From NCBI GenBank assembly GCA_006384855.1, contig VCJN01001116.1:124001-188000 (forward strand): 64,000 nucleotides of DNA, written 5' to 3'. Numbering within the stretch: position 1 is the first letter of the stretch; the number at the start of each line of letters is the position of its first letter. The notes under the pieces are model-generated. The model was not told where the DNA came from and did no database searches. It saw only the letters and a program-made list of their open reading frames with translations. The position numbers and the translations under genes are program-made. Shown here piece by piece: positions 1 to 64,000 of the stretch. The DNA comes from Tetraselmis striata. Its lineage: Eukaryota > Chlorophyta > Chlorodendrophyceae > Chlorodendrales > Chlorodendraceae.

Positions 1-679
1 AGAACACACCATGAATACTACACAACATATATTCCGACTCATTCCTTCAAAATATTGAATTATTTTTCGACCTGTGGGCCAAAATGAATGTTATGGGTAC
101 AAAAAAGGAAGAACATTAGACACTTACCCACCAAAGCAAAGCCTGTAACAGCGTCTAAAATCAAGCAAATTTTTTAAGGACCCGGTGCGCTTGGTGATTG
201 TGCACGCATTGCTCCATGCAAAAGCACGTTCTGATGGTCTGACCGGCTGGTGCCCACCGTCACAAGAGCAAAGCAAAGAGCTGGCCAACGGGGCGGATTC
301 TGCTGGGGAAGAGCCGGAAACGGAGAATAGCCCGGGATCTAAGAAAGCATTGGACGCGGCGAAGCAGCGTGATTGGGAAGAAACTGCGATCGAGGGCGGA
401 GATGACGGCGAGGAGGTGGAGGATGCAGGACGGAGGTAGACACACCATCTGAGAATGCGCATGATGCACAGTGTCATCACAGGCATTGTGTCTACCGCAC
501 ATACTGTGTGAGCCACATGCAGCTGAGCTTGGCATGTATATCCGGTCTTCCCTACAGGTTGCGCTCACAGCAAGCCGCGAGCAGGCATCTCCCCGATGCT
601 GCGCCAGTATGTCCACGCCGTTGACATCAAACAAAAGTAAGCAAGTAGCTTTTTAAGGTCGAAGGCGGCGCAAAACTCA
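1..679. other. No recognisable gene
   Basis: I see no supported gene here. Short open frames exist on both strands, but none shows a domain, codon bias or splice structure I trust. The stretch may hold upstream exons of the sialyltransferase-like remnant that follows, but I could not join any. Confidence 0.4.
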
Positions 680-1018
680 ATGAGCAATTTGCATATGTTC
701 CTGTTTGAGCAGGACCGAGAGGCAAGCGACGTACGACCTGTGGCAGGCCATATTGAAAATGGGAGCGATGCCTTCTTGGCGCGGCGCGAGCCATCAGTGG
801 AGTACGACGCAGTTCTCCTCGCACTGCAACTGTGTCAGGAAATTCATGTGTATGGCTTCCCGGAGCTGACATTGGAACGGGCAAGGGGCGCCCGCCATTG
901 ACCGCAGATACTTTGGCGCAGTGGTGTGTGACACCTTTCCATGGGAGTTATTCGCCTCACTGATAAAGTTAGCTGTGCTGCGGTGCTGCAACCTCAGGTG
1001 GAAAGCATGAGCCTGAGG
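680..1018 (+). pseudogene. Sialyltransferase-like (GT29) C-terminal remnant
   Basis: The frame from 680 contains PSVEYDAVLLALQLCQEIHVYGF split as PSVEYDAVLLALQLC and QEIHVYGF. This resembles the small sialyl motif of family GT29 glycosyltransferases, where PS-x-G precedes a hydrophobic helix and a C-x-x-V-x-x-(Y/F)-GF ending. That frame stops at 899. A second frame starting near 897 reads IDRRYFGAVVCDTFPWE, which could be the following very-short-motif region, so a frameshift or a small intron separates the two. Family knowledge says GT29 enzymes are Golgi type II membrane proteins. Neither an N-terminal anchor nor a large sialyl motif was found upstream. I call it a remnant or a terminal exon of a gene I cannot assemble. 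An unrelated protein is possible. Confidence 0.35.
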
Positions 1019-2015
1019 TTGAACGTGTCGGATGACGTGGCGAATGAGGCTGCGGTGTCACAGTTTGACGTGCATAGCTTCAACCCCTACCAGTGAGCAC
1101 CTCCGCCTCCGCACTAGACGGCTTGAGGTCTTTCAGGCAGCTGTGTGTTGGTTGCGAGTGGACAATGACACATGTGTTGTTAACTTTGGTGATTGGCTAT
1201 GGTGCAGGGGAGTGTACTACTCCGGCGCACCAGAGCATGTGCTGCTGCTGGCAATGGCAGCCTCTGGAGCTGCTCGGCTGGCAGCGGATCTTGGTGCAGG
1301 GAGCGCGAGCATGTCGGGCAGCGGGGCTGACGTTGTGGCCATAAGGGATTTCCAGCGGCAAGCGGCTTTGTCGCAGCAGCGGCGCGACCGCATAGATCAA
1401 ATCGACTTTGAGAGAGTGCTATGGCGTGCCATGAGCATGGCAAACTTGATACACCTTCATTGAATACGCATCACAGAGATATAGCCTCATGACAGTTATT
1501 CGTGGAACGCAAAAAGTGCGCACAGAGGTGGCGGCAGTGTAAATGTTTTCGAGCAGTAAGGCACCAGCAGTGGCAGAGCGGCAGTAAGTGGCGAACCAGC
1601 TGGCGGTAGGCGACAAGATCCGATCCCGCCATATCTCAGCGTGCACTGTTAAAGTACGACCGTAGCTAACTGTGGGCACGCGACTAAGGTGGTTTACTAT
1701 GTAGTTCCACTGACAAGTGACAAGCACGTGTATGCAATGTCACGTATATAGCAGCAAGCGGATGAGACTCAGAAGGCATTGGTTACATCGGCGTTGAAAA
1801 CACAATCGGAAGAGCAGGGGTGATCCGGGTGCATACAATAAACAAAAATATACCTGAAAGTGCACAGGTGGTGCTATGCAGCTGGAACGGGTCGATGCGG
1901 CGTTTGTGAAGGTGGAATCGCGCCCAAAACAAGCTTGTAAATAGCTGCAATCCATCTTCCAATGTATGGATTGGGGCATCTTGCGTAGAACGGCGTGCGC
2001 TGATTGGCACGTTCT
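1019..2015. other. Unassigned interval
   Basis: An open frame of 143 codons starts at 1032 (plus) but has no recognisable domain. The rest is AT/GC-mixed sequence without a clear gene. It lies between the GT29-like remnant and the 3' end of the coiled-coil gene on the minus strand. Confidence 0.3.
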
Positions 2016-3537
2016 TCAGTGGGTGAAGGGTCCCCACTTGTGTAGGCACTCGAATGCATCCACTCGAGTGTCGAGCTCCGTGACCATGTTGCTGAGCCGC
2101 AGGTTCTCGCCTGTGACCTCCGTGACCCTAGTGTTGAGCCGAAGGTTCTCGCCTGTGAGCTCTGTCACCGTGTTGCTGAGCCGCAGGTTCTCGCATGTGA
2201 GCTCCGTGACCTTTTGGTTGAGCTCCACGTTGTCGCTCCTGAGCTCCTCCAGCTGACCATGGACGACCTCCATTTTCTGGCCCCAAGCGGTGTTTTGGTC
2301 AGCAATTGCCCTATTCCAGTGCATGTCCCGGTCATGGAACATAGCGTGGACAGCCTGCGCAGCCTGCGCGGCCTGCATGTCGGCATGGTGTTGATGCAGA
2401 GCTAGCTCTTGTCGCCATGCCTCAGCTTCCCGATGCTTCTCCATGGCGGCCTCGTGATTGTCATTGACCCGCTTGATCTCTTGCTCTGACAACTGCTTCT
2501 GGAATGCCGCCGCAGTCAGCAATTAGAAAACAACATTGGATACTAAGTTGCAATAGGCTTAAAAACAAAATCGGCCAATCAACTTGAGCGCTAAACAGTC
2601 AAATCAGCATGTTGCAATTCAAGTCTGTCTCATCATCTATGTTCTAGGCGGCAACCTGTTTGGCATCCTCCTCCCGCCGGGCCAGGTTCAGCACAACCTG
2701 TCATCCACAGGGAGCAACAGTCAGTAAAGCAATAAGCAATTGAAGACAGTTCGAGAAAACAAATCGGGCGGGGAGGTGCCAAGCCAGGGGGTCAGCATGT
2801 TGCGATTCAGCTCTATTTCATCCTAGTTGGCAACCTGCTTGGTTTCGTCCCGCTGCTGGGCCAACAGCTGTGTAAACTCCTCAGCTGCAGCCTGCAGTTG
2901 GTCAACAACAGCAATACGCAGTTGGTCACAATGAGCACTCATCACAGGCCAATTCTGTGCGGTGCAGAGGCACATCAGCATTTTGCTACTCAGTTCCATT
3001 GGCCAAAGGTCAAACAACCTCCTTGGCCTTCCTGGTCACACTCGCAATTTGCTTCTCGATACACTTCTGCACAATCTCTTCGAAGGAATCATGGCGCTTT
3101 GTCGACTCTTCAGCCGCCTCGTGCAGGTCAGTGGACCCTGGTAAATCAGAATATGGTTAATTAGAAACGCATCACTATCACAATGTGAGCTGGGTCGCAG
3201 TACAGGTATATGGAGCTGGCTACTGCACAAAGTAGTATCGACTTCAATTCATATGTTCGTCTGCTGAAAATTTGTATGCAGCACAATAATCCATACAGCG
3301 ACTATGCCACATGCCCCCCCCCTTCCTATTCATATATATAAAGGTGTCTTTCTATAAATGTATATCTACCCAGATGGCAAAGGCCGCGATTCAAAACAAC
3401 AGTTCGAGTACAAGCCTGGAACCGGGGTGCGTCGCAGCAGTCTCAGAGGGACGAAGGGCTCCATTCTGGTAAAAGTTGCGTTTGGGAGGAAACGGAGCAA
3501 AGCCTGGCAGGGGACTGGAGGGAAGAGAGACGCGGAG

Positions 3538-3568
<31 letters not shown>

Positions 3569-4046
3569 AAGGGTGCCGTAACTTGCCTGTGGTGTCTTTG
3601 ATGATAAGCAATGTCCTGCTCCTCGAGGCTTCGGCCCTGGACTTCGACTGCTTACCGGCTTGCAGTCCACCCACCGCAGAGTACTTGCCTTGCTCGCCGT
3701 GCACCCTATCGCGCTCGGTCGCTGAAGTCCTGGGAGAGCCGTCTGGGAGGCGAGTGAGCACGAGTCCGCCGGCACCGTCACTGCTCGGCCTGTCGACTTG
3801 GTAGTACCGCACGGGGGTATTTGGCGCAGCCGGGTTCGCAAGCTGATTCGTAGCCTTGTCGATGAAGCCCACATATCCTGGGCTTGACAACTTCACGACG
3901 GGCGAGGTGTCCGGGCTGCCGGCTGCGCCTGTCGAGGAACCGCCCGTCCTAGGCGGCAGCAGCGGCGAACGGCGGGGCTGCTGCGAATGGCGCTGGCGGC
4001 AAGGCGAAGGCGTAGACACCGACCCAGGATAGTCGTCCGTCGTCAT
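2016..4046 (-). CDS. Five-exon coiled-coil protein, function unknown
   Basis: The inferred exons, in order of translation, are 4046-3587, 3137-3019, 2954-2835, 2697-2656 and 2498-2016. Phases agree throughout and give about 407 residues. The start is the first ATG (MTTDDYPG) of the 5' exon. The N-terminal 150 residues are Pro/Ser/Arg-rich and look disordered. The middle exons are short Glu/Gln/Lys-rich helices ending in ETKQ and EDAKQ. The last exon is a long coiled coil with a repeated ELTGENLRLN-type heptad block (about four copies). The first donor is GC (AG|GCAAGT); the others are GT. The three downstream introns resemble each other. I do not recognise the family. A scaffold or cytoskeletal role is only a guess from the coiled coil. 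Confidence 0.6.
3539..3566. repeat. Poly-G run
   Basis: An uninterrupted G run of about 28 bases lies inside the first intron of the coiled-coil gene. Similar long G or C runs occur in introns and intergenic DNA across this window. Confidence 0.9.
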
Positions 4047-5489
4047 GCTGTCAGACTCGAGGGCAATGCACTGCCGCAAAGCTCCCCGACTCGGTGGAAA
4101 AATAGGAAACCGTCCACACGAGGCGGCTGCGGCAGGCCAGGGAGGGCCAGCAGGGTGATTGCGCCGGCCGTACGAGCGCGCCGACCGGAAATCCGCCCGG
4201 AATGCTGAGCTAGGGACGCCGAGGAGGGACGAGCAGCCGGGCGGGCGGTCGCCAGCGCCTAGGGGAAACGCATAGTTTCACGGGCTGAGCGCAACTTAAG
4301 GCGAGCTCGCGCTCGAGCTTGTGCGAGGCAAGGATTTCGTCGACGGCGAGGTTAGGTATGCTGGAGTATTCTATTGTCTGCGCAACTGCGAGCCGCGTCG
4401 TCTGCGCTGAGCTCGCGGCACTGGGAGTCGGGTACGCGCGCAATCGCCAGTCAACTTTGACCGAGTGTCGACCGGTTGGTCGGGCATCCCTGATGCGAGC
4501 AGCAGTTCGAGGTATGAAAGTGTTGGACGATATTTATCTGATTTCCAAAATTATATTGGATGTCCACAATTTATATTCTTGCCGTGACGATGATAATATC
4601 ATATATGTGCCGGACGGTATCACATTTAAAATGATAAGAAAACATGGATTTATTTTTACATTTTTCTCTATCTGCTTTATCAATCCTGAACACCGTTAAT
4701 AATATCGTTAATCCTTAATACTGTACCTCACTCGGCGCATCGAAAGGCGGAATTAATTAATCATTTAAATAAAGATGTCTCATGTCGTAGGGATGATCAG
4801 TCATAATACATTAAAAAAAAGCCAGGATGCGCGCGAGTGACCACCAGAAAGCCCTCAATGATTGGATGCCAAAACAGGCGGTCTTAAAAAATTGTTCCGA
4901 TTTTTTAGTATTTTCCTGATGTCCATTTTTGGCCCTATTTCGGACAATCATGAGGGCAAGGCTCATATCTCCCGGTCCCGGGTGTCATCCGACCCCGGAG
5001 CTTCAGCCCCTTGTGTATCTCCTTCCCCCTACCATGGTGACTTATCTCAAGTCAAATAGGGCTCATCTAGTATTATTTAGGGTTTCTAGGGTTTATGGCA
5101 ACACCACATATGGGTAATTACACGCCAATTCCGTTAATTATAGAATGACAATAAGAAAAGGCACTTGCTTGCTTTGGCTACATCGACCGTGTGATTGCGC
5201 ATCACAACGCTTGCCGGCATCACCTTGCTTAGTAGGCCCCTCGGAATCTAGGACCAAGGCCAACAAGAAGACCGAGACAACCGCGGATGAGGGAGCAAGC
5301 ACTAGCTAGTAAGATGTGGTTGCTGCGGCAGCTGCGACAAAGAAGGCCACAACAACCAAGACACAGCCGGAAAATCTAGCGAATGATGGTGCAACAAACC
5401 CCAACGTAAACCGCACCGCAATACAAACCGCCGCTCCGAGTCTTGTTCCCCTACCTCCTCTTATATGCGTCACGGCGTGTGAAAGAGAT
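4047..5489. other. Intergenic, GC-rich then AT-rich
   Basis: The first 450 bases upstream of the coiled-coil gene are GC-rich and probably hold its promoter. From 4,500 the sequence becomes AT-rich with no supported gene up to the DIRS-like remnant. A 126-codon open frame at 4319-4699 lacks any domain or composition expected of a gene. Confidence 0.4.
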
Positions 5490-5837
5490 GGCGTGAGTGG
5501 CAAAGCATCGGCGCGATCGAGCAGGTTTTGGACTGGATCCACCGAGGGGGTCGCATCAAGTTCAAGGTGGGCGAGCGACGATCGGCACCTTTCAACCACG
5601 GCGTCTCTATGAAGGAAGCCACCTCGTCTCAAGTAAACTTCATGGTTAGGGAGCTACTGCGGTTCGAGCGCATCGCAATATGGAAGCAGGGACACACCGA
5701 CCATCGGGTCTCCAGGTCCCCAAGCCCGGCACCATCGAATGGCGCCTCATCGTCGACCTACGCATGCTCAAACGCCACTGGTCGGAGCTGCCGATGGCCT
5801 ACGAAACTCTCAAGCACCTTTGCGACACTGTCAACAT

Positions 5838-5839
<2 letters not shown>

Positions 5840-5868
<29 letters not shown>
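5840..5868. repeat. (GA)n microsatellite
   Basis: About 14 GA units directly follow the first half of the DIRS-like RT and mark the left side of the DNA inserted into it. Confidence 0.9.
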
Positions 5869-5871
<3 letters not shown>

Positions 5872-5954
5872 AAAACAACCAAAAGTGGTATGCAGTGGTG
5901 GATGGTGCAAAGGCGAGAGGCTAGAGGGGTTTGACGATAATAAGAAAATGGTTA

Positions 5955-6318
5955 TCACAACGCTTAACACATGGCAGCCTTAATATACATTACATATAAC
6001 GTAGTCACAGGTACTCATTGTACTAGAACTCACATGTACTAACTCGTAGTACATCGTACTCGTATAATTGTCACATTACATTCCTCCCCCCCTTGCGAGA
6101 ATTCTCAACATGAGCGGGGTTCGGTCCGGTGACGTTTGCATTACCGGTATAGGATGCTGCCGCCTTGTAGCCATTGAGGCGGTATCAGTTAGCCTCCGGA
6201 GCACAACGCTTACCACATGTCAGCATTATATAGTACATTTACCTGTAGTCACATGTACACATTGTATTAGCACTCACACGTAACAACTCTAGCATATCGT
6301 ACTCGTATAATTGTCACA
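5955..6318. repeat. Pair of ~118-bp direct repeats, TRIM-like
   Basis: Copies at about 5955-6076 and 6202-6318 share ACAACGCTTA, then a GTAGTCACA...ACTCAC core and the ending TCGTACTCGTATAATTGTCACA. They flank about 125 bp of unique DNA. The whole lies between two parts of a DIRS-like RT that should be contiguous, so it is inserted DNA. The layout resembles a tiny non-autonomous LTR element (TRIM), but I found no clean target duplication, primer site or TG...CA ends. Confidence 0.5.
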
Positions 6319-7075
6319 CCTTGATTCGCAACCTCGCACGGAGCGGCAACTGGTTTGCCTCCCACTACCTGCAACATGGCTACTACGCCCTTGGAATTCG
6401 GGAGGAGGACCACGACTGATGTATGTACGGCGAACTACCGCGGGGAGCTTTGGTGGATAGCGTGCCTCCCGAGGGGGTGGTCCGGTTCCGCCAATGCACG
6501 TGCGCCTTCACGGACTACCTCCATGACCCTCCCGCGGCCACGTCGCCGGCATCAAGCCCGCCGGCGCGCAAGCCCATCCGGTGCTTTCTCCGGAATACGC
6601 GGAGGAGCGGGGAGCGCATGCTTCCCTACATACTTCGACGACTTACTATTGCTAGCGGACTCGCGGGAGGCGGACTACGCCCTACAGACCCGCATTGACG
6701 CCCTACTCGACCACCTCGGCCCGACTCGCACCTCCAAGAAGGGACACAGGGAGCCCATGCATGATGGCGAGCACCTTCGCTTGGAAACGGACCTCAGGCG
6801 CTGCGAATTCCGCGCGCGGGCGGAGAAGTTGGTGACGCTAGCCCGAATGGCCAGCGGCTTCCTCGGCCGCGCCGCCTCCAACCGCCGTTGGCTGCCCGAC
6901 AGCCAGCTGGCCTCTTTTGCGGGGAAGGCTCAATTCCTCTACCTCGCGATAGCGCCCGCACGGTTCATCTTGCGAGAGTTGCACTGCGTGCTGGCCACTC
7001 GGCGAGGATGGGGCGGAGGGGGGGGTAAGGGGGGGAGGGTAACTGGCGCATCGGCCGAAGCGCGACCATGAGTGG

Positions 7076-7085
7076 TGGACGTTGG
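7076..7085. repeat. Target-site duplication of LINE copy A, left
   Basis: TGGACGTTGG occurs here and again at 8766-8775, immediately outside the LINE fragment. Confidence 0.85.
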
Positions 7086-8765
7086 GTTTTTTTCGCCCCG
7101 GGATAGGACTGGCAGTGAAACCCTTGCAGCGTCTCTACGACGGCCGTTTCGGCAGCAAACCATTTACGGAAAGCCATGGGTAGGCGACGCTCCGTTATAG
7201 TCATCAAGCAAATTGCCGATGCATTCTGCAAGACTAATTGGAGGCCAGTGACATAATTTCCAACACTGTTGTTGGATCACCGTCTAAACCACTGCCATGA
7301 AAATACCCGGCAGTGACCACGAAAGGTCCGCCCTACCCGTTTGGGCGTCGGCCCATTCGAGTAATGCGAGTTGGGGCAAGCCCCAACCCGCCGAGCAAAG
7401 CACTTCGGGAGTGCGATACATGTGCAACAAAGAAGGCTATGTGAGGGAGGGCCCGACGCCATAGCTGGAAAAATTTCCCGTTCATAGAAAAATCCAAGGC
7501 GCCGTGAAGGGAGGGGGGGGACCCTGCCCAAAATGAAGGCAGTCAAGTCCTCGGGTGTTGACGCAGTAACTTGACTTTTAATAAACTCCCTGAACTCCGG
7601 AACTAACAACCAAAAATTATGACGGTGATACCCCCACCGTGGGCACTCCACCAACAGTCATATGTTCGATAGTCTCAGATTCACCTCCGCCAAATGCAGG
7701 GCAGTGTTCCAGGAACCGCTCAGGCATGGCATGAATCCGGGCCAATCGGCGGGTAGTGGGAAATACTCGGGTGCGTAATTGTATCATAGTGTGCAGCCCG
7801 GCCACAACTCCCTCGGGGACACCCACACCGTACTGTGGCTACGGGTTTGACGCATAAGACGCCTGGACATATATACCCCATGTTTTATTGCGTGCTAACG
7901 ATGCCGACGATTCGTAACGCGCGCGCCCAGGCACACCGATGCCTTTACTAGTTTAGCGGCATCGCGCGCGGCTAGTGACCTTCACTCAAGTGGAAAGTGC
8001 GCCCCCTCAGCTAGCCCTACGTTCGCCCTAGCTAGTCGATCTAACCACCGCACAGTCCCCGACGTCCACGACCGTGTTAGGGCGCGCCCGACTTGGCTGA
8101 TCTACTAATAAAATGGGTTATACATGTATTAAAGTCGGATGCTTTAAGGAACGCCCGAGCCCGTGCCTTAGCCTCTATGGGCGCAATATCCAACTCCCGC
8201 ACCATCGGTGCAATAGCCACCCCAGGGGAATTTTACCCACCCCAATGAGGCACCGCAAGCACTGATTGAGTACGGTTTGTAATTTATTTGCGCCGCTAGT
8301 TCTATCCATGCCCAATACTTCACACCCGTAAGTTAAAACCGGCAGTACACATGCTTTAAAGACAGCCACACGCACACTAATAGGAATTATGTCCCGTCCA
8401 CAGACCAATACCGAATCGAGCGCCTCAATGGCGCGCTTACCCTTCTTAACCCGGTCGTCTACAGTGTGTTGCATACCCAAATTCGACTGAATGACCGTAC
8501 CCAAATACCTATATTCATTCACAACTGGTACCCGTTCCCCCCCAAGCTGCCATCGGGAAGCTTGTTCGCGTAAAGCGGTCTCGTCGGAATGTCGGCCTAC
8601 TGCCATCACCCCACACTTACGTACCCCAAACCCCATAAAATGGTCCCCTCCGTTCACTGCGAGAAGTGGGCGAACATGGCATGCACGTTATCGAACGAGC
8701 ATGTGATACCAACATCGTCGTCCGCGTATAACTTACATGGCACCCTTGGTGGTTGCCTTGCCGTT
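7086..8765 (-). mobile_element. LINE copy A (non-LTR retrotransposon), 5'-truncated
   Basis: On the minus strand, from 8765 down, the element encodes the late RT region (GDHFMGFGVRKCGVMAVG, YRYLGTVIQSNLGMQ, VLPVLTYGCEVLGMDR), then a C-terminal C2HC region around CPAFGGGESETIEHM near 7,690. The 3' end reads CCCCGGGGCGAAAAAAA-like at about 7,090, so a short A tail abuts the left target duplication. Both flanks carry TGGACGTTGG. It is truncated at the 5' end inside the RT and carries several frame breaks. Compared with copy C it lacks about 390 bp near the end of the coding region. The same family supplies the split copy at 43.7-58.5 kb. Confidence 0.85.
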
Positions 8766-8775
8766 TGGACGTTGG
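8766..8775. repeat. Target-site duplication of LINE copy A, right
   Basis: TGGACGTTGG matches 7076-7085. Removing the LINE rejoins the DIRS-like element at HEWWTL. Confidence 0.85.
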
Positions 8776-9830
8776 TACCGGCAGTCTGGCACTCTCGATC
8801 TTCAAGCCAATCGAATCAGCGTACCTCCACGCAAACTCCAGCGGCTACGGACGGGGAGCAGTTCTCAACGAAATTCCTCGTACCAAGCGCGCGGTTTCTG
8901 GCACGATTCCGACCGCAAGCAACACATCACGTGGAAGGAATTGCGGGCGGTAAGTTTGGCAGTCGAATCCTTCATGCCACTGCGTTGACGACGGATACAA
9001 GGACAATGCTACTGCACAAGGACAAAACCGCGGGAGTGGCAACCTTGACCTCGATGACCTCACGGTCACCAGTAGCGACTACAGGTAATAATGATGCAGG
9101 AGCTGCGGCGATTGTGGCACCTCCTAGACACGCACGACATCATCATCCGACCCCGGTACATCCAGTCGGCGGCCAACGTGTGGGCCGACCGACTGGCAGC
9201 TCAACCCCTGCACTATCTCCTACTTGCAACGCATCTGGGGACCGCATACGGTCGACAGATTCGCCTCATGGAGAACGCGCAGCTACCCCGCTACTATTCT
9301 CGCTGGCGCGCCCCGCGTTCTGAGACTGTGGAATCTCTCCATTTGCCGGACGCTTTCTCGCGCAGGGAACGCAATTATTGCAATCCCCAATGGACGCTGC
9401 TGGACGACATGGTCGCCAAGCTGTGCCAGTCGTGTGCCGCCGCGACGGTCGTCGCGCCGCACTGGCCGGGCCGTCGGTGGAACCAACAGCTGCTGGAGCT
9501 CTCTGACGAGACGATCGTCTACCCGCCTACCCACGACCTGTTCTTTCCCGACAGGCTCGGGGCACGCGTTGGGGCCGGACGACCCGCCTGGAGCTTGGCG
9601 GCCTTTCAGCTGCCGCTCCGGCCTGGCTTTACGCCCGGCGGGGGACCCTAGCGTGCCCCGGCCTCCCCTAGTCTGACGAGCGCGGGCGGAGTGCACGGCA
9701 TTCACGAGCGCACGGTACCCGTACGATCCCGGCGCGCGCCGCGTTACAGCTCTCCATCAAAGCTTTGTGGACTGCGACGATGAGTCAGGACCTCCGCGGC
9801 GTGAAACAGTACGGTACAAAGGGGTGCTCG
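8766..9830 (+). pseudogene. DIRS-type RNase H and connector, broken
   Basis: The block contains YLHANSSGYGRGAVLNEI, ARGFWHDSDRKQHITWKE, RYIQSAANVWADRLAAQP, PRYYSRWRAP and VVAPHWPGRRWNQQLLEL. This is the order seen between RT and recombinase in DIRS/PAT-type elements. The pieces lie in more than one frame. A residual frame at about 9,650-9,830 may be the first part of a recombinase, but it is too short to call. Confidence 0.65.
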
Positions 9831-10069
9831 AGAGATTGCTTAATGACTGCATAACTGAGCTGTCCATAATTTCCGCTGACAATGAGCTCTATATGATCAA
9901 AAGCCGTTGCTATAGAGTGATTGATCCGGTCTATTTATGCTGTGCATGTAAAAGTTACATACCGGCAAGCAAGTGAAATGGTCCAACTTCAACTAGTATT
10001 TATTGCGTGTCACAAATCTCTACAGACGGCGCAGCCTCGCGAGCCCAGTCATCCTCGGCGCTCAGGCTG

Positions 10070-12271
10070 TCAGGGATGAGGATGCTGATGCATGTTTGGA
10101 GGGCTTGAATTGGACGCACTACCGTGGCTGTGATGTGAGGCAAACATCAGCGGCAGGAGAGTGCCCACGAAAATGCTGAACACCTGCCCGTTTGTGAAGG
10201 TTGGGCTGCTGCCCTTGATGCCCTGTAAAAATGAGAGGCCCAAGGGTCAGTACAGATGGGTTCCAAGTAACAGCCATACTACGTGCCGATGAGCTGGCTC
10301 CCTGCTCTCACCGGGAGGATGTGAAGACACGCCGCATAGAGGAACGTCCCTCCGGAGAATATCACGCCTGGGGAGCAGTGCGGCAGTATGTAATGTGCCC
10401 ATAGCTTCCGTGAAGCGGCAATGGAAGCGAGTGAAAGGCACACTGTCGGCCTTGGGTAATGCCTAACGTGGGGGCGCGCGTACACAGAGCCACAGCGAAC
10501 GGGGTGGACAGCCTTGGGATGTGCCTCAGGATAGCATATGTAAGCACTGCGACAAGAGGAGAGGTGGCTGAGAACAGGAGGACACCTGTTTCAGGGTAAC
10601 ACATGCCTGAGTCAGTCATACCCTCTGCAAAGGCACCACGTGCTAGGTGTCATGGCTAGAAAGCAGGGAGGCTTCGCGGGGTGCGGGGTGGGCGGGGGGG
10701 GGGTTAGATTCCCACCCTGCTGGGATCGTTGCCAAGTCCATTTGGCAGTCATCAGGTATGTGGCGAGGCCAAACGCGACAGGCGCTCTGTGGAGCACCAT
10801 TGCAAGCCCCACCTGCATGTCAACCGCAGTATTCGTGTGTTTAACAGCAAGACGCTAAACAGCATGTCCACAGGAAGTCGAGAATATATCTTCAATGGTG
10901 TTGACATATGGCGTAAGTGCTGACATTCATGATATCATGCATGTCCTGTAGTAAACCTAAAGATTCTCTGCTCGGAAGTCACTGATGCAGACAGAGGCGC
11001 ATACTCGCTGCCGAATCCCCACTAGAAGCCCGCCCCACCCGCCCCACACCCCTCTGACATCAGCCAATTACAACGCTTCTCAGGAACGAACATAATGCGC
11101 GCACCATTGCAGTCAGGGTAGTGTTGTCTGATGTAGTTGCTGTGCCCTGCAAGCCACAAATCACAATTGATTTAAAATCTAAATTGACAAAGGCAGTCAA
11201 ATTGTCTTCACATATTCGAAGGTCATCTCCGGAAGGTAACACTCACCATGGCGAATCCATCAGCGGCTGCGCCCGGCATGTCGATGGGAATGAACAGCGA
11301 TACAACAGGGATGCTGATAAGTCAGTAGAGCATTTCATCTTCTTCATGCTCAAACTGGCTTATAGACTCCCATTCTGCTTAAGTCGCATGGCACGGCGTC
11401 CGAGCTGAGGCAGGTCGTACCTGAGTGGATGACCAGGCCGATGAGGGCGCGCTGGGCAGAGTCTCCCCCCCTATGCAACTCTTCCGAGCTCTCAGAAGCA
11501 GAAAGATCCTTGCAACTGGGGAGGGCACAAGAGCTGGTTGGCAGGCATCAACATGTGGCTTAGTTTCTGAAGACACATCCAGAGCTTGCTGGAAAAAAGA
11601 TCACAGTGAAAAGCGATCCAAGAGCAAACACTGAGAGTGCAAGCCATGCAGGTTCCTGTTGCATAGCAGCGGAGCCAGCCCAACGTGGCGGACCTTATTT
11701 GTTGTTTAGCCTGATAAGGCCACGAATGCTGGCAATTATCCAAGAGCAGCATGATGAGGAAGCCAGCGATAAGTGCAGCACCTGGATTGTGCCACAAGTT
11801 GAAATGAACAAATCCGCAGAGACAGTGTGGCCAACCATCGGCGCCGGCAGGTAGCGTCGTGGCACACAGGCAGACAACCTTTTCCACTTCATCCCCCCAC
11901 CGGAGCACGGGGGGCTCTTCGTCACCTGCTGATGCCACATGAGCATGCGCTCCTTCCGAAGCTTCAGATAACGCCGCGAATCCCTCCGGTATAATCACGC
12001 CCAGAGCTGTCGCTACCAATATCCCGGCACCGAAGGCGGCCACCTGAATAGCAACACACGAAACGGTGGACGCTCGTGAGTGCCGAGGTGTACTTCACAG
12101 CATCGCTGGCTCCAAGCGCATGTCTCGTCATCGTTTTGAGGCAACGCCTTTGCTTGCCTGTTTCAGACGCGTTTCGCTGATGTTCATCACCAGGGGCAGT
12201 GAGCCCGCAGCGTATGATCCGAAAAACATGACAGTGCCGATTGACAGCAGGTAGAATATGCCGCCAGCCAT
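10070..12271 (-). CDS. ZIP9-like (SLC39A9-type) zinc transporter
   Basis: This is a multi-exon gene on the minus strand. The ATG at 12271 gives MAGGIFYLLSIGTVMFFGS. Later exons read VAAFGAGILVATALGVIIPE, GAALIAGFLIMLLLDNC, RALIGLVIHS, AGAAADGFAMG, VGLAMVLHRAPVAFGL, VLLFSATSPLVAVLTYAIL, GVIFSGGTFLYAACLHILP and a final exon with VFSIFVGTLLPLMF followed by a His-rich tail (SHHSHGSASNSS...HQHPHP). The HS...AADG and LHRAP motifs belong to the ZIP9 branch, which moves Zn2+ into the cytosol from the Golgi or cell surface. Membrane segments and order fit that family. Exon borders use GT-AG and look intact. The stop is at 10070-10072. I could not place every splice site exactly. Confidence 0.8.
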
Positions 12272-12696
12272 TCTGTTCCTCTGTCTGGCAGACCTCTTTG
12301 CAGGCGTGCTATGTCGACTCACGGTGCAGATGCGGTTGAAATTCCCCTGCAGTGCGTGGCCAGGTAGCCACTTTGGGTGCCTTGTGTTCCGCGAGTCGCT
12401 CTCGGCGTTTATATTTGGCAGCTCCCGGCAGGAGCGAGGAGGTCGTCTTCCGAGCTGCTGATGCGGCGCTTTCCCGCGCGCCGGGCGGCGCCGCAAATAT
12501 TATAAATGGTACCTGTACCCGTCAATGGTGAGATATTAATTTATTACTCGGAGCGTAGTCGCCTACCCGCCACTACTATGGCCCAGGGCTTTCCGTTACT
12601 GGATCGCTACCCAAGCCACATTAAAATTAAAATGCCGTCGTCCGGCGGGAGTCGATGTCCGGTACATATAGCGCTATATTATGATTAGTCGCTGTA

Positions 12697-12848
12697 AAAG
12701 TAAAGTTCGCCCCGGGACATCGGCCGAAGCCGCCCCAGCACTTGACCTCGTGCGCCAACTGCAGTCGTAGGTCTGGCATAGCCCATAGACCATTGCCTCA
12801 TTCGAACCCCGAAGGGCTAATGCATCAACCGAGTAAACCCGGGACGCT
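12697..12848 (-). repeat. SINE copy S1, truncated
   Basis: The minus strand matches the body of the tRNA-derived SINE also seen at 20,443 and 60,258. It includes the GGTTCGAATGAGGCAATGG segment, the GCGCAAGAGGTC-like stretch and the ending GGGGCGAACTTTACTTTTAC. The tRNA-like head is missing. Confidence 0.7.
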
Positions 12849-12861
12849 GTACTAGCGACTT

Positions 12862-13760
12862 CGGTTGTCACTTGCCCTGGCCCAACGTGTGGTATTGATA
12901 CCTTATGGCTTCGCTCTACGGATGGCTCGAACCGGAGCGCTACGGATTTCATCGTGAATCATCTACCCATATGCCCCGTAGCGAACTACAAGCACCGCAT
13001 GCATACCGCTTTGAAGAATATGTGGGCATCTGTGGCAATTGATGCGGGGGCGGTGCTTGACCGGGACCGCTCGGGAGCCGGCGACTTGACCCTTGAGACG
13101 AGTGGGCTGCGCCCAGCGGACCGCTCGCGGCCGTCGGACCTGACGCTGGCGGGGTGAGGGGGGGCGGCGTGCGATTACATGATCGACTTCGCGTGCGTGT
13201 CCTCCACGACCCCCACTTGGAGCCACGGCCCCCGCTGGTGCATCCCGGGAATCGCGGCAACCGAGGCGGAGCATGCTAAGTTGGCAGCGGACCGGGCGTC
13301 TTCCGCCCCAGTGCAGGGTGTTCACCGGTACTACCCTTTCGTGGTTGAGGACCGCGGCCGTCTCGGGAAGTCCGCTTTGACGGTGGTCTACATCTTCGCG
13401 GTGCTGTTGGCTGTGCGCAACTTCCCTGGCGGTCCTTCCGCCCCGACCTCTTGCTTTCTTCGTTGTCAATCCGTTCAGGCACTTCGAAACTTTGTCGCCA
13501 GCCAACCTGCTGAGTTCCGCCGTCACCTGTCGCGCACACGGCGGGGGCTGTTGCAGCGGGTCTCGGCTTGCGTGCATGGTACCCTGGGCGGCATTCTCTC
13601 TGCCGGTGTGCAGATGGCCAAGTCTGATGCGTGTGCTCGTGACCACTCTGCGTCTTCTCATGTTACTGCTTCCACCCCGCAATCGCTGTAGAGGACCTTT
13701 CTGATTGCCTTTTATTTTGGTGATTTCCGATATCGCCTTATGCTGCTAGGTCATGTAAGT
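12862..13760 (+). mobile_element. Second LINE family, 3' fragment (pseudogene)
   Basis: One frame from about 12,890 to 13,691 reads DTLWLRSTDGSNRSATDFI, LKNMWASVAIDAGAVL, SGLRPADRSRPSDLTL, FACVSSTTP, ALTVVYIFAVLLAVRNFP and RRHLSRTRRGLLQRVSACV. This looks like the region downstream of RT in algal non-LTR elements, where a lysine/aspartate-rich RPxDL segment precedes a terminal RRGLLQR block. A TGA at 13155-13157 interrupts it, at a position where TGG would keep the frame open. The 3' untranslated part (GACCTTTCTGATTG...GCTGCTAG) reappears at 34,536 beside the gypsy element. The family assignment is inference; no RT catalytic motif is present in this fragment. Confidence 0.55.
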
Positions 13761-14550
13761 AAACTAGCGACTTCTACACAGTAGAAAAAGTAGCGACTAC
13801 AGTTTTTTAACTACAGCTAGTGGTATCTGTACAGCGACTACCGGTACGGGTACCGTAGGTTGTAGCGACTACTCCGTGTTAGTCGTTCAAGCGCTGCTGC
13901 TGGTAATAATGCTCTCTAGTATGCCGTCGGACTACCGTACAGGTAGGGCAATATCTGCTGTGCAACTACCTGCATAGTCTATAGACGCCATTCTTACTAT
14001 ATGTGACTGGGGAGGGGGCCGGCTCCGCCCGCCCGGCCTCTGCGCGCCACTGTCATCATATTGTGCGCACCATCGTCATTGCGTCGCTCATCGACCATCT
14101 ACAACCGCGACCTATGCCAGGAGACAGTCTTCAGTTGTGTATCTACCGGTATTCTGCTTCACTCCTAGAACATGTAATCATCACTAAAACCTGCGCATCG
14201 ACCACAGCTTGTGATGCAGCGCGCGGCATATACGTTGCGGGCAGTGTTACAAACCAGGATAACCATGGTCAATTCATGGGTTCACTCACTCATGGCTTTA
14301 GCAGGCAGCCAATGGACGAGGTGGCACAGAATTTAGCCTACAGAATGGTTGCTACTGCTACCCCTGTTGTTGCAAATACAATAAGTCTGCTAACTTGTGA
14401 TATTCCATTTTGACGTCCGCACACCTGAATGCATGGCACTGCAGGTGATAAATCACAACGGGCGATGCTTGCAGATGCATTTAGCAGGCAAAATCACATC
14501 AAAATGTCAAGGACAATCGTATCTATCGCGATTTGCTCGAGTGCTGCAGA
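13761..14550. other. Non-coding, with recurring TAGCGACTA words
   Basis: I see no gene. Between 13,760 and 13,900 the words TAGCGACT and GTAGCGACTAC occur several times with small changes. The rest up to the SAM carrier stop is unremarkable. Confidence 0.4.
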
Positions 14551-16691
14551 CTACTTCTTCTTGCCGTCATCTACAACAACATATTGAGGCTTCGGGGCAT
14601 AGAGCTTCTTGGAGAGCTCAAGGGCGGTGAAGAAGACGCTGCCGCCAATGCCAATCCACAGCACGCGCGGCTGCCAGCCCTGTGAAAGAGGAGAGGATAA
14701 CGCAGGCTGAGGATCAGGACAGGCATCTGGTAGCACTCTTACCCATGCATGCAACTTGCTGATGGTCACGCGTGGAGTGACTGAATTGCGCATCTGCATC
14801 ACCTTGAGAAAGCCGCCAATGCCCTCCTCCTTCATAATCTTTGACGCGCAGTCCAGAATCCCCGTGTACTCGCGCTTCCCGCCTGGAACAACAGAAACCA
14901 TGCCGACATCGCCAAGCATTATAATATCAAGTCAAGCATGGACATCCATTCGCCGCATTCTCAGAAGAGCGTTGTTCTGGTGACATGGGGATTGTATGCA
15001 GTGAAAGCTGCAGAGGTGACTTCTCTGGCTTGGCCACTGGTCTCCAACATGGGCGTGCCAAGCGCTGCCACTTACCCTGTGTCATTAGACGGGTTTTTAG
15101 CACATCCAGGGGGGTTGTCGCCAAGCCAGTGATGGCCCCGGATCCAGCCCCTGTCATGCCCAAAGGTGATCAGTGTCAGTGAGACAGAGAAATTTGCGTG
15201 CCAGGAATACAATATGCATAATTGAGGATTGAGCAAATAAGCATAACCAGGGAAGGAGGGCCAAGTGGCAGTGGGGGGTGGGCGACTGATCTCACCCATG
15301 ACAGAGACTTCCATGGAGCTGGGTTCCTTTTTGGAGACCACTGTGTAAGCTTTGAATAACACAATTTGGCAGTTAGTACCTGTGCGTATGGGAAGTTGGG
15401 CGCGCAGCCCAGATGCGAGTAATAGATAGAATGCCAGGCACATGCGGGGGCGGCCCTCACCATGCTTCAGCTGCTCGTATGCAAAGAACTCGATGGCGTC
15501 AAAAGGCAGATCACGGAGCAGAAAGGAGCCGTACCCAGCGTACATGCCCCTCACACCCTCCTTGGACAGAATGCTGCCAATCTGTGGTATTTGGAAGGGA
15601 ATATACATCAAGATAGGTATCAGTAGGGGTTTGTATTTCGTGGCAGATGCTAACACTGAACGGGTGAGGGCAAAGCAAAGGGATGGCTGTCATGGGGCAG
15701 ACCGCAGACATCGCCGACTTGAATTCCCCCATCTGCATGCGCTGCTTGACGACCTCGGTAGGCACCCTCACAATCGAGGCTGCAATGCCAGCGCCGGCAC
15801 CCGCTGCCAATGGCGCGACTACCATCTTATTCTCCGGGGACCAGCCTGGATGTACATCCGCATGCACATGTGTATATTAGACAGCAAAACCAGCAGCAAA
15901 CACACAAGCCGGCTGAAAGCAGCAACACCGCCTGTGAGGAGTAATTCAACGCGGCCTACCTTCGGCATGTTTCTTCAGCGGCTCATACACTGCGAAGAAG
16001 ATGGCTGACGCAGGGATGACGCCGGCAAGGTTCCCTGAACGGGGAATGGATTGTCAAATGCGCCTGCCGTTTTAATTTGTAGCCATGATACTGCGCAGAG
16101 GTGGCCATGCGTTACAGGCGGAAAATTTCTGGATCACTGCATGATGCCAGCCAGCCAACTCATCCAATCGCAGAGCCACCCTCCGGGCACTTTGCACACA
16201 TGCTAACATGTGAAATCACATGCAAGCACACGACGTACCCCAAATTCCAGCATACAGAGCCTGCCCGCCAGAGCCAGCGAGCAGCGCCCTCATGCCTCCG
16301 CCCTCCTTCATCATCTGCAGTCGCGTCTTGATGGTGTCGATGGGGTACAACGCTGTGGCAAGGCAGCCAGCACCAGTGGTGTGTCAGCACATCATCACTG
16401 ATCTGGGGGGCTCACTCAGCACCCCCTGACAGCACCATCACTGTCTGGCATGGCAAGGCACATGGTATTGCAGGCGGGGCATATAACTGCAACGCAGGAG
16501 GGAGCATCGCACTCACCCGCTTCCACAGACGCGCCCGCTGTGGCACCAGCGCCGAGGTCGGCTGCAATCAATCTCCACTTTGGAGGTGGCACCTCCACCA
16601 CTTCTGGCTCCTTCTTCTTCCCGCGGGCTGCAATCTCCATCACCGGCTGGGCGCTGCGCGCTGGGGCAGGGGCTTGCGTCTCCGCTGCCAT
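14551..16691 (-). CDS. S-adenosylmethionine mitochondrial/plastid carrier (SLC25A26/SAMC-like)
   Basis: This is a multi-exon gene on the minus strand. The ATG at 16691 opens MAAETQAPAPARSAQPVM. The three mitochondrial-carrier signatures are present, one per repeat: YPIDTIKTRLQ (about 16,330), VPTEVVKQRMQ (about 15,750) and TPLDVLKTRLM (about 15,090). Repeat partners include GSGGQALYAGIWG, EGVRGMYAGYGSFLLRDLPF and GIGGFLKG...PRVLWIGIGGSVFF. The order and the FLLRDLPFDAIEF segment match the S-adenosylmethionine carrier branch of the SLC25 family, which exchanges SAM for SAH across the organelle inner membrane. The C-terminus is KKK before TAG at 14551. Introns are short and several hold only tens of bases. 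Whether it acts in mitochondria or plastids cannot be told from this sequence. Confidence 0.82.
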
Positions 16692-18044
16692 TGTTGGGAG
16701 GTCCACAAGATCGAACGCAGTGGAGGAGGACGGGCGTGGGGAGGTGGGGGGTGCGGGGGTGGGTGGGGGCGCAGTATGGGTCGTTATGGGCATGAGATTC
16801 TTGTAGGAAATGACCAGGTTCACGCGGGACCTGAGCAGGAGGATAGCATTATCACCTGGGCTTGCGGCCGCAAAGTTGATTCCGGCCACGGAAACAGTGG
16901 CAAAACCGGCGGCGTGGAGGCGGCGTTCCCTTCCTGCGACCTCCGGCTTGGTGCTCTTGTGCTTATCGTGTCTGTGGCCCCTCTTTGCACCCTGGAAGCC
17001 GGGCCGCACCAATCGTAAGCAATTGTTTTCGCAGAGACTCGGGGGTTTTTTGTTTTCGCCCCCGAGATTCGGGGATTGTGAGAGTGGTGGTGAAGTGGAG
17101 GGTGGACATGTGTATCACCAGGGTGTGCGAGCCACTGTATTTAATTAACACCCAGGCCATGCACCAGAGATTTCCTGACTGCCACATACCCTCAGGATGG
17201 CTGAAGTACACCCTTTGCGCTTGGTATACACGCAGCACGCAGCGCGACTGGGCTGCTGCGAATGATGCCGCGCCATTTTTCCGCCATGGCGGGAGCTCAG
17301 CTGGCGCTGCCCTAGTTTACGATCCACCGCGCCGTTCGCTTCACGACCCTCTCCAAACTCTGCGCGCCCCCATCGCCAACTCTTTTGCATCGGGCACGGC
17401 TACGAGTAGCAGCGCGGCGGCCTGCAGCTTCTCACCAGGAACGCCAGCGGGTTGAGCCTGTCCCAGCGGCGGCGCCTCTGCGTCCTGCTTGCCCCGCCGC
17501 TCTCGCCCTCGCGCTCCTGTACCACCGAGATGGGAGCCATCGCGTCTGCTTGCTGGGCGCTACGAGGACGACCCCAGGTGTTGGTTGCGTTAAGTGCGCT
17601 GCCCTCCTGTGGCAGGAATGATTCCGGCACGTGAAGTATGACGATGACGTGATAGTGCCTGCTGCGGTGTGGGTGACGACAACTGATGAAGAATGCAGCG
17701 TGATTATACAGTGCGAAGATGATGGTGGTGCTTGATGGGTGATGGTGGTGGTGCTGCGCTGGCGATATGGCGGCGGCGCATCATGCGACTACTGGTACTA
17801 CTGATGTACGAGATACTCGTACACAGGTGCCGTATCCGGTATCCCCCCCCGGCCAGGCGACCATACTTTCCTGCTGTGGCGACCATACTTTCGTACCGGA
17901 GTATCGGCCAAAATCCTTATCGCGCGATGTGCAATCCTTAGCCGAATTTGATCCTTCAGTCGCTATCTTTCCCGCGCCGCGCATACTCTTTCTTCCGGAC
18001 GGTACTCGCAGCATTCTCGCCACCCGCGACTTCCCTCCCTGCCC

Positions 18045-18072
18045 CCCCTCCCCCTCCCCCCCCCCCCCCCCG
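18045..18072. repeat. C-rich run
   Basis: A nearly pure C tract with a few T. A related G tract lies at 18,600-18,626. Confidence 0.8.
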
Positions 18073-20006
18073 GCGCCCCGCCCCCATTCTCCCCTCCCTC
18101 CACGCCTTCTGTGCCCTATACACGGCGAGGGCGAGAGTATGGACGCTGAGGGTGGGCGTTCTGGCTGTGGGTGTCCTGTCCCTGCCAGTGAGGCTGTTAT
18201 TTGCCCGATCAGCCGCGATAAAGTACTTAGGCCGGGACGACATCCGCCGCGTGATGTCCGCTGCATGCAGGCCAGGTTGTGGCGGGGCCATCTGTCTGGC
18301 CTGCCCGTGAAGGCGCGCGCTAACGTCCGGTGAGATCAGATCGGAGGGCTCGGGGGTCGAGAGAAGGCGAGGGGGAACCATTGGGCAACAAGAGCATCAG
18401 ACCATGTCAGTAAGATATGCCGTTTCATACTTACATAGCCACCAAGATACTAGTAGGCGTGATACATCGCACCATCTACACTCGGTGCCAACATTAGCCG
18501 ATTGCTGCCAACATTAGCCGCGACCATATTACTACTGTGACACAGAAGGTGGCGGTGCGGTTGGAGCTGTGTCGGCTGTGATGTATCTCATAGGTGGGTG
18601 GGGGTGGGGGGGGGGGGGGGGGGGGTTGGAGCTGTGCCTCTGGCCCGACCTTTTCTTTCTGGGCTGGCCTGAGCGAGCATCGGCGGACGACGGCATGCCG
18701 TGCACCATGCAGGCGGCACCATGCAGAGCAATCAGCAAGGATGGAGGGCTCAAAGTGTAGCACCCAGTACCTAGTGTGCAGCGACTGGGATCCCCTTGAA
18801 TGCTGTGCATGGCAACACAATGATAATTATGGGTAGTAATTTTTTGTCGCTTGCCACACCATTCACCATCGAGACAACGGTATGATGGCTGGCAACAAGT
18901 GAGTGGTATAGCATGGCGACAGCAAGATGTAAGCATGGCGTGCGGTGAATGGTTGTCTCACAACAAGTTTTTGTGATAGTTAAGTGCGGTATCTGCACAT
19001 TGTGCATACATCAGCAAGCAGCGCACAGCAAGATGATAGCAATACATGCTGGTGGCGCGCAGCATATTTTTGCATTGTTCATAATACATGCTAAGGTTTA
19101 TATGTCAGCTGAAATATGTATTCTTACACAGCTACACATGCTATGCATTTGCTTATCATTATGCCACAACTTCCGCATTCATACCATTCATTATTAATGC
19201 TTTGCCTGATGCACTCTATTAGATGGTGAAACCTCGATACAGGGTGACTACCAGTAACCTGGACTCTTGCTGCTTATTCCTGTACTGTGTACAAAAGGAG
19301 CGTCACATGATGATTAGTCTCAGTTTTACCGCTGAACCTAAATAGAGCCTACCATGCATGTCAAGCATCCCAGCCAGTAGATAGGCAATTCTATCAAACA
19401 ACTCAAAATGAAGACACAGTCAGGTGCACACATGGATTATCTCTGCTTCTGCACCTCTGCATGCTTGCACCAGCACATTTATAGTAAACATGTGCGTAAC
19501 AACAGCAAATATGTGATGTAGTACGATCTCGCCAATGCTATGTGAGCTCGCCAGAACTAGGATGTGTACAGTATATCCCCACCAGGGCTATGCTAGGATG
19601 TAAAGCCCCCTTAGGTGGTTTTTACATGTGTGTGCGCCCCCCCTACCACATACTCTCTGGATCAGATGTAGAGGTATTGGGATATTTACAAAATAATATG
19701 TCACTACATATCCAACTGCTGTTTCCGTTCACATGAGCAACTGCCGCTTCCCCCACCCCCTCCCAGCAGCAACATTGCTTAGCAAACAACAGCCGGGCGG
19801 CAGCTTCTGCCATGCCAGCTAGCTTGAGCAACCCTCGTGGATGCCCCTAGCCTGGAGAGATTGAGCAGCCCTGCCTACCTGTTGGCTGCTGAGCCGTATC
19901 AGATCACCTTCTCCGCGGTTGTATGTGTAAGACGTGTTTCGTGCTTTCCAGCTCCCCTATCCTCGCGCACTCAAGTGCTTCAGACCACTCACGCGCCTCT
20001 CATCCC

Positions 20007-20009
20007 CCC

Positions 20010-20040
<31 letters not shown>

Positions 20041-20050
20041 ATATACACAC
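20007..20050. repeat. Poly-C followed by (AC)n
   Basis: A C run of about 20 bases passes directly into an AC dinucleotide array. Confidence 0.85.
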
Positions 20051-20442
20051 TGGATTTGGTATTCGGCTGCTCTCGGCAGAGGCAGACATCTTGGCGAGGC
20101 TGGCCGTCAGGATGGCTCCGGCCTAATCTGGCACAAGCGCACCGGACGTCGCGCGCGGCACATGCAGCCGATTTACATCCCCTTCGCGGCTGGGGCAGCC
20201 AATTTACATTCCCCTCGCGCCGACGCGCCGGCAGGCACGGTACGCTCGCGCCACCCAGCAGATCACAGTTGGCGTTATGGGGGGAAGGGGAGGGGGGAGG
20301 GGGAGGGAAGGGAAGGCGGGGGCGACGAGAATGCCGTGATGAGTGCCGGTGAAGAATTGGCGGGGCGCAAGAAAGAATGGGCGGGGCGCGAGAAAGATGG
20401 GTCGCATTTGACGTACAACGCAAGAAACGTACACCTGTACAT

Positions 20443-20665
20443 CCCTTGCTGTCCGTTGAGCGGTCGTCTCGTACGCAAGAGGTCCCGGTATCGAATCCTG
20501 GTCAACTTATTTCGGCAATATCGTCCCGGCGTGTCCTGTGTACCCGGTTGATGCATTGGCCCTTCGTCGGGGTCTGAATGCGGCAATGGTCTACGGGCTA
20601 TGCCAGACGCCCAGACGACTGCAATTGGCGCAAGAGGTCGTCAAGTGCTGGGGCGGCTTCGGTCC
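20443..20665 (+). repeat. SINE copy S2 (tRNA-derived)
   Basis: It starts with a tRNA-like head: GTCCGTTGAGCGGTCGTC (A-box like) and GGTATCGAATCCTGG (B-box like). The head is followed by the family body with ACGGGCTATGCCAGAC and TGCTGGGGCGGCTTCGG. It matches copies S1 and S3 over the shared parts. The head differs from the box B consensus by an extra A, so its pol III promoter may be weak. Confidence 0.7.
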
Positions 20666-21111
20666 GGCGCGAGAAAGAATGGTCCGGCGCGAGAAAGACA
20701 AGACTATCCGGGAAAAAGGCAGGCGGAGTAATAATATACAAGCCAATAATACATGGTCCGTATACTTTGCCACAAAGAAATGACGGCGCCGCGCGACGAC
20801 GATGAGAACGAGGGTACTGTAATGTACCCTCATCTGGACTACCAGTCTGGGGGAATCTTTTTCTTTTTGGCAGCGCCGAGCCGCAGGAGTTGAAGTAGTC
20901 GCTAGCGACCCAGTTGCCAAGCAGCAACGTCGAATAGGCGAAAATCGCAAAATGGATGGTGACAGTCGCGGACCGACGGCACAAGGACGGAACGCAAGTT
21001 GCTTCTGAGCAGCAATTCCTCAGCCGGATCTGTCCCACAGTTGCAAAGAGCCAGCCAAAGTGCCTGCTCTGGAGGCTGGGTATACCAAGGTGCTAGGTCC
21101 AACCTCTAAGC
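20666..21111. other. Region upstream of the fibrillin gene
   Basis: No gene seen. A repeated GGCGCGAGAAAGA word occurs near 20,670-20,700 and again at 20,380. The 3' part is likely to hold the fibrillin promoter, without a TATA box I would trust. Confidence 0.35.
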
Positions 21112-22163
21112 ATGTACTCCACCCGCTATCGCGGACAGCGTGCGCATATCCCGCGGCAAGCTGTCGCCCGGTGCCAGCCTGATGCACAGCCGCGGAAAAC
21201 CCCAGCCAGTTCGGCGCGAAACACGCCAACCAGGGCGCGCGCAGGAACGCTTCTATCCTGCGCTTTGACGAGCCGCAGAGTAACCACACGCACGCGCGCC
21301 CTCGGCAGCAGAGAAGAGTCGGGAGGTTCTTCAGACGGCGGCAGGCGCCTTGAGCTGAAACGCCAGCTTCTCGAGCTGCTAGGCGAGGGGACTGCTGGGT
21401 CGCAACGCGTGGCAAGAGTGGCAGACAGCCGCAAGCAGCTGGAGGCTGTGGTGGAGGAGCTTTGCACGCTGAATCCCACGCTGACGCCTGTTGAGAGCCC
21501 GGGCTTGCTGGGATCCTGGCAACTGCTGACGACGTATAAAAGTGGCACAGCGGACGTTAGCTTCTGGTCGGTGGAGTCATGGAGAAAATACATCTACGAG
21601 CAGGGTCCCAGCCCAGTGCAGAGCCTCGTGCTGAGCAACTCCACGAATGTCTCCAACGTGTCTCAGATACTTGAGTCGCCGTCCGCTGAGGGCTCAAAGT
21701 GGCAGAATGTGGTCTCCTTCGGACAGGGCAACAAATTGGTCATAGAGGCCGCCCTTGAAGGCATTCGTGACGACAGTTCATTCTTCTACCGGTTCAGCGG
21801 CGGCTTTTTCTTATTGTCAGGTGAGACTGCATGGCTGTTCTTGCAGTAATTTTGTGTGCTGAATGATGGGCTAGCTTTTGGTTCATTGCGGTTTTGCATC
21901 TCCATAACGCCAACACCAAGGTTTACCTGGACTGATGATGGCTGCCTGGTGCCCTCCACCCCACCCCAGGCACAACTCGCATCCCTTACCCGGTACCCTT
22001 TGGTGTGCTGGAGGCGCTGCGACCCGGACAAACCACTGGCTGGTTTTCCACGCGCTACTTGGATGAAGACATGCGTGTGTCCGTGGGGAACAAGGGTAGC
22101 ATATTCGTGCTGCGCCGGCCGCCCAATGACAGCAACCCCCAAGCAACTCCCCTTCTACAGTAA
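21112..22163 (+). CDS. Plastid lipid-associated protein (PAP/fibrillin)
   Basis: There are two exons, 21112-21820 and 21970-22163, joined in phase by a GT-AG intron, for about 300 residues. The start ATG at 21112 opens an Arg/Ser/Ala-rich stretch (residues 1-65) typical of a plastid transit peptide. The fibrillin domain follows: a helical lead (RRLELKRQLLELLGE), LLGSWQLLTTYKSG at about residue 130, and VVSFGQGNKLVIEAALEG. The second exon gives GTTRIPYPVPFGVLEAL, GWFSTRYLDEDMRVSVGNKG and SIFVLRR. These match the lipocalin-like fold of PAP_fibrillin proteins, which sit on plastoglobules and thylakoids. The gene looks intact. Confidence 0.85.
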
Positions 22164-22379
22164 ATTTCTGATTATTTCAATAGTCAATTGACTTGCCGGA
22201 AGCCATCTCCCCACAATTCCAAGGTCACCTCTGGATGGTCGCATGCATCGCTTGAGAAGACCGAAAGATTGCAACAGGATTGCAATAACAACAGGTGAAA
22301 GGGGAAACGGGGTGACAGGCAGGCTGCCAACTTGGCCGGTTTTAGCAATGCCTGCTGTCACTGCCTGCAGTGACAAAGC

Positions 22380-22650
22380 GCCTTTCCACATCAAGTTTGG
22401 GCAGTTGGAGCATATCCTGTCCGACAAGACCGGCGCTCTGACATGCAACCGCATGGAGTTCTTCAAGTGCTCCATCGCGGGCGTGAGCTACGGCGAGGGC
22501 GTGACCGAGATCTAGCAGCTCCTGCGCGCCACCAGCCAGGGCGCAGAGGGCAGCATGACCTCCGCCGCAGCGGCCCGCGTGGGGACCCGCCTCTCCGTCA
22601 CCCAGCCTCCCAAGCCAGCCATCCAAGGGTGCAACTTCAGCGACAAGTGG
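22380..22650 (+). pseudogene. P4-type ATPase (flippase) fragment
   Basis: After an acceptor-like CTGCAG at 22371, the frame reads [20 protein letters not shown] then [20 protein letters not shown]. This is the phosphorylation site of P4-ATPases, which flip phospholipids between membrane leaflets. Family members have DKTGTLT; here the fifth residue is Ala. The aspartate is kept. A TAG follows VTEI at 22513, but the same frame continues with QLLRATSQGAEGSM for about 50 codons before a CA microsatellite. No other ATPase domain is found around it. I read it as an exon-sized pseudogene fragment. Confidence 0.6.
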
Positions 22651-22666
22651 GTGCATGCGCGACTCA

Positions 22667-22667
<1 letters not shown>

Positions 22668-22735
<68 letters not shown>
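22668..22735. repeat. (CA)n microsatellite
   Basis: About 33 CA units lie directly after the P4-ATPase fragment. Confidence 0.95.
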
Positions 22736-22736
<1 letters not shown>

Positions 22737-23532
22737 AATCTGCACGCCATTCCCCAGCACAGCCAATTTGAGAGGTAGTTGTTGTGCAGCTTGGACAACT
22801 GGCCCGGGTGCATACCGGTGCGGGTGCAGTGCCCATGATGTCAGATAGAGGTGAGGCTATCGCGGATATATGATGTATATACCGCACATGATTGTATGGA
22901 ATGAGACTCAAACTTGTAGGTAATGTGATCTGTTGTTGCATGAAACCCGAAATGGACCCTTATGTGCTGGGCTCCTACGGGTGGAGCAGCATCCTTGCCT
23001 AGAGGGGCGCACACGCGACCTTTGGGTAGAGGGAGCATGTTGCCGAGTTAAACTTGCCACAGGACTTGCAAGGAGTGATGCAAATGTACTGGCTATCTCA
23101 TGTAAGGTATCCTACTCTTTTTCGCCACCAAGCCTTTCTCAGCAGAACCAGGCAGTACAAATCAACACGCCCATAACTGTCTTGAGAATGGATACTTTTT
23201 GGGCCCGCAGCCAGAGCAGTCGCCAGCCATCATCGATAGAACAGGGCTGTCCACGACAGACACTGGGGCAGCTGCAGGAGCTGCTCTCTACGCCCGTGCT
23301 CTAGGATGTGGCGCCACCACGCGTCTGCCTGAGGCAGCGGTCAAGCTGAACAGCTTCCGCAACTACAAAACATTGCATTTTGCATTAATTGAGAAATACA
23401 GGAAGTGGTTGCTTCTATTGCCGGGGAGTTTAAGCACGAAGCTGCCTTACTGCTGAAGTGGCTGCTGCAGTATAACGGAATTTCACGCTAGCAGAGCTGG
23501 TAAATGGACGCTTGCTATTTTTTCGAATGTGG
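22736..23532. other. No supported gene
   Basis: Open frames are short and without domains. The stretch lies between the ATPase fragment and the 3' end of the exon-module gene. Confidence 0.4.
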
Positions 23533-24962
23533 TCACCAGCAGTCACTGTCAAGTTGCATGAATTTGCGCTCAAGCGCTGCCATTCTCTTGCTGAGCTCAT
23601 CCATTCTCTCCCCCGCCGCTGCCACACGCGCTTCAGTGTGTGCAATAGAATCGGCCAACTGTTCCAGTGCTCCCATTTCGGCCTTGCTCATTGACTTTAT
23701 GCCATATTCAATGTCGTTCTTGGGGCACTTGGCTTCCTCGCTGCAGCAGGAGTTTTGCTCTTGACGTGGCTGGTCCATTTCCGTGTTGAGGGGAGTGAAT
23801 TGCTGCATCTTGGACGCCCAGAAGTCCTCAGCGCGTGCCATGTCGTCTATGATCATGTCAAGGCGCGCTGTGTGTTGAGCCCAGCTCCTCTGCATCGATT
23901 CATGGTGACGCTCAAGCGCTGCGTGCAACTCCGATGACACTGACGAGCCTTAAAATGCATTGAAACAGGAAGGTTAGTCTTGTGAGGTGCCACACGCACC
24001 AGCAGCGGACTCCAGCAGCGTCCCCCCGAACGTGTGCCAGTATCAGTTGCTGATATGTACAGCAGATAGGACAGCAATACCATGGGAATTTCGCAATGGG
24101 AGAACAAGCTAGCTTGCAGATACACTGCCAATAAAAGTGGTTTATTGCTTACCCTGAAGTATGTTAAGCGGGACGGCCATTGAAGTGTATTACCATTGAA
24201 ATACACAGATAATGGCAGAGTATCCACAGTTCGTTGCAGAGTAATGTATTAATAATGCAATGATGCATGATGATAATCCTCTCGCCCCGTAAAAGTCAAC
24301 CCTGTCCTGTGCGTTTCACAGTGAGTACTACTCTTAAAGAGCCCGGTTGGGGGGGGGGGGGGGGGGGGGGGGGGCAAATACAGTGGGGACCTGTACGGCC
24401 TATAGTTGAGTAGAATTGCAACAGCGTTCTGACAGCTTTCCTAGATAGCGTGCCAATCCCAGAACCATAGGTCGCTGATTGCGATACTGCACACTTGAAG
24501 TGCTGCGCTTGATGACAAGCTTTTGCAACACATTACCGATTCCCATTGTAGTAAATTTGTATACGCGTATACAACCACAAGTACATAAACAGATGCAGTA
24601 CAGGTGGCCGAAGAGGTAAGAGCAAGCTGGAGTTTCGCACCAAAATTGGCGAAAGGCATATAGGCTTCCTCGTTCATAAGCCTTTGGACAAATTCGGTGG
24701 AAGATATGCCATTCTGTTCAGCTGCCTGGTCCATGAGGTCGTTGCTGAACACGGGCTGCTGTTCCCACAGGTGGAATTGCTGCATGGACGCCTGCTGAAG
24801 GTTGGCCATCGCCTGCATATAGGGTGGCGGGTACGCCCCTTGACACCTGTGGACAGTCTCGTGCACGCTCTTGGTCGGGCCTGTAGTACTCCCATATGCA
24901 TGAAAAGGGCACATGTTAGCGAAAAGCGCTGATGCCCTCAAACCACCTACAGCTCCATGTAA

Positions 24963-25003
<41 letters not shown>

Positions 25004-27296
25004 CGCTCGCCAAAAAAGTTGTCACTCATACATCCAGATAGCCATGTGTAGAGGTGTAGCTACGCTCATGTAAATTACTGCTGCCATCACTCTGCACGGT
25101 GAGCGGAAAGCATTGCCATTCTAGGCTGCAAGGGGCAAAGTACTGTATCGCTGACATAATCTGGACATACTATGCTACACTCTCTAGTAGTATACGCCTG
25201 CAACTGCGTAATGCGGTCGTGACTTGTCAACTATCGAGGACCTATTTACAAGTGTTAATGATAAATTGTAAAAGCATTTGATGAGCTGGTATGCCAGGCA
25301 TGTAGAATCACATGGCAGCAATATACTGTAAAGTTTAATCGTCAGCGCTTCACACTAAGTCGCAATGCCGGTGTGGGTGGAGCATATGGTGGGTGCCTGT
25401 ATGGTCTACGCTTTAGTAGCATTACACCAACGTTGCAACTGTTTCCCGGGCTAGTATTCCGATCGTCGATAGTAACAATGTGCACTTCAAGTACATCTAC
25501 TGTGCTCGACGACAATTTTTTGCAACATAAACATACTGGCCTCCATATTGCTTTCATATACTTATAAGTGTATGTGTCACTGCATTTTTAGAAATGTCAA
25601 CGCCGCACAGTATGCAACGGGGTGGTCTCAGAGGCATCAGTATGTCAGAGTGTCGTATTACCAGCAGGGCCAAAAGGCATTTCGGCTTCAAAGTTCATAC
25701 ACGCTGCTTGCTGGAGCGTCTCGCGAAAGTCGAGGATGGATTTCTGTTCTTCCTCTGAGAGGGCATCATCCAGGGGCTGGTCATCTGAAACCCCGTGTAG
25801 TCCGTGCAACTTCGCTGAATCTGCTGGAGTATATGCATTGACACATGTATGTTAGCCAACAGTTTGTCACACATACATTCACACGGCGATGTCTACCAAT
25901 GAAGCCACACTCTTGTATATATTGACAACAGTGTCATGTCAGTATTATGAGTATAGGTATGATAATACTTTCCCTGTGCAGTATGAACCGAGTTGGTCTA
26001 AAGGGCAATAGCTAGTTAGAGTGGCTGTCGCACCAGTAGGGCCACAAGGCATGTCGGTTTTCTCGCACTTTACGAGTCTTTCAGCTGATTTGTTCCAGAA
26101 GCGGTGAAATCTCTTCACGGACCCCTGCTGAGGCTTGTCATGTTCCTGGCTGTGCTCTGTAGGGTACGCCGAGTCGTGACGGGTGGTCTTCTGTGCTTCC
26201 TCTGAGAGAACGTCCTTCAGGGGCTGTTCTGAGACCGTAGCAGCTCCGTGCAGCCCAAGTGACCCTGCTGGAGTACATGCAGTGAAAGGGGATAATTTCG
26301 CTTTAAGTTTTGTCACTCGTACACTTTTTGAATCCAGAAAGCAATATCTAGCCGTGAAGCTACTTTAGTATAGTTATATAGTAGAGCTGCCATACCTCTT
26401 GAAAACATATACAAATGCACTGTGCTAGGCAATGGGCAAAGTCTTCACGGCTGACAGATCCTTCTAAGACATTATGTTAGCGCAGGTATAAAATGTGAAG
26501 ACACCCATGACAAATGTGGATGTTCGCCAAGGCGCAACCCTTTGCACACTTAACATACATCCCGCAAGAGACTATTTATGACAAAGCATGTGATGAGGTA
26601 GGGAAAAAAGATATTCACTAGATGGTGTCACTTGCCTGCTGTGATGGTAGGCGAGTCTTTGTTGACAGCCCTCATCAGCATACCGCTGCTGGAGTCGTCA
26701 TCCCGCCGCCCCACTTCATTCGACTTCATGGAGATACAAGCAGGTGGGTCCCGAATCATCGATGATAAGCCCTGGTCGCCATTGGGCTGGTCACGCTTGA
26801 CTGTTGCTGGCGGGCGCTGGACGGCTCTAGACGAACCGTCTGCGATGCGAGTCTCCGGCAGCGTGAACGCGCCGGCGGGCGAGGCGGCGGTGTTCAGCCT
26901 GCTGAAATACATACTGCCGAACTGTTGCTCGCAAGTCGGGGACGTAGCTGCAGGTAAACTTCCGAGGAGGAGCTCGTAGTAGTCGTCCACAATATTGTGG
27001 AAGAATGTGTTGTTGCCTGGGCAGCTTTCGTTATCGAGCGATAGCGATGAGTTCTCGGGGCCACCGGTCCCGAACTGGGTATCTCGTCCGAAGAACGGGG
27101 GCGGCGGGGGTTGGAAATAGTGCGACGGCATCAGGTAGTAGGGGTAGTGTGGATATCGGCTCTGGCTGGACATGGACAGAATTGCTGGGGGAAATGGAAG
27201 TGGATAGGTCGACGGATAGAGGTATGGATGGCAGGTGTGGCCGGTCGTGAACGCCGCCCCTGCTGGCGACGGCGGTGGATTATTGGACGCCGGCAT
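23533..27296 (-). CDS. Exon-module protein with C-terminal coiled coil, function unknown
   Basis: The five inferred exons are 27296-26636, 26267-26034, 25823-25662, 24880-24641 and 23948-23533. Every intron interrupts in phase 1 and the total is 570 codons. The N-terminal exon is Pro/Tyr/Ser-rich (YPHYPYYLMPSHYF, then PPPPPFFGRD). Exons 2-4 are related modules: LHGAATVSEQPLKDVLSEE, LHGLHGVSDDQPLDDALSEE, and endings TDMPCGPTG, AEMPFGPAG and AYMPFANFG. The last exon is a coiled coil (LERHHESMQRSW, ARVAAAGERMDELSKRMAAL). The first donor is GC (AG|GCAAGT). I do not recognise the family. Like the gene at 2016-4046 it joins a disordered N-terminus to a coiled coil through small helical exons. Confidence 0.55.
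24349..24374. repeat. Poly-G run
   Basis: About 25 G residues inside the last intron of the exon-module gene. Confidence 0.9.
24964..25001. repeat. (CT)n microsatellite
   Basis: About 18 CT units in an intron of the exon-module gene, followed by a few CGCT units. Confidence 0.95.
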
Positions 27297-27945
27297 TCTA
27301 TATGCTGCTGCCGCGCAGGCGGTGCGCACTACACAGCTGCGGTAGATAGCGGCGATGTGTCGAGGGTCCTGGGCGCGGCGGGCTCCCGTAGTTCCCGTCT
27401 GTACAATGCAGCAGGTCAAAGGGGCTCAGCGCAGTGTTTCGTCGGCCGCCAGCCGTTGAGCACTCGAGTAGCGGACGGACAAGAAACATTGGAACAGATG
27501 AGCGAGCCGGATGCTGGCCGTTAGACAGAGAGCAGGCTTCAAAGCAGTGAAGCTTCACGGCTAGTGTACGAATAGGCAAGAAGATGTCGAGTGCAGAAGT
27601 AGCGTGTAGCGTCACAAGCCAGGACATCTCGAAGACGGGAGCATACAGAGTGGGCTCGATTTCAAAGCGGCGGAAGACTATCAAGGGCGGCGTGGAGTGC
27701 GTGTGTTATGCACTAATGCTGGGACTCTCCGCCAAGCGCATCGCGCGGCGGCGACATCCAACAGCACCGACCCGAGGACTATCACTAGCGACTACTGGCG
27801 GTCCCTCGCGCGGCGCAACGACAGTAGTCGCAGCGCGCTGTCGCGCGCATAGATTCAAGTGTATTCCCCTTATATAATTCTTGGCACTGGAATGAATTAC
27901 AAAAAAGGACAGTAGCAAATCCACCTACTGCTTGCTAAAAGTAGG
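27297..27945. other. Upstream region and old repeat debris
   Basis: The first part is GC-rich and probably the promoter of the exon-module gene. The last 60 bases (AATTACAAAAAAGGACAG...GTAGGACC) resemble, in reverse, the TTTTTGTAATTCACACCAGT end seen at 35,435, 40,223 and 60,562. Confidence 0.35.
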
Positions 27946-27950
27946 ACCTT
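27946..27950. repeat. Target-site duplication, left (ACCTT)
   Basis: ACCTT directly precedes the 5' LTR and is repeated at 34536-34540. Confidence 0.9.
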
Positions 27951-28384
27951 TGTTAGCGTTACCTATACCTACCTATATATCCACCTATACCTACCTATGC
28001 CCACACACCTATACCGTCATACTCACACCACTCACTCCCTTATACTAACACAACAACACGCAACTAAGCTGCTCACCCACCCACACAGATATCCTTGCCA
28101 CATGCCTGTCACATGCTCGCCACATGCTTGCCACGTGCCTGTCACATGCTTGCCACATGCTTGCCACATGCTCGCCACATGCGCCATGCTTTCACCAACC
28201 CGATGACCCCATGATGACAGCAAGCCTAGATTGCATACATGAACCTAAATGCCTACATGCAAACCGACAGCCAAACGGATAGTCTGTGGTACAAAAGCCG
28301 TGTATGCCTTGGCAAACTGTAACAATTTCCTTTGCTGCAAACCTTTTCCTTGCCTATGTTACAGTCTCTCGCCTGAAGCTTACA
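27951..28384 (+). repeat. 5' LTR
   Basis: The LTR is 434 bp, TG...CA. It contains a run of about 10-bp repeats (TGCCACATGCT-like) from 28,095 to 28,185. The copy number of these repeats differs from the 3' LTR. TACCTATACC repeats lie at the start. Confidence 0.92.
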
Positions 28385-28435
28385 TTGGTTTCGCTGAGCT
28401 CTGGTTAAAGATCCCCCGCTGCGTTTCCACTGCGT

Positions 28436-29502
28436 ATGCCCGTCACCCGCCGCGCCGCCGCCGCCGCTACTATGGCTGACCACGCCGCCGCCGCCGCTGC
28501 CGCTGCTACCGCGGGCTGCGAGGTCATGGAAATCGACACCCATGTTGCCCGCGTCATCCAGGTGGAGCTCGCCAAAACTAAAACCCGCGTCCCGACTCGA
28601 GACATCATCAACGCCTCCCGCATCCTCGGCGACCGCCGTGAAGTCCGCCAACTCATCGCCTTTTTTACAGAACTCCGTGAGCTCATCGCCGGCATCTACT
28701 GGACCCCCGCTCTTGAGGCATGGATACTCCGCCAGTTCCCTCCAGAGTCGGACGCTGGCATGGCCTATCGCGGCCTAACTGCCGACAACCCCCCCGTGTC
28801 CCGCGAAGTCGCGCCCGGCGTGAGCGTCTCCACCATCTTCGCAGACATCGACGACTTCCAGTCCAAGCTCGTGGCATGCTTCCACTCCAACTCCAACCTG
28901 CCTGGCGTCATCATGCGTTACGCCACTGCCCTCCGCATCGCCCCTAACCACCCCCACCTGCCGGGCACCGCCATCAAGCTCGCCCAACACCTGCGGCGCA
29001 CCTTCGACCTGCTCCCGGTACATCGTCGGTACGACGAATTCACCGTCGTTGGCGTCATCCAAGCGTGCCTACCCCACTCGGCTCAAGTCGCCCTCGAGGC
29101 TGCGAGCCGTCGCGCTGACGAGCCGATCGACTCCTACTCCACCATCTGCCGCCACCTTGAGGCCATTGATCTCGAGTTCGCCGCTGCCGCCAACGGCAAA
29201 CGCAAATATACTGCCGATGCCCCCCCGCACCGCTACATCCGTCCGGGTGCTGGCCCGTTCCCCCCGCAGGCCCATCCACCCCCCCTCCCCTCCGTCTCAC
29301 CCCCACACCCGCCACCCCCCGCCTTTCTGGCTATGACCGCTATGACGGCAAATGCGATGGCTGCGGCCGAATGGGCCACTCCATCATGAAATGCTCGTCG
29401 ACGAGCGAGGCTGACAAGCAAGCTTGGCGCCAGACAGTGGCTGCCAACAAGGCAGCTAAAGGTATCACTAAGCTGAACTTGAACCGCCCTGCCGGTCAAT
29501 GA
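28436..29502 (+). CDS. gag: Gag (capsid and zinc knuckle), one frame break
   Basis: The ATG at 28436 starts 52 bp after the LTR. About 290 codons of Ala/Pro-rich capsid-like sequence follow (VIQVELAKTKTRVPTRDI, RQLIAFFTELRELIAG, RRTFDLLPVHRRYDEFTV). The first frame ends at 29389. The nucleocapsid knuckle CDGCGRMGHSIMKC (C-x2-C-x4-H-x4-C) lies at about 29,353 in the next frame, which stops at 29500-29502. The change falls within or near the proline-coding C runs at 29,240-29,325, so a one-base slip there is the simple explanation. A programmed shift is less likely but cannot be excluded. Confidence 0.75.
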
Positions 29503-29526
29503 CGGTTTGGGGCCAGTTTAGATTCG

Positions 29527-32500
29527 ATGTCGAAATGTAAATCAATCGATGATCTTTCTTACTGGCCGAGTCTGTCCCCCATCCCTGAGACTATGCCTAT
29601 TGGCTTGCCCCCAGTGAACGAGATAACTCCTGAGAGCGCGGCCGAGCCCTGCGTGCCGGTACCTGCGCATGACGGGGCCTCCTCTTCAGTCCCGTTGACT
29701 GTCGAGTCGACACACTCGTTGCCTTCGCACGAGCTGTGCCGGTTCCTGCTTGCTACTGCCGACTTTGCCATCCCGGCCGACATGGCCACTGCCAAGTTGT
29801 TCGCGATTGAAAAACGCGCTGCTATTCGGAAATTTCACCGCCGCCGCCCTGCACCTGCCACTAAAACCAAACCTGCCCGCCCAACGGCCTGCCCACCCGA
29901 CTCTACAGCCTTTGACCGTGATGAGTTTGCCCGCCTTAATTGTAATTATGGCCCAGTTACCCTTGATGCTTGCGCTTCTGCGTTTGACGCGGTTTGCCCG
30001 AATTTTTGTTCGCGCGATAATCCGTTTACTGCTACATCGACTGTCGGCCATACAGTGTTTATCCACCCCCCGTATGATGAGTATGCCCTCCCTATACTCG
30101 AGCACTTCGAAGCTCAGCGTCAGGAGTCCCCGTATAACACCCGGGCTATTATTGTTTTACCCCGCTGGAATAGCGACCTCGGAAAATCCTGGCGTCCCAT
30201 CTTGGCTAAGTACCGCCTCATCCACTCATACCCCGCCGGCACTTATCTGTTCCACACTGCCACAACTGCCACTGATGACCTGCCTATGCCACCAACCAAA
30301 TGGATCGTGGATGTTTACCTCGCCGACAACACTGTCGACGAGCAGGCGGCCACGGCGCACAACGACAGTATGCGCTCTGAACACATCAAGGCTCTTGAGC
30401 TTGAGTCTAAAGGTAAGTCATATATCCCCAAAAAGACATTTAAGAAAACCCACCAACCCCGTTTTGAAACTGATAAAGCTTTTATAACGTCAATGTCCGA
30501 TCACGACTTACTACTACTAAAACCCAAACTACCTGACCACCCGGACTTACCCCCGCTCACTATACTCCTGGATTCCGGCGCTACACTGTGTTTCATTGAC
30601 GAGGCCTTCGCCCGCCTGCGCAAATTTAATACCGCACCGCTACAAAATAAAATACGTATTATTATGGCAGACGGCCGTATGACCATGGCATCACAGTCGT
30701 GCACATTACGACTAGACATAAATGGATATCAGGCAAACGTTGAGTTTATTGTAACCTCCTTACAGAATAACTTCGACGCCGTCCTTGGCCTTTCCTTTCT
30801 CAAACACCATAACCCAAATATTAATTGGACCACCGGTTCACTCACGTTCTCCGACGGGCACACCGTGACATGCCCTATTGAACCTCGCTCAAGTATCGTC
30901 GATGTGGTTCACGCCAACACTATGGCTCGTGAGATACTTAAAAAAGATCCCGACACTGTGTTATTCTGTGCCGTGCTGCGCGAGTACAACGCCACAGAAC
31001 ACACTACTGCCCTTTCCGTAGATAATGATATAGCCAGTATTACTACTGACCAGTCTGCCGAATATACCCAACAAATCCGTTCCCTCCTACTTAAACATAA
31101 AAGTATTTGCCAACCATTGGACTGCCTCCCGCAATCCCGCCCGGGCTTTGATTTCGAAATACCCCTACTCCCCGATGCCCAAGTGCCGCCCGGCAAAATA
31201 TATCGCCTATCCCCTGCCGAGTTGGATGAGTTGAAAAAACAGTTAAATGACTTTCTAGACAAAGGCTTTATTAGAGAGTCGTTCTCGCCTTACGCTGCAC
31301 CCGTCCTATTCGCCCGAAAGGGCAATGGCGGCCTGCGCATGTGCATTGATTATCGCCAACTAAATAGATATACGCGTCGAATAGAATTCCCAATCCCACA
31401 CGCTGACATGCTACTCGATATGCTCTCCGGCGCTGCAGTTTACTCAGCTCTTGACCTTGCCCTAGGCTATCACCAACTCCGCATAAAAGACTCCGACGTT
31501 CAGAAAACATCGTTCAAAACTCAGTTCGGCCAGTTCGAATTTCTGGTTATGCCATTCGGCTTGTCCAATGCCCCCTCAGCGTTCCAGCGATGGATGAATA
31601 ACGTCCTTCAACCGCACAAAAACACGTTTATCCTTGTTTATCTTGACGACGTACTAGTCTTTAGCAACTCACTCGATGACCATTTGATTCACCTTAATGC
31701 CACACTCAGCCTCCTCGCCGATAACGACATACGGCTGCGATTGCCCAAATGCTTCTTCGCCAAAAAAGAACTAGAATATTTAGGTCATATGGTTAGCCAA
31801 CATGGCACACGCCCCTCCGAAAATAAAATTGCTGCAGTTTGCGACTGGGCCCCACCTAAAACCGTACAACAAATACAACAGTTCCTTGGATTCTGCAATT
31901 TCTATCGCAAGTATGTCCACAACTATTCCCACATGGCGGCCCCTCTCTATGATATTTGCCGCAAAACTAAAAAGTTTACTTGGGGGGAACGCGAGCATGT
32001 CGCCTTTAATGCTCTAAAACAATCACTATGCTCAGCCCCGGTCTTAATGACTCCTGCAACATGCCCAGACGCCGAGTTTGTAGTCTCAACAGATGCTTCC
32101 AAATATGCCCTAGGTGCAGTGTTACTGCATAAGGACTCCGCCGGCCACCTCAGACCATGCGCTTACTATGCTAAAGTTTTACAACCTGCCCATACTCGAT
32201 ACCCCACCTATGATCAAGAACTCTTAGGTGTAGTCTGCGCATTGAACGAATGGCGCTGCTATATCGAAGGCAGCTGTCGCATAACTGTCATCACCGACCA
32301 CGCAACACTCCGCCACTTACCCGATCAGCCCGCGCTAGGCCGCCGTCACTCCCTGTGGCTTAGTGTTATTTCCCCATACCTTGCTAATCACCCCCGCACC
32401 GGTAAACCCGTCCTACAAATATTGTATCGCAAAGGATCCCAAAACGAAGCTGATGCCCTGTCCCGCCGTCCAGACCTACACCATGCCTTAACTGAACACG

Positions 32501-32679
32501 ACACCCAACTTCTTGATAAAGATCTGGAGGACATGCATGATTTCCTCTCAACCATGTGCCACCTACAAGTTAATCCTGAATTACTTATTCGCATCCGCCA
32601 CGGCTACACAACCGACACACATTATTATGGCAATCGCATCCCCATTGGCGTTACGTTCGATACCAACGACAAGTTGTAA
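29527..32679 (+). CDS. pol: Pol: methylase-like N-terminus, protease, RT, RNase H
   Basis: The product is 1,050 residues from ATG 29527. Residues 130-270 read VTLDACASAFDAVCPNF, HTVFIHPPYDEYALPILEHF and IIVLPRWNSDLGKSW. This layout resembles phage Dam-type adenine methylases with HPPY in the NPPY position. The protease follows (LLDSGATLCFI, about residue 345). The RT has LRMCIDYRQLN, LDLALGYHQLRI, MPFGLSNAPSAFQ and LVYLDDVLVF. The RNase H has STDASKYALGAVLLH, YDQELLGVV and TDHATL. The frame ends at TAA 32677-32679, but the integrase continues in the same frame, so this is an internal stop in a once longer polyprotein or a natural stop. The methylase-like role is inference. Confidence 0.9.
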   Translation: MSKCKSIDDLSYWPSLSPIPETMPIGLPPVNEITPESAAEPCVPVPAHDGASSSVPLTVESTHSLPSHELCRFLLATADFAIPADMATAKLFAIEKRAAIRKFHRRRPAPATKTKPARPTACPPDSTAFDRDEFARLNCNYGPVTLDACASAFDAVCPNFCSRDNPFTATSTVGHTVFIHPPYDEYALPILEHFEAQRQESPYNTRAIIVLPRWNSDLGKSWRPILAKYRLIHSYPAGTYLFHTATTATDDLPMPPTKWIVDVYLADNTVDEQAATAHNDSMRSEHIKALELESKGKSYIPKKTFKKTHQPRFETDKAFITSMSDHDLLLLKPKLPDHPDLPPLTILLDSGATLCFIDEAFARLRKFNTAPLQNKIRIIMADGRMTMASQSCTLRLDINGYQANVEFIVTSLQNNFDAVLGLSFLKHHNPNINWTTGSLTFSDGHTVTCPIEPRSSIVDVVHANTMAREILKKDPDTVLFCAVLREYNATEHTTALSVDNDIASITTDQSAEYTQQIRSLLLKHKSICQPLDCLPQSRPGFDFEIPLLPDAQVPPGKIYRLSPAELDELKKQLNDFLDKGFIRESFSPYAAPVLFARKGNGGLRMCIDYRQLNRYTRRIEFPIPHADMLLDMLSGAAVYSALDLALGYHQLRIKDSDVQKTSFKTQFGQFEFLVMPFGLSNAPSAFQRWMNNVLQPHKNTFILVYLDDVLVFSNSLDDHLIHLNATLSLLADNDIRLRLPKCFFAKKELEYLGHMVSQHGTRPSENKIAAVCDWAPPKTVQQIQQFLGFCNFYRKYVHNYSHMAAPLYDICRKTKKFTWGEREHVAFNALKQSLCSAPVLMTPATCPDAEFVVSTDASKYALGAVLLHKDSAGHLRPCAYYAKVLQPAHTRYPTYDQELLGVVCALNEWRCYIEGSCRITVITDHATLRHLPDQPALGRRHSLWLSVISPYLANHPRTGKPVLQILYRKGSQNEADALSRRPDLHHALTEHDTQLLDKDLEDMHDFLSTMCHLQVNPELLIRIRHGYTTDTHYYGNRIPIGVTFDTNDKL

Positions 32680-32682
32680 TGG

Positions 32683-34080
32683 ATGGCTGATAAGGTCTGC
32701 TTGCCAACATCAGATACACCCCTGCTTAACTTAATTATCCAGGAATTCCACGATGCGGCCGGTCACCCCGATGCAGAACGCACGCTCGCCAACATCTCTA
32801 AAACATTCTGGTGGCCCAAAATGCGCAAAACCATAAAACATTACTGCCGCACCTGCCCGACCTGCCAACGCATAAAAAATTCCACCCAACGCCCCATTGG
32901 CTCTTTGTCACCTCTACCTAAAGGCACACGACCCTGGGAAGTTATTTCCATGGACTTTATCACCGGCCTCCCTGCGCAAAATGGCTTCGAAACTACCGCC
33001 ACGTTTGTCTGCACTTTTACTAAGCAAGCCCACTTCATCCCATGCAGCATTCATATAGACGCCCCCAAGCTCGCTCGCTTGTTTATCGATAACATTTTCC
33101 GCCACCACGGCCTTTGCCGCACCATCATATCCGACCGCGATCCCCGCTTCACCTCGACCTTCTGGCAAAATATGTTTCGCTCTTTGCGTACGAAATTAAA
33201 TATCAGTTCCTCATACCACCCCCAAACGGACGGACAAACCGAACGTACGCACCGCACCATTGAACAAATCCTCCGCTCTTTCGTGCACCAAAACCACACT
33301 GAATGGCTCAATAATTTGTCTCTCGCCGAATTCAGTTATAACAACGCCTATCACTCCGAAATTAAACGCACCCCGTTCGAAGCATGCTACGGCATGAACC
33401 CGCTTACACCCGCACACCTCTTGTTTCAACCGGTCAACCCCGCGAATCACATTGATATCGTTCCACGGATACAACATACCCATGCCGTAATCACAGAAGA
33501 ACTAAAACTCGCCGACGCATACCAAATAGCATATGCCAACCGTAAAACTCGTCCCGACGAATTCACCGAGGGCGACAAAGTGTGGCTTTCCACACAACAC
33601 CTCCTGCTCCGCAACCAACCAGTTCGCAAATTCCGCCAGCGTTACATCGGCCCGTATCCGATCGTCCGCAAAATTTCCTCGCAGGCCTACCAACTTCGCC
33701 TGCCCACCAGCATGGTCTGCCACCCCGTGTTCCACATCTCTCGCCTGCTCCGCTGCGAATCCCCAGACACTCCCGCCGATGACATACCTGGCCGCATTGA
33801 GCCCCCGCAAGACGAATATATCGTCGATGCCATTCGCGACCACCGCATTGACCAATACTCGCCACACCATGCCCGCGGCCCTGCTTTAGTTTTCCTTGTG
33901 CATTGGTCCGGCTACGACGATTCCCACGACTCATGGGAACCCTATGCCAACCTCAAAAATGTCGATATGCTGCATGTATATGCCCGAAACACACCTTCCC
34001 TCCGCCTTCTGCTTACGCAACATGATTATCATATCATGTCTGCCAAATACCCCGCCCGCTTTCCTTTACGTATCCCGTAG
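32683..34080 (+). CDS. int: Integrase with chromodomain
   Basis: The product is 465 residues in the same frame as pol, directly after the TAA. The HHCC zinc-binding region is at residues 20-65 (HDAAGHPDAERTL and CRTCPTCQRIK). The DDE core has MDFITGLPAQNG, IISDRDPRFTSTFWQ and SSYHPQTDGQTERTHRTIEQ. The C-terminus carries LVFLVHWSGYDDSHDSWEPY, a chromodomain of the type that directs chromovirus integration to marked chromatin. The stop is at 34078-34080, just before the polypurine tract. It looks intact. Without readthrough or reinitiation it would not be made as part of Pol. Confidence 0.92.
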   Translation: MADKVCLPTSDTPLLNLIIQEFHDAAGHPDAERTLANISKTFWWPKMRKTIKHYCRTCPTCQRIKNSTQRPIGSLSPLPKGTRPWEVISMDFITGLPAQNGFETTATFVCTFTKQAHFIPCSIHIDAPKLARLFIDNIFRHHGLCRTIISDRDPRFTSTFWQNMFRSLRTKLNISSSYHPQTDGQTERTHRTIEQILRSFVHQNHTEWLNNLSLAEFSYNNAYHSEIKRTPFEACYGMNPLTPAHLLFQPVNPANHIDIVPRIQHTHAVITEELKLADAYQIAYANRKTRPDEFTEGDKVWLSTQHLLLRNQPVRKFRQRYIGPYPIVRKISSQAYQLRLPTSMVCHPVFHISRLLRCESPDTPADDIPGRIEPPQDEYIVDAIRDHRIDQYSPHHARGPALVFLVHWSGYDDSHDSWEPYANLKNVDMLHVYARNTPSLRLLLTQHDYHIMSAKYPARFPLRIP

Positions 34081-34107
34081 GGCTACTTCTTTTGGGCCGG
34101 GATGGAA

Positions 34108-34535
34108 TGTTAGCGTTACCTATACCTACCTATATATCCACCTATACCTACCTATACCCACACACCTATACCGTCATACTCACACCACTCACTCCCTTGT
34201 ACTAACACAACAACACGCAACTAAGCTGCTCACCCACCCACACAGATATCCTTGCCACATGCCTGTCACATGCTCGCCACATGCTTGCCACGTGCCTGTC
34301 ACATGCTTGCCACATGCTCGCCACATGCGCCATGCTTTCACCAGCCATAGCAACCCGATGACCCCATGATGACAGCAAGCCTAGATTGCATACATGAACC
34401 TAAATGCCTACATGCAAACCGACAGCCAAACGGATAGTGGTACAAAAGCCGTGTATGCCTTGGCAAACTGTAACAATTTCCTTTGCTGCAAACCTTTTCC
34501 TTGCCTATGTTACAGTCTCTCGCCTAAAGCTTACA
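34108..34535 (+). repeat. 3' LTR
   Basis: The LTR is 428 bp. It matches the 5' LTR apart from a few substitutions, one fewer short tandem unit, an inserted AGCCATAG-like stretch and a TCTG deletion. Confidence 0.92.
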
Positions 34536-34540
34536 ACCTT
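34536..34540. repeat. Target-site duplication, right (ACCTT)
   Basis: Matches 27946-27950. Confidence 0.9.
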
Positions 34541-34620
34541 TCTGATTGTCCTTTTTTGGTGATTTCCTGATATCGCCTTCTGCTGCTAGCTCATGTAATT
34601 GCTAAAAGTAGTATCCTGTA
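34541..34620 (+). repeat. 3' end of the second LINE family
   Basis: TCTGATTGTCCTTTTTTGG, GATTTCCTGATATCGCC and TGCTGCTAG match 13,696-13,750 with small changes. The gypsy element split this fragment. Confidence 0.6.
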
Positions 34621-34626
34621 CTAAAG

Positions 34627-35408
34627 AATCAACACAGCAAGCCGCCTAAAAGCAGCGGCCCGCATCCCACATGATGCGGGATGGAAGAGTGATGCGCACA
34701 CGGTTCAGAGTCCGGGCCACGCGTGCACTTCTTGGTACTGGTACCAGTACGGGATGAACTCAAGGACCTAGTGCCGGACGCAGAGCTCTCCCTTCCGGCG
34801 TTCAACGTCGTGACCGCCGGGAGTTATGATCCCCGGAGCTTGAAGTCCACGCTGCTGGAGTTCAAGACTATGCGGTACGGGGTCAAGTACACTTCATTGC
34901 CTTGGGCCACAGCTGTGGATCGGTTTGAGCGCTCCATGTTGGGCGACATACAACAGGGGTTGGCTGCGCGGGATGCGGCGTGGCACAACATACACGGAGT
35001 CCGGACAGAAGGGTCCTCTTCGAGACATCCTGGATATGTCGGAGTACACGGGCATGGTCTTCGGCACAGTGGGTGAGGTGAGCAAGGGGGTGCACCGCAC
35101 AGTGCGTGGTATCGCATGCTTGGCTGCGGATCGGGGTGCCCTCTCATCGCGGGGCACTCGGTGCATCACCCGGGCTCACCAGGAGGCCTTGCTCGCAAGA
35201 GATTTCCTCGGGGTCCTGAGCTTGGTGGCCGCTCAAGAGCGCGCTCGCTGCCTCATCAGACGGCGCAGATTCGTCTGCCATCCCGTTGCTGAAGCTGCAC
35301 AGCACGTCCGAGGATCACCCACACACACACGTGCACGCGTGGCCCGCACTCATCCATCCCGCCTTATGCGGGATGCGGGTCGCTTTTAGGCGGCTTGCTG
35401 TGTTGATT
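34627..35408 (+). mobile_element. Small element with ~57-bp terminal inverted repeats
   Basis: The left end (34627-34684) starts AATCAACACAGCAAGCCGCC. The right end (35354-35408) is its near-perfect reverse complement, ending GGCGGCTTGCTGTGTTGATT. Each end contains a hairpin, CATCCCGC-loop-GCGGGATG. Between them lies one broken open frame whose better copy is at 58,751. The right-hand outer sequence is also shared with 40,200, so the true end may lie a little further right. No target duplication was seen. The element type is unknown. Confidence 0.55.
34755..35340 (+). pseudogene. DELKD-family protein, frameshifted copy
   Basis: The frame starts DELKDLVPDAELSLPAFNVV, then YDPRSLKSTLLEFKTMRYG. 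Near 34,990 it carries four extra bases (ATAC) compared with the copy at 58,751. The frame then changes and resumes as GPLRDILDMSEYTGMVFG and ALLARDFLGVLSLVAAQERA. I do not recognise the family. It lies inside inverted repeats, so it probably belongs to a mobile element. Confidence 0.55.
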
Positions 35409-36176
35409 TTCTAATTCTGGGGAACTGCCTTTTTTGTAATTCACACCAGTACGGGTGCCGGCGCACTTGGAAGCACGCACGATTATTATTTTTTATTGAA
35501 AAGTAGAATAACGTGCCATGCCCCGGCCCGTTTGGCTCGATAATTCACGAAGCAATATCGAACTAATGTAGTTTATATGTAGTTTCAGGTTCATTCTCTT
35601 GCGTTATTCCACCGGAGCTCATCTGATTATATCCGCCATCGGGCCCCCTATACCTGCTGTAGTGGGCTTATTTTGCTCGATGATGGGGTATTGTGGACTT
35701 TGGTACAATTATTGCTGGTGCTACGCCGCTGCTTATAAATACCTGTAGGGATTCGCTACCTGTACCTGTATTGCTTATTGCCTTCGCATTATGAACATTT
35801 CATCGCGACCGTACGACTACCGTGGCGGTAAATCGCACGGCCGTTAGTCGCTAAATGAATAAGGTACTGTACCCGCTGCCGACCAGTAGCGGGCGCGGAC
35901 ACCAGCGGAGGGCGGAGGCCGCCGCAGGCGGAAAAAATATAGCGACCGTGCGGACGACGACGTTCGTCGAAGATGTCGACGACGCATTCGGCGGCGCGAG
36001 GCGGCGGCGCCTGCGCTGAGCGAAACTGTCGACCGGCGATGCTTCAAGTGGTGGCGCCACAACACGAGCTTCCCCACACAGTGTCGCGCGACTGCAACGC
36101 GCTTAACACTGGCAACGCCGTTTAGACACAGGCTGGCGAACTAGGTGGTGCCGCGACAAGCGAAAGCGAAACCAAT
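35409..36176. other. Upstream region of the WDR74-like gene
   Basis: No gene seen. The first 50 bases hold the TTTTTGTAATTCACACCAGT sequence common to several repeat ends here. The last 300 bases are GC-rich and probably contain the promoter. Confidence 0.35.
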
Positions 36177-38280
36177 ATGGCTCGGCTGCTGGTGGGCGAC
36201 GAGCTGGGGTTGGTGAAAGGTACGCTACCAGGAGTAGCGTAGACTCCTACTCACGCTACTCGGCCGCCGAAGAAGGCAAGGGGTTGGGGGGTATCTGTGG
36301 CATCACAGCGTGCACCATGCGCAATTTCGTGCCGCCCTTGCCCGACCGACGTACCCCGCGCCCCTTTTCCTCCACGCTACGGCTCAGGTGTCGAAGCGGC
36401 GAGTCTGAGCGATTGGGTGAGCGGCAAAGTGGCAAGCCGATGGTGAGCACCCCCCCCCCCTCCCCTTCCCCAACTGTAGGCGTACTGGCTCGAGAAGCTA
36501 TGCAGATGATTATTGCTGAGCAATCCCCCATTTCCACGTCGTAGGGGCGAGCCTGACAAACGCTCTGCGATACAAGCTCTATGTGTGTCGAGTAGAGGCG
36601 GCATCGCGGACACAGGCAAGTGCTAAGCATATTTCGCTAGAGGATGGGGGGTACTAAGGGGACCACCCCTCCTCCCCCCATTCATGAAAAACGGAGAGAA
36701 ACCAATCTGAAGCTTCCTCTAACCGGGTGATATTTTCCTTGATGCAGACACTTCTCTCATGGCAGTATCAAAGGCGGACATGAGCATGCAGGTCCTTGAT
36801 CCGATGACCGGGCAGGTGTTCGCTGACATACGCAGCAGCGCCCGACAGAAGAACAAAGTGACTGGGCTTAGCATGTTGTGGCAGGGTACCTCCCTGGCCT
36901 CGAGGGACGTGTCACTGCTGTCATGCACGCAGGAAGGGCTCGTGCGTATGCATTCTCCCAAAGATAACACGTTCCGATCTAATCCAGGTGCGCAAGCACG
37001 GTGCACGCTGTGTGGAATTGCGTATGGGGGTCTTCATGACGCAGCAATACGTGATCAGATGGGGACATTTAGATGTCATCAACGATTGCCTGGCATGTCC
37101 AGCCTCAGAGTGGGACGAACTCACCTCGTGGAGCCTGGCACAGTCTGCCTGCGACTGCATGGCGATGCACGCCACAGCAGAGCAGATTGCTGTGGGAGGG
37201 CAAGGCGCGGAGATGGCGGTATATGACGTGGTTGCTCAGAAGCAGGTGTTTCAGGCAAAGGGCGCGAAGAAGGACTTCCTAGGCCTACAGGTGCGTCATG
37301 CCCCCCCCCCCCCCCCCCGGACTCCGCTCTCCCACAACTCCTCACTTACCTCACTTGCTCCTTACTTAAGAAATGTGATCGAGTATTAATTTCTGATTTC
37401 CCCTTTGCAGGACAAACCTTGGGTTTCTGCTCTAGCCTGGCTACCGGGAGGGGACAATCGCAAGGTAGGTGGCATTCAGACCACCAACACTTTTTTAGTT
37501 TACACACTGCGTGACAATATCCCGTAAACAGATGGCTTTGTGTGTTCTTTGCAGGTCATCGTCGGGACTGGCTCATCCAAGATCCGGCTGTATGATCTGG
37601 CGTCGGACATGCGTCGCCCTGTCATGGAGGTGAACATGTGCGCCTCGGATTGTGCTCCCAGTATTTCCTGGCGCGTTGCCTTGTCGGCCCTTGCCGTTCT
37701 GACACATGACTGTGGCACACTCTACCAGACCTCCTTCAAAGGCCAGACAAAGGTGACATCTGTTGTTGCGAACCCAGCTGGTGTGGTGTGGGCCGCAAAT
37801 GGGGCTGGATGCGTGCAGCTGTGGGACATCACTGCAAACAGGTCAGCCTGACAACACGCCTGAGCATTTGGCAATCAGAATCGCTATCTACTTCCTGCGG
37901 GTGGTTGGTTTGACTGCGCTCACTCTCATGCATGACCAGTCTCATGATGGACTCATTGACGCGGTCTCATCATGTCTGCTACGTCATCCCACAGGATGAT
38001 GGATGCGTTGAAGGGCACAGCGGGCTCTGTGCGCAGCCTGTCCCTCCATCCTGAGGAGCCCCTCATCGCCTCTGTCGGTCTGGACCGCTGGCTGAGAATT
38101 CACCATACCGGCACGAAGAAGCAGCTCGCAAAGATCTACCTGAAGCAGCAGCTCACTGGGGTGGCATGGTGCCCGGTGGCGCCCCCGCAGGAGGCGCCTG
38201 CTGCGTTGGAGGTTGCTGGAACGGGCACGTCGAAACCCAAATCGGCCACAAAATCAAAAAAACGCAAGCAGGCAGCCTGA
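36177..38280 (+). CDS. WDR74/NSA1-like ribosome assembly WD-repeat protein
   Basis: Inferred exons are 36177-36219, 36748-36941, 36988-37290, 37411-37464, 37555-37841 and 37995-38280. Phases agree. Exon 1 reads MARLLVGDELGLVK, the typical start of WDR74 and yeast Nsa1. Later parts read CMAMHATAEQIAVGG, VFQAKGAKKDFLGLQ, KPWVSALAWLPGG, IIVGTGSSKIRLYDL (observed VIVGTG) and GSVRSLSLHPEEPLIASVGL. The tail is KSATKSKKRKQAA, a nucleolar-type basic end. Known members act in the nucleolus on the 60S precursor with the Rea1/NVL AAA-ATPases. The third intron boundary creates a 46-bp intron. A part of exon 5 (about 37,630-37,730) fits the family poorly and may be an extra intron. Confidence 0.85.
37302..37318. 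repeat. Poly-C run in an intron
   Basis: A C run of about 17 bases follows the donor of the third coding exon of the WDR74-like gene. Confidence 0.85.
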
Positions 38281-39064
38281 TAATGTTGTAAACACACTGC
38301 TTTTGTCCCACGCTGGGGATGTTGCTATTGCATAGCAGAGTATGTGGGGCGTTTATGATGCGGGTGGAATGAAAACTCCGTGTCATTATGATATTTCCTG
38401 GGTGACTAAAGGCATGCACACCATGTGCAATGATTCAGTGATGGAATGTTGCCATGATATCTGCAATGGTGGAATCTACGAGCACGCACACTCCTCGCAG
38501 AGGTGGCTATCTGCATGCTCACTTGCTACCTGCCGATCTAGCAAGAAATCTCACTGGCTATCAAATTCATCACGCCACTTTGGATACACCAGCAAGCCCG
38601 GGATGGGCAGAGCAGGATGGGCTAGGGATCATCCATCTGTTACTCCTGCGGAACGAGACAGTACAAGCATATCGAATGTGGCATAAGCAAATCACAGTCT
38701 TGCACAGTGCCTGCCTGCCAATGAAAAAGCGATGACGTTGCAAATGGGCCTTACAGAACCCATTGTCTGGTCCAGCACCGCGTTGAATGTAGTGATGGCA
38801 TGCAGATGGATCACGTCACCATATTCCGAGGCTCAGTCACTGCCAGGTTCAATCGGGCTGCTTTGACCTCTGTGAACTCTGGTAACTATGTTTGGATTTG
38901 GGAACATAGTACACAAGCATCAAGCCAGTAACATGACTTGGACATCAGGACGTGGGTTGGGCTGTGGCTGCCAGGCAATAGGGAGGGGGACTAAGAAACA
39001 AACACTGCTACTCGAAGTAAAGGCCTCATGTTGCATGCGCTGGTTTGCCACCCTATCCAGAGCG
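38281..39064. other. Convergent intergenic region
   Basis: It lies between the 3' ends of the WDR74-like (plus) and RRP46-like (minus) genes. I see no gene or repeat that I can support. Confidence 0.4.
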
Positions 39065-39781
39065 TCACTGTGCGTCAGCCCCACCATGCTGCTTCTTCAG
39101 GCTGCTTCGTGCGAAGTCCTCGATAAGGTCCCTTCCCTTTCTGCAGAACATCACGACATCCGAGTATGCCTCCTTGCTGATGGTCCCTCGAGTGTGTGAC
39201 GTAATGATTCTGGAGGGTTCGGCGGATTGTGCGGAGGCTGCACCCTGAGGATGATTCTCAAGCGCAAGACACACAGTTGCAGTCGCCGCTTCCTCCTCCT
39301 CTTTGGTAGGATCCACCACAAGGACGGACTCGGGCAACAGCGCGCAGGTGACAGAGGAGAAGAGGCCTGACATTGGCACACCGGCATCAACCAGCGCGAA
39401 GCAGGCAGCGTTCAGCGCCGCTGACAGCAAGGACCCGTCGTCACTGACGATCTGCAGCACCACCTGCACTACCGTGCGCGGGTGCATCGCCTTTAGCAGC
39501 ACCGTCTCTAGGGTTCTCCTGATGACGTACTCGGACTCCCTGTCACTGCGTCCCACCAGGCCCGCGCGAGGCCGGAACAGCACCTCCACCACCAAGCGCT
39601 CCGGGTCCTCCCGCCGGCCCGGGGCCTCCGTGGGGCCAAACACAGCTGCAAGCACCTCGGTTCCCTCTTGCCGCCACGACGCGGAACCATCCGCGCGGGA
39701 CAGGCTGGCGCTTTGCAGATGCAGCTGTCTCAGCGTGGTGGCCTGCCGGCCATCGCGGCGTTCTGCCGCCTCCGAAACCAT
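39065..39781 (-). CDS. Exosome subunit RRP46/EXOSC5-like (RNase PH fold)
   Basis: A single exon of 238 codons, with ATG at 39781 and stop at 39065. The RNase PH fold is visible in LSRADGSASWRQEGTEVLAA then VFGPTEAP at residues 25-55, and EVLFRPRAGLVGRSDRESE. RTLETVLLKAMHPRTVVQVV, DDGSLLSAALNAACFALVDA and GVPMSGLFSSVTCALL follow at residues 85-150. The order and the late DAGVPM segment match RRP46/EXOSC5, a core-ring subunit of the RNA exosome in the nucleus and cytoplasm. Eukaryotic members of this ring usually lack catalytic activity. The C-terminal 50 residues (FCRKGRDLIEDFARSSLKK) are helical. No break is seen. Confidence 0.82.
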   Translation of the reverse strand: MVSEAAERRDGRQATTLRQLHLQSASLSRADGSASWRQEGTEVLAAVFGPTEAPGRREDPERLVVEVLFRPRAGLVGRSDRESEYVIRRTLETVLLKAMHPRTVVQVVLQIVSDDGSLLSAALNAACFALVDAGVPMSGLFSSVTCALLPESVLVVDPTKEEEEAATATVCLALENHPQGAASAQSAEPSRIITSHTRGTISKEAYSDVVMFCRKGRDLIEDFARSSLKKQHGGADAQ

Positions 39782-40144
39782 CCGTCACTCGCGGCGGCGG
39801 CGGTATGAGGTATGAGGCGGCACGATGCAATAAGAGCACACGATCCGTATTTCGGCAGCGAGTGGTCCGGCCAGGCAGTGTAGAGGCCTCTTAATTCTCG
39901 CTATGCCTCAAACGTGACTTTGATGAATCCGCCGCCGCAAGAAGGCCAGCCGGTGTCCGGCCTTGCTTCAGCGGCAGGTTACTGGCAGCGCCACTATAGC
40001 TGCCCTCTGACTGGAAAAACTGGGCGGATGACGGATCATCTAATATTTACTTGAGCTAGCAGCAGAAGGCGGATCATCACAGGCGGCGGATGACGCGTGC
40101 GATAACTGCGCTACGTACGAGTCACAGGTACCTCTAGTTGTTCA
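39782..40144. other. Upstream of the RRP46-like gene
   Basis: No gene seen. It probably contains the RRP46-like promoter and ends at the repeat ends described next. Confidence 0.35.
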
Positions 40145-40320
40145 TCCATCCCGCCTTATGCGGGATGCGGGCCGCTTTTAGGCGGCTTGCTGTGTCGATT
40201 TTCTAATTCTGGGAACTGCCCTTTTTGTAATTCACTCTAGTTATTGAGGGATGCGGGCCGCTTTTAGGCGGCTTGCTACTATGTTGTTTTTCTAATTTTG
40301 GGGAACTGCCCTTTTTCACA
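40145..40320 (+). repeat. Two tandem copies of the small-element right end
   Basis: Copies at about 40145-40240 and 40249-40320 both read GGGCCGCTTTTAGGCGGCTT followed by GCT, a TTTTCTAATT stretch and GGAACTGCCCTTTTT. The first includes the CATCCCGC hairpin. They match 35,354-35,455. The second copy ends one step before the split-repeat element begins. Confidence 0.65.
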
Positions 40321-40326
40321 CCAGTT

Positions 40327-40513
40327 ATGATCTAAACTAGTTTATGGGGTTTCCATCCTTGACCTAACCGCTTTTCAGCTACAAGTGCTGCGCAGTGGTA
40401 CGGGAACTAGTAACTGTTGTTGCGCCCTTGTTGGGTGCAGCACGAGTAGACATAAAAGCAGCCAGAACAGCTGAGCCTGCCATCTTCCAGTTTTCGCTGC
40501 GTTCCACGCAGCG
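40327..40513 (+). repeat. Split direct repeat A1
   Basis: It starts ATGATCTAAACTAGTTTATG and ends TTCCACGCAGCG. It matches A2 at 43244-43430 over its whole length. Confidence 0.92.
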
Positions 40514-40626
40514 ATGTAAAAACTGTCTCGTAACCCGTTGCGAGCAAGGTCACCCCAGGTTGTTCAAGACCACACCCGGCTCGCCACCCGAGTGTGATAT
40601 TCTCGTCCGTACGTCCGTGCGTTACC

Positions 40627-41502
40627 ATGCCAGATGGAGAAGAACCCGTCGCCGAGCCGACGTTGGAGTCGCTGAACGCAGATATGAGGGCCCAGTCTTC
40701 ATTACTGCGAGAGCTGGCTACAGCTGTGGCACAATTGACGGCTCGTGATCGTGTTGTTGATGGAGAAGGGGCACATGGCTCCGGCTCCGGGCAGCGCTTC
40801 GCGGGACAGCCGACAGGCAGCGGGGGAGCCGCAGAGCGCCCCGACTTGCTAGAGCTAGCCCAGAGCGGCCGTGTCGGAGCAAAATCCGTGAGTGCCGAGG
40901 ATGATTACCTCGCGGTGCCAGAGCTACTGCAGAGAGCAGATTCTGGTTACGAGGCCGTTCGACCGGTCAGCCGAGTGCCTGGACTTTTCCCTTTGAGCAC
41001 CGACCTAACGAACGAGTACCTCAAGCAGGATGACCGGCGTCTGCCGGCCCAGGAGGAGTACTTGTGGATGTCGTGTTTCGGGGCCCACATGGCCGCCCTT
41101 TTCGTGGCGCTCGACGAGCTGCTACCTTACGTCCCCGCCACTAACCAGGACTTCACCCCCTACCTCGCGAGTGCTCGGAATCACGCCGAGGCCATCGACA
41201 AGGCGTTTCGTTTTCGTCTAGCCTTCCTGCGGAGGCTGAATGAGATCAAGCGTGTGCACGGTGACCAAGGTGTTCTGGACGTGCTGCGAGCTCAGCATTT
41301 TCAGCCTGCTTCGGAGCATCTGGGTTCTGCGATTTTTGGGGACCTCATGAGGGACTACGAGCGTCGTGTCTTCGAGGCGACCGTTGCCAGCAGCGCCAAG
41401 GCGACCGCTACTTCTCGAGTAGCGGCTGCAGCTGCAGGTCGCGGGCGTGGGCGAGGACGTGGCGGCGGACGTGGACGCGGCCGCGAAGGTGAGCACGAGT
41501 GA
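40627..41502 (+). CDS. Gag-like ORF of the YR element
   Basis: The product is 291 residues from the ATG at 40627 (ACCATGC context). An N-terminal short helix region (LESLNADMRAQSSLLRELAT) precedes a Gly/Ser linker. An all-helical core follows (EEYLWMSCFGAHMAALFVAL, SARNHAEAIDKAFRFRLAFL). The end is an RGRGRGRGGGRGRGRE basic tail that probably binds RNA. There is no zinc knuckle. Position and tail fit the first ORF of DIRS/PAT elements. The family assignment rests on context more than on sequence. Confidence 0.65.
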   Translation: MPDGEEPVAEPTLESLNADMRAQSSLLRELATAVAQLTARDRVVDGEGAHGSGSGQRFAGQPTGSGGAAERPDLLELAQSGRVGAKSVSAEDDYLAVPELLQRADSGYEAVRPVSRVPGLFPLSTDLTNEYLKQDDRRLPAQEEYLWMSCFGAHMAALFVALDELLPYVPATNQDFTPYLASARNHAEAIDKAFRFRLAFLRRLNEIKRVHGDQGVLDVLRAQHFQPASEHLGSAIFGDLMRDYERRVFEATVASSAKATATSRVAAAAAGRGRGRGRGGGRGRGREGEHE

Positions 41503-41538
41503 CGGCGTGGGGCGCCGCTCGTCGGAGCTGCAGGAGCC

Positions 41539-43164
41539 TTGCGAGGTCACCTTTCGGTGACCGCCGCAAGACGCACCCTTGCAGCTCAACGGCGGGATGA
41601 GCGCCCTGTGTCAGGACCTGACCCCCCCACCTTACAGACTTCATTTAGACCTTCCTCGGTGCGGCGCTTCTCACAGCTACAGCCGAGTGCGGCTCAACCA
41701 TCCGCACACCTGCACATGGCGGCTCAACCATCCGCCTTTCTTACAACCCCATCTTTGCGTTCGTCGGTTGTTACACTACGTGTTACAACCGGTTCGCAAC
41801 GACCAAGTTTCGCGCGTGTACGTTACGCACGGGACAGGCGCTACGAGCGCGAAGGGCGCGCGGGGCGGCCCTCTTACCTGAACCTAGCCCCGCAAACCCG
41901 TACTGGAGCTACTGCAAACCCGTCCAGCAACTACCGGCCAACCGCCGGGAACCTAACCGCTGCTGCCGAGTACTTTGCGAACAGTAGCCGTACCGGTGGA
42001 ACTCTGTCAGTAAAACGACGCACTTACGTAATCGACGAGCCCGCAGCTATCGCTCCATGGGCTGCGTCACTGCGATCTCGGCTGCAGGACGCGTTCGGCT
42101 CAGACGAGCTAGGGCAGCGGACGCTGGACCTGCTCTCCAGCTCCCTCAGCGCGCAGACCCTCAAGAGCTACGCCGGTAGGCTGTCTCAGTTCGCTGAGTT
42201 CTGCCACGACTCCGAGAACATCAGCCCGCTGGAAGCGACTACTGCTACTGTTGTCCGGTACGTTGCCTGGATCGGGGAGCGAGGACACATCGCAGCTAAA
42301 TCGTTGCAGCCCTACCTGTCTGCCATCAACACCTTCTTCGAGCTGCACAACCTCGTCCCGATCGCCAAGGACAGCCTACACCTCACTTCGGCAAGGCGTG
42401 GGTTAATGTTGCGGCAGCGCCGACTGGACGCTGCCCCTTTGCGTGTCCCTCTGCCTGCGGATGTAGCTTACCGCTTCGTCTCAAAGGCCGAGCTAATTGT
42501 GTCTGCTCCTTACCCAAAGTCCCACCTCGACTACCGAGCCCTCTTGGCCTCGGTTGTCAACTTCCTGTTCTTTGCCAGGGGCCTTACTGGCGTCTCCTGT
42601 CGAGTGCAAGATGTGCATGTCGACACCTACAACATCACCTTGCAGATCTACCGCGAGAAGGGTCGCGCTGGCCGTCGGGGACCCGACGACCTGCGCGTAC
42701 TTCTCCTTCCAGTGTCCGAGCACCCTCGAGTGGCACGACTCTTGCGCTACTTCATCGACAACGTCCAGTCTGTCCCCCTGGTTACTGTTGGCTTGGCTGC
42801 CTCCAACTTCTGGGCTGTCAATGTGGCTGAGCAGTCAAAACCTTGGACTGCGGCTACGATGTCAGACTGGTTGTCTACAGCGGTCAACCTAGTCAACGCT
42901 GCCCCTCCTGCTGGCACTTCCTGGACTTCACACAGTCTACGCAAGGGCGCAGCCTCTGCAGCAAACGCCATCGGAGCGCCACTGTCCCACATCCGCTACC
43001 AAGGCGGCTGAGCCACTAACTCCGATGTCGTTCTGGACTACATCGACCCCAACGTTCTTCCTTCTCCTGGCGCGTGGTTCTTCTTTGGACACATCGCCCC
43101 CCTCCGCCACTTCCAAGTCCAACAGGACTCCGCAGCGGTGGCCTTCCCAGTGCCTCCTTCATGA
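41539..43164 (+). pseudogene. Tyrosine recombinase, nonsense before the catalytic Tyr
   Basis: The start of this frame is uncertain (no ATG at its 5' end). Residues 170-280 form the SAM-like core-binding domain (SLSAQTLKSYAGRLSQFAEF, AAKSLQPYLSAINTFFEL). The catalytic part has FLFFARGLTGVS (first Arg) and TSHSLRKGAASAANAIG (His-x-x-Arg). A TGA at 43009-43011 falls where GGW would be expected. The frame then continues ATNSDVVLDYIDPNVLP, which holds the likely nucleophile Tyr, to a stop at 43162-43164. As read, the protein lacks its nucleophile. Tryptophan to stop is the likely change. Confidence 0.75.
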
Positions 43165-43218
43165 CTTGGCGCTACCCCTTCTCCGTCAAATCCACCGCTC
43201 TCTACGTTCGCTCAAGAC

Positions 43219-43246
43219 TGGCAAAACCAGACTCAACTTTGAAATG
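43219..43246 (+). repeat. Split direct repeat B1
   Basis: It runs from TGGCAAAACCAGACTC to TTTGAAATG and overlaps the first three bases of A2. It matches B2 with one mismatch. Confidence 0.85.
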
Positions 43247-43430
43247 ATCTAAACTAGTTTATGGGGTTTCCATCCTTGACCTAACCGCTTTTCAGCTACA
43301 AGTGCTGCGCAGTGGTACGGGAACTAGTAACTGTTGTTGCGCCCTTGTTGGGTGCAGCACGAGTAGACATAAAAGCAGCCAGAACAGCTGAGCCTGCCAT
43401 CTTCCAGTTTTCGCTGCGTTCCACGCAGCG
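43244..43430 (+). repeat. Split direct repeat A2
   Basis: It is identical to A1 on inspection. Confidence 0.92.
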
Positions 43431-43523
43431 CCCCCCCTGACTCCGTTTTCCCTCCACGCTTTTCGCTAAACCTTCCTGCCAATTTCGGCTCTTGACCGTG
43501 TAAAACAGCCTGCGCGACCTTTT

Positions 43524-43551
43524 TGGCAAAACCAGACTCTACTTTGAAATG
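43524..43551 (+). repeat. Split direct repeat B2
   Basis: It matches B1 apart from one base. It marks the right end of the YR element. Confidence 0.85.
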
Positions 43552-43669
43552 TACGGCATCGGTAAGGCAGGCGGTAGTACAGGTGCGCGGGTTTATCTAC
43601 GACGCGCTACTTCATATAACGAGTATGTACTAAATAATGACGAAACTAAACTGCGGATTATTATATAGG

Positions 43670-44888
43670 GAGTGCTGGCCTCAACTAACGGGATATGGAC
43701 TAGGAACCATATCCCCCAGCAGGGGCGTAGCTCGGCCATAGTATCGGTGCCCAAGAAAGGCGACGCGACCGTTATGGACTACATCGGGGTACTTCGATTG
43801 TGGGTGCCGCTATGAAACTCCTTATGACCGTAATTACCCAACGCTTGCAAGACGTCTGCTAAGCTAAAGGGATAACCCGCCGTTGGCAAGCGGGTTTTAT
43901 GCGGAATGAGGAGGGCCCCATGCAAGTCGCGAGCTTGTTCGATATTGCGGCTCGTCGCCAAGCGGCAGGTCTACCCACGTACGCGGGTTGTATTGACTTT
44001 AGGAAGGCATATGACACCGTACCTCATGAGCTTTTATTCCTAAAACTACAAGCCATAGGAGTTATGGGTCACATGCTTACCTTCATTAAAACTTCATACG
44101 GGGATAGTATGGTACGTGTCAAGATGGGTGGCCCCGGGAACACTATCAGACCCCATACCCATAGAGCGCGCTCGTGGTCTCCGACAGGGATGCCCCGCTT
44201 CCCCCATCCTATTTAACATATTTATTAACGATATATTCGATGGGGTAGAACATCTAGGGTGTGATGTACCAGGGTGCACCGACACATTAGCGGCAAGGCA
44301 ACCACTAAGGGTGCCTAGTCAGTTATACGCGGACGACGTTGTTGGTATCACATGCTCGTTTGTTAACCTGCATGCCATGTTCGCCCAATTCTCGCAGTGG
44401 GCGGAGGGCCATTTTATGGGGTTTGGGGTACTTAAGTGTGGGGGGATGGCATTAGGCCGATATTCCGACGAGACCGCGTTACGCGAACAAGCTGCCCGAT
44501 GGCGGCTTCGGGGGGAACGGGTACCGCCGGTTGTAAATGAATATAGGTATTTGGGTACAGTCATGAAGTCGGATTTAGGTATGCAACACATAGTAGACGA
44601 CCGGGTTAAGAGGGTAAGCGCGCCATTGAGGCACTCGATTCGGTAGTAGTCGGTGGACGGGACATAATAATTCCTATTAATGTGCGTGTGTCTATCTTTA
44701 AAGCCCGTGTACTGTCGGTTTTAAGTTACGGGTGTGAAGTATGGGGCATGGACAGAACAAACGGCGCGACTAAATTACAAACCGTACTCAATCAGTGCTT
44801 GCGGTGCCTCATTGGGTGGGTAAATCTCCCATGGGGTGGCCACTGCACCGATGATGCGGGAATTGGATATTGCGCCCGTAGAGGCTAC
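43670..44888 (+). mobile_element. LINE copy B: 5' half, split from copy C
   Basis: This fragment carries non-LTR reverse transcriptase sequence in shifting frames: SIVSVPKKGDATVMDYI, MRNEEGPMQVASLFDIAA, CIDFRKAYDTVPHELL, GLRQGCPASPILFNIF, QLYADDVVGI (the catalytic YADD) and EYRYLGTVMKSDLGMQ. It has at least three frame breaks. It ends at GATATTGCGCCCGTAGAGGC (44867-44886), exactly where copy A continues with AAGGCACGGGCTCGGGCG. That continuation is found 12.2 kb downstream at 57,077. The left end near 43,670 is 5'-truncated and no target duplication was identified. Confidence 0.85.
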
Positions 44889-44916
44889 AAACAGTAATGC
44901 AACCTATTTTGCACCG
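44889..44916 (+). repeat. Left terminal inverted repeat
   Basis: 28 bp, matching the reverse complement of 57040-57067 at 25 positions. The inner end TTTTGCACCG is followed by a further CGGTGCA, so a short hairpin lies just inside. Confidence 0.88.
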
Positions 44917-44993
44917 AGGCACGCGGTGCATTGTGGTTAGGTCTAAATTCGGGTTTGGGGGCAGCAGCGGGATTGAAAGCTAATATGAATGAC

Positions 44994-45215
44994 AGTTGGT
45001 TCATTTTGTGCTAAGTCGGGGAAACCAATTCCGTCCAAACAGGGACAAATCAAAAGAGTGAAGGAAACGGGATGGTTACAAGAAGTTTGCGCCATCGGGG
45101 GCTGAAACTCTGTCCAAACTGGGATAAAAAAAAGTGCGGGGGCCGTGATGGCTACAAGTAGGTTGTGCCGTCCGGGGCTGAAACTCTGTCAAAGCCGGGA
45201 CAAAACATATGAGCG
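44994..45215 (+). repeat. Left subterminal repeats
   Basis: Three related blocks carry (A/C)(A/C)CTCTGTC-like and GGGACAAA words. Two ~75-bp units (about 45060-45130 and 45140-45208) share GATGG.TACAAG, GGGGCTGAAACTCTGTC and GGGA.AAAA. Such repeats inside the ends often bind transposase; that role is inference. Confidence 0.65.
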
Positions 45216-45235
45216 GCTAATTTTGCGGAATTGTA

Positions 45236-48200
45236 CTACATATCACCATCTTCGATCACATAATCCCCTCGGCGGTCTGCCGCCTCTTGCCTCCTCTTCT
45301 CCGCCGCTGCACGCTCTGCGTGCTCCTCTACCAGGGTCATTGGAAAGGGTAGACCCGGCCACTTCTCGAAGTCACCTGAACGCAGTCTTTGAGTCTCGTC
45401 CCATGGCTTCTCTTTGAACCATGAGGTCATCCTGGACTTCATCCTAGCGATTTGCGTCTTCTGGTTGTCAATGAGGATCGTCTTCAAGTTCCTGTGTGTG
45501 AACGAGTAGCTATAATTCATATGGTCCCACCACACGGAAAAGGCCGCAGCGACCTGGAAAAGGCGTGGCAAACCGCACAAGTCGTAAATTTTTTATGTTG
45601 ATCCCATTAAGACACTCACTGGGGTTGCACCCCTCACGCACCGCGGTTGTCCCGGTTCCGGCTGTGACGTCGACGAATGTTGTCTCGTCTGTTGCCGCCA
45701 TCTTTAGGTGCTTGGCGAAGAGAGCGATAGGCTTTTGGTACTTGTTCACCGTTTGTCTGTTCTCGTCCTTCAACTTGGCAGAGTCTTTGAAGTGACCCAA
45801 CATGATGGATGTAGAGAACCTGGAAAGGCACAACCGGCTTAGCGAGTAAATTAATACAAGCCGGCTATTTTCCACGGATCAAATCTCACCTTCGGGGATC
45901 ATCGAAACGGATGTTGTCAGCTATGATGCTTGGCGGGGGCTTCCTGACGTAGAGGTAGTACTCAGCGTCGTGACGCAGAGAACTGCCCATCTTCATCCCG
46001 CAATCCTTGGCCCAAGTCAAGACGTGATAGATGAGGTCCTCAGCTTGTTTTTGAACGGCTGTGATTGCGGATCTAAGTTGCTGGTCCGAGAGGTGAATGA
46101 AGAAATGGCACCCATCGAGAGCAGTGTGGACGTCAGAAGATCCAGTCAGGATATTCAACTGCCTGCGCGGGGGAAAATCGGGAATGAGATAAATGAAAGC
46201 ACAGTCATCTACGAACCGGGGTTGTGGGGGGTGTCTTGCCTGGCGAAAGCAAATACGTCGTTGAAGTCGTCCGTACTCCACGCAACATCCTTCGAGTCCC
46301 ATGTGTGCGAACCAGCTCCGAAAAGCGCGTCGGCAATGAAGACTGTTGCCTTTCTGGCACGAACTGCCGACATGGCGTCCGCGACGGCTTGTTTTGTCGC
46401 GGGAGCCTTGAAGTTCCCCTCCACAATGCAAGTCTTGCAAAGCTCCGTGTTCAACCACACCTTGCTTGTCATCCGTGTCGACCTCATGGCCCTTGGGCAT
46501 CACCGGAAGTGCCCATGCCTGTGTGTATTAGAAATCAGTCGGGTTAATAGCTCACAATGAAAATTTAGAAGAGCATTTGTGGTTGCACAAGATCTCAGTT
46601 ACCTTCATCGATATCCACAGCTCATTAGAAACATTCGGAGCGGAAACCGCGATAAGCTCCGGCGCACATGCCAGAAGAGCAAACTCTGTGAAGAAGGAGA
46701 TGACCAAGTCCGGCATCTGATTCTTGATGCGATACGCCTCACTCCTGATGGTGGTGTTGGTGGCCGCGATATGCTCTCGAACCGGTAGTGGTGTGAGACA
46801 ATCGGCGGATTTCATGTCCCCCCATCTGGCAGGAGGGGTCAGCAAGACCATCAAAGGACCGGAGCGATGAGCACCTTTGAACAAATCCTGGAACTTTCTG
46901 GGGAAGCCTGTTGGGCCGAGGTCATCAACCTTGGCTCGGAACTTGGTGATGGCGTCAAGGCGACCGGCCGCTTGCTCATCCGACACTTTGTCTTGCACAT
47001 CCCAATCGATGATGTGGTCCGAGAGATATTTCCCCCAGTTCCTGGCCGGTTCGTCCGGGGTCAGCAGTTGGAGTGCCTCTCTGCCCTTTGCCGTGTCAAT
47101 GGCATTCATGAGCTTGATGCTTGCTCGACGCAAGAGATCGCGAAACCTCCAGGTCTCAATCATCGCGAGCCACTCCGCGTTGGTGTGCGTAACAGCCATG
47201 GGGCCATTGTCGCCGGCATGCTTTATGTCATCCACAAGCTCGTAGAGGCTCGGGGTCACACTGTCCTCGCCTTTAATGAGCAGTCCAACCACCAGGTACA
47301 TCTGGCCCACAGGGAGATCCGCGCTATCGCTCTGCTTGGCAAGAGACGGCTCGTCTAGCCAGGGCGCATGGTGTCCAAAGCCAACATCCTGGGTCGAGAA
47401 ACAAACTTCAGTACGGAGAAAGGAATGATAGTATTCCATGTGATTAAGACACTAGGGTCGGTCACAACTTACCTCCATGAGGGCGACTCGGAAGTGAGCT
47501 CTGTCTTTGCCGAAGCCGTACTTCTTGTTATCGAGGATTGCATTGATAGGTTTCCGAATTGCTTCGTAAACCTTCCTCACTTCCTTCTGGGTGAGTTGCA
47601 TGCCGTAATTGAGACGCTTGACTCTATCGAGTTCTTGCTGGTAGTACACAAATAGGTCTCCGAGTTTGGTTGTGGCTTCGTCCCATCCTGGAACCCCGAG
47701 GTCCACATGTCGGTAGGCTTCAGAAATCTGCTCAAGGGGCTCAAAAACACTGCGCAAATCATTTGTCAGAATCTAGCAGCATTAACAACATGATAAATTT
47801 TCATCATGTACACAGCTTACCGTTGTGGGCGCGAGCAAAGGTCAATCAAATTTGAGAACTCGCTGCTCTTCTCATCTTTGATGCCGATCTTCTCAAGTTC
47901 AACTTGAAGAACTTCAGACTTCTTGAACTCCTTCACGACTCTGATTTGCGGAAGTGCCCTACAGCCGGGGCGAGTTGCATCCTGATCTGCATACCAGCTC
48001 TCGAAACATCTGCGGAGGTTCTGCAGAAACAATTGCACCGATTTCAAAATTCCGTACGATTGTACCTCTGATGACAGACCGTTTCGTCCCACTGATAACA
48101 TACCGTTTCGTCCCACTGATGACAGACCGTTTCGTCCCACTGATGACAGACCGTTTCGTCCCACTGATGACAGACCGTTTCGTCCCACTGATGACAGACC

Positions 48201-51200
48201 GTTTCGTCCCACTGATGACAGACCGTTTCGTCCCACTGATGACAGATCGTTTCGTCCCACTGATGACAAACCGTTTCGTCCCACTGATGACAGACCGTTT
48301 CGTCCCACTGATGACAGACCATTTCGTCCCACTGATGACAAACCGTTTTGTCCCGCTGATGACAGACCGTTTCGTCCCACTGACAGTCATATTTTTAACC
48401 AGCTGACGACATAACGACTTTTGTCACACTTTACGCCTATTTGCTCCCACGGTCAGCTTTATAATAATTTGGGAGAATGGGTCGCTCACAAGGGTTTTGT
48501 GCATGGACGTGTCTCCCACGACGGTGTGACCCGCCTCGTTGAGCTTCATAGACATGTAGCGGCAGACTTCCGGCGAGAGGCCGATGTACATCTTGTCCGA
48601 CGTGAGGTGGATGCCTTTGTTGGCTTTGTAGATTTCCGGATAGTTTTCTTTCACCATGCGTTTCGCCTCCCGTCTGTGGCTGCCGTCGATGTTGGCTTGA
48701 CGCGCGCCCTGGGCGCCCAGAAACTTGATGATTACGTCAATCTCTGGCTTGTAGGAACATGAATCCGCCAAACTCGGCTTCTCCCCGCCTTCAAATAGTG
48801 CGACTTGCTCCTTGAAGTCGCCCATGGTCAGAGCGATGGGCTCATACTCTTCGCTGAGCGTTGAGGTCATACTCTTGGCAACCAATGGAAAGGACACTGA
48901 GAAATTCTGGGCGGATAGGGAAGGATTCCTCTGAATAACAAATGCAAGAAATGGATGTCAGTAAGTTGCATTGTGTATTGATTTAGATTTGTCTACACAT
49001 ATTTGATCCGGGTAGGTACAACAGGTCGCGATAGGCTTTTACCTTGTAGCTTTGCGCCACCATATTGCAGTCTTGCAGCTTTGGGGAACGGAATTCAAAT
49101 TTTCGCGGCGGTGCGATGAACTTCTCGGATGGGAAGCTGAAAATATGAGGAAGCCCCGTATCCTTGTCGACGACGAGGTTGACTCTGTCGGCGTATAACG
49201 TGTTGATGTCGCCACTGTGAGATGCCTTCACCTCTGGATCAGCAATCTCGACTCTGAGGTGGCCGTAAGAGATCGACGGCACCGGTGTTGTAGAAGCCAT
49301 TCAAGGCCGGCGGGACGGCCAACGTGTCGACGTATGGAAGCGCGTTCTTAAAATCCTTGTCAATGTTAGCCAAGTCATCGATGTCAATCTGACCAGATGC
49401 GAAACCTCTCAGCGCCTGCGACAGCACATTGCGCTCGACCAAAGTCCATCCGTAGTAAGACTGGAACCGCGGCTAGAAGCAGAGTGACGGTTCGATCGCG
49501 TGGAGTAGCAACCTCTCAAAGCTGACATCGATCCTGAACTCCTTGTGCAGTGTCAAGCGATAAGGTTCAAGAGAGATCTGCGGTAACAAGCATAAGAATA
49601 TTAATACTTATTGATACACGACATTGACACGAATTCAGAGACATTATATAAACTTTACTCACCCCGTAGTTTCCGGCCGAGTCCAGCTCGACGTCCTTGA
49701 TCTTTCCGATACACGCGAGAAGTGGCCCCTTCGGATCATCGAAAAAGTCCTTGCCAGTCAGCAGGCTCGCCTCGTGCAATTCGATGTACAAATAGATATG
49801 TACCTCAACACTTGTGTTCTTGAACCAGTGGATAGTCCAGCTCCTTGAGGTTAAGTCGCTGTAGGAGTCATGTTCTTGGGACCCGTCCCTCTCGTCAAAG
49901 AAGTGGTCGTAAGAGGCAACTGTCATCAGCTTTGTCTCCCTCTCGGGTCCAGGAGTGCCGGTGATGTCGAGAGCTTGCTTACGCTTCTCTGCCGCCCGTT
50001 GCCTCTGTTCTTCCTCTGTGCCGAAGACCTCTTCATCCGTGCACATGCTGAGGAATTCAGGAACCCTTCTTCTCGGAACCTCGGCAAGAGATGCTCGAGA
50101 ACCAGAGGCTCCAGAACCGGACGCTTGCCCGGTAGTCGGCGCTGGAGTCTCGAGCTCGGGCTGAGGCTCCGGTTCAGGCTCCGGGTCACGCCGAGTGGGC
50201 TCATGCTCAGGCTCCGGCTCCGGCTCAGGCTGAGGCTCCGGTTCATGCTCCGGCTCTGGCTCCATCTGAGTGGGCTCAGTTTCAGGCTCATGCTGAGGCT
50301 CGGGCTCGGGCTCAGTGGGCTCTGTTTCAGGCTCCAGCTCGGGCTCCGGCTCGAGCTCAGGCTCCGGCTCTGTTTGCGGTACTTGAGGCGGGCCTTTAGA
50401 CAAAGAAGAGCCTTGATTCGGGGAACCTGTAAAGAATGAGTAGAGAGTACTCAACACACCTGCAGTGGGCGTCACGATTTACTACTGAACGGTATCGCCA
50501 TACACCATCAAAGCCAAGCGTGATTTTCTTACCTGGGGATCCCGATTTACCAGTTGCTTCCGACGCGGTTGCCTGCGCCAATTGACGACCTGTTGGAACG
50601 TCAGATAACTCACTGACGAGAAATCAATCGAAGGGTTGGAAGGCAGGGATTGATACTTTCAGTCACAATTACCTTGAGTCACAATCGTCTCTGAAACCTT
50701 TTCTTTTCCCTTGGATTCCTTTGAAGCTTTAGTCACAATCGTCTCTGAAACCTTTTCTTTTCCCTTGGATTCCTTTGAAGCTTTAGTCGCTACTGGCTCA
50801 TGTGCGCGTCCTTTCGAACCTGTCAACACACATGATTTCAAACAATGTCAATATGACACAGTGCACTCACAAAAATCATATGATTGGAGAGGCAAGGACC
50901 TGATTGATAGTAAGCTTGCATGAGCTTTTCGTAATCGATTAGCCTTCGCGCTGTCTGCATTTGAGCATCTGAGAGGACTTGGCCGCTTTTGATTCGGGCC
51001 GTCAAAATAGCGGCGGCCGATCTTTCTCCTTGCGAGTGCGTGCCGTAAGCCGGCACTCTACCTCCTAAAAGGCTCGGTTTCCAGGGGTTACCTGATGCCT
51101 CGGCGCCCGCTCTAGCTGCAGAAGCTGAGGCTGCACGGCTCTTCTTCGCCGCCGGCTGCTCGGGCACAGAAGATGACGCCTTGTGTTTTCTCCCGACTAG

Positions 51201-52376
51201 CGCTCCGAGCGTATCGAATTCTTTTGCTTTCTCGGTAGGTTTTGATGTCCGCTTGGACCTTCGACCTATAAATATCATATTCTGTCAGACCGTTTCGTCC
51301 CACTGATGACATACCGTTTCGTCCCACTGATGACATACCGTTTCGTCCCACTGATGACAAACCGTTTCGTCTCACTGATGACAGACCGTTTTGTCCCACT
51401 GATGACAAACCGTTTCGTCCCACTGATGACAAACCGTTTCATCCCGCTGATGACAAACCGTTTCGTCCCGCTGATGACAGACCGTTTCGTCCCAGTGATG
51501 ACAGAACGTTTCGTCCCACTGATGACAGACCGTTTCGTCCCACTGATGACAGACCGTTTCGTCCCACTGATGACAAACCGTTTCGTCCCGCTGATGACGA
51601 ACCGTTTCGTCCCGCTGATGACAAACCGTTTCGTCCCACTGATGACAAACCGTTTCGTCCCACTGATGACAGACCGTTTCGTCCCACTGATGACAGACCG
51701 TTTCGTCCCACTGATGACAGACCGTTTCGTCCCACTGATAACATACCGTTTCGTCCCGCTGATGACAGACCGGTTCGTCCCGCTGATGACAAACCGTTTC
51801 GTCCCGCTGATGACAAACCGTTTCGTCCCGCTGATGACAAACCGTTTCGTCCCGCTGATGACAAACCGTTTCGTCCCACTGATGACAAACCGTTTCGTCC
51901 CACTGATGACAGACCGTTTCGTCCCACTGATGACAGAACTATTTCCAATACATTATGTACTGCGGTTTAATAATGTTATGTTTTTAAGTACTGCGCTTCA
52001 CACTAATATTAAACCACTCCTTACGGCGGAGTACATGCACAGGGTCCACCTCTCCGCTCTCCACCCCCAACCCCCTCCCACAAATAATTAGCATCCTTAC
52101 TGAACTTGCCGCAGCTGCCTCGACGGGACGTAATACTACCGTGCAGGACCCTGATGCCGCTCGTCTCGTTTGGGTTTCTATTCCCACTCGTCCGCCTACA
52201 CCTCGAGCGGTCCTAGATTACACCGCTTCTACAGGGAACCCGAACCGAACTCGCTAGATCTGGCCGCATCACGCGTCGAGCAGGCAGGCAGCTACTGTAC
52301 GCGCGCGCAACTCACCTGGGGTGGCGTCGTCCTTGTCTTCCTTGTCCTTGGCAGGCTCGTTCTTCTTCGGCGGCAT
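45236..52376 (-). CDS. 14-exon gene ending in an amino-methyltransferase-like domain (disrupted)
   Basis: Inferred exons: 52376-52316, 51265-50900, 50819-50673, 50589-50533, 50426-49663, 49577-49043, 48930-48490, 48020-47821, 47749-47473, 47388-46603, 46518-46240, 46162-45890, 45819-45642, 45553-45236; about 1,550 codons. The N-terminus is basic ([17 protein letters not shown]), with a doubled [18 protein letters not shown] unit and Glu-Pro repeats. The C-terminus has [17 protein letters not shown] (DPPY position), then [25 protein letters not shown] spliced to VAAAF, and [18 protein letters not shown]. Motif IV before motif I is the permuted order of beta-class N4/N6 amino-methyltransferases. 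DALF in place of DPPY may mean altered or lost activity. TAG at 49475-49473, a one-base surplus later in exon 6 and a frame change early in exon 11 break this copy. Exon 11 uses a GC donor. Confidence 0.65.
48064..48389 (+). repeat. 24-bp tandem array 1 (about 13 units)
   Basis: The unit is 24 bp and starts CCGTTTCGTCCCACTGATGA. The array sits in the intron between exons 7 and 8 of the methyltransferase-like gene. Because the unit has no stop in several frames it creates long false reading frames ([16 protein letters not shown]). Confidence 0.92.
50155..50385 (-). repeat. Glu-Pro coding repeat
   Basis: Imperfect hexamer repeats encode (E/H/Q)PEPE blocks in exon 5 of the methyltransferase-like gene, an acidic disordered segment. 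Confidence 0.85.
50688..50790 (-). repeat. Exact 54-bp-scale coding duplication
   Basis: Two adjacent copies of the same stretch encode [18 protein letters not shown] within exon 3. The two DNA copies look identical, so the duplication is recent. Confidence 0.85.
51286..51938 (+). repeat. 24-bp tandem array 2 (about 27 units)
   Basis: Same unit and same orientation as array 1. It lies in the first intron of the methyltransferase-like gene. Variants include CCCGCTGATG for CCCACTGATG and CAAA or CATA for CAGA at the unit end. Confidence 0.92.
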
Positions 52377-52926
52377 TCTGGCGGTAGGTAGGTTGACGCG
52401 GTAGATGAGCGGGTTTCTTGGTGGGAAGCGGTGAGGGAGAGGTGGAAATGACGTGGTTTCTGTCTACCGCCGCTCTGACCCTTGCTGGACCAACGGCGCG
52501 CGTGCGCGCACTATAGTGCACCTCGTCGTCGTCATCAGGCTCATGTATTTTGCTCCGCGACGAATATGCAGGGCTAACTACTGCGACTATATATTACTAT
52601 TACTGGAAGATAAAATATTCCCTACTCGAGAGTCATAACGGTACGAGAGTACAGTAGTGGCGTGGCAATAATATTCCTTCATGGGATGATATATTTCTTG
52701 GATTGGATTCGGGTGTACTTACTAGTATAGAACTATTACCGACATACGAAAGAAACACGAAATAAAACGGTATTTGAGTCATCAATTATTTTGACCCGTA
52801 GCTGGATATTATGCACCCCGGTCAACGGCCCGTCCGAGAACGGTCATCGGCCGTCAGCCTTCCTCACCACAGATCACAGTCCTTCACCCCCCCCCCCCCC
52901 CCCCACCACTCGCCCCACGCTGGAGC
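52377..52926. promoter_or_regulatory. Shared divergent promoter region of the 12.2-kb element
   Basis: About 550 bp separate the two divergent start codons. It is AT-rich around 52,560-52,760 and ends with a C run at 52,887-52,904, just before the transposase ATG. By position it must drive both genes. No specific factor sites are claimed. Confidence 0.45.
52887..52904. repeat. Poly-C run
   Basis: An 18-base C run lies 22 bp upstream of the transposase-like start codon. Confidence 0.9.
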
Positions 52927-55900
52927 ATGGCGGCGGTCGAAAGCATGGCCTCTTCTCCAGAATCCGGCGCGTCGGACACTACAGTTACATTACCGCCGTG
53001 TTCGTGCCGCAGCGGGTACTCGTGTGATTGCGACGCGCGTGCTAGTGATCGTAAGGAGCCTGAGAAAAGGAAGTACACGTGGGGCAAGGGCTCCGATGAG
53101 GTCGCCGAAAGCGGTACTGGCAAGGTCTCGTCTCTGATCAGCAAGCGCACCTCTCGCGACTGTATCCGCCTCATGCTCGCCAAGGAGGCTAGCGAGCAGT
53201 CGCCGTGCTGTTCGCGGAAGTGCGTGCACAAGCTATACACACAGTGCGGAGAGGCCCTCGTTGATGCCGTGATGGACCATGTGTTGACCGTATACCCTGG
53301 CAATCAGAACCGCTCCTTTGACCGGCTCACTCAGGTTCTCAGGGGTGGCTACGAGTCGGCATCCGACAAGTTCGATTACATGTTCGATCACGGTGGCTAC
53401 TTGCGATCTTTCGATCATCGCGGCCCCATCTACACGTGTGGGCGTGCGTGGGAGGTCTTGCATCAGGTCTCGAAACACAGACGTCTCGTGATCCAGCGGT
53501 CGGTGGTGGATAACGAACCCACGTACATCAGGCAGCGCAAGCAATACGAGAGCAGACAAACCGGACCGAGGGAGCATGTGCGCATGTTTCTCGAGCACTT
53601 CTTCTCGGATGACCTCGGTCACGTCGAGATCATGCCTTTTCATGACAGCAACAGCGAGACCTTCAAGAAGCACCTACCTCCCTGGATGACCAAGGTTTGC
53701 GTCTACTACTACTACAAGTCGTGGGCCGAGGACGACAACGCCATTCTCCGTGGTGAGGCCCATTTTGTCCCACTGATGACAGACCGTTTTGTCCCACTGA
53801 TGATAAACCGTTTCGTCCCACTGATGACAAACCGTCTCGTCCCACTGACGTTAGACCGTTTCGTCCCGCTGATGACAGACCGTTTCGTCCCACTAATGAC
53901 AAACCGTTTCGTCCCACTGATGACAAACCGTTTCGTCCCACTGACTACAAACCGTTTCGTCCCACTGATGACAGACCGTTTCGTCCCACTGATTACAGAC
54001 CGGTTCGTCCCACTGATGACAAACCGTTTTGTCCCACTGATGACAGACCGTTTTGTCCCGCTGATGACAAACCGTTTCGTCCCATCCACTGACGACATAT
54101 CGTTTTGTCCCGCTGATGACAAACCGTGTCGTCCCTCGGTTGACAAACCGTTTCGTCCCGCTATCGCCAGAACGTTTAGTCCCACTGATGCCAGAGCGTT
54201 TCGCACCGCTTATGGCATACCGTTTCGTCCCACCGACCACAAAACCATTTGTCCCACATAATTAGCCGATATCGTCCCTCTGATGACAGACCGTTTCGTC
54301 CCACTGCTGAGAGACGGTTTTGTCCCACTACTGACATACCGTTTCGTCACACTGATGACAGATTGCTTCGCCCTGCTGATTACAGAATTATTCACTAACT
54401 ATCGATATAATTATTTCGACCCACTTTAGACCGAACTTTTCTGTCTCGCATTATGAGACCTTATTTGTGTACCGACCTATCATGCCCATGCCGCTTTATA
54501 AATTTGGCTACCGAGAGCGAAGTGAAGCTCGCATCGTTCGACACTTTCCGCCGGACTTGGAAGGAAGACTTCCCGGATGTCACCACGCCAAAGGTGAAGC
54601 GATTCAGCCACTGTCCCATATGCGCGGCGGGCAAAGCACTCAGAGACCAAGCTCGCGAGATTTGCACAAAGGACATGACGCCAGAGGAACGTCAAGTGCA
54701 CCGTCAACATCAGCAGCTCGTGAGGCGTCAGATCAGAGCTGAGCAGAAGGTACACTTCGGGAGAGTGCGCAAGGAACGAAGGGATCTGAACAACGCCGAC
54801 TTCCAGTCGCGCCTTGGCCATGGAAACTTCTTCTTCTTCGAAATTGATAGCATGGACTCCGCGAAGACCCTGCTGCCTCACTGGGTTCGCATCCCCAAGA
54901 CTGTGAAGCCCGGCATGCTCCTCAAGTACCACCTCACCTGTGTGAAGTACGACGGATACCGCCCGGACGACATCTACTACTACACCAACACCATCCCCCA
55001 CGATTCGTCCACGACGTGCACTCTAATATGGATCACGATCATGAAGGTGAGCTCGTTAGCCTCCCGATAGGTTCGCCGTGGTTGTCCGGTAGCCATGGAC
55101 TGATGAAATCTGATCTGCGATGCAGGAAATTCAACACCGTGGTAGAAAGATTCCGTACATCATAATCCAGATGGACAACACCGTCAGGGAGAACAAGAAT
55201 AGGAACGTGGCGGCCCTCTGCAATTGGCTTGTGTCTATCGGCATCTGCGACGTCATTCATTTGGTCTTCTTGCCTGTCGGGCACACTCACGAACGGGTTG
55301 ACCAGATCTTAAGCCGCATCAGTCTTGCGCTATCTCGCAGCTCCGCCTACACAATCAAGGCCTTTCTTGACTTGGTGGCGAAGGCATTCTCGCCCACTCC
55401 GGAGATTGCTGAGCTCTCATTCTCCCTCGACTTCTCTGAGTGGTTAAGGCCCCATTTCCAAGACCACATTCAGGACATCAGAAAGCCGCACAAATTCGAG
55501 TTCACCCGTGACGACGCCGCCGCGTCTGGCGGCCCGTTGGGCACCGCCTTGTGGTCCAACACACCGCTTTCTGAGCCCGTGCAGATCTTGAAGAGCGCGC
55601 CAACTGGGACGCCCGAGATTCGTGCGGGCCGGCCCCTTTTGTACGCTCTCTGCGACAAAAAGAAGCCCGACGCGGTGAAGGTCCAGAGGTACTTGGATGA
55701 TTTCAAGAAGGTCAGGTCGTACATCACGGACCTGGCGGTCCAGTGGCACTTCTCCCCAGTCGAGCGCGAGAGTTGGAAGAATCTGCTCGACGACTTGGAT
55801 GAGATGCAAACTGCTCCTTTGGCAGCTTTCTCCGGGTTATGGCCGCAACGGAAAGAGGAAGTTGACGACTTCTTGCGCGAGCACGGGCAGACCGCGCCTG

Positions 55901-56777
55901 CTGAGGCACGTCACACGATGGCTACCAACGCAGACCTCAACAATGCCGAAGCCGCTCGCGTTGAAGCCGAGGTTCGTGCTCAAGTGCTTGAAGATGACAG
56001 CGCCTTCCGGGGAGTTCACGCCGGCGCCAAGGAGAGGCTTCATGACAACACATCGCCCAGCGATGCAAAGGGCTCGAACCTCGTTGTCATCGACGTCTCC
56101 TATGTGAGTCCCATTGTTTGTCATTTTTGTCCTTTACGGGACAAAACAATTTGGTTCATCTACCTTGCTTGTTATTTTGTCCCAGCTGGGACAAAAATGG
56201 CGTGGCGTCTCGCTCGGGACTAACATAGCTCGTGGTCTTGGCCATCATTAGGTGCATGAGGAAGACAAGTGTCATGAAACTCTTGGTGATTGGGAGTCGA
56301 GATTCGTCATCGGGCTTGTGAAGTCGCGCGAGACTACCGAAGACACGCACGTTGACTGTGGCCGTATACGAGCCCTTCCATGCCGATGCAAAGGGCAAAC
56401 CCCTCATGCCCCTATGGTTGTACGCGCAGACAAAAGAAGGGAAGAAGCCAGTTGACACAAGCTGGGAGAAGTGCTTGACGCTTCCTTGGAAGCTTGTTGA
56501 AGCCGTCCGCCTATCGTACGTGAAGGCCATCCACGACGCGTCGGGAAGTCGCGAGGTGTTCAACGAGGACGGCACCATGGTCAGAAAGAAGTGGTACGGT
56601 AAAAGCGTCCAAGTCGTGAAGACATATGCGCAAACTGGGTGGCAAATCAGCCAGCCACGAAACAACTGCGTCCACGTCATGTCAACCACCCCAGCGCAAC
56701 GCAAACCCCGCGGAGTCGTCAAATTTAACGCAGCCACGAAGAAGGACTTGCTTGAGTTGGGAATGCTCAACGAATAA
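52927..56777 (+). CDS. DUF7869-type transposase-like protein, four exons
   Basis: Inferred exons: 52927-53752, 54430-55046, 55126-56103, 56252-56777 (about 980 codons). Exon 1 has a Cys-rich start (PPCSCRSGYSCDCDARASD) and TCGRAWEVLHQVSKHRRLVI. Exon 2 has a CPICAAGKALRDQAREIC knuckle-like region and FFFEIDSMDSAKTLLPHW. Exon 3 has YIIIQMDNTVRENKNRN and FLPVGHTHERVDQILSRIS. D...(Q)MDN...GHTH-x-x-VD is the conserved core of DUF7869 proteins, which look like RNase H-fold (DDE-type) transposases; that catalytic reading is inference. Exon 4 shows one extra base near 56,345, where ETTEDTHV must shift frame to reach TVAVYEPFHADAKG. The exon 2 acceptor at 54430 was chosen because it keeps phase. Confidence 0.72.
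53760..54385 (+). repeat. 24-bp tandem array 3 (about 26 units)
   Basis: It lies in the first intron of the transposase-like gene, in the same orientation as arrays 1 and 2. Units decay towards the 3' end, where TCGTCCC words remain at irregular spacing. Confidence 0.9.
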
Positions 56778-56900
56778 ACTATCAGCAACGTCTTGTGGCT
56801 AGCTAGCCGGTGGATGTTATCATCATAATAAATATTGATTTGCCTCATCTTGTCCCATTTTGGACAAAATGCTCCAAAACCAACATTGGATATGCGTCGC
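56120..56900 (+). repeat. Right-end GGACAAA/TTTGTCC inverted words
   Basis: Near-palindromic words TTTGTCC...GGGACAAAA occur at about 56,129-56,147, 56,174-56,198 and 56,852-56,871. They mirror the left subterminal GGGACAAA blocks. Two fall in the last intron of the transposase-like gene. Confidence 0.6.
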
Positions 56901-57039
56901 GGCTGACCTGCATGCTGATGAATGCTGCACTGCACCCAAGGTCTATTAACCCAAGCTACATCACCAGTGAGTCTTAAGTACTGATAGTAGACCCGGGAAC
57001 TAGGGTATAAACAAACCCTACGGTGCAAAATGAATTCCA

Positions 57040-57067
57040 CGGTGCAAAATAGGTTAATTTACTGTTT
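57040..57067 (-). repeat. Right terminal inverted repeat
   Basis: Pairs with 44889-44916 (25/28). CGGTGCAAAAT is also present once more at 57021-57031, just inside. Confidence 0.88.
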
Positions 57068-58529
57068 ACGGCCGCTGCGGCACGGGCTCGGGCGTTCCTT
57101 GAAGCATCCGACTTGAATACTTGTATAACCCATTTAGTAGATCAGGCAAGTCGGGTGCGCCCTAACACGTGGACGCACGTCGGGGACTGTGCGGTGGTTA
57201 GATCGACTAGCTAGGGCGAACGTAGGGCTAGCTGAGGGGGCGCACCTTCCACTTGAGTGGAGATCACTAGCCGCGCGCGATGCCGCTAAACTAGTAAAGG
57301 CATTGGTGTGGGCGCGTTACGAATCGTCGGCATCGTTAGCACGCAATATAACCTGGGGTATATATGTCCATGCGTCTTATGCGTCAAACCCGTTGCCACG
57401 GTACTGTGTGGGTGTCCCCGCGGGGGTTGTGGCCGGGCTGCACATTATGATACAATTACGCACCCGAGTATTTCTCACTGCCCGCCGATTGGCCCGGATT
57501 CATGCCATGCCTGAGCGGTTCCTAGAACAGTGCCCTGCATGTGGCGGAGGTGAATATGAGACTATCGAACATATGTTGGTGGAGTGCCCGCGGTGGGGGT
57601 ATCACCGTCATAATTTTGGGTTGTTAGTTCCGGAGTTCATGGATTTTATTAGTACTCAGGTTATTGCGTCAACACCCGAGGACTTAACTGCCTTTATTTT
57701 GGGCGGGGTCCCCCTTCCCTTCACGGCGCCCTGGATTTTACTGGGAATGGGAATTTTTTCTAGCTATGGCGACGGGCCCTCCCTCACATTGTGAGGTATA
57801 GTAATGCCCTAATGCAATTAGAGGCAAGGAGACAAAGGTTGTGAGGAAACTGTATCGAATCTTACATGATCATCAGCTGGTTCAGCTATTTATCGGCAGT
57901 CCGCAGCACAGAGGCAGAGCAACGGCAAAGCAGTTCAGCGGTTAGCCTTGGGCATTGCGGAAATATAGCATTGGGGAATGTCAGTAGCATCATCGGGGGA
58001 CTGTTTGTAGTAGCATCGGTGATTGGGATTGATAATGATAAATGGTATGCGTACATGTTACAGTACGAGTTACAAAAGTACGGCAGGTAGTGATATAATA
58101 TATATAGGAAATGATAATAATATGAGATAATATGAGATAAGTGGTTATGTGGGTATAGTGTAGGGTTAGGTGTAGTCCTAACACACATTGCCTTCATTGT
58201 TGCACATGTATCACAATACCGAAATGCTTTGCTCCGCGGGTTGGGGCTTGCCCCAACTCGCATTACTCGAATGGGCCGACGCCCAAACGGGTAGGGCGGA
58301 CCTTTCGTGGTCAGTGCCGGGCGGGTATTTTGATGGCAGTGTTTTAGACGGTGATCCAACAGTGTTGGAAATTCCGTCACTGGCCCTGCAATTAGTCTTG
58401 CAGAATGCTTCGGCAATTTGCTTGATGACCATAACGGAGCCTCGCCTACCCAGGGCTTTCCGTCACTGGATTGTTGCCTAAACGGCCGTCGTAGAGACGT
58501 TGCCAATCCTATCCCGGGGGCGAAAAAAA
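57068..58529 (+). mobile_element. LINE copy C: 3' half of the split LINE
   Basis: It resumes with GCGGCACGGGCTCGGGCG at 57,077, continuing copy B. The frame 57189-57794 encodes LARANVGLAEGAHLPLEW, HIMIQLRTRVFLTARRLARI and the C2HC region CPACGGGEYETIEHMLVEC. After it, another frame ends with SNALMQLEARRQRL. The 3' end at 58,518-58,529 is CCCGGGGGCGAAAAAAAA, matching copy A. About 390 bp here (57,795-58,188) are absent from copy A. The short untemplated ACGGCCGCT between the transposon end and the LINE may include a diverged target duplication. Confidence 0.85.
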
Positions 58530-58750
58530 AGTATTGTACACCGAAACAGCATACTCCTATATAGTAGATTATAAACAATATACAGTATTGCTAAATAGTA
58601 CGATGTTACTCTGTAGTAGAGTAGTATTAATCGTTGTTAAGTACTTAACTGAGTTTAGTCACGGTGTTCGCGACATGGGTATCGCTGTACGCCGGGAGGT
58701 GGATGACTTGTTCCAGCATACATTGCCTCGCTCATGGCAACATCTCGCCC
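58530..58750. other. Spacer of unknown origin
   Basis: AT-rich sequence between the LINE 3' end and the DELKD-family frame. No left inverted repeat of the small element was found here. Confidence 0.35.
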
Positions 58751-59365
58751 ATGGATGAACTCAAGGACCCGGTGCCGGACGCAGAGCTCTCCCTTTTGGC
58801 GTTCAACGTCGTGACCGCGAGCTATGATCCCCGGAGCTTGAAGTCCACGCTGCTGGAGTTCAAGACTATGCGGTACGGGGTCAAGTACACTGCAATGCAC
58901 CGGGCCACGGCTGTGGATCGGTTTGAGCGCTCCCTGTTGGGCGACATACAACGGGGGTTGGCAGCGCGGAATGCGGCGTGGCACAACACGGAGCCCGGAC
59001 AGAAGGATCCTCTTCGAGACATCCTGGATATATCGGAGTACACGGGCATGATCTTCGGCATAGTTGGTGAGGTGAGCAAGGAGGTGCGCCGCACTGTGCG
59101 CGGTGTCGCATGCCTGGCGGCTAATCGGGGTGCCCTCTCATCGCGGGGCATTCGGTGCACCACCCGGGCTCACCATGAGGCCTTACTCGCAAGAGATTTC
59201 CTCGGGGTCCTGAGCTTGGTGGCGGCTCGAGAGCGTGCTCGATGCCTCATCAGACGGCGTAGATTCGTCCGCCATCCCGTTGCTGAAGCTGCTCAACACG
59301 GTCGTCCGTTGACCATCCTCGCACACACGTGCACGCGTGGCCCGGACTATGAACCGTGCCGTGCG
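58751..59365 (+). CDS. DELKD-family protein of unknown function
   Basis: The ATG near 58,751 gives MDELKDPVPDAELSLLAFNV, then YDPRSLKSTLLEFKTMRYG, DPLRDILDISEYTGMIFG, RRTVRGVACLAANRGALSS and LLARDFLGVLSLVAARERA. The frame is open well beyond, to 59,713, but the part after about 59,360 changes composition and is probably not coding. A damaged copy lies at 34,755 inside inverted repeats. I know no family with these motifs. The basic, Arg-rich end (RARCLIRRRRFVRHPVAE) could bind nucleic acid. Its repeated occurrence suggests it belongs to a mobile element. Confidence 0.5.
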
Positions 59366-60197
59366 CGCATCACTCACTCCCATTTTTCACTACGAATAGA
59401 ATACGCGTATTTTCCGTATGCGGAAAAGACGGGCACCTCGTCGCGCCACGTATCCAGCCGGCGAAAACAGAATCCGAAACCCGTGACGCCCGGCGAAGCC
59501 AAAATATGCGTTCGCGTCACGCGCACGCGGGGGAAATATTTTCAAAATGCCTCGCGTTACGGGTTTTGGGTTTCAAGACCTCCTCCCCGGCTCCATTTCA
59601 CAGACTCCCGCAGCCCCCGGACCCGGCACCCCTGCGCCGCGCCGCCACCATGGCCCCATATTCTCCGCCAGGGTCCGGCCCCTAACCCCATATACTCCTC
59701 GGGAAGCTCGTGAATACGCGCGAGAGCGGCGAATGTCGCAGTCGCCTGCCCTTGATAGACTGTAGGACGGCGAACAACGCCAACCCGCTATGCGGCAGCG
59801 ACATGTGCAAGACATCTACACCTTCGTCCCGGACATAGTCGCAGAGGAGTCGGCCTCATCCAACTTACACTGCAAGTGGCATCACACAGTCATGCTCCAA
59901 GTCACCATTGTCGGAGTCTGTGACGGAGCCCCGGATAATCATATAGCAAGGCCATGCTGGCCGCGGCGAGGTTGGGGCGTAGGTGTAGAGGACGCATGGT
60001 GGCAGCACGTGGCGGGTCGCGTACGCCCCCGCCGTCACATGTATAAAACGAAAAACAGATGTATAAAACAAATTCGCGTATGCGAGACGGGAATACGAAG
60101 AAAACTGTCCGCTACGTGGTGCGACGAGGAGCCCGTATTTTCCGCGTACGGAAAATACGGGTAGTTTTCCCGTATATAGTGTAAAACGGCCCTGCTC
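59366..60197. other. Possible MITE-like or element 3' region with TTTTCCG hairpins
   Basis: CGTATTTTCCG...CGGAAAA inverted pairs occur at about 59,406-59,430 and 60,131-60,158. The DNA between has no convincing gene. It may be the non-coding part of the DELKD-family element. Confidence 0.35.
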
Positions 60198-60257
60198 ATA
60201 TCCGTCCCGCTTCGTGCGGGCGCGGATGCATGCCGCTTTTAGGCGCGGCTTGCTCTG
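60198..60257 (+). repeat. Right end of a second small-element copy
   Basis: CCGTCCCGCTTCGTGCGGG hairpin followed by GCCGCTTTTAGGCGCGGCTT and GCTCTGTTGATC. It matches 35,354-35,408 with changes. Confidence 0.6.
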
Positions 60258-60512
60258 TTGATCTTGTAGTTAAAGTAAAGCTCGCCCCGGGACATCGCTC
60301 GGCCGACGAAGCCGCCCCAGCACTTGACCTCTTGCGCCAACTGCATTCGTAGGTCTGGCATAGCCCGTAGACCATTGCCTCATTCGAACCCCGACGGGCT
60401 AATGCATCAACCGGGGAAACCCAGGACACGCCGAAATACATCGGCCAGGAATCGAACCCGGTGCCTCTCGCGCACGAGACGACCGCTCAACCGAGCGGAC
60501 AAGGGCTGTACC
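60258..60512 (-). repeat. SINE copy S3, best tRNA-derived head
   Basis: On the minus strand the head reads CGCTCGGTTGAGCGGTCGTC, then CTCGTGCGCGAG (stem-loop) and ACCGGGTTCGATTCCTGG. GGTTCGATTCC equals the pol III B-box consensus and GGTTGAGCGG is A-box-like. The body with GGGGTTCGAATGAGGCAATG and GCGCAAGAGGTCAAGTGCTG follows, ending GCGAGCTTTACTTTAACTAC. I rate it a SINE and not a functional tRNA because the head is fused to this repeated body, which occurs at three places. Confidence 0.75.
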
Positions 60513-60902
60513 TGATCTTTTAATACTACTGCTTTTAGCGGTGAATTTGTTAATGGCGTTTTTGTAATTCACACCAGTAAGGTCCGTACTGGTACCTGGT
60601 ACCTGGGGCGCCGCGGAGGGGGGCGGTGCGGGTTTACCCTGATTAAAATACGGCGATACCCTACAAGATGTCGTCGAGGCAGCATCATCAGGGGTAACCC
60701 CTGGCATCATCCTGCATTTATCTCGCGCGTGCCGAGCGCTCACCTCGGCGCGCGGTCGGCGCGGCGGGGGCCCGGTGTCCGCCACCAGGCGGGAGAAACG
60801 GATCGAACGCCGCCACTACAGCCGCCGCCGCCGCCCCGCCCCCGCTGACACAGACCACTTGGAGGCACTGGGCGCTGTGGGGCCGCGCAGAGACCGATCA
60901 CC
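60513..60902. promoter_or_regulatory. Upstream region of the eIF3m gene
   Basis: GC-rich DNA between the SINE and the eIF3m start codon, presumed to hold the promoter. The first 80 bases contain the TTTTTGTAATTCACACCAGT repeat end. No TATA box is evident. Confidence 0.35.
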
Positions 60903-63384
60903 ATGTCGACGATCCTCATTGAGACCTCGGAGGAGGATAGCACTTTGGCCGTTGCGGAGCTGGTGTCGCAGTATTTGGACGGCGGAAAGGTGTCAGGCTG
61001 CAGAGCTCCAGAAATAAATGATAAACCATAAATAAATTGTCTACCCAGTTTCGCTTACTACAAGCTCATAACGGGGGGGGGGGGGGGGGGGGGGCGGGGG
61101 GGGGGGGGGTTACCATCTGCGCTTCAATGCCGCTGCAGATTAAGTGCCGCTCATCTTCATGTCGGCTTGAGGCGTGGTTGCGGCGTGGGCTGGCGCAGAT
61201 TCGCAGCAGATCCCACTAAAAGGGGACGTCTTCTGCATGCTGACGTCGTGATAAGCCATAGTAGCAGCGCGCAGCATGATGCATGTGAGCTCCACGGATG
61301 TATGGTGCAGGGTGGAAGGCTAGCCATGCCGATAGCTGTCTGTGCACCGGGAAGTGCTGTTGGCTCGTCTAGGCTGTCCGGTTATCCGGAGCTTACACAG
61401 TCCGCTCTGGCCCATTTGTTGTGCAGGACAAGACCGCTCTCGCAGAGACCCCTGGCTCAAAGTTCCTGACCGCCTGCAGCGGTCTCCTGGCGGAGGCGCG
61501 TTTTCCAGAGCTGCTTGAGTTGTTCTTGGGCAATGTAGAGCCCATTTTCAGCAAGGCCTCTGGGAAAGGTACGGCGCAGCTGCGCAGTGCCCTGGTCCCA
61601 GGGTGCAGCTGAGTGTGGCCCGGGGTTGTGTCCCCCCCCCCCCCCCCCCCTGCCCTTTCCCCCAAAACCGTGCTGGTAATGCAGTGCCAATGGGGCAGTG
61701 GGTTCCGAAGCTGAGTCGCGCAGCCAGGGATATAATTATTCAATGGTCTGATGCGGTGCCAATCCTGCTTCATGCAGACCTGGAGTGCTGCCTGCTTGTC
61801 ATCTGCAACATGCTGCCGAAGCTGCCGGCGGAGGCGCAGGTGGCCGCAGTCCTCCGGACTTCCTCCGCTTTCACCGCTGCCGCCTCGGTATGCTCAGGCA
61901 GCTCCCGCAGCATGATACGATTGCCTATCAGCGTATGCCCTGTGCCTGTGACCTCTGCCAGAAAGTCACCTGGTTAGATGTTTTCGCTGCAGGCGAACAG
62001 CAACAAGGATTCCTGCCTGATGGCGCTGGTGGAGCTGTACAATGCTACGTTTGACGGCCGCGCCCGCTACACCGTCTTTGTCCAGGTAGAGCCTGGTGTA
62101 GCCAGTGCCACGCCGTGATATTTACCATCATGCCACAGAGAGATGGCGGGGATCGGAGGGACGGGGCGTGCCTCAGCTGCGCGCAGCCTGCTCATCGTTT
62201 ACCAAGTATCATCCTGATCCGTGGCTGCGCATGGGTTGGCAGATATTGAAATTTGCCCGGGAGAGCAGCTTGCTCGATGAGGTCATTCCGATCGTCAAGG
62301 GGAAGGCTGCGGTCTTCATCGCAGACTGGAAGCTGCCCAAGGACGATGCGCGCACTCTGTACCTGGAAATCGCTGCTGTGTTGCCGGTAAGCTACTGCCC
62401 TCTCTGTTTGGTCCATATCACCTTGCGTTTGCCTCTGAGTACTCTGAGTATTCTCACATCACCCCCGCCCCCCTCCCTCGCTCCAATCCCTGTCCCATCA
62501 GCCTGCCGACAGGGAAGCGTTCGACCTCCATGTGACATACCTCAAGTCGTTTGAGGGCTGCTCTGGCACGGAGTTGGCCAGCGCCCAGGCAGTCGCTGCG
62601 CAGACGGTCGCAGACTTCATCAAGGTACACCTGCTCGGGCTGCTGCATAGATTTGCCTTGCTTGGGCTCTCGCCCTGCAGTGTTGTGAAAGAGGCGGTCA
62701 CCTGCCGCTGCCATGCATCCTGATCTCGTTGCAGACAGCTGACTGTGATGTGCTGTTTGCTGTGCCGCAGAGCCCCGACATGTTCAAGTGTGACATCTAC
62801 GACCTGGCGGCCGTGAAGCAGCTGGAATCGCTCCCCAGCCACGTCGGCGTGTACCAGCTGCTCAGCATCATGCTGGCTGGGGACCTCACGGCGCTTGCGG
62901 CCTTCGTGAAGGAGCATGCCAGCGTGTTGTCGGACTGCGGCATCACTGCAGAGGATGCCACCATGAAGACCAGGTGCGGGTCATGCGCTTGTGCCTGGCT
63001 ACGAGCCTTGGACATCTCCCTGCATCTGCCTCCCACTCCTGATCGTTTGTCGTGCTGCGGCACAGGCTGATGGCCGTTCTCGGACTTGGAAGCAAGGGCA
63101 GCGGGTTGACAGAGATCTCTTTCGAGACTGTGCGGGATACGCTGGCCATTGCTGACGACGAGGTCGAGCAGTGGATTGTGATGGCCATCGGCAAGAAGCT
63201 GATCGAGGCCAAGATCGACCAGCTCGAGCGCAGCATCCAGATCACGCGCAGCACAAAGCAGGTGTTCGGCGCGGCTCAGTGGAAGGAGCTCCAGGGGCAG
63301 CTGGCCGCCTGGAAGCTGAACCTGGGCAATGTAGCGGCCCTCGTGGCGAACGCTCAGGTGCAGGCTGCCAGCATGACGGGGTGA
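60903..63384 (+). CDS. Translation initiation factor eIF3 subunit M
   Basis: Inferred exons: 60903-60989, 61427-61568, 61778-about 61840, 61993-62085, 62243-62386, 62502-62624, 62771-62973, 63066-63384. The start reads MSTILIETSEEDSTLAVAEL, the usual eIF3m opening. Later parts read CLLVICNMLPKLPAEAQ, LMALVELYNATFDGRARYTV, FDLHVTYLKSFEGCSGTELA, FKCDIYDLAAVKQLESL and YQLLSIMLAGDLTALAAFV. The last exon is the winged-helix half of a PCI domain (TEISFETVRDTLAIADDEVE, IEAKIDQLERSIQITRST). eIF3m belongs to the PCI/MPN core of eIF3, which binds the 40S subunit in the cytoplasm. The end of exon 3 is uncertain: a conserved leucine-rich segment near 61,850 is in another frame. The rest looks intact. Confidence 0.88.
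61073..61109. repeat. Poly-G run in eIF3m intron 1
   Basis: Two adjoining G runs with one C, about 36 bases. A C run of about 20 bases lies at 61,631-61,650 in a later intron. Confidence 0.9.
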
Positions 63385-64000
63385 TGCCGACTGCCAAGCA
63401 CCTGCCTCTCTGATCATATAGCACAAAGAACGCACAAATCGGCCTGTTTAAAATCGCCAGAGCATGCCCCGTTTCACTAGTCGCACATGCCACAGAGATC
63501 CTTGCGGTGCGCTGCTGAATGTGCCGAGGCCTGAAAAGGGGCACTCGCTGCGGGATGTGGTGCTCCCTCTCCCTATGGGATGAGTAATAAATGGACAGTA
63601 AGATACTCACACCGGTTCCCTGGGTACTCGCTAAATGAAATCCTCCCGGAGTTTAAGCTGTGTATAGCGGGGTCACAATCCTGAGATGCAACTACCGAAA
63701 CGAGTGCGGATAGTGATTAGTATCCGGTTGATACAGTCAAATATAACGTCATTAGATGAAAACTCAAGAGCCCACGTGACCACCCGTCTCGCCAACCCAT
63801 CCCGCCCCACCGATGCCAATCGAACACACCGGCCGGCACCATCACGCGCATACCGCGATAGCAGCGCGCTAACGTAGGCATATGGTGGTGTTCAGGTGCC
63901 TCGTCTTGTGTGTCGCGGGCAGGGATGGGGCTGGCGGCGGGATGATGAGGGAGGAGCGCGAGCGGTCACGTGCTAATATTACGCACGTAGCGCGTGCCAC
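63385..64000. other. Region downstream of eIF3m
   Basis: Apart from the eIF3m 3' untranslated region I see no gene. A 63-codon open frame at 63,686 has no recognisable feature. Confidence 0.4.

Follow-up and report, generated by a model that had tools for sequence, protein, structure and literature searches.

The 64,000-nucleotide stretch of Tetraselmis striata DNA analysed here (the window) contains a repeat that is split by a large insert, which raises the question of what kind of element the insert is and what its two genes do. An earlier sequence-only reading had described it as a 12.2-kb inverted-repeat DNA transposon lodged in a repeat and matching no known superfamily. Our results support the first part of that description and not the second: the insert most probably represents a Sola-like family of cut-and-paste DNA transposons, of the Sola-1 kind, in this green alga.

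Ends, copies and insertion site

The features of the element are collected in Table 1. The previously proposed span of 44,889-57,067 had real inverted ends, yet each boundary was one base out, because other copies fix 44,890-57,066; similarly, the count of 25 matches in 28-bp ends was right, although one of those bases falls outside these limits. Inside the element the inverted repeats agree at 24 of the first 27 bp and 26 of the first 30 bp. A 29-bp right-end pattern had 290 matches genome-wide (224 Mb, at most two mismatches) and a 27-bp left-end pattern had 250 under the same conditions, a count that includes some right ends (at least two among the 100 matches listed). The reversed control of each pattern gave 0 matches, so the ends are not due to chance. 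The same ends thus recur in other copies genome-wide, and the concern that those copies might end differently did not materialise. Copies C508 and C118 were partly retrieved and are left out of all copy counts. Copy C1495, at 1,430 bp, is an example of a short derivative. At the end found in C2590, the left flank is exon J, which makes it a candidate for nested self-insertion; the pattern for its right junction had 0 matches, and the contig stops short of the expected right end.

Table 1. Positions in the window of the element, its genes and its repeats
Feature	Position	Strand	Remarks
Whole element	44,890-57,066		12,177 bp; extent set by comparison with other copies
Left target-site duplication TACA	44,886-44,889		From empty site TACG and 4-bp duplication in other copies
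Right target-site duplication TACG	57,067-57,070		From empty site and 4-bp duplication in other copies
Left terminal inverted repeat	44,890-44,919	+	AACAGTAATGCAACCTATTTTGCACCGAGG
Right terminal inverted repeat	57,037-57,066	-	AACAGTAAATTAACCTATTTTGCACCGTGG (minus-strand reading)
Partner gene, 14 exons	45,239-52,376	-	Window copy broken
Partner exons 1-5	52376-52316, 51265-50900, 50819-50673, 50589-50533, 50426-49663	-	
Partner exons 6-10	49577-49043, 48930-48490, 48020-47821, 47749-47473, 47388-46603	-	
Partner exons 11-14	46518-46240, 46162-45890, 45819-45642, 45553-45239	-	
N4/N6 DNA-methyltransferase-like C-terminal domain	45,239-46,518	-	PF01555, phrog_67
Probable transposase, exon 1	52,927-53,752	+	Donor kept in 5/5 full copies read; no Pfam hit
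Probable transposase, exon 2	54,430-55,046	+	First Asp of three-Asp pattern; start uncertain
Probable transposase, exon 3	55,126-56,103	+	DUF7869; second and third Asp
Probable transposase, exon 4	56,252-56,780	+	Frame broken in the window copy, which has 4 extra bp relative to the four others read
24-bp tandem array, partner-gene intron	48,080-48,395	+	12 motif matches
24-bp tandem array, partner-gene intron 1	51,285-51,945	+	24 motif matches
24-bp tandem array, transposase intron 1	53,763-54,390	+	16 motif matches
Two inverted TTTTGTCC pairs, transposase intron 3	56,125-56,196		Core identical to that of the arrays

At the insertion site the uninterrupted repeat reads GAGGC-TACG-GCCGCTGCGG. 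This empty site is crossed by all 40 scored matches of the flanking repeat (818 candidates) and is visible base by base in four of the six that were retrieved, the remaining two being minus-strand matches that were not re-aligned. The earlier observation that the element splits a repeat is therefore sound, although its junctions, 44,886 and 57,077, miss by a few bases because the copy used for comparison (copy A) is shortened at that place. The identification of the repeat as a LINE received a weak test, in which the right-flank frame matched zf-RVT with an E value of 0.011, below the cut-off of that family. The target duplication of the window copy has one mismatch (TACA on the left vs TACG on the right). 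Among 16 copies read on both sides, a 4-bp duplication is perfect in nine and preserved at three of four bases in four more; a perfect duplication of 3 bp or of 5-8 bp occurs in none and one of 2 bp in a single copy. As a control, 240 mismatched flank pairs were compared, and none had equal 4-mers. Three of the 16 copies (C809, C226 and C1441) have at most one matching base in their 4-bp flanks, and they include the one full copy read in which both frames are open.

The two genes and their intronic arrays

The spliced genes of the earlier reading are confirmed: the element carries two, head-to-head on opposite strands. The plus-strand gene encodes DUF7869 (PF25273 on 55,114-56,100, E 1.3e-35, Pfam). 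In all five core sequences both Asp residues of a D-x-x-D motif are invariant, as is the one Asp in each of Q-x-D-N and GHTHE-x-x-D. This residue pattern suggests a DDD (RNase-H-like) fold, and the protein is probably the transposase. A search of solved structures with the core gave no match, its two hits (E 1.6 and 2.1) both being unrelated. Matches to Transposase_23 (E 0.00066) and to an integrase core (E 0.0052) were set aside because each appeared in only one of eight DUF7869 relatives. The domain is also present in proteins of a coral, of Chromera and of metagenomes. The start of exon 2 differs in the JGI model P0002, where the join lies some 24 codons later. Exon 3 had 123 reported matches in the genome, 98 of them stop-free and 15 tied at the top score beneath that of the window's own, which points to recent activity.

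The partner gene in the window is interrupted by a stop and a frameshift in exon 49577-49043 and by a frameshift in exon 46518-46240; the same 14-exon structure is open across 1,531 codons in copy C1441. It is decayed in four of the five full copies read, and both genes are open in one of the five. A partner exon lies 4-16 kb from the transposase exon at 70 of the 123 transposase matches, and counted from the other side 71 of 146 partner matches have a transposase mate, where the expected pairing is about 0.004 per match. The two genes thus do not occur always apart, the outcome that would have spoken against a single element. The matches lacking a listed mate (53 of 123 and 75 of 146) arise in part because scoring was limited to the best candidates and because of contig ends. 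The intronic arrays noticed earlier are in the same three introns in all five copies, with 6-12, 16-56 and 16-21 motif matches.

The suggestion of methyltransferase-like cargo is borne out by PF01555, which exceeds its cut-off on copy C1441 (E 2.6e-7, 31.3 bits vs 26.7) and was matched at all in four of 14 gene models. The best family match of this domain is phrog_67, a phage family (E 2.8e-9). A weak match to CcrM of NCBIfam (E 0.00044, 19.3 bits against a cut-off of 830) was set aside. Motif I of the partner protein reads TAGTGTT. DPPY is the catalytic form of motif IV in the N4/N6 methyltransferase class; the presumed motif IV here is DALF in all five copies, all 14 gene models and all four older relatives. 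Searches of solved structures gave no usable match. A stretch of 15 residues resembles a ParB motif, but no ParB domain was detected in this protein: PF02195 (Pfam) had no hit in the pieces of the partner protein or in 14 relatives, its four hits across the assembly all lie off the exons of the element (the three inspected sit in bacterial-looking contigs), and hhalign gave a probability of 0.2%, a weak test with three ParB sequences.

Superfamily and origin of the element

The element ends read AACAGTAA and are not CACTA-like, CACTA-like ends being a feature of EnSpm/CACTA. The Sola superfamily is described (PMC10741241) as having a DDD transposase, a 4-bp target duplication and inverted ends of 11-1,124 bp, with elements mostly 2-9 kb long and some above 15 kb. 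The Tetraselmis element has the 4-bp duplication and inverted ends within this range, and its three-Asp pattern suggests such a transposase. PMC12477816 describes Sola1-1_Ec32 of Ectocarpus, a 21.5-kb Sola-1 element with a ParB/DNA-methyltransferase gene on the opposite strand, and cites Iyer 2011 and Petroll 2025 for similar proteins in transposons of green and red algae. Like Sola1-1_Ec32, ours is a large alga transposon that combines a transposase with an opposite-strand protein bearing an N4/N6 DNA-methyltransferase domain, an arrangement seen in the gene models and at the 70 paired matches. It is shorter (12.2 kb), and its partner protein is longer, with 1,531 aa and no ParB detected, whereas the Ectocarpus protein has 1,104 aa and a ParB-like domain. 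Neither motif IV nor intronic arrays figure in the description of Sola1-1_Ec32 used here. The kind is thus already known from a brown alga, and the element is a variant without a detected ParB domain. Sola anatomy and the published Sola1-1_Ec32 fit where the sequence-only reading saw no superfamily; the likeness to Sola, most probable in our view, is one of anatomy and published descriptions. No prior description of this family was found in the open-licence literature searched.

An alternate explanation is that DUF7869 marks a superfamily of its own, separate from Sola, which shares the 4-bp duplication by chance and acquired a related accessory gene. In its favor, the likeness to Sola comes from published descriptions, DUF7869 bears no transposase name in Pfam and we found no paper naming it in the open-licence literature, and TET/JBP accessory genes shift between superfamilies in fungi, according to PMC12730594. 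We consider this origin unlikely, as the element agrees with Sola and Sola1-1_Ec32 in its three-Asp pattern, in its size, in the length of its target duplication and in having a methyltransferase gene on the opposite strand. The large size, the inverted ends and a methyltransferase domain best matching a phage family could also recall an integrated virus or Polinton-like element, and Tetraselmis is mentioned in the literature on Polinton-like viruses. The 4-bp duplication found here differs from the 6 bp given for Polinton in PMC10045372, no virus domain was found in the ten stretches scanned with Pfam (some exons lying outside them), and a collection of viral contigs gave no confirmed relative of either protein. 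A viral origin was dropped on the two latter grounds, and we give it almost no credence.

The role of the partner protein

In a Sola-like element, the DUF7869 transposase would cut at the AACAGTAA ends and join the element to staggered 4-bp sites. The partner, we infer, has an N4/N6-methyltransferase fold and serves as a DNA-binding accessory; its target would be the DNA of the element itself, with the 24-bp intronic arrays as plausible sites, and its purpose could be transposition control or escape from silencing. With both genes decayed, the window copy would require proteins from other copies for its movement.

That the partner is an active N4C/N6A DNA methyltransferase marking its own element would agree with the PF01555 score, with the retained motif I, and with the observation that exons L and M have the lowest dN/dS of three sets in eight of ten copy pairs; self-modification has been proposed for the Ectocarpus protein by the authors of PMC12477816. 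We regard this role as somewhat unlikely, since the presumed motif IV is DALF throughout, and for this reason the protein may retain binding of SAM and DNA but transfer no methyl group. Decay in four of five full copies could instead indicate a functionless passenger, captured once and hitch-hiking. This is decidedly improbable, because 70 of the 123 transposase matches retain the partner head-to-head. The stretch around motif IV, which aligned separately over 39 and 22 residues in two of the four older relatives, has 90-91% identity there, against 76% in exon J of the same two. All computed dN/dS comparisons of copies, moreover, gave values below 1, though noisy ones (0.11-0.94).

A precedent for an accessory protein that recognizes its own element is VANDAL21/VANC21 of Arabidopsis, where binding of VANC to its own motif was measured (PMC5735166); VANDAL is a MuDR family (PMC12730594). 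Both systems have an accessory gene and intronic tandem motifs in one orientation whose number varies between copies; for the Tetraselmis partner, such binding is a proposal. The partner could be a conserved non-methylating methyltransferase relative that binds its own 24-bp arrays and the same-core copies near the ends, serving element-specific anti-silencing or transposition control and having evolved separately from plant VANC. So detailed a proposal is speculative, and we hold it to be quite unlikely as it stands.

The present analysis ties DUF7869, a domain unnamed in Pfam, to a mobile element whose ends are defined, and this would assist its annotation as a probable transposase. Little seems to have been published on alga transposons that encode proteins with methyltransferase domains; the leads found were one brown-alga survey and two works that it cites. 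The many near-identical copies, fixed ends, defined target duplication and candidate binding array of the Tetraselmis family make the role of its partner protein directly testable.

Copies of the element and their ends

The ends of the element, AACAGTAATGCAACCTATTTTGCACC on the left and, on the opposite strand, AACAGTAAATTAACCTATTTTGCACC on the right, were searched for in the 224-Mb assembly of 2,903 contigs. With up to two mismatches, a 29-bp right-end pattern matched 146 times forward and 144 times in reverse, and a 27-bp left-end pattern 125 times in each direction, a tally to which right ends contribute (2 among the 100 places listed); both reversed controls gave 0. The best 40 scored matches of a query of about 500 bp comprised the window and 39 others at either end, with 94-97% identity on the left and 96-97% on the right, and every scored match extended to within 1-2 bases of the element boundary. 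The 290 right-pattern and 250 left-pattern matches bear out the sequence-only reading, against which copies with different ends would have counted.

Of the ends listed, 98 left and 100 right, 15 left-right pairs lie on one strand less than 30 kb apart: nine have spans of 9.8-12.8 kb, five of 18.6-28 kb and one of 1.43 kb. The shortest, on contig C1495 (copies are named after their contigs), has both ends and a perfect target duplication and is probably an internally deleted form. The left flank of one element end (L040, at C2590:63,005) is identical to a stretch of partner exon J; this suggests that one copy landed inside another at C2590, and a right-junction pattern for the nested insertion found no match. 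Two further ends, L030 (C483) and L031 (C613), have an identical 30-base left flank, which suggests haplotigs or a duplicated segment.

Extent of the element and exons of its transposase gene (window coordinates)
Feature	Position	Strand	Remarks
Whole element	44,890-57,066		Ends shared with other copies
Transposase exon 1	52,927-53,752	+	GT-AG
Transposase exon 2	54,430-55,046	+	GT-AG; start uncertain
Transposase exon 3	55,126-56,103	+	GT-AG; DUF7869
Transposase exon 4	56,252-56,780	+	GT-AG; frame broken in window copy

Insertion site and target duplication

The interrupted repeat, which had been called a LINE, has many uninterrupted copies in the assembly; as to that label, one frame of the right flank matches zf-RVT at E 0.011, short of the cut-off. 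A 185-base query, built from the two flanks with a single copy of the duplication between them, matched the best 40 of 818 candidates, with 95-96% identity; every one of the 40 crosses the insertion junction, and the uninterrupted GAGGC-TACG-GCCGCTGCGG was seen in four of the six matches fetched. On one strand of C1134, flanking-repeat matches near 93,944, 98,285, 102,625 and 106,965, spaced 4,340-4,341 bases apart, have the look of a head-to-tail series, either of LINE units or of a repeated block.

The window's target duplication reads TACA on the left and TACG on the right. Among the 16 copies with both flanks read, a subset of all copies, nine have a perfect 4-bp duplication (TCAC, GCCA, AATT, GTGA, TGAA, GTTA, TTGT, TCAA, GGGT), four keep three of the four bases (the window, C488, C24, C889), and in three (C809, C226, C1441) none or one of the four flank bases is equal. 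A perfect duplication of 3 or of 5-8 bp was found in none of the 16, C226 alone has a 2-bp duplication, and equal 4-mers occurred in 0 of 240 mismatched left-right flank pairs used as a control.

The two genes and their intronic arrays

The four-exon structure of the transposase gene is common to the five full copies (the window, C226, C1441, C2588 and C1426), except that exon 3 is truncated in C2588. The frame is uninterrupted in C1441 (981 aa), and exon 4 of the window copy, with its broken frame, exceeds that of the other full copies by 4 bp. Exon 3 matches the Pfam family DUF7869 (E 1.3e-35). The best JGI Tetstr1 gene models, a name we take to stand for Tetraselmis striata, are 94% identical to the window's transposase over 98-99% of the query. 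Beyond Tetraselmis its relatives are distant (51% for a metagenome protein, 28% for one of Montipora, 30% for one of Chromera, and others). Asp is invariant in five core sequences at D-x-x-D, Q-x-D-N and GHTHE-x-x-D, with 39-41 residues between the second and third in six of eight sequences (P0065 and P0066, in which the script misplaced the second Asp, were left out), and the likely strands and helices around the three, read by eye, look like an RNase-H fold. One JGI gene model, P0049, joins DUF7869 to the methyltransferase domain; a rearrangement of that copy or a faulty gene model is the probable cause. Because 98 of the 123 exon-3 genome matches (the best 123 of 765 candidates) lack a stop and 15 of the 123 share one top score, just under the window's own, a recent burst of the element is suggested.

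Partner exon J lies on the opposite strand 4-16 kb from 70 of these 123 matches (median 8.9 kb), and 71 of 146 exon J matches are paired when counted from the partner side, against about 0.004 per match expected by chance; unpaired matches are no proof of gene separation, as only the best candidates were scored and contigs end. The transposase and partner genes belong together, in keeping with the earlier proposal that both are carried between these ends.

The partner gene, on the minus strand, has 14 exons, one of them followed by a GC-AG intron. In C1441 its frame stays open through 1,531 codons; the four remaining full copies are broken. The last 348 residues of the protein from C1441 match PF01555 (N6_N4_Mtase; E 2.6e-7, above the curated cut-off) from profile position 46, missing the first part of the domain, and the C-terminal region also matches the DNA-methyltransferase family phrog_67 (E 2.8e-9); no family matched the rest of the protein with confidence. 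In that first part, at the presumed motif IV position, where methyltransferases of this class have DPPY, the partner protein reads DALF, which is kept in all five full copies, in 14 of 14 gene models and in four of four relatives with an exon J only 75-76% identical to the window's. The sequence relatives found, 14 in number, are all Tetstr1 models. Between full copies, dN/dS is 0.26-0.94 for the partner gene, 0.18-0.94 for the transposase and 0.11-0.57 for partner exons L and M in nine of ten copy pairs (the tenth undefined), thus below 1 in every computed comparison, with few changes and with noise added by decayed copies. Partner exon C measures 147 bases in the window and 93 in each of the four remaining full copies; a 54-bp tandem duplication, 98% identical, overlaps it at 50,673-50,780. 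ParB_N matches were met in long frames of C935, C1010, C185 and C2280; the first three were inspected and have a bacterial appearance, which suggests that contigs of bacterial origin are present in the assembly.

Three introns, one in the transposase gene and two in the partner gene, hold tandem repeats of a 24-bp unit of the type CCGTTTCGTCCCACTGATGACA, all running in one direction along the DNA, and all five full copies have arrays at the same three places (6-12, 16-56 and 16-21 motif matches). Exact genome matches to the unit number 2,315 and 2,474 (reversed control 0), and the 100 places among the matches listed fall on C18, on C24 and in two parts of C30, in each case next to ends or genes of the element. 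Outside the arrays the core TTTTGTCC occurs at six places in the element, including 45,205 and 56,869 near its ends, and at two in the other 51.8 kb of the window.

Relation to Sola elements and a possible mode of action

The printed description of Sola gives a 4-bp duplication, a DDD transposase, inverted ends and a size range (PMC10741241); likened to it by description, the present family fits in its duplication of 4 bp, its three-Asp pattern, its size and its inverted ends. An account of Sola1-1_Ec32 of Ectocarpus, 21.5 kb long, places a 1,104-aa ParB-like and N4/N6 DNA-methyltransferase protein opposite the transposase, and relates that similar proteins are known from transposons of green and red algae and that these may act on the element that encodes them, binding and modifying it (PMC12477816). 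Because of the Sola-type features and this opposite-strand methyltransferase gene, the present family, set beside Sola1-1_Ec32 by description, is a variant of a published kind, and the earlier view that it matches no known superfamily is not upheld. It differs from Sola1-1_Ec32 in having no detectable ParB domain, a fixed DALF motif and intronic arrays.

Recognition and cutting of the AACAGTAA ends would fall to the transposase, as would their joining to staggered 4-bp sites, and the partner protein would bind the element's own DNA. VANC21 of Arabidopsis is described as binding short motifs of one orientation, often in tandem, in non-coding parts of VANDAL21, introns among them, together with a loss of DNA methylation there (PMC5735166); in anatomy only, the intronic arrays recall these motifs. 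If DALF has ended catalysis, a binding role for the partner protein would be more likely than self-methylation.
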